51,845 nucleotides of DNA, taken from Thermotogae bacterium (GTDB lineage Bacteria > Thermotogota > Thermotogae > Petrotogales > Petrotogaceae). The notes under the pieces were generated by a model, which searched no databases, had not been told where the DNA came from, and saw only the letters and a list, made by a program, of their open reading frames with translations. Below are positions 1 through 51,845 of the stretch, one piece after another. The position numbers and the translations under genes were made by a program. Location: the NCBI GenBank assembly GCA_022704305.1, contig JAKJGQ010000005.1, forward strand, positions 1-51,845, written 5' to 3'. Each line of letters starts with the position of its first letter. Position 1 is the stretch's first letter.

Positions 1-1152
1 ACAGAATTTTTTAAACAGTTAATCTTGTTTGGTTCAATAATAATAGTAATATTTTTGATTTTATTTTTTATTGGAAAAAACATAAAAAAAAGAATTCAAA
101 AAATGGAAAAAACGGTCGAAGTATTTGGAAACGGAAATCTTTCTGTAAGATTTGATGAAGCAGGGCATGATGAAGTCTCGAAGATATCAAAAAGCTTAAA
201 TATAATGGCATCAAACCTCAAAAATATTCTTAAAGATATAACAGAATCTTCGGGGCAGATAGGGCAATCCAGTCAAAGTCTTGCATCAATTGCAGAACAA
301 ACCAACGCTGCAAGCGAAGAATTGGCAGGGCAAAGCACAAAAATTGCTTCAAATACAGAAAATGCAAGTGCAAATGTAGAAGAAATGACCTCTGGAATTG
401 AAGAAGTTGCCTCGAGTGCACAGTTGCTCTCAAAATCCGCACAGGATCTGAGCCAGGCGGCTGAAAAAACTCTTAATGCGGCGAAAACTGGTGTAAGTTC
501 AATAAAAGATATATCTTTTACCATAGACGATGCTATGAAAAAATCTAAAATCACATTATCCAATACACAGCAGCTTAATGAACGGTCTGAGAATGTAGGA
601 AAAATAGTAGATACAATCAATTCGATAACTGAGCAGACCAATTTGCTAGCTCTTAATGCTGCGATAGAAGCTGCGAGAGCAGGGGAGGCTGGAAAAGGTT
701 TTGCTGTTGTTGCCGAAGAAATACGTAAATTGGCGGAAGAAAGCTCTAAAGCTACATCACAGATAGCAGATATTCTGGGGGAAATAAAAAGTAAATCTGT
801 AGAAGTAAATAAAGCAACTCAGGAAAATTCCGGAGCTGTTGAAAAGATTGACTTGGAAATGAAGAAGATGTCTTCAGAGTTTGAAAGAATTGAGGAAATG
901 GTAACTTCAATGAATGCCGGGATAGAAAGCATCACATCAACAACCGAAGAGCAAAGTGCATCGGCTGAGGAAATGAGTGCCGCAATGGTGAAGGTTGCAT
1001 CACTTATAAATGAAATAAATGAACAGGTAAAAAGCATGTCCAGTGCAATAGGAGAACAAGCAGATGGTGCCCAACATGTAAGTGCCAGTGCTCAGGAGCT
1101 GTCAGCACTTGCTGAAAATCTCAGTGCAAATACAAATAAGTTCAAAGTATAA
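1..1152 (+). CDS. Methyl-accepting chemotaxis protein, 3' part (cut by window edge)
   Basis: Chemoreceptor that signals to CheA/CheW at the inner membrane. The reading frame is open from base 1, so the gene runs in from the left; the first in-frame start (TTG at 25) is probably internal. Seen here: the second membrane helix (about residues 2-18 counted from that TTG), a HAMP linker (about 20-75), then a long coiled-coil signalling domain. Its hairpin tip carries the diagnostic run [19 protein letters not shown] and the following [16 protein letters not shown]. Glu/Gln-rich heptads on both sides (for example [20 protein letters not shown]) are candidate methylation sites. There is no C-terminal CheR-tethering pentapeptide. 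The sensor domain is outside the window, so the ligand is unknown. A strong terminator follows at once. Confidence 0.95.
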
Positions 1153-1164
1153 ATAGTAAAGGAC

Positions 1165-1198
1165 AAAACCCTTCCATGCAGAAGGGTTTTGTTTTTTT
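1165..1198 (+). terminator. Rho-independent terminator after the chemoreceptor gene
   Basis: Perfect 10-bp stem AAAACCCTTC / GAAGGGTTTT around the loop CATGCA, followed by a G and seven T. It lies 12 bases after the chemoreceptor stop codon. Confidence 0.9.
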
Positions 1199-1209
1199 GC
1201 AAAGCTCAC

Positions 1210-1238
1210 TTGACATAAAATGCAAAGCATGCTATACT
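1210..1238 (+). promoter_or_regulatory. Sigma-70-type promoter for the XRE/membrane protein pair
   Basis: Consensus -35 box TTGACA (1210-1215) and -10 box TATACT (1233-1238) separated by exactly 17 bases. Transcription would start near 1245, about 28 bases ahead of the start codon at 1273. Confidence 0.85.
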
Positions 1239-1244
1239 ATAAAA

Positions 1245-1257
1245 AAGGACTTTCCTT
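1245..1257. promoter_or_regulatory. Short inverted repeat at the predicted transcript start
   Basis: Perfect inverted repeat AAGGA-CTT-TCCTT lying exactly where transcription should begin. It is well placed for autorepression by the XRE protein encoded just downstream. It is short and adjoins the AAAAAGGAG ribosome-binding site, so chance cannot be excluded. Confidence 0.35.
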
Positions 1258-1272
1258 AAAAAGGAGCGGTAA

Positions 1273-1476
1273 ATGAATACAAAAATTCCGGACTTAAGAA
1301 AAGAGAGGAAAATTTCTCAAGAAGAACTTGCTTTGTCGGTAGGGGTTACACGACAGACAATTACCTCTATTGAAGTAGGAAAGTACACTGCATCACTGCC
1401 GTTAGCGTACAAGATAGCTCGTTATTTCGGACTAAAAATAGAAGAAGTATTCGATTTTTCAGAATACAACGATTGA
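1273..1476 (+). CDS. XRE-family helix-turn-helix regulator (67 aa)
   Basis: Compact DNA-binding protein that is almost entirely a Cro/CI-type HTH domain: LRKERKISQEELALSVGV (helices 1-2), then VTRQTITSIEVGKY as recognition helix. It belongs to the YozG/Xre-like minimal regulators that usually precede a small membrane protein gene, as here. Start ATG 1273 has the ribosome site AAGGAGCGG. The next gene follows after 12 bases, so the two are co-transcribed. The target is probably its own promoter; no effector domain is present. Confidence 0.92.
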   Translation: MNTKIPDLRKERKISQEELALSVGVTRQTITSIEVGKYTASLPLAYKIARYFGLKIEEVFDFSEYND

Positions 1477-1488
1477 GAGGGTGCAAAA

Positions 1489-1923
1489 ATGGAGGTTTAT
1501 AGAAGCAAACTAAAAAGAAGGATTTTGTTACTTTCGATACTGGTTCTTTTTTCAGCTTTTCTTGGAGTTTATGATGTTTTTTTCCAGACAGATATCAGCA
1601 AAAGCGGAATCTTTTGTTTTCAGTGCGGATTAACCACAGCGATAGCGATCATCGCTGCAATACAGATTATGCGTTTTAAAGGCGTATTGAGCAATGATGA
1701 AAAGCTAAAGGTTCAGTTCAATAAGGAAAACGATGAAAGACTCAGAGCAATAAAAGCTAAAGCTGGAATGCCAATGCTAATGGTTACTTCTATAATGATT
1801 ATCGTTGCAGCAATAATAGCAGGTTATTTTAATACAGTCATTTTTATTACTCTTGTAAGTGTGGCCTTGTTTCAATTGATTTTCGGACTGCTTGTAAAAT
1901 TACTCTATATGAAAAAGATGTAG
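1489..1923 (+). CDS. Small four-helix membrane protein paired with the XRE regulator
   Basis: 144-residue integral membrane protein with four hydrophobic segments (about residues 12-31, 42-62, 93-113 and 116-138) and a charged cytoplasmic loop between the second and third (FNKENDERLRAIKAKAG). The XRE-plus-small-membrane-protein pair is common in low-GC bacteria, with the membrane partner annotated only as hypothetical. Its position suggests it modulates or is controlled by the upstream regulator. I recognise no catalytic motif. Ribosome site GAGAGGG precedes ATG 1489. Confidence 0.8.
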   Translation: MEVYRSKLKRRILLLSILVLFSAFLGVYDVFFQTDISKSGIFCFQCGLTTAIAIIAAIQIMRFKGVLSNDEKLKVQFNKENDERLRAIKAKAGMPMLMVTSIMIIVAAIIAGYFNTVIFITLVSVALFQLIFGLLVKLLYMKKM

Positions 1924-2003
1924 CATTGATAATGCCAGAGGATGGGGAAAAAGAGGAATAGATTTGATATAATTTTAGTATCAAAAACCGGGCGGTATAA
2001 ATA

Positions 2004-2903
2004 ATGGATGGTCAGAAGCTGAATGGGTTGAATGAGCAGTATGTTTCATGTATAAACAAGGTTCAGGATTATATTGAATCTAATATAGCTTCAGAGCTTT
2101 CGCTTAATGTTATCTCTGATGTGGCTAACTTTTCTCCTTTTCATTTTCACAGAGTTTTCAAGGCAGTGATGGGTGAATCTTTGTTTCATTTTATTCAGAG
2201 GACACGGCTTGAAAGGGCAGCTGGGTTTCTGGTTAAAGACGGGGATATGCTTATTTCTCAAATTGCTGCGGAGTGCGGATTTTTAAATCAATCGGTTTTT
2301 TCAAAGGCCTTTAAAAGTTATTTTGGATGTAGTGCTTCAGATTTCAGGAAAACTCATTCAATGGATTGTATCAAAGCTACAGGTTTTTTTAAAAAGCAAA
2401 AAGATAATACGCAAAAGCTTGAGTATTCTGTTAAAGTAGAAGATCTGAAAGATATTAATGTTGTTTATATACGGTATACAGGGCCTTATAAAGGTGATTC
2501 GGCATTGTTTTCGTACCTTTTTGAGAAGCTTTACAGATGGGCGGATTCAAAAGGGTTGATTCATTTTCCTGATACCCAAGCTATTGTGATATATCATGAC
2601 AACTATGATATAACCCAGGCAAGCAAGCTTAGGTTAAGTGCCTGTTTTACCGTAAAAAAGTATTTTGAGGCAGATGGGGAGTTTGGAAGTATGATTATTC
2701 CCGGAGGAAAGTATGGCGTGGGGTACTTTGAGCTTGATGATACACAGTATCAGCAGGCATGGGATCTAATGTACGGTCAATGGCTTACCGGCAGCAGATA
2801 CAGGCCTGATGACAGGAACTCTTTTGAACTTTATCCTGCAAATGATTCTGAGCAGAATAGAAAAAAGAAGGTTTTGATACATATTCCCATAAAAGATTTT
2901 TGA
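2004..2903 (+). CDS. AraC-family regulator with GyrI-like effector domain
   Basis: 299 residues. The N-terminal half (about 12-115) is a double-HTH AraC domain: YIESNIASELSLNVIS, FSPFHFHRVFKAVMGES, then the second HTH ISQIAAECGFLNQSVFSKAF. The C-terminal half (about 140-299) is a GyrI/SOUL-type small-molecule-binding domain, with VVYIRYTGPYKG, RLSACFTVKKYF and GGKYGVGYFELD. The arrangement is that of Rob/TipA-like regulators that sense drugs or other amphipathic compounds. It stands alone between terminators, so its regulon is not visible. Start ATG 2004 follows CCGGGCGG. Confidence 0.92.
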   Translation: MDGQKLNGLNEQYVSCINKVQDYIESNIASELSLNVISDVANFSPFHFHRVFKAVMGESLFHFIQRTRLERAAGFLVKDGDMLISQIAAECGFLNQSVFSKAFKSYFGCSASDFRKTHSMDCIKATGFFKKQKDNTQKLEYSVKVEDLKDINVVYIRYTGPYKGDSALFSYLFEKLYRWADSKGLIHFPDTQAIVIYHDNYDITQASKLRLSACFTVKKYFEADGEFGSMIIPGGKYGVGYFELDDTQYQQAWDLMYGQWLTGSRYRPDDRNSFELYPANDSEQNRKKKVLIHIPIKDF

Positions 2904-2914
2904 TATTAATGCTT

Positions 2915-2946
2915 TCCTGTGCTTATGTACAGGATTTTCTTTTTTG
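2915..2946 (+). terminator. Terminator after the AraC-GyrI gene
   Basis: Stem TCCTGT / ACAGGA with an 8-base loop, followed by TTTTCTTTTTTG. Confidence 0.7.
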
Positions 2947-2982
2947 TAAGCTTAAGGGTATGGGTATATCATTTATGTATAG

Positions 2983-2988
2983 TATAAT
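2983..2988 (+). promoter_or_regulatory. Probable -10 box for the phosphatase/comB pair
   Basis: Consensus TATAAT in the 150-base gap before the histidine phosphatase gene. No good -35 box lies 16-18 bases upstream, so only the -10 is called. Confidence 0.4.
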
Positions 2989-3053
2989 ATATTTGCTGGA
3001 AAGTATGGTATTTAATAATCCCGCTTGGAGCAGGGAGTTAATAGGAGTAGTGT

Positions 3054-3695
3054 ATGCATATATATCTTATAAGGCACGGCGTAACGCAGGCAAACATCGA
3101 CGGAATCTGGCAGGGAAGGACAATAGATGCACCTCTTTCAACTAAGGGTATTGAGCAGGCACGGCTCGCTGCTCAGAGATTCAGAAACATGGACATAAAG
3201 GCGGTGTATTCATCAACGCTTATCAGGGCAAAGACGACGGCTGCTATAATATCGCAGCAGTTCGGGCTTGAGGTAAAAGAGGTAAAAGAGCTTGAGGAGT
3301 GTGCCATTGATCTTTGGAGCGGTCTTACGATAGAACAGGTCAAGGAGCAGTTCGGTGAGGAGTTTGAAATGTGGTCCAAAGATCCCATCGTATCTATCGA
3401 AGGTGTTGAATCAAAAGCGGATCTTCAGATCAGAGCAGTAAAAGCGGTAAAAGAGATAATACATAAACACGATGAATCAGACAACATCATAATAGTAACT
3501 CATGGACTTTTTTTAAGAGCATTTTTTAGCTGGCTCATGCAGATATCTATAAATTCTAGAGTATATGGGCTTGAAAATACTGGTATAAGTCATTTGACCT
3601 TTGAAAAACCGGATCATTTCAGAATACTTTCTTTGAATGAAACATGGCATCTGGACGGGTTCTTTTCACTTAATAAGGATGAAGAGTCCTTTTAA
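3054..3695 (+). CDS. Histidine phosphatase (phosphoglycerate mutase-like) family protein
   Basis: 213-residue cytoplasmic branch-1 histidine phosphatase. The catalytic motif IRHG (R7, H8) begins the protein and the second histidine sits in IIIVTHGLFLRAF; LSTKGIEQA and STLIRAKTTA are the other family blocks. Members include CobC/RNR phosphatases, broad phosphatases and cofactor-independent mutases; nothing here fixes the substrate. No cobalamin genes are nearby. The comB homologue follows after 15 bases, so the two are probably one transcript. Start ATG 3054 is supported by the motif starting at residue 2 and the site GGAG. Confidence 0.9.
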   Translation: MHIYLIRHGVTQANIDGIWQGRTIDAPLSTKGIEQARLAAQRFRNMDIKAVYSSTLIRAKTTAAIISQQFGLEVKEVKELEECAIDLWSGLTIEQVKEQFGEEFEMWSKDPIVSIEGVESKADLQIRAVKAVKEIIHKHDESDNIIIVTHGLFLRAFFSWLMQISINSRVYGLENTGISHLTFEKPDHFRILSLNETWHLDGFFSLNKDEESF

Positions 3696-3710
3696 TAAAG
3701 AAGGTGGAGC

Positions 3711-4421
3711 ATGAAAAAAATAACTTCGTATGTTATTCCCTATCCTGAAAAAAAAATAGAGCATGAGGTTGTTTTGCTTATAGATGTGCTTAGATCGACA
3801 ACTGTTATATCATATCTTTTTGAATACGGGGCAAAAAAGGTAAGTATGGTACGGACTGTGTCACAGGCAATGAGTATGAAAGGAGAAGAATCTAAGATAC
3901 TTGGTGAAAGAAAGGGTCTTAAAGTCAAGGGCTTTGATTTTGGTAACTCTCCGTATGAGCTTAAGGTACAGTATGAAAAAGGGTTTAATTTTTCTGCTCA
4001 TGATTATGTGATAACTACTTCCAATGGTGCTAAGGCGTTTTCAAAGGTCTGTGAAAACTCTGATGTAATGGCTGCATCTTTTCAAAATTACCTTAAGATA
4101 TGCCAGTACCTGGAAACAGCGGATGATATAGGAATACTCTGCTCCGGTACAAAGAGCTGTGTTTCATCAGAAGATCTTTATCTTGCCGGGAAGATCATTC
4201 AGAACTTTCTTAACAAGGGGCAGTACTCTCTGAATGATGATTCAAACATATGTCTTGCTCTTGCCGGACTTACAGCTTCACAGATAATAGAGAAATCATC
4301 ACACGCCCTTGCACTTAAGAAGCTTGGGTTTATAAACGACCTGAATCTTTGTTTTTCTGAAGAAAAGTTCTCTGCTGTTCCCTTTTCTAAAAGAGGCGGG
4401 CTTACCTTCAGGTGTTTTTAA
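3711..4421 (+). CDS. comB: 2-phosphosulfolactate phosphatase family protein (ComB-like)
   Basis: 236 residues with the ComB signature blocks: VVLLIDVLRSTTVISYLFE (acidic metal site), LGERKGLKVKGFDFGNSP, and ITTSNGAKAF. ComB removes phosphate from 2-phosphosulfolactate during coenzyme M synthesis in methanogens. Bacteria without coenzyme M often keep a homologue whose substrate is not settled, so the true reaction here is open. No other coenzyme M gene is visible. Ribosome site AAGGTGGAG precedes ATG 3711. Its stop codon overlaps that of the convergent diguanylate cyclase by three bases, with no terminator between them. Confidence 0.85.
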   Translation: MKKITSYVIPYPEKKIEHEVVLLIDVLRSTTVISYLFEYGAKKVSMVRTVSQAMSMKGEESKILGERKGLKVKGFDFGNSPYELKVQYEKGFNFSAHDYVITTSNGAKAFSKVCENSDVMAASFQNYLKICQYLETADDIGILCSGTKSCVSSEDLYLAGKIIQNFLNKGQYSLNDDSNICLALAGLTASQIIEKSSHALALKKLGFINDLNLCFSEEKFSAVPFSKRGGLTFRCF

Positions 4422-5557
4422 TTTTCTTTGATTCTCAGGTACAGTTTTCTTTTTTCTTCATACATTCTGGAATCGGCTATCTGAAATAATTTCTTCGGAT
4501 CAGTCGATTCTTTTGGATATAAAGCATGTCCTATACTGAAACTTATTTCAAATGGTTGATTTTCGGTAGGCGGATACTTAGCGGTCATGCTTTTAAGTCT
4601 TCTGATTATAGTCTGGATATCTTCTTCGTTTTTTATTTCGAGTAATACTACGAACTCATCTCCCCCGTAGCGTGCTATAAAATCATCATTGTGAAAGCAT
4701 TTTTTAAGTATCAGGGCACATTTTTCAAGAGCTCTGTCACCCATCCTATGGCCCCATTTATCGTTAATGCGTTTAAAGTTATCTACATCAAGCATAAGCA
4801 GAAGAAATTTTTTATTGAATGCAATTCTTGTTAGGTCCTCAAAGTAATTTTCAAATCTTCTTCTGTTGTAAAGACCTGTAAGATAGTCAGAATTTATTGC
4901 CCGGCTCTGGATGTTAATATATATAATGAGCAATGATATTGAAACGCTGTTCCATGCAAGCGCCATACCGTAAAAAAGCATTTGGATAAGGGTACCTATA
5001 AATGGGATCAGAGGAAACGTAATCAGCGTATAAAAATCGCTTTTAGGGATTTTTTTCTTATTAAATACAATCATCATTAGTCCTATAAGGAAAAAGCCAA
5101 AGTATAAAAGCTCTGCCTGCCAGTACCAACTCCCCCTGTGATATCTGTTCATCTCATCCACATAAAAAAGCAGTCCGTTTACCGGAGCTGTAAGTGAAAG
5201 AGTGGTTATATACACGATTGCCGGAGAAAACCAGAGCCATATCTTTTTGGTTCTTTTTTTGTTGTGGTGAAGCTGATGGTCCAGATACATTATCCACAGT
5301 ATTCCGGGATAAAGGGTAATTATCATCAGTATGACGGTATCCAGAATTAGAAGGAGTCTTGCAGTACTGCCAGCCATACCATCGAGTTTCCAGCCTAAAG
5401 CTTCAACAATAAGTACATTTATGGTAATTGCTACAATGACTGCAAAAAGTTTATTTTGAAAATGGCCATAATCTCTTTCGTGCAGGATTTTTAATAGTAT
5501 TACTGTAAGGACACCTATCGAAACAATATATACCTGCATAAACTGAAAAAACTGCAT
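4418..5557 (-). CDS. Membrane-anchored diguanylate cyclase (GGDEF)
   Basis: 379 residues from ATG 5557, chosen because GGGAGGAAAT lies just before it; the frame stays open upstream to 5632 but the probable promoter falls inside that part. Residues 1 to about 205 hold about six hydrophobic helices, a membrane sensor I cannot assign to a named family. The GGDEF domain follows: YLTGLYNRRRF, LLMLDVDNFKRINDKWGH, and the intact active site ARYGGDEF, so it should make cyclic di-GMP. The inhibitory RxxD site five residues upstream is degenerate (HNDD), so product feedback is probably absent. No EAL domain is fused. Confidence 0.92.
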   Translation of the reverse strand: MQFFQFMQVYIVSIGVLTVILLKILHERDYGHFQNKLFAVIVAITINVLIVEALGWKLDGMAGSTARLLLILDTVILMIITLYPGILWIMYLDHQLHHNKKRTKKIWLWFSPAIVYITTLSLTAPVNGLLFYVDEMNRYHRGSWYWQAELLYFGFFLIGLMMIVFNKKKIPKSDFYTLITFPLIPFIGTLIQMLFYGMALAWNSVSISLLIIYINIQSRAINSDYLTGLYNRRRFENYFEDLTRIAFNKKFLLLMLDVDNFKRINDKWGHRMGDRALEKCALILKKCFHNDDFIARYGGDEFVVLLEIKNEEDIQTIIRRLKSMTAKYPPTENQPFEISFSIGHALYPKESTDPKKLFQIADSRMYEEKRKLYLRIKEN

Positions 5558-5600
5558 ATTTCCTCCCGATTTCACAAACTTTCTGTGTTGAATCAGATAA

Positions 5601-5609
5601 ATTATATCA
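5601..5609 (-). promoter_or_regulatory. Extended -10 promoter for the diguanylate cyclase gene
   Basis: On the minus strand, TGATATAAT (TG-A-TATAAT) is a full extended -10 element 43 bases ahead of the ATG at 5557. TTGCCG lies upstream but 20 bases away, too far for a standard -35. Confidence 0.5.
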
Positions 5610-5632
5610 TACCTGTTATATGTTATCGGCAA

Positions 5633-5667
5633 AAAAATGCCTGCAGTTTAATTTTGCAGGCATTTTT
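5633..5667 (-). terminator. Terminator after miaB
   Basis: Perfect 13-bp stem AAAAATGCCTGCA / TGCAGGCATTTTT with a 9-base loop, three bases beyond the miaB stop. It ends in a T run on either strand, but only the minus strand has a gene running into it. Confidence 0.88.
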
Positions 5668-5670
5668 AAA

Positions 5671-7029
5671 TTATATCAGAAATGTAGGATCATTTTGAAT
5701 ATCAAATCCGGCATCATTTTCATTTTTTGTCATTTCACCGTAAAGTGGACCTGCGGTTATTCGTTTTATCTTTATGTCAGCAAACTTTCCTATAAGGGAA
5801 GTGTCCTGAGAATTAAATATAACTATCTTGTTATTCGTTGTTCTGCCGTAAAGAGCGGTATCGCTGGCTTTGGCTTCTGGTATTATCCTCAGGAGCTTAT
5901 CTCTGTACTTTTCATTTTCTTCGCGGTTAATCTCTTTCTGAAGCTCCATAAGGTACATAAGCCTTCTGTTTTTCTCTCCGGGAGCAATGTTATCTGGCTT
6001 ATACTTATATGCTATCGTTCCTTCGCGCGGAGAGTATTCTGCAAGGTTAACACGTTCAAATCGGCATTCTTTTATTAGATCGACTGTCTGCTGAAAGTCT
6101 TCTTCTGTCTCTCCCGGAAATCCTACAATAATATCAGAACTGATCGTCACAGAAGGTATTTTATCTTTTACTTTTTTCACAAGATCTATAAACTGCTGTC
6201 TTGTATATCGTCGGTTCATACTTTTGAGTATGCTGTCGCTTCCTGCCTGTACGGGAAGGTGAACATTTCTTGCCGCATTGCGTGATGCAGCTATTTCGTC
6301 AATTAGCGAATCGGTAATATCGGTAGGATAAGATGTAAGAAACCATACTCTTTTAATTTCTTCGATTTCCGAAGCTTTTTTTATTAATAAATCAAGTTTC
6401 GGTTTTCCGTCAGAAAAATCTTTGCCGTAAGAATCAACATTCTGTCCTAAAAACGTTATTTCCCTGTATCCTTTTGCTGCATAGTCATATACTTCATTTA
6501 TTATATCCTCATAAGGACGACTTTTTTCCAGGCCTCTTGTATATGGAACGATACAGTAGGTGCAGTACTTATTACAGCCGTATATTATAGTTATCCATGC
6601 GTGATGTCGGCTGGTTGGATTTTTTGGAAGTTCATGGCTCACACAGTCGAGCTTGTCTGAAAGATCTACAAAGCGTTTGTGTTTCTGTGCCCGTTGGATT
6701 AAGGTTACAATATCGCTGATATTTCTGGTTCCAAAAACAAAGTCGACTCCGTCGAATCTTTCCAGAATCGCTTTACCTTCTTTTTCTGCAGAACAGCCAC
6801 CTACACCTATTATGAGCTTTCTGCTTTTTTTTATCTTGAGAAACTGTCCGATGGTTCCGTACATTTTGTTCTCAGCCTTTTCTCTTACCGCACATGAGTT
6901 TATGAGAACTATATCGGCATCTTCAGGATTTTCTGTCCATAGATACCCTGCTTGGGTGAGAAGGCCTGACATAATTTCGGAGTCGTTGACGTTCATCTGA
7001 CATCCGAAGGTCTTGATTAAAAAATTCAT
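5671..7029 (-). CDS. miaB: tRNA-2-methylthio-N6-dimethylallyladenosine synthase MiaB
   Basis: 452-residue radical-SAM methylthiotransferase that adds the 2-methylthio group to i6A37 of tRNAs reading UNN codons. The N-terminal UPF0004 domain has cluster cysteines C10, C46 and C79. The radical-SAM cluster is in GCNKYCTYCIVPYTRG (C152, C156, C159). IIVGFPGETEEDF and RVNLAEYSPREGTIAYKY are typical of MiaB, and a TRAM RNA-binding domain covers about residues 375-440. Length fits the family. A terminator separates it from rpsB upstream, so it probably has its own promoter. Confidence 0.96.
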   Translation of the reverse strand: MNFLIKTFGCQMNVNDSEIMSGLLTQAGYLWTENPEDADIVLINSCAVREKAENKMYGTIGQFLKIKKSRKLIIGVGGCSAEKEGKAILERFDGVDFVFGTRNISDIVTLIQRAQKHKRFVDLSDKLDCVSHELPKNPTSRHHAWITIIYGCNKYCTYCIVPYTRGLEKSRPYEDIINEVYDYAAKGYREITFLGQNVDSYGKDFSDGKPKLDLLIKKASEIEEIKRVWFLTSYPTDITDSLIDEIAASRNAARNVHLPVQAGSDSILKSMNRRYTRQQFIDLVKKVKDKIPSVTISSDIIVGFPGETEEDFQQTVDLIKECRFERVNLAEYSPREGTIAYKYKPDNIAPGEKNRRLMYLMELQKEINREENEKYRDKLLRIIPEAKASDTALYGRTTNNKIVIFNSQDTSLIGKFADIKIKRITAGPLYGEMTKNENDAGFDIQNDPTFLI

Positions 7030-7043
7030 TCTTCCTCCTTATG

Positions 7044-7070
7044 AAAAAGACGCCGTAACGGCGTCTTTAT
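7044..7070 (-). terminator. Terminator after rpsB
   Basis: Stem AAAGACGCCG / CGGCGTCTTT with a tight loop, followed on the minus strand by a T run. It lies between rpsB and miaB and shows that the two are separate transcription units. Confidence 0.85.
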
Positions 7071-7080
7071 TTGGTTTATT

Positions 7081-7905
7081 TTACTTTTTTTCTTCCTCTT
7101 CTTCTTCAACAAGATTGCTGGCAATTTCACTGTATTTTTCTTCTGCATCAAGCTTGTTGGCTATCTCTTCAGGAATATCTTCTGCTGTGCCTGCTGATGC
7201 AGGTGCCTGTACAGCATCGGTTCTTCCCTCACGTCCTTCTATAAAAGCATCGGACATCTTTGCTGTTATGAGCATGACAGCCCTTATAGCGTCGTCATTC
7301 GCAGGAATTATCCAGTCAATAACGTCTGGATCACAGTTGGTATCAACTATCGAAACGACAGGAATACCGAGATCATTGGCTTCTTTTATGGCAATTTCTT
7401 CTTTTCTGGGGTCAATGACGTACATAACTTCAGGAAGCTTGGTCATACCTCTTAAACCGCCAAGGTTCTTTTCAAGTTTTTCAAGAATTCTTTTGAAGTG
7501 TGACTGTTCCTTTTTTGGAAGCTTTGTAAACTCTTCGGATTCAACATAAGCGAGAAGTTCTTCAAGTCTGTTGATTCTTTTTCTTATAGTTGTGAAGTTT
7601 GTAAGCAAACCTCCGAGCCATCTGTTGTTAACATAGAATCCGCCGCATCTTTTGGCTTCATCGGCCACGATCTGCTGAGCCTGTTTTTTGGTTCCAACAA
7701 AAAGTATGCTTCCGCCGTTTGAAGAAACTTTTCTTATGAAATCATAAGCATCGTTTACTGACTGAAGAGTCTTCTGAAGGTCGATGATATGAATTCCTTT
7801 TCTTTCTGTAAATATGTACGGCTTCATTTTCGGATCCCATCTTCTGGTTCTGTGACCAAAGTGAGCTCCGGCTTCCAATAACTGTTTCATGCTTACTACT
7901 GACAT
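7081..7905 (-). CDS. rpsB: 30S ribosomal protein S2
   Basis: 274 residues, complete S2: [20 protein letters not shown] near the start, then [24 protein letters not shown] and [16 protein letters not shown]. The last 45 residues are an acidic, Glu-rich tail longer than in E. coli S2 and ending EEEEEKK. In most bacteria tsf follows rpsB; here a terminator and miaB do. Ribosome site GGAGGTG lies before ATG 7905. Confidence 0.97.
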
Positions 7906-8036
7906 CCTGCACCTCCGCTGAATTTTGATTTGGTTTTCATCCTCCGCTTTTCTTTTTACCGCACCAACCCTAAAGAGTATCCGGGCACCGTGGTGGGGAA
8001 CAAAAAACGTGGGCTTTATCCCTTTAAGGGATTTTA
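7906..8036 (-). promoter_or_regulatory. Leader region of rpsB with hairpin
   Basis: The 131 bases between rsfS and rpsB hold no gene. On the minus strand there is a perfect hairpin ATCCCTTAAAGGGAT just after the rsfS stop, then a weak possible promoter (TTGTTC, 16 bases, GATACT), then a purine-rich stretch leading to GGAGGTG. S2 represses its own mRNA in several bacteria, so a leader binding site is possible; I cannot match a known S2 leader fold by eye. Confidence 0.35.
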
Positions 8037-8384
8037 TTACACTTCTATTCTATCAAACTCTGACCATAGTCCTTCTAAGTCGTAAAATTCTCGTCCCTCT
8101 TTTGTAAAGAAATGAACTACTATAGATCCGGCATCGATGATCATCCAGTCGTAGTTTTTTCCTTTATCGTAGGTTATAAGATCAATTTTGTTATCTTTAA
8201 AGATTTTCAGGACGTAGTCTCTCAGCGCACTCATGAGGGTATCGGAGTCGACTGTGCATATCACAAAGTAATCCACTATGAGCGAAGACTCCTTCATATC
8301 GATTATTTTTATATCTTTGGCGTCTTTATCGTCCAGTAACGAAATTACCTGTTTTAGAACTGTTTTTACCTTATCTAGTTCCAA
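8037..8384 (-). CDS. rsfS: Ribosomal silencing factor RsfS
   Basis: 115-residue RsfS/Iojap protein that binds L14 and blocks subunit joining when nutrients are short. Family blocks: [40 protein letters not shown] and [16 protein letters not shown]. The start is a TTG at 8384, eight bases after GGAGGTGA; no ATG fits. It sits 21 bases after glmS on the same strand and is probably part of the yceD-rpmF-plsX-glmS-rsfS transcript. Confidence 0.95.
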
Positions 8385-8405
8385 AAAAAACTCACCTCCG
8401 TAATT

Positions 8406-10232
8406 TTATTCAACAGTTACACTTTTTGCAAGATTTCTGGGTTTATCGGGATCAAGCTCCCTCAGCAATGCCACGTTATAGGCAAAAAGCTGCATAACAG
8501 GAGCAACCGCAAGCGGAAAAACCGCTTGTTCGCATTTGGGAATAAGTATATAATCATCGGTCAGGGTTTTTATTTTTTCATCCCCTTCGATTCCTACAGC
8601 GACAACCCTTGCTTTTCTGGCTTTGACTTCCATTATGTTTGATATCATCTTTTCTTTTATGTCATCATCACATACCATTGCAAAAACAGGGAACTCTTGA
8701 TCTAAAAGTGCTATAGGTCCATGTTTAAGTTCTCCTGCCTGGTATCCTGTGGCGTTTATGTAACTAATTTCTTTAAGCTTAAGTGCCCCTTCAAGAGCCG
8801 CTGTATATCCGAATCTTCTGCCAATATACATCATATTTCTGTATCCGCAGTAAGACTTTGAAAGTTCTTTTATCTTTTGGGAGTAACCCAGTACTGTATT
8901 GAAGTATTCAGGAAGATTCTCTATTTGGCATAATGCGTTTTTAATATCCTCTGAGTACAGGTTCTTCCATAGTGCAATCTGAGCTCCGACAATATAGAGT
9001 ATAGCTATCTGTGCCGTATATGTTTTGGTTGCCGCAACGCCTATCTCTGGCCCTGTGTTCATATATATTACAGAGTCAGACTCTCTTGGAATGGTTGAAC
9101 CGACTACATTACATACGGTAAGCACATGAGAGCCGTTCTTCCTGGCAATCCTTACTCCTTCAAGAGTATCAAGAGTTTCTCCGGACTGCGAAATGGCAAT
9201 TGTAAGGGTTTTCCCGTCAATCTTTGGATTCATGTATCTGAATTCGGAAGCTACTTCTATACTTACATCAATATTTGAATAGTACTGCATGAAGTACTTC
9301 ATTGCAAGACCAGCATGATAAGCTGTTCCGCATGCCACAATATAAATCTTTTCAAGCTTGGTTTCTATAAAATCTTTTAACGGTTCAAGCTCTTTAATAC
9401 AAGGAATTCCGTCTTTTAAACGTCCTATGGTTGCTGATTTTATGGCAATGGGCTGTTCGAAGATTTCCTTTTCCATAAAGTGATTGTAGCCGCTTCTTTC
9501 GGCACATGCCTCATCCCAGTTGATATGTATAGGTTTTCTTTCAATCTTATTTCCTTGGAGGTCATACAGTTCATAACCGTTATTGGTAAGCTTGGCAATC
9601 TCTCCGTCGTTTAAAAAGTTGACATCTTTTGAGTAACGCAGAATAGGAGTAACATCTGAAGCAAGCATTGAAATATTGCTTCCGGCGGATATTACAAGCG
9701 GACTCCCTTTTCTTGCTGCAATTATACAGTTGGGTTCATCCGTGTGTATTACCCCGATTGCATAGGCTCCATTCAGCTCATGAAGGACTTTTATGACACA
9801 TTCAAGAAGATTACCTGAATAGTTTTCTTCAACCATATGGGCAATAACTTCTGAATCGGTCTCGGATTTGAAAATATGCCCGTTTTTAATAAGCTTTTCT
9901 CGCAGGTACTGAAAGTTTTCAATTATCCCGTTATGAATTATGGCTACTTTTCCGGTGCAGTCGGTATGAGGGTGCGAATTTTGGTCGCTTACCCCGCCGT
10001 GAGTGGCCCATCGGGTATGTCCCAGCGCCGTGGAAATCTTTTTTTCCATGAGCTGTGGAATTTCAGACTCAAGATTGTAAATTCTTCCCTCTTTCTTGTA
10101 AATGCTGATGTTTTTTTCGTTTTCAATTGCTATACCAGCTGAATCATAACCTCTGTACTCAAGTTTTTTCAACCCATTAATCAAGTCTTGGACATTAAGT
10201 CCTTCACCAACAAACCCAAAAATTCCGCACAA
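8406..10232 (-). CDS. glmS: Glucosamine-6-phosphate synthase (glutamine:fructose-6-P amidotransferase)
   Basis: 608 residues. It makes glucosamine-6-phosphate from fructose-6-phosphate and glutamine, the first step to UDP-GlcNAc for peptidoglycan. Class II glutaminase domain with nucleophile C2 (MCGIFGFVG) and GHTRWATHGG; then two SIS isomerase domains with SQSGETLDTLEG and GYQAGELKHGPIALL; and the conserved C-terminal DPDKPRNLAKSVTVE. Only 14 bases separate it from plsX, so there is no room for a glmS ribozyme leader. Cytoplasmic. Confidence 0.97.
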   Translation of the reverse strand: MCGIFGFVGEGLNVQDLINGLKKLEYRGYDSAGIAIENEKNISIYKKEGRIYNLESEIPQLMEKKISTALGHTRWATHGGVSDQNSHPHTDCTGKVAIIHNGIIENFQYLREKLIKNGHIFKSETDSEVIAHMVEENYSGNLLECVIKVLHELNGAYAIGVIHTDEPNCIIAARKGSPLVISAGSNISMLASDVTPILRYSKDVNFLNDGEIAKLTNNGYELYDLQGNKIERKPIHINWDEACAERSGYNHFMEKEIFEQPIAIKSATIGRLKDGIPCIKELEPLKDFIETKLEKIYIVACGTAYHAGLAMKYFMQYYSNIDVSIEVASEFRYMNPKIDGKTLTIAISQSGETLDTLEGVRIARKNGSHVLTVCNVVGSTIPRESDSVIYMNTGPEIGVAATKTYTAQIAILYIVGAQIALWKNLYSEDIKNALCQIENLPEYFNTVLGYSQKIKELSKSYCGYRNMMYIGRRFGYTAALEGALKLKEISYINATGYQAGELKHGPIALLDQEFPVFAMVCDDDIKEKMISNIMEVKARKARVVAVGIEGDEKIKTLTDDYILIPKCEQAVFPLAVAPVMQLFAYNVALLRELDPDKPRNLAKSVTVE

Positions 10233-10246
10233 AATATTACCCCCTG

Positions 10247-11236
10247 TTACAGCGAGATTTTAGAAATCAGTTCGTCCTTTACTGCCCTGTATGCAACTTT
10301 TATGGCGTTATAAACAGCCTGTGCATCTGAAGAGCCGTGCGCTTTTACAAGAACACCGTTAACTCCCAGTAAAAAAGTTCCTCCATACTGTTTGTAGTCC
10401 AGTTTGGATTTGAGGAGTTTAAGTCTTTTTTTAATCAAAAGCCCTCCCAGTTTATCCTTTATACTACCGGTTTTTATAAGCTGTTTCATTTCGTCAAGGA
10501 TGTAATAAGCTGTTCCTTCCATTGTTTTTAATACTGCGTTACCTGTGAATCCATCTGTAACAAGTACATCAAAGGTACTGCCGAAGATCTCTCTTGCTTC
10601 TATGTAGCCAATGTAGTTTATTTCATGAAGTCCTTTAAGGAGCTGATGGGCTTCTTTGGTTACGGAAGATCCTTTTTCTTCTTCTGTACCGTTGTTTAAA
10701 AGACCAACCCGTGGATTTTCTATTCCAAGAAATCTTGCAAATGCGTTTCCCTGCTTAGCAAAATCCAAAAGAAACTCAGGCTTAACATCGGCATTGGCTC
10801 CGATATCGCACAGAACCCTCACCTTGCCGTTCTTTCCGGGTAAGGCGGCAACAAGCGACGGCCTTTTTATCCCAGGAAGTCTTCCGGAAACAAAAATTCC
10901 TGCAGATAAAAGAGCACCTGTATTTCCGCAGCTCACAAATGCTCCCAGTTCTTTACTTTTTAATTTTTCGCATCCTATATATATAGACGAATCCTTAAGT
11001 TTGAGGACTTCTGTTGGTTTTGTGTCGTTTGTGACATTATCACTGGCCGGAGTAAAGCTGAAGTTTGTCAGACCTTTTTCAGTAAGCTCTGAAAAATCAG
11101 AGCTTTTTCCGCCCATGAAACATATTTCCAGATCAGGCATATCTTGGGCTTGTAAGGCAAAAATCGCGCCCTGAATCAATGAAACGGGCGCGTTATCTCC
11201 ACCATATAAGTCCAATCCTATACGGATTTTAGACAT
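10247..11236 (-). CDS. plsX: Phosphate acyltransferase PlsX
   Basis: 329 residues. It converts acyl-ACP to acyl-phosphate for PlsY in phospholipid synthesis, at the inner face of the membrane. Signature blocks: RIGLDLYGGDNAP, SCGNTGALLSAG, CDIGANADVKPEFLLDFA, VLVTDGFTGNAVLKTMEG and LLGVNGVLVKAHGSSD. It follows rpmF by two bases, the common yceD-rpmF-plsX arrangement. No fabD/fabG/acpP genes follow; glmS does. Confidence 0.96.
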   Translation of the reverse strand: MSKIRIGLDLYGGDNAPVSLIQGAIFALQAQDMPDLEICFMGGKSSDFSELTEKGLTNFSFTPASDNVTNDTKPTEVLKLKDSSIYIGCEKLKSKELGAFVSCGNTGALLSAGIFVSGRLPGIKRPSLVAALPGKNGKVRVLCDIGANADVKPEFLLDFAKQGNAFARFLGIENPRVGLLNNGTEEEKGSSVTKEAHQLLKGLHEINYIGYIEAREIFGSTFDVLVTDGFTGNAVLKTMEGTAYYILDEMKQLIKTGSIKDKLGGLLIKKRLKLLKSKLDYKQYGGTFLLGVNGVLVKAHGSSDAQAVYNAIKVAYRAVKDELISKISL

Positions 11237-11238
11237 AA

Positions 11239-11421
11239 TTATTCTCCGATTTCAAGAATCTGCTTGTTCCCATAATAACCACAATTAAGACATACTCTGT
11301 GTGGCATTTTTGGTTCTCCGCATTTCGGGCATTTAACTACATCTACTTTTATCGCTGCATAAAACTTTGCTCTTCTTCTTCTTGTTCTTGCTTTAGATGG
11401 TTTTTGCTTTGGAACGGCCAT
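11239..11421 (-). CDS. rpmF: 50S ribosomal protein L32
   Basis: 60 residues from ATG 11421, preceded by GAGGAGGTAT; a longer in-frame reading upstream has no ribosome site and overlaps yceD. MAVPKQKPSKARTRRRRAKF is the L32 N-terminus. Four cysteines (CPKC, then CLNC) form the zinc-ribbon (C+) version of L32. Shares the operon with yceD and plsX. Confidence 0.96.
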   Translation of the reverse strand: MAVPKQKPSKARTRRRRAKFYAAIKVDVVKCPKCGEPKMPHRVCLNCGYYGNKQILEIGE

Positions 11422-11449
11422 GGAAAATACCTCCTCTATAAGTATAAAT

Positions 11450-12001
11450 TTATTTTTCCAGAAGTTTATTAAGAACTTCAAAACGCGGATCAATTTCTTT
11501 TTCACAGCAGATATGCTGTGGATTTTCATTTAGATCCGTACCGCATACAGGACACAATCCTTTACACTCCTGAGAACATAAAGGTTTTTCCTGAACAGAT
11601 AATATTATAGCTTCAATTACTCTGTCTGTCAAATCCAAAATTGATCCGTCATAAAAAAAAGTATCGTCAAGAGACTCCAAATGTTCGGTTTTTAATCCTT
11701 TTTCTTCAAAAAGACTGCTTACATAAACGGAATCGAACGTTTCATCGACGCTTTGTTCCATCTTTTTTAGACAGCGTGAACAATGCAAACCAAGCAGCGT
11801 TTTTACCCTGCCCTTGGCAATAATACCGTCTCCGGATTTCCTAACTTCAAGGCTTACGCTTATGGGATCAAGAAACTCTCCTTCTTCCGACAGAAGCTGA
11901 ATGCTGTGCCAATTATTTATTTCAAAGTTTTTTTCCAGCAGTTCGTCAAAACTTTCAAGATTTATTATCAGATCCTTGGAATATAGATCTTCGTTAAGCA
12001 T
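11450..12001 (-). CDS. yceD: YceD/DUF177 family protein
   Basis: 183 residues from ATG 12001, spaced well from GAGGTG; GTG 12010 and ATG 12007 are alternative starts. DUF177 hallmarks: LLGLHCSRCLKKMEQSVDE, then CPVCGTDLNENPQHICC as a C-terminal cysteine cluster. YceD proteins sit next to rpmF across bacteria and act in 23S rRNA/ribosome assembly in some species. First gene of the run down to rsfS. Confidence 0.92.
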   Translation of the reverse strand: MLNEDLYSKDLIINLESFDELLEKNFEINNWHSIQLLSEEGEFLDPISVSLEVRKSGDGIIAKGRVKTLLGLHCSRCLKKMEQSVDETFDSVYVSSLFEEKGLKTEHLESLDDTFFYDGSILDLTDRVIEAIILSVQEKPLCSQECKGLCPVCGTDLNENPQHICCEKEIDPRFEVLNKLLEK

Positions 12002-12101
12002 CAACATCACCTCAAGTAGTATATTTTACTTCTTATTCTTTTAATTGGTGGGAATAGCATGTAAATATTTTGAAAAACTTTCAATGTTACACAAAATTTA
12101 C

Positions 12102-12130
12102 TTGATTTAGTTTAAATTATTGTTTATAAT
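12102..12130 (+). promoter_or_regulatory. Promoter of the cold-shock gene
   Basis: -35 TTGATT (12102-12107), 17 bases, -10 TATAAT (12125-12130). Transcription would start near 12137, giving a leader of about 60 bases. Confidence 0.8.
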
Positions 12131-12142
12131 CTACTTATATTA

Positions 12143-12195
12143 TACCGATCGTTGCATTGGGTAACTCGGTAACGTTTTTACGGAGGTAAGGTTTT
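12143..12195 (+). promoter_or_regulatory. Structured 5' leader of the cold-shock mRNA
   Basis: The leader can fold as a nested hairpin: ACCGA pairs with TCGGT, and inside it GTT pairs with AAC round GCATTGGGT. The strong ribosome site ACGGAGGTAAGG follows in an unpaired stretch. Leaders of csp genes are known to fold in a temperature-dependent way; whether this one does is inference. Confidence 0.5.
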
Positions 12196-12393
12196 ATGAA
12201 AGGAACAGTTAAGTGGTTTGATGCAAAAAAAGGTTATGGTTTTGTTACTGGTGATGATGGAAAAGACGTATTTATCCATTTCTCAGCAATTAAGATGGAT
12301 GGTTACAAGAAGTTAGAAGAGAACCAGAAAGTTGAATTTGATGTTGTTGATGGTCAGAAAGGTCCTCAGGCTGCTAACGTAAAAATTATCTAA
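12196..12393 (+). CDS. cspA: Cold-shock protein (CspA family)
   Basis: 65-residue single OB-fold RNA chaperone. RNP1 is [15 protein letters not shown] and RNP2 is VFIHFSAIK; the start [16 protein letters not shown] and end [10 protein letters not shown] match the family over its full length. Free-standing gene with its own promoter and terminator. The symbol follows family usage; paralogues elsewhere cannot be excluded. Confidence 0.97.
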
Positions 12394-12407
12394 AACCTAA
12401 AATCAAT

Positions 12408-12433
12408 AGCCCCTACGAAAGTAGGGGCTTTTC
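12408..12433. terminator. Terminator between cspA and deoC
   Basis: Perfect 9-bp stem AGCCCCTAC / GTAGGGGCT with GAAA tetraloop, then TTTTC on the plus strand. The two genes converge on it; the T run is better for cspA. Confidence 0.9.
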
Positions 12434-12445
12434 ATTTATAAAAAC

Positions 12446-13204
12446 TCAGTATTTTTCTTCGCTACTTTCCCCTTTGATTATCTTTATTCCGGCGCTTGCA
12501 CCAAGTCTTTGTGCACCACATGCAATCATCTTTTTTGCTGTATTGTAGTCTTTTATTCCTCCGGATGCTTTAACTTTTACATCTTCCCCTACAACAAACT
12601 TCATCAGGGATACATCCTCCATTGTTGCTCCTCCAGTACCAAAACCCGTTGAAGTTTTTACAAAATGAGCGCCTGCCAGTTTAGAAAGTACACAAGCAGC
12701 GATTTTTTCCTCACGAGTAAGATAGCATGTTTCTATAATAACCTTGACGGTTTTCTTATCGGCCTGCTCAACAATGTCCTTTATCTCCCTGTACACATAT
12801 TCATAATCAAGGCTTTTAAGCATTCCGACATTTATAACCATGTCAAATTCGTCTGCTCCGTCATCAAGGGCGCTCTGTGTCTCATAAACCTTTACGCTGC
12901 TGTCACATACTCCCAAAGGAAAACCGATAACAGTTGCTACTTTTACTTTACATGAACGGAGTTCCTCCTTTGCAAGAGAAACATATGCCGAATTAACGCA
13001 TACCGAAAAAAAGTTATTTTCTTTGGCCTGACGGCACAAAAGCTTAATATCCTGAACTGTCGCTGTAGGCTTGAGAAGTGTGTGATCTATATACTGAGCT
13101 ACTTCAAGGGGTTTAATGTCTATATCCTTTTCTATAAAACTGTACTCTTTTTGAACAGTTTGCAGCTCCTGACTTATTATTTTCTCTAATTGACTATTGT
13201 TCAT
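12446..13204 (-). CDS. deoC: Deoxyribose-phosphate aldolase
   Basis: 252 residues. It cleaves 2-deoxyribose-5-phosphate to acetaldehyde and glyceraldehyde-3-phosphate in deoxynucleoside salvage. Schiff-base lysine K183 in FVKTSTGFGTGGAT and the second lysine K212 in VKASGGIKDY are present, with IDHTLLKPTATVQDI and VIIETCYLT. A 30-residue N-terminal extension precedes the TIM barrel. No other deo gene is adjacent. Ribosome site GGAGGGAG before ATG 13204; a TATAAT box at 13243-13238 in the gap to the gene upstream may serve it. Confidence 0.95.
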   Translation of the reverse strand: MNNSQLEKIISQELQTVQKEYSFIEKDIDIKPLEVAQYIDHTLLKPTATVQDIKLLCRQAKENNFFSVCVNSAYVSLAKEELRSCKVKVATVIGFPLGVCDSSVKVYETQSALDDGADEFDMVINVGMLKSLDYEYVYREIKDIVEQADKKTVKVIIETCYLTREEKIAACVLSKLAGAHFVKTSTGFGTGGATMEDVSLMKFVVGEDVKVKASGGIKDYNTAKKMIACGAQRLGASAGIKIIKGESSEEKY

Positions 13205-13260
13205 ACTCTCCCTCCTGGATTCATATGTTGATATAACATTATAATTTTATTGTATCTGGC

Positions 13261-14478
13261 TTACCCGTTGATTTTCTGACAGGTACGCCATCCGAAGATA
13301 ATTCTCAGCACCTCATAAAACGGTATATCTATTATAAAATCAAACTCCTTGTTATAGTTCTGTTTAAGACCGGCAAGCGTATTTCTCAATTCAGTACAGT
13401 AGTCTGGACCTTTGAGAAGTATGCTGTAACTATCCTTTGGCAAATAAAAAGTTCCCGTTTTAAGACCTTTTTGTGCGATGCTGTCTGCGGTAAGGAATAT
13501 CCGCAGATTTCCAAATGTATCTACTATCTTTTGAAATGCAGAATTTGCATTTTGCTCAAACTTCATGTTGAAAAACTTTATGAAATCATAATCAAGCCTC
13601 TCATTTTCAGGTATAAATATGCCGTTCTCCTCTTGGTTCATAGCTAGAAGTCTCTTTTGATATCGGCAGTACATAGGTGTTTCTTCTGGTTTTTTGTTTA
13701 CAAGGTAAGTAAGGCATTTGGCACAGCCGGTTTCTTCTTTTTCGTATTTTTTACCTATAGTGAGTTTTTTGTCGTAGTCTTCTGTAAAAACAGATGTATG
13801 GAACTGCAGGAGACTGACGATTCCCTTGGCTCTGTTTTCAAGAAAGCTTTTTGAAAGATATGAAGAAGCCTCTGTTATCTTTTTATAGTAAAGAGATATT
13901 GCCATATCCAAAAAGGCATAGCCTAAATATTTATTTGCTGCCGAAAGTGATTTTATGGCAGCATCATATTTGCTTGAGAATGTAAAAAACATGGATATAA
14001 GAAGGTACGGATAACCGCTTTGAGGGTACTTATTCATGAGAGACTTTGAGTAGTCAAGAACATCTTGGTCTTTCCTGAAAATTTTGAGTACACCATAATT
14101 AAAAAGTGATTCGCATGATTGATTGATAAGGAAAAATTTTTCTGCTTTCATGAAATCATTTCTTAACAGGTGCATAAGACCGTACTGGTTCGAGAAAACG
14201 TTGGGTGTTTTTGAACTTAGTCTGTTTTCAAGGAAAACAGCAACTTTCTCATCGGTTTCGCTAATGTCGCTCATAATAATATCAAACCATGTTTTTAGGG
14301 ATTCTATGTTGACATTTATTGTTTCCAGATCTGATGAAGGTTTGTATATGGTGTTCTGTTTCTGTTCTTTTTTCTGCACACTAATGCCTTTTTTCTCAAG
14401 ATCCTTTTCTACAGTTTCTCTTAGTTTAAGAATATTTTTGAGCTTTTTGCTCTCTTCTTCGTTTGGAATATTAAACAT
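13261..14478 (-). CDS. Unknown cytoplasmic protein with TPR-like helical middle
   Basis: 405 residues, no signal peptide or membrane helix. I do not recognise the family. Residues about 95-230 look like irregular helical hairpins of TPR type (for example KAEKFFLINQSCESLFNYG, DAAIKSLSAANKYLG). A CAKC...C set of cysteines lies near residue 245. The tail (about 330-405) contains a hydrophobic, more globular part. It overlaps radC by 8 bases and is the last gene of the operon that starts at amrA. A protein of similar length and look is encoded at 43566-44798. Confidence 0.7.
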   Translation of the reverse strand: MFNIPNEEESKKLKNILKLRETVEKDLEKKGISVQKKEQKQNTIYKPSSDLETINVNIESLKTWFDIIMSDISETDEKVAVFLENRLSSKTPNVFSNQYGLMHLLRNDFMKAEKFFLINQSCESLFNYGVLKIFRKDQDVLDYSKSLMNKYPQSGYPYLLISMFFTFSSKYDAAIKSLSAANKYLGYAFLDMAISLYYKKITEASSYLSKSFLENRAKGIVSLLQFHTSVFTEDYDKKLTIGKKYEKEETGCAKCLTYLVNKKPEETPMYCRYQKRLLAMNQEENGIFIPENERLDYDFIKFFNMKFEQNANSAFQKIVDTFGNLRIFLTADSIAQKGLKTGTFYLPKDSYSILLKGPDYCTELRNTLAGLKQNYNKEFDFIIDIPFYEVLRIIFGWRTCQKING

Positions 14479-15148
14479 TCATCTCCACCATCCTTGATAA
14501 AGAAAAACTATAATAACTGCTTTTTCCCATAATAAGATGATCATTCATCCTTATATTCAGCAATTCTCCGCCTTGTTTTATCTTTTCTGTAAGATCTCTG
14601 TCGTCCATACTTGGTGTAGGATCTCCGGAAGGGTGATTATGAACGAGGATTATAGATACGGCATTTGATCTGATGGCGTATCTGAATATATCACGCGGAT
14701 GAGCGAGAGAATGGTTTACTGTTCCCATGCTGATATCCTCGTATCCTAAGACTTTCAGTTTTGAATCAAGACATATTACCCTTACCACTTCTTTGTCGTA
14801 ATGGATCATCTCTTCCGAAAAGGTGTATACACTGTCGGGAGAGTCCATTTTGTAATGTGTGTCTGCTTTCTTTTTTTGAAGATGATATCTTTTTCCTATT
14901 TCCAGAGATGCTTTAAGGTTTATGGCCCTTACCCTGCCTATACCCTGTACAGATGCGATATCGCTTATGCCGGCATCCGCAAGAGTAATAAGATCTTTGT
15001 ATCTTTCCATAAGATCTCTTGAAGCTTTGAAAACAGATGCGTTTTTGGTTCCGCTCCTAAGAATCACTGCAATGAGCTCTTCATCTGAAAGAGCTTGTAC
15101 ACCCTGTGTTTCAAGTTTTTCTCTTGGAAGTTGGTGTTCGTCATTCAT
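14471..15148 (-). CDS. radC: RadC family JAB/MPN domain protein
   Basis: 225 residues, the full RadC layout: N-terminal helix-hairpin-helix (ISDIASVQGIGRVRAINLKA), then a JAMM metalloprotease-like domain with VHNHPSGDPTPSMDD, giving metal ligands H170, H172 and an aspartate near 183. It is often called a DNA repair protein, but a repair role is not well supported and the activity is unknown. It overlaps maf by 8 bases, an old pairing in many bacteria. Confidence 0.93.
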   Translation of the reverse strand: MNDEHQLPREKLETQGVQALSDEELIAVILRSGTKNASVFKASRDLMERYKDLITLADAGISDIASVQGIGRVRAINLKASLEIGKRYHLQKKKADTHYKMDSPDSVYTFSEEMIHYDKEVVRVICLDSKLKVLGYEDISMGTVNHSLAHPRDIFRYAIRSNAVSIILVHNHPSGDPTPSMDDRDLTEKIKQGGELLNIRMNDHLIMGKSSYYSFSLSRMVEMNV

Positions 15149-15716
15149 ACTTTATTATCCCCCGCTCCAGCAGTTTTTTGTAGACTGATGTAACCGGAAA
15201 CCCCATAACGTTATAATAATCGCCCTTTATACCTTGGATAAAAACAAGCCCGAAGTCCTGTATGCCATAAGCACCGGCTTTATCGTAAGGAGAAAAAGCA
15301 TCTATATAATAGTATATTTCATTGTCACTAAGCTCTCTGAAAAAAACCTCTGTACATTCGTAAAAAACATCAGTAAATAGATTAGTTCTCAGACAGACTC
15401 CTGTGTAGACCTTGTGAGCAGCTCCTGAAAGTTTTTTCAGCATTTGAAATGCGTGTTCACGATTTCGTGGTTTTCCCAGAAATTTATCTTCTATAAACAC
15501 AATGGTATCTGCAGTGATAAGTAGTTCATCATTCTCTATCTTTAAAGCCTTACTCTTATTAAGAGCTACTTCTTGAACGTAAAGTTCAGGAAGGCTTTGG
15601 GAACACTCTTCATCTATATCGCTTACAGTTATTCTGAAATCATTTGAAATAAACTTAAGAAGTTCCTTTCGCCTGGCTGATCCTGAACCCAGCACTAATC
15701 TATACTTTAGCGTCAT
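15141..15716 (-). CDS. maf: Maf-family nucleotide pyrophosphatase
   Basis: 191 residues. Maf proteins hydrolyse non-canonical or methylated nucleoside triphosphates to monophosphates and can arrest septation. Family blocks: LVLGSGSARRKELLKF at the start, LITADTIVFIEDKFLGKPRN with the catalytic aspartate, and YDKAGAYGIQDFG. Start ATG 15716 overlaps the Gx gene by 17 bases, which indicates translational coupling. Confidence 0.94.
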   Translation of the reverse strand: MTLKYRLVLGSGSARRKELLKFISNDFRITVSDIDEECSQSLPELYVQEVALNKSKALKIENDELLITADTIVFIEDKFLGKPRNREHAFQMLKKLSGAAHKVYTGVCLRTNLFTDVFYECTEVFFRELSDNEIYYYIDAFSPYDKAGAYGIQDFGLVFIQGIKGDYYNVMGFPVTSVYKKLLERGIIKYE

Positions 15717-16215
15717 GGTTCATACTCCTTAAAAAAATATTAGAAACTACTGCAAGTAAGTATGCGGTTACAGTACCTATTAAAACAAGATACGGATAGT
15801 AGTAGAATACGGCTTTACTGTTGCCTAGAATAAGCCCGGCGATAAGTATCTGCACTGTATTGTTTAAAAGAGCACCCAGCTCACTTATTCCTATGGTTCC
15901 AACTTTAGGAACATGCTTTTTAAGCCATCCCATAAAAAGAGCACTCGCAATTGATCCGGACAATCCCATAAAGAATGTTGCCGAAGCTATTCTCCCAGAC
16001 AAAAGGCCTCCGATAAAGCTTTTTCCGAAGGCAATCATTGCACAGGATAAAACCCCATAATCCAGTACGGCAGCCAAAAGAACAGGAAGATTTGAAAATC
16101 CCCATCTTACTCCGGGAAGCGGCATGGGAAGTGGAATAAAACTTTCCACAACATACATGGCACAAGCAATACCTGTAAGAATACTTATATTTGAAAGTTT
16201 TTTCGATTTTACCAT
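15700..16215 (-). CDS. Gx transporter family / heptaprenyl-diphosphate synthase component I-like membrane protein (EetB-like)
   Basis: 171 residues with about five hydrophobic helices. Motifs of the family (PF07456-type): ACAMYVVESFIPLPMPLPGV, GFSNLPVLLAAVLDYG, FGKSFIGGLLSGR, and SELGALLNNTVQILIA. The name 'heptaprenyl diphosphate synthase component I' is historical. In the Listeria flavin-based electron transfer locus the EetB protein is, to my recollection, of this family. Here it lies directly after a NusG_II protein and ApbE, the same set, overlapping the NusG_II gene by 7 bases. Confidence 0.85.
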   Translation of the reverse strand: MVKSKKLSNISILTGIACAMYVVESFIPLPMPLPGVRWGFSNLPVLLAAVLDYGVLSCAMIAFGKSFIGGLLSGRIASATFFMGLSGSIASALFMGWLKKHVPKVGTIGISELGALLNNTVQILIAGLILGNSKAVFYYYPYLVLIGTVTAYLLAVVSNIFLRSMNHDAKV

Positions 16216-16586
16216 GTTATAATATCTACTCCATCTGTGTTTTTTCCGCCTATAGGTTCAACTACTATCTTATACGGAAGGCAAACGATAGTTTGATTTG
16301 TATTGCTTATCCATCCTGTTTTGACACATATCTGGTTATCGCAGGTGGATTCCTTTACCCTTGCCTTTCCCTGGTAAAACTCAACTGTAAGAAGGTGTTT
16401 CCCGTCTTTTTCTACAGGATAAAGTCCATCTTGAGATATTGAAACAGCCAGTACACCATCAATAGTGACTTTTACTCCAATTATTCCTTTTTGTGGTATT
16501 AATAAATTTAAAAAAATCATAATTACGGCAAAAAGCAAAATAGCTGCTACTATAAATATATCGTACTTTTTTGTTCTTTTCGCCAT
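16209..16586 (-). CDS. Membrane-anchored NusG domain II protein (EetA-like)
   Basis: 125 residues: one N-terminal membrane helix (about 10-30) and then an extracytoplasmic NusG_II domain, with DGVLAVSISQDGLYPVE and NQICVKTGWISNTNQTIVCL followed by PYKIVVEP. This small domain has no link to transcription; it occurs beside ApbE and Gx proteins, and EetA of the Listeria electron transfer locus is of this kind as I recall. No FMN-attachment motif of the (S/T)GA(S/T) type is visible. Two bases separate it from apbE. Confidence 0.85.
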   Translation of the reverse strand: MAKRTKKYDIFIVAAILLFAVIMIFLNLLIPQKGIIGVKVTIDGVLAVSISQDGLYPVEKDGKHLLTVEFYQGKARVKESTCDNQICVKTGWISNTNQTIVCLPYKIVVEPIGGKNTDGVDIITW

Positions 16587-16588
16587 AA

Positions 16589-17635
16589 CTACTTCACTTT
16601 ATTTCTGAAGTACTCAAAACCGCTGGATTCAACAGTTTTTCCGGTATTATCGATAAGATATGCTTGTACACCAAACTTGGTAAAGTACTCCAGTGCTGGA
16701 TTATCTATGCCTAGTACAAAAAGTCCGGTAGCATAGGCGTCTGCTGTCATAACCTTATCTGAAATAACCGTGCAGCTTCTGCAGTTATTTGCAGGATAGC
16801 CTGTTTTTGGGTCTATTATATGGTGATACAACGTACCGTTTTGTATGAAATATCTCTCGTAGTTTCCGGAAGTAGCAACTGCCCCACTATATATGTAAAG
16901 CGTATCAATAAGCTTTGCCGGGTCAGAGGAAAAAGGATCTCTTATGCCTATCTGCCATGGTCTGTTACCGAATTTAGGTCCTATTATTCCTATATCTCCT
17001 CCGGCATCTATAAAGCCTGTGGCTTTAGGATCAATCTCTTTTATGCGGTCTATAACCCTGTCGACAATAAAACCTTTGGAGATACCGCCAAGATCAACCG
17101 TCACACCTTCCTTGAGTAGCTTTATTTTTCTGTTTTTGCTGTCAATATCTATAAACTTGTAACTGACAAACGGGAGAACCTGTTCTATCTCATAGGAGGA
17201 TGGAACTCTTTTACTGGAGTTTACATCATCAAAGCCCCATAACATCAGAACTGGTCTTAGAGTAGGATCAAAAGAATCACCCGTGATTTTGGATACATTT
17301 ACCGCAGCCTGAAAAAGGAAAAGACTTTCTTCGTCGCATTCTATCTCCCTTTTTTCATTCAACTGGTATACTACACTTGAAGGTATATTTGAACTGTATT
17401 TGGCATAAAGTCTTTCGATTTCTTTTTCAGCAATTTTCAAAAGGCTTTTGGAAGATACTTTTCCTCCGGCTATATAGATTCTTACGTAGGTGCCCAAGGA
17501 AAATATTTCTGACTTTTCATAAGTGGGAAGTGGTTTTGAAAAAATTATGAATAATAAAAGGATTAAACTTATTCCCAGCATTGAAAAAATTAAAACAGTA
17601 CTTTTGCTTATACTACTAAAATCTTTCGCCCGCAC
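16589..17635 (-). CDS. apbE: FAD:protein FMN transferase (ApbE family)
   Basis: About 348 residues. It links FMN covalently to a Thr/Ser of extracytoplasmic redox proteins, using FAD and Mg2+. N-terminal membrane anchor about residues 15-35, so the enzyme faces outward. Motifs: DPTLRPVLMLWGFDD, VDLGGISKGFIVDRVID, GFIDAGGDIGIIG, HHIIDPKTGYPANN, and MTADAYATGLFVLG. Start: GTG 17635 is favoured because GGAGG lies nine bases before it; ATG 17644 is only one base from that site. The gene overlaps the end of amrS. No FMN-binding target protein is encoded in the window. Confidence 0.92.
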   Translation of the reverse strand: MRAKDFSSISKSTVLIFSMLGISLILLLFIIFSKPLPTYEKSEIFSLGTYVRIYIAGGKVSSKSLLKIAEKEIERLYAKYSSNIPSSVVYQLNEKREIECDEESLFLFQAAVNVSKITGDSFDPTLRPVLMLWGFDDVNSSKRVPSSYEIEQVLPFVSYKFIDIDSKNRKIKLLKEGVTVDLGGISKGFIVDRVIDRIKEIDPKATGFIDAGGDIGIIGPKFGNRPWQIGIRDPFSSDPAKLIDTLYIYSGAVATSGNYERYFIQNGTLYHHIIDPKTGYPANNCRSCTVISDKVMTADAYATGLFVLGIDNPALEYFTKFGVQAYLIDNTGKTVESSGFEYFRNKVK

Positions 17636-18606
17636 TTTTTGCATCCTCCGTATTCATCTGCATTGTACACTTTTACATCGTAGCCTTTCCTTTTTACTAT
17701 AAGTGTCTTACAGTCAGGACAGTATGTATCGCTGTACTCCCAGAAAGGTGTATTGCCTATATAGACATAATCCAGATACTCTTTAGCAGTTTGGTATACC
17801 TTTACCAAAAAATTGTAACTTTTTGGTTCAGCCTCATATTTATATCTCGGGAAGTACTGACTGATGTGCAGGGGGATATCCTTGGAAAGAGACGATAACC
17901 ATCTGAATTCCTCGGAAAGCTCGGATATATCATCGTTAAGTCCCGGAACTATAAGAGTAGTTATCTCTGTATGAACATTCATTTTGACAGAAAGCTCAAT
18001 AAAATCTAAGACTTCCTTAAGGCCGCCCTGCAAAATATTACGGTATTTCTGACTATTGAAAACCTTTAAATCTATATTTAAAGCGTCAAGATAATTTAAA
18101 AGCAGCTTTGCGGGTTCTTTATTTATATAACCGTTGGTCACCATGACGGTATAGAACCGTTCCTTTGCTTTTTTCAATTCACGGCAGCAGTCAAGAACAT
18201 ACTCATACCATACTATGGGTTCCGAATAAGTAAAGGCAACGGATCTTACACCGGTTTTCAAGATAAGCTCCCCAAGCATTTCTGGGTATATGTACTTGCC
18301 CTCGTTGCGGCAGTACTGGGATATTTCAAAGTTCTGACAGAAAGGACACTTTAAATTGCAGCCCCAGCTTCCCAGAGAAAGTATTTTACTTGTCGGGAAA
18401 AAATGATAAAGCGGTTTTTTTTCGATAGGATCTACTGCAACAGAAGATACGTTCGCATAACTTTGTGCGATAAGCTCTCCGGAAATATTTTTTCTTACGA
18501 GGCAAAAACCGGTCTGGTTTTCTGCAATTAAGCAGTTATGGGGACAAAGACTGCATTTAATACCCAAATCTTTTGTTTCAGTATAGTTAAGTGCAGAAAC
18601 CTTCAT
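17608..18606 (-). CDS. amrS: AmmeMemoRadiSam system radical SAM enzyme
   Basis: 332 residues. Radical-SAM motif CNLKCPFCQNFEIS; an N-terminal cysteine cluster CSLCPHNC...C; and a C-terminal zinc-ribbon-like pair (YCPDC and GCKKCG). This matches the AmrS family, related to pyruvate formate-lyase activases. It occurs with AMMECR1 and Memo proteins; the joint reaction is not established. Start ATG 18606 lies one base after the amrA stop. No Memo (AmrB) gene is in the window. Confidence 0.92.
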   Translation of the reverse strand: MKVSALNYTETKDLGIKCSLCPHNCLIAENQTGFCLVRKNISGELIAQSYANVSSVAVDPIEKKPLYHFFPTSKILSLGSWGCNLKCPFCQNFEISQYCRNEGKYIYPEMLGELILKTGVRSVAFTYSEPIVWYEYVLDCCRELKKAKERFYTVMVTNGYINKEPAKLLLNYLDALNIDLKVFNSQKYRNILQGGLKEVLDFIELSVKMNVHTEITTLIVPGLNDDISELSEEFRWLSSLSKDIPLHISQYFPRYKYEAEPKSYNFLVKVYQTAKEYLDYVYIGNTPFWEYSDTYCPDCKTLIVKRKGYDVKVYNADEYGGCKKCGRKILVV

Positions 18607-18607
18607 C

Positions 18608-19129
18608 TCATAGATACCTCTGGACAGTAAAACGGTATAACTCTATTTTTTCATTTCCGATAATTCCGGCTTTGAGCTTTGCAATCCTCAGCTGCTGTTC
18701 AACGGTATCAACACCTTCAAGATCCGGCAGAAGCACTCCTTTTTTCCATCCGCTTTTAACTATAACACCATATATTTTTGGATTAAGTGAGGATGCGGAA
18801 TCGATTTTTTCTAGGCAGGAAAGAATATCTACATTGACCTTTATACTGTCCAGCTCGTTTTTTGACAAAGGCGGAAACCTAGGATCCTTTGTGGCGGCTG
18901 ATATAGCATTTTCGAGTATTTCTTCGCAAAGACTCTTGTATACCGGTTCTATGGTTCCTATACATCCTCTTAGTTCGCCGCTTATGGTATGCAGTGAAAC
19001 AAAGCAAGCGGCAGTTCTTACGAACAGGTCTTCCGGAAGATCAGACGAAGGCTGTGCTTTCATTTCTGACAGCACATAAGTTTCAATAGCTTTTATTGCC
19101 CATTTTACATAAGGATGCTCTCCTATCAT
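18608..19129 (-). CDS. amrA: AmmeMemoRadiSam system protein A (AMMECR1 domain)
   Basis: 173 residues, a stand-alone AMMECR1 domain with the invariant GELRGCIGTIEP motif, then ISAATKDPRFPPLSKNEL and VKSGWKKGVLLPDL. In some bacteria it is fused behind Memo; here it is free. First gene of the minus-strand operon running to 13261 and divergent from cheX. Its function is unknown in all organisms; association with a radical-SAM enzyme suggests a modification pathway. Confidence 0.92.
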   Translation of the reverse strand: MIGEHPYVKWAIKAIETYVLSEMKAQPSSDLPEDLFVRTAACFVSLHTISGELRGCIGTIEPVYKSLCEEILENAISAATKDPRFPPLSKNELDSIKVNVDILSCLEKIDSASSLNPKIYGVIVKSGWKKGVLLPDLEGVDTVEQQLRIAKLKAGIIGNEKIELYRFTVQRYL

Positions 19130-19164
19130 GTCAATCCCTCCACAGCGAAAAGGATATTTATATA

Positions 19165-19173
19165 ATTATAGCA
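19165..19173 (-). promoter_or_regulatory. Extended -10 promoter of the amrA operon
   Basis: Minus strand reads TGCTATAAT, a TGn-extended -10 (TATAAT at 19170-19165), 36 bases from the amrA ATG. A good -35 box is lacking, as is usual with extended -10 elements. Confidence 0.55.
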
Positions 19174-19188
19174 TAAAGTCTGTCTTCC

Positions 19189-19203
19189 TTGCATGTAATG
19201 CAA
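19189..19203. promoter_or_regulatory. Inverted repeat between amrA and cheX
   Basis: Perfect TTGCAT-GTA-ATGCAA repeat, and half-site-like TTGCAA and GCATG copies follow to 19218. It lies in the divergent control region upstream of both promoters, so a shared regulator could bind. Confidence 0.4.
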
Positions 19204-19233
19204 AAGCGCATGTTGCAATATAATGATTGCTTA

Positions 19234-19262
19234 TTGATAATTAAATTCATTTATTATATAAT
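19234..19262 (+). promoter_or_regulatory. Promoter of the cheX-ATP synthase operon
   Basis: -35 TTGATA (19234-19239), 17 bases, -10 TATAAT (19257-19262). The start codon of cheX follows at 19285 with GAGGAGGTGAG between. No other promoter or terminator is evident until 26775. Confidence 0.75.
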
Positions 19263-19284
19263 TTAAATATGAGGAGGTGAGCTT

Positions 19285-19752
19285 ATGCTTGATGTTAAGA
19301 TAATCAACGCAACTATGGATGCTTTGAAAGTAGCCTTTGTAACAGCAGCAAAGACAGATTTCAAAGTTCAAAAACCGCTTATGGTAAAAGAAGTTGAAAG
19401 GATCTATGACGTTATTACGGTCATAGGTTTCAACGGGGCTATAGACGGAAATCTTGTTTATGCGGTAAAACGAGAGGGAGCCATTAGAATAGTAAACAAT
19501 ATGATGTCAGGAATGCTTGAGATCAATAGTCTTGATGAAATGGCGCTTTCAGCCATAAGCGAACTGGGTAATATGGTTTCCGGCTCAATAGCCATGAGTC
19601 TTGAAAAGATAGGCTACAGTATCAATATCACTCCTCCGTCTGTTATCACAGGAAAAGACCTTCAGGTTCTTTCGGAAGGAACTATTCTGAAGTTTCCCGG
19701 TATAATCCATGATGAAACAGAGATGGGTGTTTTCCTGGCAATGAAAACATGA
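19285..19752 (+). CDS. cheX: CheX-type CheY-P phosphatase
   Basis: 155 residues, the same length as CheX of Thermotoga maritima. CheX dephosphorylates CheY-P and resets the flagellar signal. The catalytic pair is E93-x2-N96 in ISELGNMVSGSIAMSL; the beta-sheet scaffold with GFNGAIDGNLVYAV and a C-terminal GVFLAMKT strand fits the CheC/CheX fold. It is the first gene of the ATP synthase operon: its stop codon overlaps the ATG of the next gene (ATGA). Confidence 0.88.
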   Translation: MLDVKIINATMDALKVAFVTAAKTDFKVQKPLMVKEVERIYDVITVIGFNGAIDGNLVYAVKREGAIRIVNNMMSGMLEINSLDEMALSAISELGNMVSGSIAMSLEKIGYSINITPPSVITGKDLQVLSEGTILKFPGIIHDETEMGVFLAMKT

Positions 19753-20027
19753 AAAGCTTTGATCCAAAAATTTTTATACAGTCTAACAGCGTATTAAACT
19801 TTGCTTTGATAGTGCTTTCCAACATTTTTGTCAGTTTTTTTATTGGTCAATGGATATCTTCCTTGACCAAAAGTGTTGTATGGACTATAGTATTTCTTTT
19901 TTTAGGGGTAATATCAGGTCTTTACTGCGGAATAAAAGAACTTATAAGAGAGGCTGAAAAGTATGAGGGATCTGGAAAGAAAAATGCTGGAGATGATAAA
20001 AAAGATAGCTCTTCTTTCCATGGCTGA
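19749..20027 (+). CDS. AtpZ/AtpI-like small membrane protein
   Basis: 92 residues with two hydrophobic helices (about 17-35 and 43-62) and a charged tail rich in Lys, Asp and Ser. It looks like the short F0F1-associated AtpZ/AtpQ type, found ahead of atpI in many operons and proposed to assist cation handling or rotor assembly. Starts four bases inside cheX (ATGA) and overlaps the atpI gene by 65 bases. Confidence 0.75.
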   Translation: MKSFDPKIFIQSNSVLNFALIVLSNIFVSFFIGQWISSLTKSVVWTIVFLFLGVISGLYCGIKELIREAEKYEGSGKKNAGDDKKDSSSFHG

Positions 20028-20301
20028 GTTTCTTGTTCTTGTGTTTTTCTTTAAGCTCTATTCATTTTGGGTTTTCTGGGGGAGCTTTGGAGCCATACTT
20101 GGTATAATGCTCATGGTTGAAGATATCAAGAAGATGCCTTATGTCAAATGGAAAAAAATCCCTCTGGGTTATTTAATCAGATACTTTCTTTATGGTATAA
20201 TCTTAACTGTCGGGGCTTTGGTTGATGTTCGTGCTTTAATGATTTCTTTTGTCGGCATCATGAACATGAAGATAGTTCCTTTTCTTTCATACAAACAGTA
20301 G
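19963..20301 (+). CDS. atpI: ATP synthase subunit I-like protein
   Basis: 112 residues with four hydrophobic segments (about 12-28, 31-46, 64-85, 88-105). Position directly ahead of atpB and the AtpI-like hydropathy support AtpI, which helps assemble the c ring, notably in Na+-type enzymes. ATG 19963 lies within the previous gene in another frame, after GGCTGAAAAG; ATG 19990 or 19996 are alternative starts. Sequence similarity to AtpI is weak by eye. Confidence 0.7.
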   Translation: MRDLERKMLEMIKKIALLSMAEFLVLVFFFKLYSFWVFWGSFGAILGIMLMVEDIKKMPYVKWKKIPLGYLIRYFLYGIILTVGALVDVRALMISFVGIMNMKIVPFLSYKQ

Positions 20302-20312
20302 GGGTGATTTCT

Positions 20313-21143
20313 TTGATTAACGAAAAAGTTACAAAGTACCTTATCATAGTATTTTTAAGTCTCTATATCGTTTTGGGGATAGTAAACCTTTTCGTTTTCA
20401 ACTCCGAACTTTCCGGGGTAGGTCAAAGGTGGATTGTTTCCATAAACGGAAAAACAGGATTTATGAATGAAGTCAACCCGATGACTCTTATTATGTCTTT
20501 TGCTATTATGATCGGGTTGATAATTTTTGCCAGTACAGTAAAGTTCAGACTTGTACCGGAGAAAAAGCGTCAGACAGTCTTCGAACTGCTTTTTGAATTC
20601 TATTGGGGTATAGTTGAAGATGCTGTTCCAAATCCCAAGTACAGAAAGCCTGTTTTTGTAATAGGGGTTTCTTTTTTTCTTTATGTATTGGTTTCAAATC
20701 TTTTAGGGGGAATGCCCGGAATAAGTGTTTCGCCGCTTTCCAACGGTAAGGTATCAGTAGAGATGTTTACTGATACATGGTACACTCCAACTTCCGATCT
20801 GAACGTGAATGCTGCGTATGCCATTTCTGTGCTTATCATCAGTCATGTATTTTCGGCCCATTCCAAGGGCGTATGGAAATGGTTCAAAGGTTTTTTCGAG
20901 CCTATAATTTTTCTTCTTCCGCTAAATATCATCGGAGAAATTGCAAAGCCCATATCACATTCGGTAAGGCTTTTCGGTAATATAATGGGCGGAGGAATAC
21001 TGGTACTTATAGTCAGTTATATGCTTAAGTACTTTCTTATCCCTGTTTTTCTCTGGGGATTCTTCGGATGGTTTGTCGGTCTCATACAGGCATTCGTTTT
21101 TTCTTTGTTGGCAATAGCATATATAGGTTCAGCAGTAGAATAA
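20313..21143 (+). CDS. atpB: ATP synthase F0 subunit a
   Basis: About 276 residues from TTG 20313, chosen for its spacing to AGGGGTGA; GTG 20304 overlaps that site. Six or so membrane helices, with the stator arginine in ISHSVRLFGNIMGG and the exit-channel helix FVGLIQAFVFSLLAIAYI. An inserted hydrophilic loop (residues about 140-165, TDTWYTPTSDLN) resembles that of thermotogal a subunits as I recall them. It forms the two ion half-channels next to the c ring. Confidence 0.95.
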   Translation: MINEKVTKYLIIVFLSLYIVLGIVNLFVFNSELSGVGQRWIVSINGKTGFMNEVNPMTLIMSFAIMIGLIIFASTVKFRLVPEKKRQTVFELLFEFYWGIVEDAVPNPKYRKPVFVIGVSFFLYVLVSNLLGGMPGISVSPLSNGKVSVEMFTDTWYTPTSDLNVNAAYAISVLIISHVFSAHSKGVWKWFKGFFEPIIFLLPLNIIGEIAKPISHSVRLFGNIMGGGILVLIVSYMLKYFLIPVFLWGFFGWFVGLIQAFVFSLLAIAYIGSAVE

Positions 21144-21170
21144 AAAAGACTAAGGGAGGTCAGATAAGTT

Positions 21171-21470
21171 ATGGAAAATTACAGCATTGTAGAAGCCTTG
21201 AAGATGGTTTTGACAAGCGGCAACATGCTCGCATGGGGATTATATTATATGGGTAAGTTTGTAGGAACAGGAATATGTATGGGTATAGGAGCCATCGGTC
21301 CTGGAGTCGGTGAAGGAGAGACAGGAGCTCATGCTATGGATGCTATGGCAAGACAACCTGAAATGGTCGGTTCTATAAGAATAAACATGCTTTTGGCTAT
21401 GGCCGTTGCAGAATCAACAGGTCTTTATTCATTGGTTATTTCTCTTATAATGCTTTTTGTTCTTCCTTAA
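21171..21470 (+). CDS. atpE: ATP synthase F0 subunit c, Na+-type with two carboxylates
   Basis: 99-residue helical hairpin. The outer helix carries AVAESTGLYSLVI: V79, E81, S82, T83 and Y86 correspond to V63, E65, S66, T67 and Y70, the Na+ site of Ilyobacter tartaricus. The inner helix reads AIGPGVGEGETG; E48 replaces Q32 of Ilyobacter. This E32/E65 pair is the two-carboxylate motif described for the Na+-driven rotor of Fusobacterium nucleatum. The loop ARQPE contacts the gamma/epsilon stalk. Ribosome site GGGAGG precedes ATG 21171. Confidence 0.96.
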   Translation: MENYSIVEALKMVLTSGNMLAWGLYYMGKFVGTGICMGIGAIGPGVGEGETGAHAMDAMARQPEMVGSIRINMLLAMAVAESTGLYSLVISLIMLFVLP

Positions 21471-21507
21471 AAAAGGAAGGAAATCTTCCTGAAAGGAGGA
21501 GATCACT

Positions 21508-22002
21508 TTGATAAACTTTAATTTGACATCGATTGTAAATCTAGTTGGATTTATATTTTTTGTACTTATTCTGTACAAGCTTCTTTATAAACCTTTTCTG
21601 GATGTTGTGGCCAAAAGAAAGGAAATAATTTCCAAAAGCCTTAGCGATGCTGAAAAAGCCAAGCTCGACTCCGAAAAGATAAAAGAAGATATGGAAAAAG
21701 AAATAAAAGAGCTTAAGAGTACTAAGGACGAAAAGATCCTTCAGGCTGAAGCACAAGCAAAAGCTATCATTGATGAAGCAAAGAAGCAGGCTTTGGTTGA
21801 AAAAGAAAGGATTATACTTAAAGCCGAACAGGAAGCTTCGGAGCTTAAAGAAAAGGCTGCTCTTGAAATTCAGTCTAATGTTGTAAGGCTTGCAGTTTCC
21901 ATAAGTGCAATGATTCTCAAAGAAAAAGTTGACATAAAAGCCAACGAAGAACTTGCCAGAAGAGCTATGCAGGCTTTGAACAATAAAGGGGAATCGTTAT
22001 GA
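21508..22002 (+). CDS. atpF: ATP synthase F0 subunit b
   Basis: 164 residues: N-terminal membrane helix (about 8-26, VGFIFFVLILYKLLYKPF) and a long Lys/Glu-rich coiled coil that forms the peripheral stalk. Start is TTG 21508 after a strong AAAGGAGGAGATCA site. Its stop overlaps the atpH ATG (ATGA). Confidence 0.95.
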   Translation: MINFNLTSIVNLVGFIFFVLILYKLLYKPFLDVVAKRKEIISKSLSDAEKAKLDSEKIKEDMEKEIKELKSTKDEKILQAEAQAKAIIDEAKKQALVEKERIILKAEQEASELKEKAALEIQSNVVRLAVSISAMILKEKVDIKANEELARRAMQALNNKGESL

Positions 22003-22553
22003 AGGCTTCCTATTCTTTAGCTTTCAGATATTCAAAAGCCTTTGTTGAATTTCTTTCGCAAAACAATAAGATAAATGCACTTGACAGTTATATAGAGATA
22101 TTAAAAACGCTGGATAAAAAAATTCAGGAGGATGAGGAGTTTTCGACTCTTTTCAAAAATCCCGTAATATCTCAAAAACACGTTCTGAACAAGACCCTTG
22201 AATATCTTGACAAGAGCGGTGATGAGATCCTGAGCAAATTTTTATCTCTTATTATAGAAAATAAAAGGCAGGAGCTTCTTGCCAATATAATAAGACATCT
22301 AAGAGTGCACAGTCTTAATATGAAAAGACTTGTCCGTGTAAAGCTTACAACAGCCAAAGAACTTTCAAAAGAAACCAAAGAGTTGATTTATGAAACAATA
22401 ACCAAAAAAACGGGAAGAAAGATAAGCATATCTTATACACTTGATGAATCTCTGATCGGAGGTATTCAGATGGAGTTTGACGATAAGCTTTTCGATTATT
22501 CCGTTAAAGGTTATCTTGACAGCATAATCAGAGATGTTTCCTCCCGGGGGTGA
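21999..22553 (+). CDS. atpH: ATP synthase F1 subunit delta
   Basis: 184 residues. N-terminal helical bundle (YSLAFRYSKAFVEFL), and the C-terminal block KISISYTLDESLIGGIQMEFDDKLFDYSVKGYL, split here by family as the delta/OSCP signature. It caps the alpha3beta3 head and binds subunit b. Translationally coupled to atpF. Confidence 0.95.
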   Translation: MKASYSLAFRYSKAFVEFLSQNNKINALDSYIEILKTLDKKIQEDEEFSTLFKNPVISQKHVLNKTLEYLDKSGDEILSKFLSLIIENKRQELLANIIRHLRVHSLNMKRLVRVKLTTAKELSKETKELIYETITKKTGRKISISYTLDESLIGGIQMEFDDKLFDYSVKGYLDSIIRDVSSRG

Positions 22554-22559
22554 AATACT

Positions 22560-24077
22560 TTGCAAATAAATCCTGAAGAACTTACAAAAGTCTTAAGCGA
22601 AAAGATAAAAGACTATGAAAGTGCTGAAATAAAGGAAGTAGGATGGATAATGCAGGTAGGAGACGGAATTGTCCGTGCCTACGGCATGAAAGATGTAATG
22701 TACAATGAACTGGTAGAAATAGAAACCAACGATAAATCTGTTGTATCAGGGCTTGCAATGAACCTTGAAGAAGACAACGTCGGTATTATAACTCTTGGAG
22801 ATTATAAAAAAATTGAAGAGGGTAATAAAGTAACAAGAACGGGAAGAATAATAGAAATTCCTGTTGGAAATAGTCTTTTGGGAAGAGTTGTAAATCCTCT
22901 TGGCATACCTCTTGACGGAAAAGGTCCTATAAAATCAGAGACATTTTATCCTATAGAGAGAAAAGCAACCGGAGTAGTTTCCAGAAAACCAGTCGATACA
23001 CCTTTACAGACCGGTCTGAAAATAATTGACACACTCATTCCGATAGGACGCGGCCAAAGAGAGCTTATAATAGGTGACAGACAAACAGGAAAAACTGCGA
23101 TAGCTATAGATACTATAATTAATCAGAAAGGTAAAGGTGTCTACTGTATTTATGTTGCGATAGGTCAGAAATCTTCGGTAGTCGCAAGAATCGTAGATAA
23201 GCTTGAACAGTATGGAGCCATGGACTACACCACTGTTGTGGTTGCAGGGGCCGGCGATCCGCCGTCGTTGCTTTATCTTGCTCCTTATGCAGGAGCTGCC
23301 CTTGGCGAATACTTTATGTTCAATGGAAAAGACGCTCTTGTGGTCTACGATGACCTTTCAAAACACGCTACGGCATACAGAGAAGTCTCACTTCTTCTGA
23401 AAAGGCCACCAGGAAGAGAAGCTTATCCTGGTGATGTTTTCTATCTACATTCAAGACTTCTTGAAAGAGCTGCCAGACTTAACGAAGCAAGCGGTGGAGG
23501 GTCGTTGACTGCTCTTCCTATAATAGAAACACAGGCAAACGATATTTCAGCCTACATACCTACTAACGTTATATCAATAACAGACGGTCAGATCTATCTT
23601 GAACCTTCATTATTTTATGCCGGGTTTAGACCTGCCGTAAATATAGGTCTTTCGGTTTCAAGAGTCGGCGGTGCGGCACAAACCAAAGCAATAAAGAAAG
23701 TTGCCGGAAGTCTTAAGCTTGATCTAGCGCAGTACAGAGATCTTGAATCTTTCACTCAGTTTGCTACAGATCTTGACGAAAGTACAAGAAAACAGCTGGT
23801 AAGAGGAGAAAAGCTTCAGGAACTGCTGAAACAGCTCCAATATTCTCCTATGGAGGTTCAGGAACAGGTTATAGTTCTCTACTGCGGTGTAAATGGATAT
23901 GTTGATGATATTGAAACAACTAAAATAAGCCGATTTGAAAAAGAGTTCATTCATTTCATGAAGCATAACAAAACTGCTCTGATGAATGAGATTGCCTTTA
24001 AGAAAGAACTTTCGGACAAGATGCTTGAAGAACTTAAAAAAGCTGTTGAAGAGTTCAAAAAGAGTTTTGTCTCTTAA
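22560..24077 (+). CDS. atpA: ATP synthase F1 subunit alpha
   Basis: 505 residues, full length. P-loop [13 protein letters not shown], the [18 protein letters not shown] strand, and the signature [17 protein letters not shown] with the arginine finger. Non-catalytic nucleotide-binding subunit of the F1 head. The start is TTG 22560 (MQINPEEL), preceded by GGGGGTGA; it lies six bases after atpH. Confidence 0.97.
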
Positions 24078-24093
24078 TGGGCGGTGATATTTA

Positions 24094-26360
<2,267 letters not shown>

Positions 26361-26369
26361 AGGTGATTT

Positions 26370-26768
26370 ATGTTTGATGTAAAGGTGGTGACTCCCGGCG
26401 GTATAAAATCGCAGTGCCAGGCAGAGTATGTTCAGTATGAAACTGTTGAAGGCGGTATGGGAGTGCTTACAAACAGGCTTCCCATAATTGCAAAGCTGAA
26501 GGTATGCCCGGTAACCATCAGAAAGACAGATAAAACAGAAGAAAAACTTATAGTGCATGGCGGTATAGTTGACATGTCCGGAAAAGAACTTATAATACTT
26601 ACCACCAAAGCCGAACGTTTTGAAGAGATAGATACTTTGAAAACCAAGGAAATGATTGACAAGCTTGAAAAAGAAGTGACAACAGCTACACAAGACAGGG
26701 AAAAGATAAAGAACGAACTTGAAACCAACAGGATCAGGTACAAGTACGCGCAGACAGTAAAAAAATAA
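26370..26768 (+). CDS. atpC: ATP synthase F1 subunit epsilon
   Basis: 132 residues: N-terminal beta-sandwich (MFDVKVVTPGGIKSQCQAEY, GGMGVLTNRLPIIAKL) and a C-terminal two-helix hairpin that can inhibit ATP hydrolysis. Last gene of the operon, ending just before a strong terminator. Confidence 0.94.
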   Translation: MFDVKVVTPGGIKSQCQAEYVQYETVEGGMGVLTNRLPIIAKLKVCPVTIRKTDKTEEKLIVHGGIVDMSGKELIILTTKAERFEEIDTLKTKEMIDKLEKEVTTATQDREKIKNELETNRIRYKYAQTVKK

Positions 26769-26774
26769 TTGAAT

Positions 26775-26814
26775 AAAAAATCAGCAGCCTTTTCTATAAA
26801 GCTGCTGATTTTTT
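26775..26814. terminator. Bidirectional terminator between atpC and the GH15 gene
   Basis: Perfect 14-bp stem AAAAAATCAGCAGC / GCTGCTGATTTTTT with a 12-base loop; T runs on both strands. It ends the ATP synthase operon (+) and the alpha-glucan operon (-). Confidence 0.95.
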
Positions 26815-26815
26815 A

Positions 26816-27844
26816 TCAACTATTCTGAATATCAAGACATAGATTAATATACTCTGCATGTGCCCATAAAAGTGGAGAAGCTATATTTCCCCATCTTTTT
26901 ACCCATGGTTCATACATATCCGGTGCTAAAAGATTCTCTGCAATCTGTTCGGCAAGAAAACCGTTTGAATCAAAATTTGTATCCAGCCATCTTTTAATTT
27001 CAAGAGCCTTTTCTTTTTCTCCATTTCTGGCATAGTAACTTCCGAGATTCGCTGAAAGTAAAGTCCAGCTTCCGGCTCCAAAGTAAGTATCGTTTAAATA
27101 ACGTTTCAGTCCGCATCCTTTTTTAAGTGTTCTTTCTATTTCGCTTACCGTATTGATAACCAGTTCATTTCCGTTGCTGTAAAGTGCATAAGGATATGAG
27201 CACCATAAAAGACTTGAATCAACACAGTCGTTACCAGTCGATTTAACAAAACGTCCGTTTTTTGTATGCTGCGTCAGAACTTTTTGTATTATAAGTTCAT
27301 AGCAGTTCTTTTGTCCGGTTGCTATGCTTTGGGCTTTTAGTCCTGCCGCAAGAGAAAAAAGTGTGGAAGTGTGAAGATATTCAGGACCTTCTTCCCATGC
27401 ATCATAACATGGAACTTCCCAGATTTTTTCAATATAATTTACAACCATTTTGGAAACATCGGCAGGTACTTCATAACAGCATTCATGGGCTACCCATAAA
27501 AATGTTCCATATCCGTCGCTTTGCCCATTAGGCCAATCATCATTGTTTGCTGAACCATCGACTCTGTACCTCGTCGGCAAAAGGTCTTTATGTGTTAATT
27601 CAGACTTATCCTTCAGCAGTACTTTTTCAATGTCCGGACGGTTGTTCCGTATGACTTTTACTGCCCAGTCAAAAAACTTTCTTGCACAAATACTTTCACC
27701 TGCTCTGTACATTGCCCGTGCGATAAATGAGCTATCCCTGAACCAGCAGAATCCATACTGTGAAAAGTTTGGACTTGCCACGTATGCTCCGGAACTGTCC
27801 TGATACTTTTTAATTATATCCAAAGAGTTCAAAAAATTATTCAT
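26816..27844 (-). CDS. GH15-family glucoamylase/oligosaccharide hydrolase
   Basis: 342 residues, no signal peptide, so it acts in the cytoplasm on imported oligosaccharides. GH15 motifs: YGFCWFRDSSFIARAMYR near the start; RVDGSANNDDWPNGQSDGYG; the general acid region DAWEEGPEY (E151/E152); and the general base in GFLAEQ (E299). It lacks the N-terminal beta domain of bacterial glucoamylases, being only the (alpha/alpha)6 barrel. It overlaps the GH31 gene by 8 bases and is the last gene of the operon. Expected to release glucose from alpha-linked oligosaccharides. Confidence 0.85.
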   Translation of the reverse strand: MNNFLNSLDIIKKYQDSSGAYVASPNFSQYGFCWFRDSSFIARAMYRAGESICARKFFDWAVKVIRNNRPDIEKVLLKDKSELTHKDLLPTRYRVDGSANNDDWPNGQSDGYGTFLWVAHECCYEVPADVSKMVVNYIEKIWEVPCYDAWEEGPEYLHTSTLFSLAAGLKAQSIATGQKNCYELIIQKVLTQHTKNGRFVKSTGNDCVDSSLLWCSYPYALYSNGNELVINTVSEIERTLKKGCGLKRYLNDTYFGAGSWTLLSANLGSYYARNGEKEKALEIKRWLDTNFDSNGFLAEQIAENLLAPDMYEPWVKRWGNIASPLLWAHAEYINLCLDIQNS

Positions 27845-30134
27845 TATCTACCTCATCAATCCTCATCCATTTTATTTTTGCCATAAAACCGTCTTCCTGT
27901 GATTCTTCAAACAGGCCTATAAAAGAAACATTTTCTATTTGTCCGGCATTTAAATTTTTTAGAAGAGGTTTTTCTTTTTCATAAAAACCGCCTATAAGAA
28001 GAGCATTTTTTTCAAAACCTTTTCCAGGATCAGATATTTTTCCGCTAGGAGGAAGGTTTATAGGAAGTACAGTACCTTTTCTGATAAAAACACCACTGTA
28101 ATGATTTTTACATTTGTATTTGTAACTGAGACCACCCGAATACTCTTTGCCTTCCCAAAGATCTATCCACTGGCCTGGAGGAAGAATAAACTCTAAAATA
28201 TTATTTCCGTCAAGATCAGGAGCAACAAAAATGTTTTCACCAAAAAAATAATCAGTTGTAAAATTATACGCCTTTGTTAACGGTTGCTTTTGATTTACCG
28301 ACTTTTCTGCTTGTTCAGCTATATAAGGAATCAGAGACATTCTAAGTGAAACAATTTTTCTATAGTAATCGATTATAGAGCTGTCATTAAAAATGTCAGC
28401 CATGTTCCATGGTGTTCTTTCTGCACTTTTGTATGGTCCCATATTACACTCTGAATGAATCTGGAAAATGGGTGTAAAAACAGCTATTTCAAGGCTTCTG
28501 CGATAAAGCTCTACGCTAGGAAGTTCTCCGCTGAATCCTGCTATATCCCATCCCCAGAAAGGATTTCCACAGAGAGATACATTTAATCCTGCCACTATGT
28601 TTGCTTTTAAGGCCTGAATATCAGAATCCTCATCTCCTACCCAGAAAAGCGTACTTGAAGGAGAACGTGTATATCCGGCACGGCTGAAGAGTATTTTATC
28701 TTGTCCAACCACTTCTTTTTCTGTTTCAAAGTACTTTTCGGTAAAGAGATTTCTTGCCTGGGCAGCACTGATTCCTCCATATACAACGGTATCTCTTCCC
28801 CAGAGATGTTCTCCGCCGTCTGTCTTGAAACCGTCTACCCCCAGTTCATCAATAAGGTACTTCCTTTTTTCCTTAAACCATTCTCTTGCCTGAGGATTAA
28901 AAAGGTCAATCACATAACTTCCCTCAAACCATCTTCCGGGAGGTATTGTGTATAGAGTGCCGTCTTTTTTCATTACAAAGTATTTTTTTTCAAGAGCATA
29001 CTCCAAATCTTTTTTATGCTGTTCATCAGCATCATCAAGTATTTTGAATACCGGAATCTGCCATAAAATAACTTTTATATCGTTATCATGAAGTTTTTTA
29101 ATCATACCCTGAGGATCAGGCCAAGGACAGCTGAAAGAATACTCTTCAAGATTTATTCCACGAACAGCAGGCTTATTTTTTGCACCGTTGAACTTATAAA
29201 AGCCCTGTTCATCAGACCAAGCCTCTATTACCATAACCGTACACGGAAGATCATGCCGTATACTCTCGTTAAGAGCATTTTCCACCATATTCTGATTGTT
29301 CCATTCATTTGCGGATATCCATGGTCCGAATGCCCATACCGGAGGAACCTTTGGATCGGAAATATTATATATCTGGGAAACAACCTCCTGAGGAGAAGCT
29401 TTTTCCCATACGATCACATCGTTGCCTTTATACTGCTGACCAAGAGTATCTATAAGTACCTCAATCGTTTCTTCGTTAAAGAAAAAGGATGTTCTGTATC
29501 CGGTGTCCGCAAACAGTCCCAATCCGTTTTCCGAAAAGATGAACGGAACAGGGGCATATCCTCTTTCGCCCTGTACTTTATACTGGTCAAAAACATGAGC
29601 AGTATATGATCTGCCACCAAGCTCAATAGAATCGTAGTGTTCACCCATTCCAAAAAATCTTTCTTTGGGTAGTCTTTTAAAAATATATCTGCGGTTGAAG
29701 TCATTTTTCCCATCAGTCAATTTAAAGCAGGATAAAAATCTTTTTGAATGATTCAGAAGAGCGATTTCAGATGTGCTGCAGTTCTCCCATGCTTTTACAT
29801 CAAACTCAAACTCATCTGAAGATACTGCTGTGGTTTCACCCAGTCCTGAAAATATCCGATATCTCACTTTGTCACCTTTTCTGAATCTGCCTAAGCAGCA
29901 TGTCCAAAGTGCCCAGCCGTTTTGGGCATAATCAAATCTAGCCCTTGTCTTTACGTGCGGCATACCGTTTACCGAAGATATAATCCATGCTCTCTGACCT
30001 GCCTGCATCGGAAAGGTTTGAAAATTTATTAACACTTCCTCATCTGCAAGGGGATCTTTTGGAATTCTTTGAAGACTTAAATTATTAAGGTACGGATCAT
30101 CCATTCCATAAGGAAGGTGACAGATCTGGCTCAT
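27837..30134 (-). CDS. GH31-family alpha-glucosidase/alpha-xylosidase
   Basis: 765 residues, cytoplasmic. Nucleophile D439 in GVDGFKTDGGEHLWG and acid/base D501 in FWVGDEDSDIQALK; also WGWDIAGFSG and the N-terminal galactose-mutarotase-like domain. The KTDGGE form is seen in both alpha-glucosidases and alpha-xylosidases of the family, so the exact linkage is open. Context with a maltose-type ABC importer and GH15 favours alpha-glucans. Ribosome site GGATG lies upstream of ATG 30134. Confidence 0.92.
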   Translation of the reverse strand: MSQICHLPYGMDDPYLNNLSLQRIPKDPLADEEVLINFQTFPMQAGQRAWIISSVNGMPHVKTRARFDYAQNGWALWTCCLGRFRKGDKVRYRIFSGLGETTAVSSDEFEFDVKAWENCSTSEIALLNHSKRFLSCFKLTDGKNDFNRRYIFKRLPKERFFGMGEHYDSIELGGRSYTAHVFDQYKVQGERGYAPVPFIFSENGLGLFADTGYRTSFFFNEETIEVLIDTLGQQYKGNDVIVWEKASPQEVVSQIYNISDPKVPPVWAFGPWISANEWNNQNMVENALNESIRHDLPCTVMVIEAWSDEQGFYKFNGAKNKPAVRGINLEEYSFSCPWPDPQGMIKKLHDNDIKVILWQIPVFKILDDADEQHKKDLEYALEKKYFVMKKDGTLYTIPPGRWFEGSYVIDLFNPQAREWFKEKRKYLIDELGVDGFKTDGGEHLWGRDTVVYGGISAAQARNLFTEKYFETEKEVVGQDKILFSRAGYTRSPSSTLFWVGDEDSDIQALKANIVAGLNVSLCGNPFWGWDIAGFSGELPSVELYRRSLEIAVFTPIFQIHSECNMGPYKSAERTPWNMADIFNDSSIIDYYRKIVSLRMSLIPYIAEQAEKSVNQKQPLTKAYNFTTDYFFGENIFVAPDLDGNNILEFILPPGQWIDLWEGKEYSGGLSYKYKCKNHYSGVFIRKGTVLPINLPPSGKISDPGKGFEKNALLIGGFYEKEKPLLKNLNAGQIENVSFIGLFEESQEDGFMAKIKWMRIDEVDNE

Positions 30135-30148
30135 TTCTTCACATCCTT

Positions 30149-31372
30149 TTATTTTCCGAGTTTTTTATTTATTTCTATATCAATAGCCTTAAGAGCATCC
30201 TGTGCAGTTTTATTTCCGAGTGCAACATCTGAAAGTTCTTTATTAACTATATCTGATAATGCGCTCCAGCCTTTTATTACAGGGGGAAGCGAAGAATAAC
30301 TGAGAGATTCAAAGATTGCTTTCTTATTTGCCGGCTTAGATTTTTCGGTAAGGAAAGGTTCAAGATATTTTTCGTTAGAGATTGCCGGTAATTCCCATCC
30401 TTTTTCATATCTCAGCTTAGCGTTATACTCGCTTGTAGTAAGAAATTTTATCCATTTCCATGCTTCTTCCTTATGCTTTGTGTTTTTACTTGCTACGACA
30501 CCATCTACAAAATAGTGTGTTCCCTTTGACTCCATACCTGGTTCTACTACTATATCCCAGTCAAAGCTTGCTTCATCCCTGAACATTTTAAACATCCAGA
30601 TTCCTGTGTGAACCATAGCGACTTTTCCTGCTACAAAAAGATCCTCTGACTTAAGACCGCCGGCCTGGGCGTCTGTTGGCATAACACCAAGTTTCTGTTT
30701 GTCAACAAGCCAATTTACGGCATCAATTCCTGCTTTTGAGTTTAAAGATGCTTTGTTTGCTGTAATAAAGCTTCCTCCCGCCTGTGTAAGTACCTTATAA
30801 AATTCCCAGAACTGAACAGGTTGATAAACGCCCCATATCCCTTTTTTTGAATCAGTAAGCTTTTTTGCAGCTTCCATCTCTTCTTTCCATGTCCAGTTGT
30901 TGGTAGGATAAGCTAATTTTTTCTCATCGAAAAGTTTTTTATTATAGAAAAGGACTACTGTTGAAAACTTTTCAGGAAATCCATACTGAACAGCATTATG
31001 TGAAAAAGCTTTATATGCCTTTTCAGCAAAGATCTCGTTGGCATTGAAGTTAAACTGCTTATTCAATGAATCCAGCGGAAGGAGAAGTCCATCCGAAGCA
31101 TACTCAACAAAGTTTTCATAATTTATTTCAAAGGTATCGGGAGCATCGTTACCGGCAAAACTGGTAGAAAGTTTTAAAAAATAATCGTCCCAAGGAACAT
31201 TTACAAGCTTTATCTTAATACCGGGATTCTGTTTTTCAAACTCTTTTACTATAAGCTTCAATGTTTCTTCATGACTTGGAAGAGCCGAATAGTTCATATA
31301 AGTAATTTCCACTGCTCCAAATGCAACTACAAAAAGACATACCGATAATACCGCCAACAAGAGTTTCTTCAT
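30149..31372 (-). CDS. Sugar ABC transporter substrate-binding protein
   Basis: 407 residues from ATG 31372, with GGGGAGGTG eight bases before. Signal peptide MKKLLLAVLSVCLFVVAFGA; no cysteine follows the cleavage region, so it is a free periplasmic protein, not a lipoprotein. Family-1 (MalE-like) binding protein: ETLKLIVKEFEKQNPGIKIK, KVAMVHTGIWMFKMF and EEAWKWIKFLTTSEYNAKL. It captures an oligosaccharide for the two permeases encoded upstream. Confidence 0.93.
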   Translation of the reverse strand: MKKLLLAVLSVCLFVVAFGAVEITYMNYSALPSHEETLKLIVKEFEKQNPGIKIKLVNVPWDDYFLKLSTSFAGNDAPDTFEINYENFVEYASDGLLLPLDSLNKQFNFNANEIFAEKAYKAFSHNAVQYGFPEKFSTVVLFYNKKLFDEKKLAYPTNNWTWKEEMEAAKKLTDSKKGIWGVYQPVQFWEFYKVLTQAGGSFITANKASLNSKAGIDAVNWLVDKQKLGVMPTDAQAGGLKSEDLFVAGKVAMVHTGIWMFKMFRDEASFDWDIVVEPGMESKGTHYFVDGVVASKNTKHKEEAWKWIKFLTTSEYNAKLRYEKGWELPAISNEKYLEPFLTEKSKPANKKAIFESLSYSSLPPVIKGWSALSDIVNKELSDVALGNKTAQDALKAIDIEINKKLGK

Positions 31373-31402
31373 AATACACCTCCCCAAGTGTACTTTTTAT
31401 TT

Positions 31403-32224
31403 TCAGCCTTTTAAGCCGCTTGATGCTACGCCCTGAACAAACCACTTCTGTGCAAAAAGGAAAACAAGCAGTATCGGGATGATGCTTATCATAGCTCCTG
31501 CACTTACAAGATTCCACTGAGTTATCCATCTTCCGTGAAGATTGGCCAGACCTACCGGAAGAGTCATCATATTCTGCTCGGTAGAAACTATAAGTGGCCA
31601 TAGGTAACTATTCCATGCATCCATAAAAGAAAAAATCCCAAAAGTTGCCAAAGCAGTTTTATTCATAGGCAGTACTATTTTAAAAAATACAGTAAAGTAA
31701 CCTGCTCCGTCTATAAAAGCAGACTCATCGAACTCCCGCGGAGTAGACATAAAAGCCTGTCTCAGAAGAAATACTCCAAAGGCACTGAAAAGTCTTGGTA
31801 CAATAAGTCCCTGATATGTATTTATCCAGTTAAAATTTCTTACGATGAGATACAAAGGAATTGCTGTTACCTGAAACGGAATCATAAGAGTTGCAAGATA
31901 AAGACCGAATAAAACATTTTTAAATCTAAAATCGAACCGTGCAAATGCAAATGCTGCAAGACCAGCTATTAGAACTTGAAGGAAAACTGTTGCTGAAGTT
32001 ACCAAAAAACTATTGAACAAATATCTCCCAAAAGGATAAGAATTAAACAGCGTTATATAGTTGTTTAAAGTAGGCTCTTTTGGGACTATATCCGGAGGAA
32101 AAGCTAAAGTTGCCTGTTTGGATTTCAAAGAGGTAGAAAATGTCCAAAGCATAGGCACGATAGTTGTCAAAGCAAGCATAACAAGCAAAAGATATACAAC
32201 AACTTTTCGTATATTTATATTCAT
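31403..32224 (-). CDS. Sugar ABC permease, MalG-like
   Basis: 273 residues, six membrane helices, with the EAA loop ESAFIDGAGYFTVFFKIVLP that docks the ATPase. The C-terminal AQKWFVQGVASSGLKG is the MalG-type end. It overlaps the other permease gene by four bases (ATGA). Confidence 0.94.
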   Translation of the reverse strand: MNINIRKVVVYLLLVMLALTTIVPMLWTFSTSLKSKQATLAFPPDIVPKEPTLNNYITLFNSYPFGRYLFNSFLVTSATVFLQVLIAGLAAFAFARFDFRFKNVLFGLYLATLMIPFQVTAIPLYLIVRNFNWINTYQGLIVPRLFSAFGVFLLRQAFMSTPREFDESAFIDGAGYFTVFFKIVLPMNKTALATFGIFSFMDAWNSYLWPLIVSTEQNMMTLPVGLANLHGRWITQWNLVSAGAMISIIPILLVFLFAQKWFVQGVASSGLKG

Positions 32225-33090
32225 GAGTAAAACACCAGCTTTTTCTCGGCTCTGTTCTGGATAAAACTAAAAACAAGAATTATAAGAAGAAGAATCCACG
32301 ACATAGCACAAGCGTATCCCATACGTGAATAACTGAAAGCATTTCTGTATATCTGTTCTACAAGAACCGTTGTTGCTCCTGCCGGTCCTCCGTTAGTCAT
32401 AACCATGACCTGGTCAAAGACCTGAAAAGAATTTATCATGGAAATCATAACTACAAAAAATATCTGTGGACTCATGAGTGGAAGAGTGATTTTAAAGAAT
32501 TTTTTCAGCCTACCTGCACCATCTATCTGAGCGGCTTCCAATATTTCCTCACTTATATTTTTAAGCCCACCAAGTAACAGAACCATTGTAAAACCTATAT
32601 CTTTCCATACGCTTGCCATAACGACCCCGACCATAGCCCAGTTTTTATCGTATAACCACTGCGGGCCTTCTATGCCAAATAAGGAGAGAAAATAGTTAAG
32701 ATAACCGTATGCCGGATTAAGTATTCCTTTCCATATCAACGACACAGCCACCCATGATGATACTACGGGAATAAAATAGAAAGATCTGAAAAATCCTATA
32801 CCCTTGATCTTTAGGTTGACCAGCATGGCCATCATCATTCCACCGATTAAAACCAGAGGGATATACATTATGATAAATTGAAAGGTATGAATAACCGCTT
32901 CATAAAAATTTTTATCAGAAAACATTTCAATGTAATTACCCAAACCAACCCATTTTGGTAATGTTCTTACATTCCAGTCAGTAAAACTTATTATAAAGGA
33001 CCATATCATCGGAATAAACTGAAATATCAAAAAAACAGCCAAGCTCGGAGCAAGAAACCAAAAAATATATTTTCTGTCTTTTTTTTTCAT
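32221..33090 (-). CDS. Sugar ABC permease, MalF-like
   Basis: 289 residues, six membrane helices. EAA loop ILEAAQIDGAGRLKKFFKIT; N-terminal FLAPSLAVFLIFQFIPMIWS is typical of short MalF/UgpA-type permeases. It pairs with the MalG-like subunit downstream. ROK regulator gene lies nine bases upstream. No ATP-binding subunit is in the operon, so a shared MsmK/MalK-type ATPase elsewhere is expected. Confidence 0.94.
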   Translation of the reverse strand: MKKKDRKYIFWFLAPSLAVFLIFQFIPMIWSFIISFTDWNVRTLPKWVGLGNYIEMFSDKNFYEAVIHTFQFIIMYIPLVLIGGMMMAMLVNLKIKGIGFFRSFYFIPVVSSWVAVSLIWKGILNPAYGYLNYFLSLFGIEGPQWLYDKNWAMVGVVMASVWKDIGFTMVLLLGGLKNISEEILEAAQIDGAGRLKKFFKITLPLMSPQIFFVVMISMINSFQVFDQVMVMTNGGPAGATTVLVEQIYRNAFSYSRMGYACAMSWILLLIILVFSFIQNRAEKKLVFYS

Positions 33091-33099
33091 ACTCTCCCC

Positions 33100-34287
33100 C
33101 TATATACGGTTTTCAAAGAGGTTTACCTCAATTATTTTATATATCCCTCCCAAAGTCCATGCATTTCTGCCTAAAGTATCGGTTTCTATGCAAACTTTAG
33201 TACCCAGCGTACCAAAGGCGTTTTTTTTGGCGAACTCAATTGCATCCTTCATAAATAAATCTCTGAACTCAAGTGTTTCTCCGCCTAACAGAAAGTAGTC
33301 AGGTGCAAGTATATTGATAAGGTTTTTCATTGCTATACCAATTTCTACCGAAAACTCTTTAAATACCTTTTTGCATGCTTTATTATCAAGATCAATTGCT
33401 TTTCTTATAAACTCAAGTTCGGATATTTCTGTATTACTTACAGATGAAAAAATCTTTTTAAGCTCAGCGACAGTGGTTGCTTTGTTTATTCTTGCCGCTA
33501 TAGCTGCTATCGAAGACTCTGCTTCAAGACATCCTCTGCTTCCGCAAGTACATTTATTTCCGTTAGGAACAACAGACATATGTCCGATCTCCCCGACACC
33601 TCCATCTGCGGTGTGAATTTTTTTATCAATAATAAGAGAGCCTCCTATTCCTACTCCTAAAGTCATTACAACAGAGTTTTTATAAAATCTTGCATTTCCA
33701 TTGTAAAGCTGGGAAAGGGAAAATGAGTCTACATCATTTACAACAAAAATGTAAGTATCAACTTCCTTTTTTATCATCTGTGCAAGTTCGACATCTTTCC
33801 ATCCTAATAGGAAAGAGTTTACAACGGTACCTGTATTAGGATTTACTATTCCGGATACTGCAACAGAGATTCCTAAAAGGTGCTTATCATGAAACTTAGC
33901 ATGAAATTCTGTTATCATAGAAACTACCTTTTGCGGACTTATTGAACCTTCGTATTTTATTGTCTGAGAGAAAATAACATCTCCTGTTAAATCTGTAAGA
34001 ATAAAATCAATATAACCTACGCCTATTTTTATACCGATTATTCTTGCATAATCTTTATTCAAGACAAGAAGTATGGGTTTTCTTCCTCCGGTTGAATCAG
34101 CTTCACCAATTTCTTTTACAAGCTGTTTTTCTATCAGACATGAAATAATTTTTGTTATTGTTCCGCCACTAAGCCCTGTGTTTTTAATTAGAGATGTCCG
34201 GTCAATTTTTTTATTAAGATAGATTTCTTTAAGTATAAGTTTTTCATTTATTTCACGTATAAGTTCCTTGCTTCCTATTGTTTGCAT
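33100..34287 (-). CDS. ROK-family transcriptional regulator
   Basis: 395 residues. N-terminal winged HTH (RTSLIKNTGLSGGTITKIIS), then a ROK sugar-binding domain: VVNDVDSFSLSQLYNG, LGVGIGGSLIIDKKIHTADG, GEIGHMSVVPNG and the zinc site CTCGSRGCLEAE. Like NagC/XylR it probably represses until a sugar binds. It is the first gene of the transport and hydrolase operon and a palindromic operator sits upstream of it, so autoregulation of the whole operon is likely. Confidence 0.94.
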   Translation of the reverse strand: MQTIGSKELIREINEKLILKEIYLNKKIDRTSLIKNTGLSGGTITKIISCLIEKQLVKEIGEADSTGGRKPILLVLNKDYARIIGIKIGVGYIDFILTDLTGDVIFSQTIKYEGSISPQKVVSMITEFHAKFHDKHLLGISVAVSGIVNPNTGTVVNSFLLGWKDVELAQMIKKEVDTYIFVVNDVDSFSLSQLYNGNARFYKNSVVMTLGVGIGGSLIIDKKIHTADGGVGEIGHMSVVPNGNKCTCGSRGCLEAESSIAAIAARINKATTVAELKKIFSSVSNTEISELEFIRKAIDLDNKACKKVFKEFSVEIGIAMKNLINILAPDYFLLGGETLEFRDLFMKDAIEFAKKNAFGTLGTKVCIETDTLGRNAWTLGGIYKIIEVNLFENRI

Positions 34288-34302
34288 GCTTTCACCTCTA
34301 CT

Positions 34303-34325
34303 TACTTTCTTCAGTGAAGAAAGTA
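34303..34325. promoter_or_regulatory. 23-bp perfect palindromic operator of the ROK operon
   Basis: Arms TACTTTCTTCA and TGAAGAAAGTA flank a single central G, a perfect 11-1-11 palindrome, 16 bases ahead of the regulator's ATG. A second, 11-bp palindrome CTTAGTCTAAG (34327-34337) touches the -10 box. Placement at or just after the transcript start suits repression by the ROK protein. Confidence 0.75.
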
Positions 34326-34335
34326 TCTTAGTCTA

Positions 34336-34365
34336 AGTATATCATTAATGCTTTTTGAATTTCAA
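34336..34365 (-). promoter_or_regulatory. Promoter of the alpha-glucan operon
   Basis: Minus strand: -35 TTGAAA (34365-34360), 18 bases, extended -10 TGATATACT with TATACT at 34341-34336. Transcription would start near 34329, directly before the operator. Confidence 0.7.
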
Positions 34366-34481
34366 CAGTATTATCGGTAATTAAGAATAAAGAATAACGA
34401 TAAATGAGAAATATTCCCTAAAAAAGTAAAAATTCATTCTCTAAGTACATTTTTTACAATTATTAATTTCTAAAGTATATT

Positions 34482-34511
34482 TTTACTTTTTTACTTAAAA
34501 TGTGATACAAT
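34482..34511 (+). promoter_or_regulatory. Promoter of the alpha/beta hydrolase gene
   Basis: TTTACT (34482-34487), 18 bases, then TACAAT (34506-34511) preceded by TGA, an extended -10. Predicted start near 34518, 32 bases before the ATG. The rest of the 34326-34481 gap is very AT-rich and shows no gene. Confidence 0.6.
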
Positions 34512-34549
34512 ATCATATGAATCACTTCTTACTCAAAGGAGGAAAGCAT

Positions 34550-35440
34550 ATGAGGACAGAGTTAAAAAGTATGCATTTATCTAACGGAGAAACTTTAGGA
34601 TACAGGGAAAGAGAAGGCGGGAAGGAAGTGCTTTTACTCATACACGGCAATATGACATCCTCTAAGCATTGGGATTTGTTGATGGATGCCATGGATCCAA
34701 AATACAAAATTTTTGCTGTTGATATGCGTGGATTCGGTATTTCCTCATATAATAAAAGATTTGACTCTCTCATGGAGCTTTGTGAGGATATTAAGCTTCT
34801 GGTTGACGGTCTTAAGCTTAAGCACTTTTCCATAATGGGCTGGTCTACGGGAGGTGGTGTAGCGATGCACTTTGCTGCAAACTATCCTGACTATATAAAA
34901 AAAGTGATTCTGCTTGAATCTGTTGGAACAAGAGGTTATCCAATTTTTAGAAAAGATTCTTCAGGTAAGCCAATAATAGGAGAGTATATTAAAACTAAGC
35001 AAGAGCTTGAAAATGATCCTGTACAGGTAAAGCCTATTCTAATGGCTTACCAGACCAAAAACAAAGAAATACTTAAAGCTATTTGGAACGGGGTTATTTA
35101 CAATCACAATCAGCCAACTTCTTCAAAATACGAAGAGTATCTTGAAGATATGCTTACACAGAGAAACCTTGTGGATATTGATTACTCACTCCAGTACTTC
35201 AATATAAGCAATGATTTCAACGGTGTAATAAACGGTACGGGAGAAGCAGCAAAGATCAAATGTCCTGTTCTTATTCTCTGGGGAAAAAACGATCTTGTTG
35301 TTCCTGAGTATATGGCGCTAGATATTAAGAAAGATATTGGAGAAAATGCAGAGCTGGTTTATCTTGAAGGATGTGGACATTCGCCGCTTATAGACAATCT
35401 CGGTTTGCTTGTCAGAACCGTTCAGGACTTCCTCGCATAG
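34550..35440 (+). CDS. Alpha/beta-fold hydrolase
   Basis: 296 residues from ATG 34550, with AAAGGAGGAAAG before it; an upstream GTG at 34502 overlaps the promoter. Oxyanion region LLIHGNMTSSKHWD, nucleophile S99 in MGWSTGGGVAM, acid in LILWGKNDLVVPEYM, and histidine in EGCGHSPLID: an intact catalytic triad. No signal peptide. Substrate cannot be told; the family includes esterases, lactonases and C-C hydrolases. Free-standing gene between a promoter and a terminator. Confidence 0.92.
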   Translation: MRTELKSMHLSNGETLGYREREGGKEVLLLIHGNMTSSKHWDLLMDAMDPKYKIFAVDMRGFGISSYNKRFDSLMELCEDIKLLVDGLKLKHFSIMGWSTGGGVAMHFAANYPDYIKKVILLESVGTRGYPIFRKDSSGKPIIGEYIKTKQELENDPVQVKPILMAYQTKNKEILKAIWNGVIYNHNQPTSSKYEEYLEDMLTQRNLVDIDYSLQYFNISNDFNGVINGTGEAAKIKCPVLILWGKNDLVVPEYMALDIKKDIGENAELVYLEGCGHSPLIDNLGLLVRTVQDFLA

Positions 35441-35473
35441 AAAAACAGGCATGAATATCATGCCTGTTTTTTG
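35441..35473. terminator. Bidirectional terminator
   Basis: Stem AAAAACAGGCATGA / TCATGCCTGTTTTT with a 3-base loop, shared by the hydrolase gene (+) and the convergent ECF gene (-). Confidence 0.92.
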
Positions 35474-35477
35474 ATTT

Positions 35478-36197
35478 TTAAAGAGCTTTACGTTTTCGTA
35501 AGCCTATTACTATAATAAAAGCGATTATCATTCCTCCGACAAACTGCAGTATGTTCATAGGAAGAGCAAATATTGGAATAAGCCAATTGCCGAACATAAT
35601 TCTTTCCGCAAAGTAATAACCTGCAACCATCCACATGCCTGCCACAGTCATTCCCAGAAGATGTGAAAATGTAACCATAGTACTGTCTTTTCTACGCAGG
35701 AAAAGCCAGAGCAAAAGCACACATACGGGTATTAAACTAATTCCGATGAGTATACCAGTACTTACTCCACCGGCGGTTGTCTGTAACTCTTGGACGGTAG
35801 ACAGTTCAAGCTGGCCTGCAAGCTTCTGAGCACTTGTGCTGTCAGCCAGAACTGAGTTTAGTACAGCATTGAGAGTAATTCCAAAAATAACCCACGCTCC
35901 CATGCTTAACAAAGATATTATTCCTTTGGCTGTTTTTTTCTTCTTGTACTCTGCAGCAACAAGAGCAACAATAATTCCCATCACCGATTTTATAATAAGT
36001 GTCGGAACTGCCCATCCGGCGTAGCCTCCAACAATATCGGCGAGCATTGAACCCACTCCCCCTGCAAGAGCTCCTACTTTCCAGCCGAAAAGTATAGAAG
36101 CAACAAATATCATAGAGTCTCCCATGTGAATATAGCCCTGCGTAAAAGGAACAGGCACTTTAATGGAAAAAGTGGTCACAAAAACCAGAGCTACCAT
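35478..36197 (-). CDS. ECF transporter S component, riboflavin-type family
   Basis: At least 239 residues with about six membrane helices. YIHMGDSMIFVASILFGW and GALAGGVGSMLADIVGGYAG are hallmarks of the PF07155-type S components, several of which bind riboflavin or other vitamins; the ligand here is not certain. ATG 36197 is the first standard start, but conserved N-terminal family sequence (KTLVYSGL) continues in frame upstream of it and a ribosome site GGGGGG lies at 36245-36240. Translation therefore probably begins at a non-standard codon (ATT 36239, ATC 36233 or ATA 36224). The ECF ATPases and T subunit are elsewhere. Confidence 0.85.
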   Translation of the reverse strand: MVALVFVTTFSIKVPVPFTQGYIHMGDSMIFVASILFGWKVGALAGGVGSMLADIVGGYAGWAVPTLIIKSVMGIIVALVAAEYKKKKTAKGIISLLSMGAWVIFGITLNAVLNSVLADSTSAQKLAGQLELSTVQELQTTAGGVSTGILIGISLIPVCVLLLWLFLRRKDSTMVTFSHLLGMTVAGMWMVAGYYFAERIMFGNWLIPIFALPMNILQFVGGMIIAFIIVIGLRKRKAL

Positions 36198-36236
36198 AAG
36201 TCCACTGTAAACTAGTGTTTTTATCCTTGAGATAGC

Positions 36237-36265
36237 AATCCCCCCTTAATGGTTTATTCGGGATT
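36237..36265 (-). promoter_or_regulatory. Hairpin that can mask the ECF gene's ribosome site
   Basis: On the minus strand AATCCC (36265-36260) is complementary to GGGATT (36242-36237), which holds most of the Shine-Dalgarno sequence. The 17-base loop is AT-rich. A TATAAT-like box lies directly upstream. The remaining gap up to 36360 shows no gene and no riboswitch that I can recognise. Confidence 0.35.
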
Positions 36266-36360
36266 AATTATAATCATCAAACAGAAAAATCAGTAAGTCA
36301 CACCGGTAAATAAAAAGTAAAACATAAAAAAGCTTTTTCCCAGTCCAATTTTATAAAGAT

Positions 36361-37320
36361 TTAATCATTTACAGGCAGCATTAATATGAGTTTTTCAGCT
36401 GCAGTCTCTTCTTTAACGGTTTTAAGGTAGGAGGACATATCGGAAAAGTACTGTGTTAGATCCTCTTTATCGGCTGTTCGCAGATACACATTATCAATGT
36501 TGAAGACCATAATCAAAAGCGCAAGATCTGGATATCCGCTTTCTGCAAGATCTTTAAGCTTATAGTAATCGACGAACTTGTACTGTCTGTTTTCGGAAAA
36601 GTACTCTCTGTAAGAGTCTAACTTATATCGTATCTCTGGATTCATATAATTTTCTGCTCTGTTTATCCTGAATGAAAACATAGTGTTTTTGAACCAGAGT
36701 TCCTTGTCTATCTTTCCATAAAAATTTTTCAAAGGTACTATTATATAGTTATTGGTATTTTCAGAAACTAGCCTGAAGATAAGACTTTCAAAGTCAGATT
36801 TTAAAATCTTTTTAGTTGTATTATAACTGAAAAGATTAAAGATATCAAGTTTACTGAAAAAAGAGTTTTCATTTGAAACATCAAAAGAACAGGAAATCAA
36901 CAGTGTCTTTAACCTGTTTTTATCAAGACCGTCTATCGTATACAAAGAGTTGTTTATCTGAACAAGTGTTGACTTGGGAGCAAAATACTGCAGCTCAGCT
37001 ATTGCTGATTCAATAGTTTTAGGATCTATCTTAATATCAAGACTATAGGTCTCCAGAAGATATCTTTCGTTAAAGTTCTCATCCAGACTGAGAGATTTAT
37101 CTATCCAAGACCAGTTTCCAATGTAAAGCGACTGATTAAGCCTGTATCTAAAGTATCTTTCCCTATAGATAGTCTCTGAAAGATCATATCCTGAGATTTT
37201 ATATTTGTCTATCAATAAGGTTTTAAGTTCATTCCTATATAGAAGCAGATCACTCCTCAAGGCTGAAAGCGTCAGTATTGATAGTATTAAAACCAATGAT
37301 ACCAAAACTTTTTTTCTCAT
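36361..37320 (-). CDS. Exported protein of unknown function
   Basis: 319 residues with an N-terminal signal peptide (MRKKVLVSLVLILSILTLSA) and no further membrane helix; no lipobox. Otherwise mainly helical, Tyr- and Ser-rich, with no motif I recognise. The gene follows the toroid-protein gene by 13 bases on the same strand, so the two probably share a transcript and maybe a process. Confidence 0.7.
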   Translation of the reverse strand: MRKKVLVSLVLILSILTLSALRSDLLLYRNELKTLLIDKYKISGYDLSETIYRERYFRYRLNQSLYIGNWSWIDKSLSLDENFNERYLLETYSLDIKIDPKTIESAIAELQYFAPKSTLVQINNSLYTIDGLDKNRLKTLLISCSFDVSNENSFFSKLDIFNLFSYNTTKKILKSDFESLIFRLVSENTNNYIIVPLKNFYGKIDKELWFKNTMFSFRINRAENYMNPEIRYKLDSYREYFSENRQYKFVDYYKLKDLAESGYPDLALLIMVFNIDNVYLRTADKEDLTQYFSDMSSYLKTVKEETAAEKLILMLPVND

Positions 37321-37333
37321 TCAACTCTCTCCT

Positions 37334-38257
37334 TTACGCTTCTTCTATTTTTCCAAACATATTAAGAAGTCTTAAGTTGTTGAAAGTCTGAAAACCTTTC
37401 CATATTTCTTTTGCCTTTTGCCAGTTTTCATTTTCTTTTCCCCATGACCATTCTGGCTCCCAGCATCCATCAGGTTTCTGTCTCGAAATGATATAATCGA
37501 GATTTTTATCTATTGAATCCTTAAGAATGTAAACAAGTTCAGATTCTTTATCAGTAACAAACATCAATGGCTGTGTTGCGTACTTATCCCATTTTTCAGG
37601 ACTTATGATAATCTCCTTTCCCACAAAGTAAAAGTACTTATCTGAAATACGATCCTTTATTTTTTTTGGAGATAGATCATAAAACTTTGAATATTCAATA
37701 AGATCATATCTGTTGAGTTCGTGGATACTGTTTATAAAACCGATTGCTCTTTCGTTTATCATCTTAAGAAAATCGTATGGCACAAGCTCTTTGTACAGAT
37801 TCATATATCCCGAAATAGAAGGATTTGGGATACCCCAGCCACTTAAAGTACCTGCTTCAGAGTTCTTTTTTGAAAAATTATACTCCCACCATGGAGCATG
37901 TGGAAAATCATTGACCCTGCTCCCGGTTGCCCTCCACTTCCCTTCTTCATAATTAAAACTATCAATAAGGTAGTATATGGCATCGACAACTAATCCCTGC
38001 GATATATCGGCATCTGCAATGTAAAGATATTCAAGAGCTTTTGCAGTGGCAGCAGGAGAAGAGTCTGTAAGCCAAAAATCAGGTTCGATTCCTTTTCCGA
38101 ATCCGCCATCTGGATTTTGGAATTTTTCCAATTCAGAAAAAACATCGAGTTTTGAGCCTTTTTCAAAAATATATCTAAAAACTGCCTTGTCAAGCTCACG
38201 AGCGTTTTTATATATAAAATCCCTTGCATCGCAAAAATGCTTCTGCGAAAGCTGCAC
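37334..38257 (-). CDS. Alpha/alpha-toroid (terpene cyclase/prenyltransferase-like) protein
   Basis: 307 residues, cytoplasmic. QNPDGGFGKGIEPDFW near residue 47 and RQKPDGCWEPEWSWG near residue 268 are QxxDGxF/W repeats as in squalene cyclases, prenyltransferase beta subunits and some bacterial hypotheticals. The cyclase DxDD motif is not seen, so enzymatic terpene cyclisation is unlikely. A six-hairpin or toroid fold is inferred. Ribosome site AAAAGGGGGAG precedes the ATG at 38257. Function unknown. Confidence 0.75.
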   Translation of the reverse strand: MQLSQKHFCDARDFIYKNARELDKAVFRYIFEKGSKLDVFSELEKFQNPDGGFGKGIEPDFWLTDSSPAATAKALEYLYIADADISQGLVVDAIYYLIDSFNYEEGKWRATGSRVNDFPHAPWWEYNFSKKNSEAGTLSGWGIPNPSISGYMNLYKELVPYDFLKMINERAIGFINSIHELNRYDLIEYSKFYDLSPKKIKDRISDKYFYFVGKEIIISPEKWDKYATQPLMFVTDKESELVYILKDSIDKNLDYIISRQKPDGCWEPEWSWGKENENWQKAKEIWKGFQTFNNLRLLNMFGKIEEA

Positions 38258-38357
38258 ACATACTCCCCCTTTTAATGTTCATGTTTATAAAATTATACAT
38301 CATAAAGAATGTAAATAAAGAAGACACATATGAAAATAAAAATATACAGCTCACTGC

Positions 38358-38406
38358 TTGACAATAGTGCGTTTTCGTACTATAATTATGGTACTAAAAC
38401 GTACTA
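38358..38406 (+). promoter_or_regulatory. marR promoter with overlapping operator
   Basis: Consensus TTGACA (38358-38363), 17 bases, TATAAT (38381-38386). The -10 box sits in the centre of an inverted repeat: left arm TAGTGCGTTTTCGTAC (38365-38380), right arm GTACTAAAACGTACTA (38391-38406), matching at 14 of 16 positions. Binding would block RNA polymerase: a textbook MarR autorepression site. Confidence 0.85.
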
Positions 38407-38417
38407 TGGAGGGAAAA

Positions 38418-38864
38418 ATGGATTATAGAAAAATAATGTCTAGGTTCAGCGCTGCCTTAAATCAGGTAAATGCGGCATATGCAGTAATCGCAAAAAAATA
38501 TGGTCTGTCCTACAATGCACTTATGGTAATGTATATTATCGCTGAAGATGAAACTGTTACTCAGAAAAACATTTGTGATATTCTGTTTCTCTCAAAATCA
38601 ACGGTACACGGTATCTTACTCGAATTAATAAAAAACAAGTATGTTGTGCTTATAAGCGGTAAGAACAAGAAAGAAAAACGTATTATCTTTACAAATAATG
38701 GAGAAGAGTTTTTCTCGGCAATACTTAAAGATACGGAGATTTTTGAAAAAAAAGTACTGGATTTTATTGGTGAAAAGGATACTCTTTTTTTTCTAGAGCA
38801 ATCAGAGCGTGCTGCAAACTATATGCTTAGTAAAGTAAATGAAACAATCAACAGAGATGATTGA
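38418..38864 (+). CDS. MarR-family transcriptional regulator
   Basis: 148 residues from ATG 38418 (site GGAGGG); a TTG at 38358 is really the -35 box. Winged-helix core: QKNICDILFLSKSTVHGILLELIKNKYVVL, then GKNKKEKRIIFTNNGEEF as the wing. Dimerising helices at both ends. Its own promoter carries a long inverted repeat. The acetyltransferase pseudogene begins one base after its stop, so it once controlled a MarR-GNAT pair. Confidence 0.93.
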   Translation: MDYRKIMSRFSAALNQVNAAYAVIAKKYGLSYNALMVMYIIAEDETVTQKNICDILFLSKSTVHGILLELIKNKYVVLISGKNKKEKRIIFTNNGEEFFSAILKDTEIFEKKVLDFIGEKDTLFFLEQSERAANYMLSKVNETINRDD

Positions 38865-38865
38865 T

Positions 38866-39477
38866 ATGAATATAGAAATCAAAGAACTTCAAAAAAAAGA
38901 TTTTAAAAAAGTAATTGAATTTGCGGTTAAAGGCATGCATTTCGATAGATATACAGAAAACAAATGGGAACTTGATATTTATGGAAGGTATTTTTTATAT
39001 TTAGAGCTGCAGCGTGCCTCACAGGTTCTTGCTGCTTATATAGAAGACAGACTAGTAGGTGTTTTGATGGCCGATATGAAAGGAGAGAAGAAAAAATATC
39101 TGTCTGTATGGAGAAAGGTATATCTTTTTTTAATAGAAAAAGCTTTAAGTGTAGGATATAAAAGCGGGACTGATAAGTATGATGAAGCGAACCAAGAAAT
39201 GTATAGCAGGTATATAAAGCATAACATCCCTGATGGAGAAATTTGTTTTCTTGCTGCGGATAGTACGGTCCAAGGAAAGGGAATCGGAAGTTGTTTATTA
39301 AAAAGGCTTGAAGAATTATAACGGGGAAAAAGAATATTTCTATATACTGATAGTAACTGTACTTATCAATTTTATGAGCGCAAAGGGTTTAAAAGAGTAG
39401 AAGAAAAAGAGATAAAATTAGAAATTCATGGTAAAGAAGTTCCTTTAGTATGCTATTTATACGATAAGAAGCTATAA
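38866..39477 (+). pseudogene. GNAT acetyltransferase gene broken by an in-frame TAA
   Basis: From ATG 38866 the frame encodes a GNAT domain: IKELQKKDFKKVIEFAVKGM, LVGVLMADMKG, and the acetyl-CoA loop VQGKGIGSCLLKRL. A TAA at 39319-39321 stops it right after motif A. In the same frame the domain resumes (RIFLYTDSNCTYQFYERKGF, the motif B core) and ends at TAA 39475-39477. No base has been gained or lost: one substitution explains it. The truncated 151-residue product would lack part of the fold. Sequencing error or very recent mutation are both possible. Confidence 0.8.
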
Positions 39478-39701
39478 ATTTGTTATGAAATAAGGTTTAC
39501 AGAGGAACATATCATGAGCATCCTAAAGATGCATGAAAACGGAACGAACATTTTTCGTATTCTTTTAAGGTGAAATATGATTGATTTTTCAATAGAGGAT
39601 ATGCAAGCAAAAAAGCAATTATCCAGAAAGATCATTGTGTAGGTATCAAACTTCAGGAAACATATAATTACATAAAAGCCTTTAATCATATTTTTGAACG
39701 A
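39478..39701 (+). other. Possible decayed coding remnant
   Basis: No complete gene. Short open pieces in different frames (for example RFTEEHIMSILKMHENGT at about 39493 and GIKLQETYNYIKAFNHIF near 39645) look coding in composition but are broken by stops and frame changes. I cannot name a family. It sits between the broken GNAT gene and the tRNA terminator. Confidence 0.3.
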
Positions 39702-39742
39702 AAATAAAAAAATGTCGGTACGTTGAACGCACCGACATTTTA
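39702..39742 (-). terminator. Terminator after tRNA-Cys
   Basis: Stem AAAATGTCGGT / ACCGACATTTT with an 11-base loop (itself able to pair CGTT/AACG), followed by a T run on the minus strand. Confidence 0.8.
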
Positions 39743-39764
39743 CCTTGTTAGAGATTCATAACTC

Positions 39765-39840
39765 TGGAGGCAACGAAGGGATTTGAACCCTTGAGTAGCG
39801 ATTTTGCAGACCGCCGCCTTAACCACTTGGCTACGTTGCC
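39765..39840 (-). tRNA. tRNA-Cys (GCA)
   Basis: 76 bases on the minus strand including an encoded CCA. Acceptor stem GGCAACG / CGTTGCC, discriminator U73 (the cysteine identity base), anticodon GCA in CTGCAAA, and T-loop GGGTTCAAATCCC. Own promoter and terminator; stands alone. Confidence 0.97.
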
Positions 39841-39855
39841 TCGAATACCTCAATT

Positions 39856-39884
39856 ATTATATCATAAATACTTTAGAAAATCAA
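39856..39884 (-). promoter_or_regulatory. Promoter of tRNA-Cys
   Basis: Minus strand: TTGATT (39884-39879), 17 bases, TATAAT (39861-39856) with TGA before it. The mature tRNA starts 15 bases after the -10 box. It occupies the gap between tig and the tRNA. Confidence 0.85.
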
Positions 39885-39892
39885 CACCAAGT

Positions 39893-41188
39893 TTATTCGT
39901 GATTATGTTCATGTTCATGATCGTGTTCGTGGTCATGATCTTTATCAATTTCGATTAATTTTACTTCTGAAGATATCTCATACGCTACTTTACCTCTGAG
40001 TACTTCCCAAACTATCTCATTCATAAGCTTTTGGTTTGAGTAAACCATTTCTCTGGCTCTTTCCGGCTGCATATACCATACATTCTGGGCAAGAGAAGTG
40101 ATTGCACTGTCGATATCCTCTTTTTCTGCTTTGATGTCCTTCTGTTTTACTATGCTGTCAACAACAGCAAGTTCTTTTATCCATTTCACTGAGGATTTTT
40201 TAACTTCTTCAAGCATTTTAGCTTCATCATTTTCATGTTTTCCAAGCTCTTCTTCATACTTGTTCTCTTTCTTAAGACTGTCAATATATCGCTGGGCATA
40301 AAAATCTATCGTTTCATCAGAAAGTTCTACTTCAACATAGTTAGCAAGTTCGCCGACTATATAATTTTTTATGTAGTCGTTCTTCCAGTTTTCATACGCC
40401 TGTGACCCTTCATCGGTAAGCTTTTCTTTTAGTTCGACAAGAGATTTTACATCTGCACCTATTCCCTGGACAAAATCGTCTGAGATCTCAGGAATAGTTC
40501 TCTTGAATACTTCAAGTATATTTATAGTATAGGTGTAACTCTTTTCTTCAAATTTTCTTTCAAAGGTAACTGTTTCACCTGCTTTTTTGCCAACTATCTC
40601 TTTTACCTGAGGTCTTTCATCTTCTTTATAAAGAACGTATTCACTTTCTTTTTTATCGGTTATGACTTTTCCTTCGGCATTTATTACAGAGTAAGTTGTT
40701 CTGACAAAATCTTCAAGCTCAGCAGGACCGTCTTTGGGATCAAGAATTGCATTCTGGTCTAAAAGCTGATTAAGCCTGTCCTCAACATATTTTTCCACAA
40801 CCTGTACTTTTTTGACAACTTCTACCTGCATATCTGAAAATTTAGTCGAAAGTATCTTTGGATAAGCATGTATCTTGACCTCTATCTCTATTACACCTTC
40901 GTTTTGTGAAGAGGCTTCTATCATAGGATCAAAAAGATTTTTTTCTTCTTTTTCAATATCAGTCATAGCCAGATCAACAAGATAGTCTTTTATCCAAGTG
41001 TCAAATGATTCACTCATTCTTGCTTTTATAAGTGCCTTAGGTGCCTTTCCCTTTCTGAATCCCTCAAAAGAGTAGTGCTGGTTAACCTCGGCGACGATTT
41101 CATTTTCTGCTTTTAAGACTTCCTCCTGCGGGAATCTTATTAAGTATCTCTTTATGTTCATATCCTGCGCTAAAAGCTGCTTTTCCAT
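39893..41188 (-). CDS. tig: Trigger factor with a His-rich tail
   Basis: 431 residues. Ribosome-binding N-terminal domain with the signature FEGFRKGKAPKALIKA (usually GFRxGKxP), a central PPIase-like domain (about 150-240) and a long helical C-terminal chaperone domain. The central domain is short and lacks the usual FKBP active-site pattern, so prolyl isomerase activity is doubtful. The end is a run of alternating His and Asp/Glu (DHDHEHDHEHEHNHE), a probable Ni2+/Zn2+-binding tail. Ribosome site GGAGGTAAAA lies before ATG 41188; clpP/clpX do not follow. Confidence 0.93.
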   Translation of the reverse strand: MEKQLLAQDMNIKRYLIRFPQEEVLKAENEIVAEVNQHYSFEGFRKGKAPKALIKARMSESFDTWIKDYLVDLAMTDIEKEEKNLFDPMIEASSQNEGVIEIEVKIHAYPKILSTKFSDMQVEVVKKVQVVEKYVEDRLNQLLDQNAILDPKDGPAELEDFVRTTYSVINAEGKVITDKKESEYVLYKEDERPQVKEIVGKKAGETVTFERKFEEKSYTYTINILEVFKRTIPEISDDFVQGIGADVKSLVELKEKLTDEGSQAYENWKNDYIKNYIVGELANYVEVELSDETIDFYAQRYIDSLKKENKYEEELGKHENDEAKMLEEVKKSSVKWIKELAVVDSIVKQKDIKAEKEDIDSAITSLAQNVWYMQPERAREMVYSNQKLMNEIVWEVLRGKVAYEISSEVKLIEIDKDHDHEHDHEHEHNHE

Positions 41189-41285
41189 CTTTTTACCTCC
41201 ATTTTCTATACTTCTTAATATTTATGCTTATAAATTATACATTGTTTATACATTAATTATGTTAAAAAAAAGTCAAAAATACGTT

Positions 41286-41771
41286 CTAATTCTGAATAAA
41301 CTTATGTAAAACATATTTATTCGAATCAGGTTCCAAAAGCACACAACTGGCAATACCTCTGACCCACCCGCAGGCTTCTCCCGGATTTATTATAAGGGTT
41401 TTCCCATGCTGTCTAAAAACAACCTCATGTGTATGACCAAAAAAAACATAATCGTATAGCCCTGAACTTTCAGCAGGCATAAGAGAGTATGGCTCATGCA
41501 TCATAAAGATTTTCTTTCCCTGGTGTTCTATAGCGGTTGGTCCATAAGTTATCCTTCCATCAGATTTTTTTGAAAGTAGTACCTTTTCCCCGTCATTATT
41601 GCCAAAAACGCCAAAAAAGTCTACGCCTGGAATCATGAAGCTTTTAAGAACAAAGGGAGCTACAAAATCACCGCAATGAAAGATACTATCAACTTTGTAT
41701 TTTTCTACAACATAAGGTACTTCCTCAACAACTTTCATATTATCGTGAGTATCGGATATTATCATCCACAT
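41286..41771 (-). CDS. YfcE/MJ0936-family metallophosphodiesterase
   Basis: 161 residues from ATG 41771, preceded by GAGGAGA and lying 11 bases after thiN; a longer frame overlaps thiN. Metallophosphatase metal ligands in order: ISDTHDN (D and H), HCGD, GNND, and FGHTHE. These small enzymes hydrolyse phosphodiesters with Mn2+; the physiological substrate is unknown. Shares a promoter with thiN. Confidence 0.92.
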   Translation of the reverse strand: MWMIISDTHDNMKVVEEVPYVVEKYKVDSIFHCGDFVAPFVLKSFMIPGVDFFGVFGNNDGEKVLLSKKSDGRITYGPTAIEHQGKKIFMMHEPYSLMPAESSGLYDYVFFGHTHEVVFRQHGKTLIINPGEACGWVRGIASCVLLEPDSNKYVLHKFIQN

Positions 41772-41782
41772 ATTCTTTCTCC

Positions 41783-42430
41783 TCAGACCTTTTTTCCAAT
41801 CCATCTTATATAACATATAATACCTTCATTTAAAGAAATTTCAACCTTTTCCTTTGCTGCTTCATTACTTACACCAAGAGTATCCCAAGCGTTAAGATAC
41901 TTATTGGTAAGCTCATACTTAAAGCCCTGTAGATTCAATCCCTTAACTTCTCCGCCTATAGGCAGAACTGTCCATGTTTCACCCTTTAAGGCAGTAAAAA
42001 GCCTTCTGTTTTTTACGGTTCCTATATTAATATAATCTTCGTTTATTTCACTGTCAAGATCATTATATGCCGCAAGAAGATATATTCCCGCCATTGTCTG
42101 GTCTATGCGTGAACCTAAAACCCCAGAAAGTACAGCTTTATTCTCTTGCAACCCCCTTGCCATTATAAGAGCAAGCTCGGTATCCAGTTCGTTTTTTTCA
42201 GGAGGAAACTTTAGTATCTTTACTCCGATACTTTTTGCCCATTCAACATCGTTTTCTTCTGCTGAGTCCATATCCCCTATAAGATACGAAGGGGCTATAT
42301 TGAACTTGCGGAAAAGTTTTATTCCGCTATCACAGGCTATTGTAACCGAAGCACTTTTGATCATGTTTATATAAAACTCATCACTGCTCAGTAGGCTTCC
42401 GCCAGATACAATATATACGATATTAATCAC
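41783..42430 (-). CDS. thiN: Thiamine pyrophosphokinase
   Basis: About 215 residues from GTG 42430. It transfers pyrophosphate from ATP to thiamine to give TPP. Motifs: IACDSGIKLFRKFNIAPSYLIGDMDS and FPPEKNELDTELAL, the TPK equivalents of GDFDS and P-EKD-TD, and GSRIDQTMAGIYLL. An ATG pair at 42460 is rejected as start because the -10 box TATAAT lies inside the segment it would add. Usually found after rpe/rsgA; here it is followed by a phosphodiesterase. Confidence 0.9.
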   Translation of the reverse strand: MINIVYIVSGGSLLSSDEFYINMIKSASVTIACDSGIKLFRKFNIAPSYLIGDMDSAEENDVEWAKSIGVKILKFPPEKNELDTELALIMARGLQENKAVLSGVLGSRIDQTMAGIYLLAAYNDLDSEINEDYINIGTVKNRRLFTALKGETWTVLPIGGEVKGLNLQGFKYELTNKYLNAWDTLGVSNEAAKEKVEISLNEGIICYIRWIGKKV

Positions 42431-42445
42431 CGGCCTTTCAATGAT

Positions 42446-42474
42446 ATTATACAGCATCATCTTAAAACTGGCAA
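42446..42474 (-). promoter_or_regulatory. Promoter of thiN and the phosphodiesterase gene
   Basis: Minus strand: TTGCCA (42474-42469), 17 bases, TATAAT (42451-42446). Predicted transcript start lies about eight bases before the GTG at 42430, so the leader is very short. Confidence 0.75.
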
Positions 42475-42497
42475 GATATATATTTTTGTAAAAGCTT

Positions 42498-42526
42498 TTG
42501 TTTTTTTGTTATAACTTTGTTATAAT
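42498..42526 (+). promoter_or_regulatory. Promoter of the b5-repeat protein gene
   Basis: TTGTTT (42498-42503), 17 bases, TATAAT (42521-42526). The site CGGGAGGTG and ATG 42558 follow. Confidence 0.7.
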
Positions 42527-42557
42527 TTTATTAACTTATCTATCGGGAGGTGTTAGA

Positions 42558-43424
42558 ATGAAGAAACATCTGATGATACTGTTCGTGGTCTTTATGACTA
42601 CTGTTGGTTTATCGGAAGCGCTTTCAGATTTGGATCTAAAAAACTATAACGGTGATACCGTTCTGATCTCCATGACGACATTGAAAAGTTCAACAGATCT
42701 TCTGGCGTACAATGGTATGGTATATAATATTTCTGCATATTCTGATCTTAAAAATATTTCAAAAGAAAAATTTTTCAGTGTAGGAACAGAGAGTCTGCGG
42801 ATACTGAAAAAAGATGCAGTTATCGAAAAAAAACTCGCATCCGTCAAAACTATAGGCTATCTGGCGGTCAGTGTAAAAGAACTTGAAACATTTAATGGAA
42901 AGTCATCATCAGTTCCGGCGTTTTTTGCATCAGACGGAAAAATTTATGATGTAACTGAAAACATAAAATGTAGGGGAGGAGTACATACAGTTGCTTATCA
43001 ACCCGGAAAAGATATCACTATTGACCTCAAGAAAAGCAAACACAGTAATAATGTAATTAAAGGACTGCTTCTTATAGGTATACTCACTTTTAACTTTGAA
43101 GATCTTTACGCCATGAATGGAAAAAATGGAAAGCCTTCTCTTGTCGGTGTGAATGGAAAAATCTATGATTTTTCAGAGCTTAAACGGTGGGCAGGCGGCG
43201 AGCATTTAAACGTTCATAGTGCGGGGCAGGAACTGACCTATCAGCTTAAATCAAAATCTCCTCACGGAGTTAAAAAGATTTCTTCTGCTTCTGTAATCGG
43301 ACTTTTGGCAACAGATATGAAAGGATTTAGTACTGTTATATCTACGAATAAAAATCTTAAGTATTCTACTAAAGAACAAAATATCTATGAAGAGAAAGAG
43401 ATTATAGGTTTTCTTACAAAATAG
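42558..43424 (+). CDS. Exported protein with tandem cytochrome b5-like repeats
   Basis: 288 residues from ATG 42558. Signal peptide about 1-21 (MKKHLMILFVVFMTTVGLSE). Three repeats of about 65-70 residues follow, each opening with LxxxNG and NGxVYN/DG KIYD and closing with an IGxL motif; a fourth partial one ends the protein. Repeat 3 (DLYAMNGKNGKPSLVGVNGK, IYDFSEL, GGEHLNVHSAGQELT, SPHG) matches small bacterial heme/steroid-binding b5-like domains and keeps both likely ligand histidines. Repeat 2 keeps only part of them (GVHTVAYQPG, SKHS) and repeat 1 has lost both. Probably an extracytoplasmic heme protein with one functional site. Confidence 0.78.
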   Translation: MKKHLMILFVVFMTTVGLSEALSDLDLKNYNGDTVLISMTTLKSSTDLLAYNGMVYNISAYSDLKNISKEKFFSVGTESLRILKKDAVIEKKLASVKTIGYLAVSVKELETFNGKSSSVPAFFASDGKIYDVTENIKCRGGVHTVAYQPGKDITIDLKKSKHSNNVIKGLLLIGILTFNFEDLYAMNGKNGKPSLVGVNGKIYDFSELKRWAGGEHLNVHSAGQELTYQLKSKSPHGVKKISSASVIGLLATDMKGFSTVISTNKNLKYSTKEQNIYEEKEIIGFLTK

Positions 43425-43516
43425 CCAATTATGGTAATAGTCTAAAAGTAATAAATAGAAACGGACTGAAGCTATAATAAACGAGTAGATACTTAGTACA
43501 GCTTACAGGATTATTA

Positions 43517-43546
43517 AAACTGACCTCCTTTTGGGGTCAGTTTATT
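43517..43546 (+). terminator. Terminator between the b5-repeat gene and the convergent unknown gene
   Basis: Stem AAACTGACC / GGTCAGTTT with a 9-base loop, then ATTATAT. An outer pair AAACGGA (43468-43474) and TCCGTTT (43554-43560) could extend it. Confidence 0.7.
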
Positions 43547-43565
43547 ATATAGATCCGTTTTTATT

Positions 43566-44798
43566 TTAGCTAAACACGTAGTTAATCATATTTTCAATTA
43601 TATCAACAGCACTCTTTTTTTCTTTGAGATTCCATATGCTACATGTAATAGTTGCAACAATAGGATCAAAACAGGTATTTTCAAAAAAAGTATAGTGAAA
43701 TTTTTTTTTACATATAATTTTTTCTATATATCTGTTGTAACTTTTGTATATAGGATAGCTTGTGATAAAACGATTGATAGTAGGCTTTTCTGATGATGAA
43801 AAATAAAAGTCAATAAATTTTTCTCTTTTTGCTAGATCAAAAAGCTTCAGATATTCTTCAGCTCGTTTAAGCCAGCCTTTTTCGTATTGAGTTTCACATA
43901 TAATCTTTTGGTTTTTCCGTATTCTGGATTGTAAAGACAGATCTCTTATGTGAGAAATACTTTGTAATAAAGGAAGTTTGCTTTCAGAAACAAAATTTTC
44001 AGATATAAAATATCTATGCCCATTTTGAAAATAAGTAATCTCTTTTTTAGTAAGTTCTTCAATAATTTTTTTAAAAAAATCTTTTTCCAGAGTACTTCCG
44101 GATATCTCAGCAACTGTATAAAAAACCGACGGTAAACTCATATATTCTTGTATATCAAACCAATAACCTATAAGGAAAGCCATTTTTTGTACTAGCCTTA
44201 CTATGTGCTGCTCTTTTTTATATTTAAGGTTATATGAAATATAGGCATTCATTATCATAAGTTTTAAAAAAGGAGAATCTGAGCTTTGAGATTCGTTTTT
44301 AGAAAGCTCTATATATTTTAATCCCTGCTCGTAATCATTTTTTAGTTCAATACTGGCTATAGCTTTATGATAATATAAAACAGCATTACGGTTTTTATCT
44401 CTAAACGGGAGTAACCGATCAATCCTTCGTGAATCATTGAATAAAGACATCTCTGCAACAGCCAGATTCATTCTACAGTCATATTCGAGCTCTTTTGAAA
44501 GGTTAGAAATAACTTCTTTTAAACTTTTATATACTCTAAAAAAACTATCCTTATCACACTTTGCATCAAAAATTTTTAAAAGTACGAAATTTGCTCTAAC
44601 AAAATGCTTTAGAGAGTTAAAACCTGTTGAGAAAAGTTGTTCTGCTTTTTCATATTCAAAATTATAGTAGTAGCCAAGTCCCCTTATATACTCTTGCATC
44701 TCATTGTCTTTTACATCAATATTATCCAAAAAATATCTAAGTATAGGCAGAGATTTTAAGCCTAAAGCGTCAATAATACCTAAGATATTTTGTTTCAT
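43566..44798 (-). CDS. Unknown cytoplasmic protein with TPR-like repeats
   Basis: 410 residues from ATG 44798 (site GAGGGGG); an upstream frame to 44888 has a hydrophobic stretch but no ribosome site. Residues about 30-200 look like helical repeats (YYNFEYEKAEQLFSTGFN, AVLYYHKAIASIELKNDYEQ, GLKYIELSKNE). The C-terminal third is basic and aromatic-rich with cysteines near the end. No family recognised. Locus is more AT-rich than its neighbours. Confidence 0.65.
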   Translation of the reverse strand: MKQNILGIIDALGLKSLPILRYFLDNIDVKDNEMQEYIRGLGYYYNFEYEKAEQLFSTGFNSLKHFVRANFVLLKIFDAKCDKDSFFRVYKSLKEVISNLSKELEYDCRMNLAVAEMSLFNDSRRIDRLLPFRDKNRNAVLYYHKAIASIELKNDYEQGLKYIELSKNESQSSDSPFLKLMIMNAYISYNLKYKKEQHIVRLVQKMAFLIGYWFDIQEYMSLPSVFYTVAEISGSTLEKDFFKKIIEELTKKEITYFQNGHRYFISENFVSESKLPLLQSISHIRDLSLQSRIRKNQKIICETQYEKGWLKRAEEYLKLFDLAKREKFIDFYFSSSEKPTINRFITSYPIYKSYNRYIEKIICKKKFHYTFFENTCFDPIVATITCSIWNLKEKKSAVDIIENMINYVFS

Positions 44799-44885
44799 AG
44801 TATCCCCCTCATTTTTTAAAAGACCAATAAGACCCCACAAAAAAATATTTTTACTATATAATATAATTAGTATAAAATATTTTAT

Positions 44886-44935
44886 CATATAATTATTGTT
44901 TTTTTTGCTATCATTTCTAAAAAAACAATTATATG
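44886..44935. repeat. Long imperfect inverted repeat between divergent genes
   Basis: CATATAATTATTGTTTTTTT (from 44886) pairs with AAAAAAACAATTATATG (44919-44935) with a three-base bulge and a 12-base loop. It lies between two divergent genes, so it is not an ordinary terminator. Confidence 0.5.
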
Positions 44936-44953
44936 ATATTGGATATCCAATAT
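44936..44953. promoter_or_regulatory. 18-bp perfect palindrome before the ribosome site
   Basis: ATATTGGATATCCAATAT, directly against the AAGGAGGATAAGG site of the following gene. It could be an operator or, as RNA, a hairpin that hinders ribosome entry. Confidence 0.5.
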
Positions 44954-44966
44954 AAGGAGGATAAGG

Positions 44967-45812
44967 ATGAAAAAAATATTATTAGCGGTTCTGATACTTC
45001 TATCAGTGATGAGTTTTGCAGCAGAAAAAGTTTGTTTGATCAATCTGGATAAGAACCTTTCTATTGGAGACATGGTTTATGATCAGCAGAATCTTTACTA
45101 TCTGTCGTTTGATCCATCTACTATACTTACAGAAGTTGTTGTGTTTGATTATAATGAAAAGATTTTCACTACACGTGCAATATACAAAGAAGAAAAATAC
45201 GGCAACCAGATATATGTGTCCGATAAATACGGAAATCCGCGAATGCATAATTTTTATGGTGGTCAGAGTAACGCAGGGATTTTCGTTGATTCAAAAAATA
45301 TATATGTAGGTATAAGCAAGGATTTTTATGTTTTTGATAAAAACCTTAAACTGAAGACAGTGTTTGAAGATATGAACACACGTTTCTTAAGAGTTAAGTC
45401 AATAAATGGAAAAATTTATGTTATTCAGGACATGGTCATAAGCATTTATGAAAATAACAGTTTAGTAACGCTTTATACAGATATTCCTGAAATAGATTTA
45501 TTCAGTGATATGTTTATCATAGATGAAGCTGTCTTTGTTGTAGGAAGAAAATATGAAGAAAGGCAAAACAGTATTTTTAAATTTAACGGTGATAAATTCA
45601 GCAAAGTTTATTGCTCAGATGACGATTGTGGTATTATCAAAGCTGATTTCTATAATGACAGGATAATACTTCAGGGCAAAAAACTTGTCAAACTTTCGAA
45701 GGAGTTTGTTGAAATAAGTAGCTTAGAAAATCCTAAGATAGAGTATTTTATGCCGTGTGAGAATTTCTATGTAGAAAACATAAACAATGTGTTTTATAAA
45801 GTTTTATGGTAA
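44967..45812 (+). CDS. Exported protein, probable beta-propeller, unknown function
   Basis: 281 residues. Signal peptide MKKILLAVLILLSVMSFAA, no lipobox. The mature part is made of short strands with repeated pattern hydrophobic-x-D/N-K/G-x-hydrophobic-Y-hydrophobic (NLYYLSFDPS, KNIYVGISKDFYVFDKN, GKIYVIQDMVISIYENN, EAVFVVGRKY, DRIILQGKKLVKLSKEF), typical of WD40/NHL/YncE-like blades. Two cysteine pairs (YCSDDDC, then PC) could form disulfides. No enzymatic motif. Strong ribosome site AAGGAGGATAAGG. Confidence 0.7.
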   Translation: MKKILLAVLILLSVMSFAAEKVCLINLDKNLSIGDMVYDQQNLYYLSFDPSTILTEVVVFDYNEKIFTTRAIYKEEKYGNQIYVSDKYGNPRMHNFYGGQSNAGIFVDSKNIYVGISKDFYVFDKNLKLKTVFEDMNTRFLRVKSINGKIYVIQDMVISIYENNSLVTLYTDIPEIDLFSDMFIIDEAVFVVGRKYEERQNSIFKFNGDKFSKVYCSDDDCGIIKADFYNDRIILQGKKLVKLSKEFVEISSLENPKIEYFMPCENFYVENINNVFYKVLW

Positions 45813-45854
45813 GGAAAAACGGGTTATAAAACAAAATCTTTTTAGATGTACTAT

Positions 45855-45892
45855 AAGCCAAGTCAGGCGCTTTAGCCTTGACTTGGCTTTTG
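45855..45892. terminator. Bidirectional terminator
   Basis: Stem AAGCCAAGTCAGGC / GCCTTGACTTGGCTT with one mismatch and T-rich flank TTTGAGTTTG. It separates the propeller gene (+) from the amylase gene (-). Nothing else is seen between 45893 and 45971. Confidence 0.85.
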
Positions 45893-45971
45893 AGTTTGTG
45901 TACGCTACTTGTTTGTCTGTATAGGTTGGATTATTTTTAATATAAATAAAGAATATTACAGTTAAACAACG

Positions 45972-47387
45972 CTAATAATTTGAATTTATAAGCCTTTTAT
46001 ACGGAGTATAGGTTCCGTCAATCAGGGGTTGGAGTATGAGGAAGCTACCCGGGTCAATGGTTCCTTTTATAGAAGAACATACGATCGTATATCGTTCTTG
46101 GCTAAAAATATCCTGCATCTGTGCACGGTTCATAAGAAAAGATTCTGTTGTGTATGCAGTAAACTCTTGATCTTTATGAGTAGGGTTGATAACTATAAGT
46201 CTATACTCGTCAATCTTGCTTGTTGACCTACTATAGGCAAGAATATTTTGGTTGTTTGAAAATGCTCTTGTAAACTTTCCTTCCCGTAAGGCAGGAGAGT
46301 CTTTAAAAAGCTTGGTTATTTTAAGATAAAAATTGAAAGTTTCGTTCTCGCTTTCCATCAATTCCCATCTCATGGGCTGGCGGCAGTAAGGATCGTTTTC
46401 TCCGGTCATTCCTATTTCTTCCCCATAGTATATCAAAGGACTTCCCGGTAAAGTAAACTGCATTACTACTGCAAGCTTCCAAAGATCGGTATATTGATTT
46501 TTAACTCTCGGTGTATCGTGTGTTGATAGTATATTCCAACATGAAAAGAGCTTTTCTTCTGTACAGTCTTTGACGGTATAAGATAATATTTCTGCGGTCT
46601 GGCTCCCATCAATTGTGTTATTCAAAAAATCATCTATGATATTTTTAAAGTAGTAATTCATTATGCCGTGAGTATGTCCGTTCAAAAGCCATTTTTTAGG
46701 ATATGTCCAGGCTTCGGCATAAATATGATGCTCTGAGTGAGATGAAATGTTTTTGCTTATGTCACTGAGCAGTTCTTGACCCAGTTCATAGGCACAGTCA
46801 AGCCGCCAATCGTTTACTCCTGTTTTCATCCATTTTTTCATTACGGAATCTTCGCTGCGCCAAAGCAAGTCAATCAATTCAGAGTTTTCCAAGGCAAGTT
46901 CTGGAAGGTTTTTTGAATTGGACCAAAATGTGAAACTTCCGTTTATTTGTCTGAAAAATTCTTTTTCTTTCAGTCCTTTTGCAGCTTTTATAAACCATGG
47001 GTGAGTGTCGCCAACATGATTCAGAGCTATATCAAGCACTATGCGGATTTTATTTTCCATAGCCGCGCTGCACAGTTCTTTTAGATCTTTTTCCGTTCCC
47101 AGCATAGGATCAATAGTAAAGTAATCGGAGCAATCGTATCTATGATTGGATGGGGAACTGAAAATAGGAGTAAGGTAGATAAAATCAACTGAAAGCCCAG
47201 CTATATAATCAAGTTTTTTAGTGATACCTTTGATATCGCCACCATAAAATACAGTTCCATATTTGTATTTTTTTTCTTTGAACTCTTCAGGTAAAGGAAG
47301 TTCCAAATTCCATTCCCTTGTTTCATTTTTTGGACAGGAAGAAAAAAATCTATCCGGAAAAATTTCATATCCTATTCCAGCCTGCAT
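45972..47387 (-). CDS. GH13 alpha-amylase family glycosidase (neopullulanase/maltodextrinase-like)
   Basis: 471 residues, no signal peptide, so cytoplasmic. Starts directly with the barrel (YEIFPDRFF). The four conserved GH13 regions are present: DIALNHVGD, DWRLDCAYE with nucleophile D197, YAEAW with acid E225, and LSTHDTPR with D291. GGDIKGITKKLDYI resembles cyclomaltodextrinases and neopullulanases, but their N-terminal dimerisation domain is missing. It should cut imported maltodextrins. Gene lies 12 bases after the kinase-like gene. Confidence 0.92.
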   Translation of the reverse strand: MQAGIGYEIFPDRFFSSCPKNETREWNLELPLPEEFKEKKYKYGTVFYGGDIKGITKKLDYIAGLSVDFIYLTPIFSSPSNHRYDCSDYFTIDPMLGTEKDLKELCSAAMENKIRIVLDIALNHVGDTHPWFIKAAKGLKEKEFFRQINGSFTFWSNSKNLPELALENSELIDLLWRSEDSVMKKWMKTGVNDWRLDCAYELGQELLSDISKNISSHSEHHIYAEAWTYPKKWLLNGHTHGIMNYYFKNIIDDFLNNTIDGSQTAEILSYTVKDCTEEKLFSCWNILSTHDTPRVKNQYTDLWKLAVVMQFTLPGSPLIYYGEEIGMTGENDPYCRQPMRWELMESENETFNFYLKITKLFKDSPALREGKFTRAFSNNQNILAYSRSTSKIDEYRLIVINPTHKDQEFTAYTTESFLMNRAQMQDIFSQERYTIVCSSIKGTIDPGSFLILQPLIDGTYTPYKRLINSNY

Positions 47388-47399
47388 ATATCACCTCGG

Positions 47400-48470
47400 T
47401 TACTGTGCCGCAAAGTATGTGTCTACTCTTTCAATAAACTCCTTACGCATCTGAGCTTTTACATTTTCCGGCAAAGAACTATCATCGCTGTATGCCAGCA
47501 TAATATTATCAATAACGCCTGTAAAGAAAAAAATTCTGTCACTGAGCTTAAGCATAAGTTCATCAAAGTACTTTCGGTCAATCTTTTTTTCGGAGTAGTA
47601 GTTGTAATACTCCAGATATATATTCGGAAGTTCCTGTGCAAAATCCAGTTTGGGCATACCGTCAAGCAAGGTTGCATAATCGAAGCCTATTGGTCCATAA
47701 CAAACGTTTTCCCAGTCTATTACAACAGGTGTCATATCGTCTTCAAACCCTATGTTAGAGAAGAAAAAATCACCGTGTTGACATGCATATGGTGCCTGTT
47801 TGAAAAAAGCATCGTCCTTTTGTACTTTATCGTAGCAAAGCATAAGTTTGTCAAATTGTTCCTGTCCATGGATTTTGCAGAAGTTTGTTACTCCGTTTTC
47901 AAACCAGCTCCACTTTTCTTTCAATTTCTGGTAAAGCTCAGAACTTTCATCTGCGTTGCATACTTCACAAAATAGTTTTTTTAGATTTAATACCCATGTA
48001 AGATATGTTCCAAGAAATGGTTCAACATTTCTGTTAATAAATGCATCCTTTTTTGCCAATCTGGATACAAGAATAGACATCTTCTCGTATGTCGGAATCT
48101 CAGGAGGGCCAAATCGTTTCAATTCATCACCTTTATTTATCATATAAATAATCTTCTTTTCAGAATCCACATCTATAATAGGTATTGAAAAGAAACTTTT
48201 GAAATCACTCATAAGCTTTGATTTTGCGAACTGTATCTCTCTGAAGGAGTTATCAGAGGATAGGATCATCGGAATATCTGTTCTAAAGTATTTCTTTAGC
48301 ACAAAGCTTGCTTTTTTTATTTTTGAACCGTTAAGGTACTCTAAGTTGATTATCTCAAAGTCTTTCTCTCCATAATGCCTGTATTTAAAAGGATCTCCTA
48401 GGTTCTCTTTTTTTATTATCTGAATATCAAACTTTTCAAGTTTCTTAATATACTTGGTTATTCTTAGCAA
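47400..48470 (-). CDS. APH/choline-kinase-fold phosphotransferase
   Basis: 356 residues. Catalytic loop CQHGDFFFSNIGFED (HGDxxxxN) and metal-binding IDWENVCYGPIGFDYA place it in the aminoglycoside phosphotransferase/choline kinase fold. The N-terminal ATP lobe is divergent. Substrate unknown: choline/ethanolamine, an amino sugar, or (from the neighbouring amylase) a maltose-type sugar. The last is only inference from context. Start is TTG 48470 after GGAGGTGAT. Confidence 0.82.
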   Translation of the reverse strand: MLRITKYIKKLEKFDIQIIKKENLGDPFKYRHYGEKDFEIINLEYLNGSKIKKASFVLKKYFRTDIPMILSSDNSFREIQFAKSKLMSDFKSFFSIPIIDVDSEKKIIYMINKGDELKRFGPPEIPTYEKMSILVSRLAKKDAFINRNVEPFLGTYLTWVLNLKKLFCEVCNADESSELYQKLKEKWSWFENGVTNFCKIHGQEQFDKLMLCYDKVQKDDAFFKQAPYACQHGDFFFSNIGFEDDMTPVVIDWENVCYGPIGFDYATLLDGMPKLDFAQELPNIYLEYYNYYSEKKIDRKYFDELMLKLSDRIFFFTGVIDNIMLAYSDDSSLPENVKAQMRKEFIERVDTYFAAQ

Positions 48471-48652
48471 AATATCACCTCCATATATGCCAATATATTA
48501 TACACATAATTTTTTAAAACTACCGCAGAGTAAGTCAGAACAGTATTGTAATAAAAAATCTTTTTTTTAGAAACACCTTTCAATTTACAATGAATATCAA
48601 AGTTATTTGTCTGAAAAACGGCTTTTCTTAGGCTACATTAAAACTAACAAGT

Positions 48653-48681
48653 TTGTTTTGAGAGAAAAAATAATATAGAAT
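48653..48681 (+). promoter_or_regulatory. Candidate promoter of the aminotransferase-glmL operon
   Basis: TTGTTT (48653-48658), 17 bases, TAGAAT (48676-48681). The rest of the 276-base gap from 48471 is AT-rich and has no gene. Confidence 0.5.
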
Positions 48682-48695
48682 TTAAGTGAAAAAAA

Positions 48696-48714
48696 TTTCA
48701 TGAAAGTACTTTCA
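48696..48714. promoter_or_regulatory. Overlapping palindromes in the aminotransferase leader
   Basis: TTTCATGAAA (48696-48705) and TGAAAGTACTTTCA (48701-48714), both perfect, share TGAAA. They lie just downstream of the candidate promoter, a good operator position. Confidence 0.5.
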
Positions 48715-48746
48715 AATAAATTATACCTTGAAGGAGGAGATCTTGA

Positions 48747-49898
48747 ATGCTTTTTTCAAAAAATATTTTAGCAGTTGAACCTTCTCTTACTCTTGCTTTA
48801 AATGCAAAAGCCATAGAACTTGAGAAGCAGGGTGTTGATCTCGTTAAACTGACAGCGGGTGAACCGGACTTTCCTACACCTGAGCCTATTTGTGAAGCTG
48901 CGTTCAAAGCTATAAAGGAAGGGAAAACCAAGTATACCGATGCAAAAGGTATCCTTGATCTCAGAAAGAAAATTTCAGAGTATCTGAATAAAAGACTGGA
49001 TATTAAGTATGATCCGAATGATATCGTTGTAACAAACGGTGGGAAACAGGCTATATATAATATTTTGCTGGCTATGATAAACCCAGGTGATGAAGTAATG
49101 ATTTTTGATCCTTCATGGGTAAGCTACGATGCCCAAATAAAAATGGTAGGCGGTCTACCGGTTCATGTTCCGCTTGATGAAGAAGAAGGATTTCTTCCTA
49201 CAGAATCAAAAATTAGAAGATACCTTTCACCTAAAACAAAGGTTATCATGATTAATACTCCGAATAATCCTACAGGAGTCGTTTATCCCAAATCCACACT
49301 AGAAATAATAGCAAAAATATCAAAAGAAAACGAAATACTTGTTTTAAGCGATGAAGTATATGAACTGTTGGTGTATGACGGACAGTTTACTTCAATTGCC
49401 ACAATAGACGATATGAAGGAAAGAACAGCTATAGTTAATGCATTTTCAAAAACATGGTCTATGACCGGATGGAGAGTAGGTTACTGTACAGGACCTCAGA
49501 AACTCATGAAGGAAGTATCTAAAATACAATCACATGCTACATCAAACATCAACACTCCTTCACAGTATGCAGCAATGGTTGCTTTTGACTATGATGTTAT
49601 GCCCATGTATCAGGAGTTTAAAAACAGAAGGGATTACATAACCTCAAGACTTAGCAAAATGGGTCTCAAGTTTGTAAAACCTGCCGGAGCATTTTATGTG
49701 TTTATAAATGTTGAGGAGTTTGGAATGGAAGACTCAGTTTTTGCCCAAAAACTTCTCGAAGATGCAAAAATCGCGGTTGTACCGGGTTCCGGATTCTATA
49801 AAAAAGGTTATATAAGAATATCGTTTGCTACTTCAATGAAGATGCTCGAAAAAGCTGCCGACAGACTGGAAAAATTTGTAGGCGAACTGAGAAAATAA
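48747..49898 (+). CDS. Class I pyridoxal-phosphate aminotransferase (aspartate type)
   Basis: 383 residues. PLP lysine K235 in NAFSKTWSMTGWRVGY; also TPNNPTGVVY, VLSDEVYE and the substrate arginine in YIRISFATS. Family I-gamma (thermophilic/Bacillus aspartate or prephenate aminotransferase group) by overall look; it moves amino groups between aspartate-like donors and 2-oxo acids. Strong site AAGGAGGAGAT before ATG 48747. The glmL-like gene starts one base after its stop codon, so the two are coupled. Confidence 0.93.
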   Translation: MLFSKNILAVEPSLTLALNAKAIELEKQGVDLVKLTAGEPDFPTPEPICEAAFKAIKEGKTKYTDAKGILDLRKKISEYLNKRLDIKYDPNDIVVTNGGKQAIYNILLAMINPGDEVMIFDPSWVSYDAQIKMVGGLPVHVPLDEEEGFLPTESKIRRYLSPKTKVIMINTPNNPTGVVYPKSTLEIIAKISKENEILVLSDEVYELLVYDGQFTSIATIDDMKERTAIVNAFSKTWSMTGWRVGYCTGPQKLMKEVSKIQSHATSNINTPSQYAAMVAFDYDVMPMYQEFKNRRDYITSRLSKMGLKFVKPAGAFYVFINVEEFGMEDSVFAQKLLEDAKIAVVPGSGFYKKGYIRISFATSMKMLEKAADRLEKFVGELRK

Positions 49899-49899
49899 T

Positions 49900-51258
49900 A
49901 TGAAAGCCGATGTTTTAATTGCAGAAATAGGCAGTACAACTACAGTTCTTACTGCTCTTACCGGGATTAACGGTAAAAACCCCAAGATTGAAGCTCAGGG
50001 AGAACATTATACCACGGTTTCCGAAGGCGATGTTACTATTGGTATACAGGGTGCGGTAAGAGATTTGGAGAAGAAAATAAACGAAAAAGTCGATTGGGAA
50101 ATACTTTTAGCAAGTTCTTCAGCCGCGGGCGGTCTTAAAATGACCGTCCACGGTCTTGTTTATGATATGACCGTGAGAGCTGCCAAAGAGGCTGCTCTTG
50201 GAGCAGGTGCAGTTCTTAAGTTTGCAACAGCAGGAATGATGAGACATTCTCAAGTAAATGAAATTTACAGAATAAACCCCAAAGTGATGCTTCTGGCCGG
50301 GGGAGTTGATTATGGTGAAGAATCAACCATAATTCATAATGCTGAAATTATAGCCAGCATGAGTATGAACTGTCCTGTAATATATGCAGGTAACTGTGTA
50401 TTGCGTGATGAAGCAGCACAAATATTCAAAGACAAAGGAAAAGAACTGATAATCACCGAAAACGTTTATCCACAGGTAGATCATCTTAATGTCGGACCTG
50501 CACGCAGATGTATTCAGGAAGTATTTTCCAAACATATAATACATGCGCCCGGAATGGAGAAAATATACTCTATTGTTAATGGACAGGTGCTTACAACACC
50601 GGGAGCGGTTATGATAACAACCGAACTGCTTTCGGAGATTTTCGGAGATGTTCTTACCGTAGATATAGGGGGAGCTACAACGGATGTTGATTCTGTTACA
50701 GATGGCGATCCTCAGATTCAGAGAATTCTTGTTTCTCCTGAGCCACGTTCAAAGAGATCTGTTGAAGGAGATCTTGGACTGTATGTCAATGCTCATAACG
50801 TTATAGAACTAATTACTCCTGAAAAACTTAGAATGGAGTTCAGTGATTATGATGAGCTATTTGCGCAGATATCACCTTATCCAAAAACTCCCAGGCAGGA
50901 AGAGTTTGTTGCTTCACTTGCAAAGTACTGTTTCAAAACGGCTGTAAGAAGGCATGCCGGGAAAAAAGGCTTCCTTTTTGGTCCTACCGGAAGAATAGAA
51001 ACAGCTCAGGGAAAGGATCTGACAGCGGTAAAGCATATCTTTGGTACCGGAGGAATGCTTTCAAGATCAAGATATCGAAAAGAAGTTATGAAGAGTATCT
51101 TTGAATCTTCCAGCAAAGATGAACTGCTTCCTGTTGAAAACAAAACATCTTTGTATTATGATAAAGATTATATTTTTGCTCCTATAGGAATACTATCAAC
51201 TATAGATAAGCAAAGTGCTATTGAACTATTAAAAAAAGATATCGCCAAAATAGAATAA
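49900..51258 (+). CDS. glmL: GlmL/MutL-family protein (glutamate mutase accessory, ASKHA fold)
   Basis: 452 residues. N-terminal phosphate loop DVLIAEIGSTTTVLTAL and second loop VLTVDIGGATTDVDSVTDG are those of an actin-like ATPase; SSSAAGGLKMTVHGLVYDMT and RHAGKKGFLFGPTGRIETAQ are typical of MutL. GlmL is thought to reactivate the B12-dependent glutamate mutase or related aminomutases. No mutase subunit is visible in the window; the partner may lie elsewhere. Coupled to the aminotransferase gene. Confidence 0.9.
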   Translation: MKADVLIAEIGSTTTVLTALTGINGKNPKIEAQGEHYTTVSEGDVTIGIQGAVRDLEKKINEKVDWEILLASSSAAGGLKMTVHGLVYDMTVRAAKEAALGAGAVLKFATAGMMRHSQVNEIYRINPKVMLLAGGVDYGEESTIIHNAEIIASMSMNCPVIYAGNCVLRDEAAQIFKDKGKELIITENVYPQVDHLNVGPARRCIQEVFSKHIIHAPGMEKIYSIVNGQVLTTPGAVMITTELLSEIFGDVLTVDIGGATTDVDSVTDGDPQIQRILVSPEPRSKRSVEGDLGLYVNAHNVIELITPEKLRMEFSDYDELFAQISPYPKTPRQEEFVASLAKYCFKTAVRRHAGKKGFLFGPTGRIETAQGKDLTAVKHIFGTGGMLSRSRYRKEVMKSIFESSSKDELLPVENKTSLYYDKDYIFAPIGILSTIDKQSAIELLKKDIAKIE

Positions 51259-51281
51259 AGACGGGGAAACCCGTCTTTATT
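51254..51281. terminator. Bidirectional terminator after glmL
   Basis: Perfect 12-bp stem AATAAAGACGGG / CCCGTCTTTATT with GAAA tetraloop. The stop codon of the convergent gene lies inside the stem. Confidence 0.92.
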
Positions 51282-51845
51282 CTATTTCTGAGGCAACTAA
51301 CTTTTCTTCAGGTGGTGTAGAGGTTATTGTATAATTTATTACATCCCGTGCTGCTCCCAAATCATCATAATTTTCCTGCGCAGATCTGGTTTCAAGCTGT
51401 TTTATCTGATTCTGACTTATGGCTATATCGTATGTATTATAACTGACATCTGAAGAAATATCCTTAATTACGTGATATTTTCTGCTTTCGCTCCAATGAT
51501 TCGTAACCGGCTGGAACTCCAGCTTAATACCGTTATACCCTCTGTCTACATAAGTATCGACATATTCGCCCGTCTTTATCTTCCCTATTTTCAGGTTATT
51601 CATGAAAACAGCTACCAAAGTTGATCTGTTACCATCATTGGAATAAACACTGTTGTTGGATATCCTAACTTTATATGCTTTATCCGGTATTATATCGTTG
51701 GAAGTGTATATTTTTGAATTATCGTTAAGATAGTATGAGAGATAAAAGATTCTGTCTTCATTTACGTGTGAAAGCGTTGATTTCAATTTGATCATTATAT
51801 CGTGGTTTCCAAACGGTAATGAATAGGTTTTACTTCTTCCCGTGT
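51277..51845 (-). CDS. Unknown protein, 3' part (cut by right window edge)
   Basis: The frame is open from the window edge to the stop at 51279-51277: 188 codons visible. ATG 51795 is probably internal, since coding continues upstream (YSLPFGNHDIMIKLK). The piece is rich in Tyr, Asn, Ser and short beta-strands (FYLSYYLNDNSKIYT, VAVFMNNLKIGKIKTGEYVD), and ends in a low-complexity acidic tail. The look is of an exported or surface beta-sandwich protein; no family is recognised. Confidence 0.7.
   Translation of the reverse strand, partial: TGRSKTYSLPFGNHDIMIKLKSTLSHVNEDRIFYLSYYLNDNSKIYTSNDIIPDKAYKVRISNNSVYSNDGNRSTLVAVFMNNLKIGKIKTGEYVDTYVDRGYNGIKLEFQPVTNHWSESRKYHVIKDISSDVSYNTYDIAISQNQIKQLETRSAQENYDDLGAARDVINYTITSTPPEEKLVASEIE

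Follow-up and report, generated by a model that had tools for sequence, protein, structure and literature searches.

A conserved ApbE, EetA-like and EetB-like gene trio in Thermotogota as a probable flavin-supply and flavinylation module

Introduction

Three adjacent genes in a Petrotogaceae MAG encode an FAD:protein FMN transferase (ApbE), a NusG_II protein and a PF07456 membrane protein, and a sequence-only reading had taken them for a minimal flavin-based extracellular electron transfer (EET) module. Do these genes form an electron-transfer chain of their own, or do they equip other proteins with flavin? The window, a stretch of 51,845 nucleotides, is contig C200 of the MAG (2.04 Mb in 244 contigs, 80% complete). 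The trio is best read as a flavin-supply and flavinylation module for outward-facing flavoproteins, with subunits of Rnf and Nqr-like complexes as the targets, a reading to which we give a probability of roughly 0.85. It is very probably a known kind of maturation module and not a chain in its own right.

The gene run

All genes of the run lie on the minus strand. The apbE gene (16589..17644) encodes a protein of 351 aa (PF02424, 3.4e-71), the eetA-like gene (16209..16586) a NusG_II, or DUF1312, protein of 125 aa (PF07009, 2.5e-21), and the eetB-like gene (15700..16215) a membrane protein of 171 aa (PF07456, Hpre_diP_synt_I, 1.8e-32). All three Pfam scores are well over the curated cut-offs. 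The coordinates and Pfam matches bear out the sequence-only reading in its description of three adjacent genes, the first pair separated by 2 bp and EetA and EetB overlapping by 7 bp; its family calls, and the kinship that it saw with fmnB, eetA and eetB of Listeria, are correct in kind by profile match. The boundaries that it drew, 15700-17635, were too narrow, leaving out the overlapping amrS upstream and maf downstream.

The trio occupies the centre of a longer run, which spans positions 19129 down to 14471 and counts at least seven genes, in the order AmrA-AmrS-ApbE-EetA-EetB-Maf-RadC. The first gene, amrA (18608..19129), encodes an AMMECR1 protein (PF01871, 1e-46; TIGR04335, 2.1e-41) and lies 1 bp from amrS (17608..18606), the gene for the AmmeMemoRadiSam radical-SAM enzyme (TIGR04337, 8e-87, 291 bits against a cut-off of 220), which in turn overlaps apbE by 37 bp. 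At the other end, eetB overlaps by 17 bp with maf (15141..15716), which encodes a nucleotide pyrophosphatase (PF02545, 4.3e-56) and is followed by radC (14471..15148; PF04002, 5.3e-42). Both downstream genes keep their positions in relatives and are treated here as context, a role for Maf in the module being doubtful. The gene overlaps suggest that the run may be read as one transcript; promoter-like sites in the region are uninformative, given that they are not commoner than in shuffled sequence.

Two genes elsewhere in the window are noted in passing. The gene at 42498-43424 on the plus strand is predicted to encode a secreted protein, which has a cytochrome b5-like heme/steroid-binding domain (PF00173, 8e-14), and a MutL gene (PF13941, 1.9e-156) lies at 49900-51258 on the same strand; the MutL family is linked to amino-acid mutases.

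The three proteins

The ApbE family splits FAD, and the FMN is then attached to a threonine or serine in a motif of the type [S/T]GA[S/T]. In an alignment of the window's ApbE with 16 relatives, the motifs DLGGISKG, TSGNYERYF, HHIIDPKTGYP and TADAYAT are conserved and residues D302, T306, H274 and H275 are invariant. A hydrophobic segment at about residues 28-47 follows a basic stretch and, read from the sequence, has no lipobox; this segment would serve as export signal and anchor, such that ApbE is predicted to be held in the membrane by its N-terminus with the catalytic domain outside. The nearest solved structure is that of TM1553 from T. maritima (1vrm; E 1.8e-130 with a profile of ApbE relatives), an orthologous ApbE from the same phylum, and the best named relatives are those of Pseudothermotoga and the Thermotogaceae. 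A second ApbE is found in G001 (contig C517), G033 and G051, in each case on a short contig without conserved neighbours. The G001 copy was not used as evidence for targets, given a contamination of 6% in that genome.

The match of EetB to PF07456 reaches 112.8 bits against a cut-off of 30. The AlphaFold2 model (pLDDT 87) is of a six-helix membrane protein, and eight of its eight best PDB folds by Foldseek are ECF S-components, led by RibU of T. maritima (TmRibU, 5kbw) with a TM score of 0.74, though with a Foldseek E value of merely 2.8e-3. A sequence profile of EetB also finds RibU (3p5n), weakly, at E 0.03. An NCBIfam scan of EetA and EetB returned no informative model. The apbE gene lies two genes upstream of eetB, an arrangement kept in relatives. 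EetB is thus predicted, from its modelled fold, to be the substrate-binding S-component for FAD export. That the window's EetB would export FAD is proposed by analogy, since no ECF T or A gene adjoins eetB; the MAG has one gene for an ECF T-component. The window also holds a second gene for an ECF S-component (35478-36197, minus strand; PF07155, ECF-ribofla_trS).

The AlphaFold2 model of EetA (pLDDT 83) has one N-terminal transmembrane helix (residues 7-28) and an outer beta domain, for which Foldseek finds the DUF1312 structures 4esn, 3ld7 and 4obi; Listeria EetA is, we take it, likewise a NusG_II protein. Residues C82, C87 and C102 are nearly invariant in the alignment of relatives, and all three are gone together in G005 and in the lineage of genus g25 (G052 and G057). 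The joint loss suggests that the cysteines may act as one functional unit, for example as a disulphide plus a partner or as a metal site. In G005, the cysteine-less NusG_II gene lies between znuA and a Fur regulator in a metal ABC uptake locus (L161:3013-6235), and ApbE and EetB, after its move to that ZnuA-Fur-ABC locus, are directly adjacent. In G057 (L167:6469-9431) and G052 (L168), ApbE is duplicated around EetB, in the order ApbE-EetB-ApbE-EetA. The notion that EetA and EetB are inseparable is weakened by the relocation in G005 and by three Bacillota loci with the order ApbE-EetB-Maf-RadC and without a detected EetA.

Conservation within and beyond Thermotogota

Among 61 related genomes from 26 genera and 10 families, ApbE is present in 60, NusG_II in 58 and PF07456 in 58, and the same three genomes are without both of the latter. 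The sequence-only reading had proposed to compare gene order in relatives, and the order AmrS-ApbE-EetA-EetB-Maf is indeed found in most loci examined. This near-constant presence, together with the order kept in most loci, argues that the trio is not a chance neighbourhood. The block is broken between ApbE and EetA in G056, where AmrS-ApbE lies at one site and EetA-EetB-Maf-RadC at another, and in G050 AmrS-ApbE is likewise separate from EetA and EetB.

Among 80 named loci, adjacent genes for ApbE, EetA and EetB also occur in records titled as Nitrospirae/Nitrospirota, Pseudomonadota, Deltaproteobacteria, several Bacillota groups and WOR-3. The trio lies beside Rnf in three of the 80 (L084, L086 and L126): ApbE-EetA-EetB adjoins Rnf in Hathewaya and Clostridium, and in a Halobacteroidaceae MAG Rnf is followed by EetA-ApbE-EetB. 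In these clostridial clusters, as in the window, the three proteins are encoded together, and colocalisation suggests that there they serve Rnf. The Thermotogota loci examined, in contrast, hold the module away from rnf, fixed between AmrA-AmrS upstream and Maf-RadC downstream.

A different locus was seen in the Petrotogaceae-like genome G006 (L163:3231-9853), where the gene for an Ndh2-like pyridine-nucleotide oxidoreductase stands in a row with those for a UbiA prenyltransferase, a polyprenyl synthase, a lipoprotein that carries an FMN_bind and an FAD_binding_2 domain, and a second NusG_II protein. It is plausibly a flavinylated extracellular reductase locus.

Flavinylation targets

FMN_bind and RnfD are each present in 58 of the 61 relatives; neither was detected in G052. 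Profile searches of the MAG contigs, an assembly that is 80% complete, found no FMN_bind, RnfD or RnfA/E gene. In G001, a genome from the same genus, an operon for NqrB, C, D, E and F-like proteins lies on contig C327, and contig C345 carries an RnfA-RnfB end. In the MAG, the match of contig C111 to G001 runs as far as the ferritin gene next to the nqr operon, where the contig stops at its last base, 80778, and contig C242 starts at a position 3.7 kb into C345 of G001, about 2.8 kb beyond the RnfB fragment. The gaps are best explained by the assembly, given that these contigs end or start beside the nqr and rnf positions of G001. The missing targets are therefore probably unassembled, and a true absence of Rnf and Nqr from the MAG was dropped as an explanation. 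The sequence-only reading had made its case depend on a flavinylation target in the genome; taken literally, the MAG is empty of one, but its contigs stop just beside the nqr and rnf positions, so that the empty result does not overturn the link to flavinylation.

Motifs of the expected type are found in relatives. G001 has DAVTGAS in NqrC and ITSATPL in the NqrB-like protein, and G012 has MTGAT in RnfG and ITGAT in NqrC. The Nqr-like operon, as seen in G001 (L155:4947-8790) and G012 (L158:5055-8904), consists of genes for NqrB, C, D, E and F-like proteins and is without NqrA; the matches for NqrF and NqrD are over the curated cut-off and those for B, C and E below it. Proteins with PF05896 matches were considered for the missing NqrA and rejected: the matches are weak, 14 of the 34 passing the cut-off, and the ones that were compared adjoin RnfD and fit RnfC. 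In a survey from 2014, Thermotogae were reported to lack an nqr operon (PMC4014512).

On the proposed mechanism, EetB, together with the ECF T and ATPase subunits that the cell shares among its transporters, would present cytosolic FAD on the outer face of the membrane, as suggested by Listeria genetics, family membership and the predicted fold. ApbE, anchored on the outside, would split the FAD and couple FMN to the threonine or serine of the target motif. Genes and motifs from the same genus and family point to RnfG/NqrC-type and RnfD/NqrB-type subunits of Rnf and the Nqr-like complex as its likely targets. EetA, a membrane-tethered beta domain with three cysteines, is taken to play an accessory part in export or in hand-over.

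Comparison with Listeria and other readings of the trio

The nearest known system is that of Listeria monocytogenes, where an ApbE-type transferase (FmnB), a NusG_II protein (EetA) and a PF07456 S-component (EetB) are also encoded together (PMC9973259). Listeria EetB binds FAD, resembles ECF S-components, as the predicted fold of the window's EetB does, and takes part in FAD export together with FmnA and EcfA/A' (PMC9973259). It is required for flavinylation of PplA, which exogenous FAD partially rescues when EetB is lacking, whereas EET activity stays normal when eetA is deleted (PMC9973259). Across genomes, eetB occurs with apbE in 2,169 and with Rnf in 572 from Clostridia (PMC9973259). The Thermotogota trio differs in that it has no neighbouring genes for an FmnA-type ECF T-component, Ndh2, PplA or dmk, and in that the likely targets are Rnf and Nqr subunits instead of PplA, in a host from the Thermotogota. 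The T. maritima Rnf is a known Na+ pump in the passages of PMC12174285 that cite Kuhns et al. 2020, and in those passages on T. maritima no role is reported for EetA or EetB.

Might the trio instead be a minimal EET module that, with partners encoded elsewhere, passes electrons to acceptors outside the cell? Its families are common to part of the Listeria EET locus, and G006 does have a separate locus with Ndh2-like, UbiA and FMN_bind genes and a second NusG_II. Against this, no member of the trio is by family an electron carrier, and no Ndh2, FMN_bind carrier, prenyltransferase or demethylmenaquinone gene was found among the scanned window genes. Moreover, the trio occurs in nearly all relatives, with or without extra FMN_bind proteins, and Listeria can do without eetA in EET and uses eetB to export FAD (PMC9973259), which together make the EET reading very improbable. 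The small envelope flavin redox system that had been proposed for the trio gives way on the same grounds, as the published genetics describe FAD supply and FMN attachment and no carrying of electrons (PMC9973259). It had also been remarked that genes for an NADH dehydrogenase, a flavinylated carrier and demethylmenaquinone are absent, and that partners might lie elsewhere. The absence is accounted for if the flavin acceptors, as in relatives, are RnfG/RnfD and NqrC/NqrB-like proteins encoded elsewhere. A further reading, in which the PF07456 protein is component I of heptaprenyl diphosphate synthase and the cluster serves quinone or isoprenoid synthesis, takes its support from the Pfam family name alone. 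It is hardly credible beside a predicted six-helix protein with an ECF S-component fold and a Listeria family member that binds FAD (PMC9973259). Flavin supply and flavinylation therefore remains the preferred reading.

AmrS and the AmmeMemoRadiSam link

The sole part of the locus that could be new is the link between AmrS and ApbE. AmrS adjoins the primary ApbE in 44 of 44 genomes from nine families, these being the window and the 43 relatives whose upstream flank could be read. The AmmeMemoRadiSam set is complete in the MAG, with AmrA and AmrS in the window and Memo on another contig (C199). In the WOR-3 genome L136, ApbE-AmrS-EetA-EetB form an overlapping run, apparently one instance in which AmrS has come to the module independently. 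A literature search found no function for AmrS.

AmrS and AmrA may help to finish the Rnf and Nqr-like complexes, perhaps through modification of ApbE, EetA or an Rnf/Nqr subunit, which would make the run a larger operon for maturation. The pairing of AmrS with ApbE holds even in genomes where EetA and EetB have moved away, and the overlapping WOR-3 run fits as well. The positions of Maf and RadC are nearly as fixed, however, such that an old gene order may merely persist; outside Thermotogota AmrS lies beside ApbE in one of 78 named loci; and Memo, the usual third partner, is present in 41 of the 41 relatives searched, yet outside the run. On balance, we regard the larger operon as unlikely. 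A narrower proposal is that AmrS itself works in extracytoplasmic flavinylation or in Rnf/Nqr maturation, modifying ApbE, EetA (perhaps at the three-cysteine site) or a flavinylated subunit. Such a part would explain its fixed place by apbE in Thermotogota and in the slot between apbE and eetA in the WOR-3 genome, and is offered as a long shot.

Implications

The result corrects an EET reading that annotation might otherwise copy. Two handles for further work follow: for the role of EetA, the loss of all three of its cysteines at once in two lineages, and for the AmmeMemoRadiSam system, a testable one in AmrS, a radical-SAM gene locked to apbE. The trio is a near-universal gene set of the sampled Thermotogota, most likely tied to Rnf and Nqr-like pumps and not to iron reduction.
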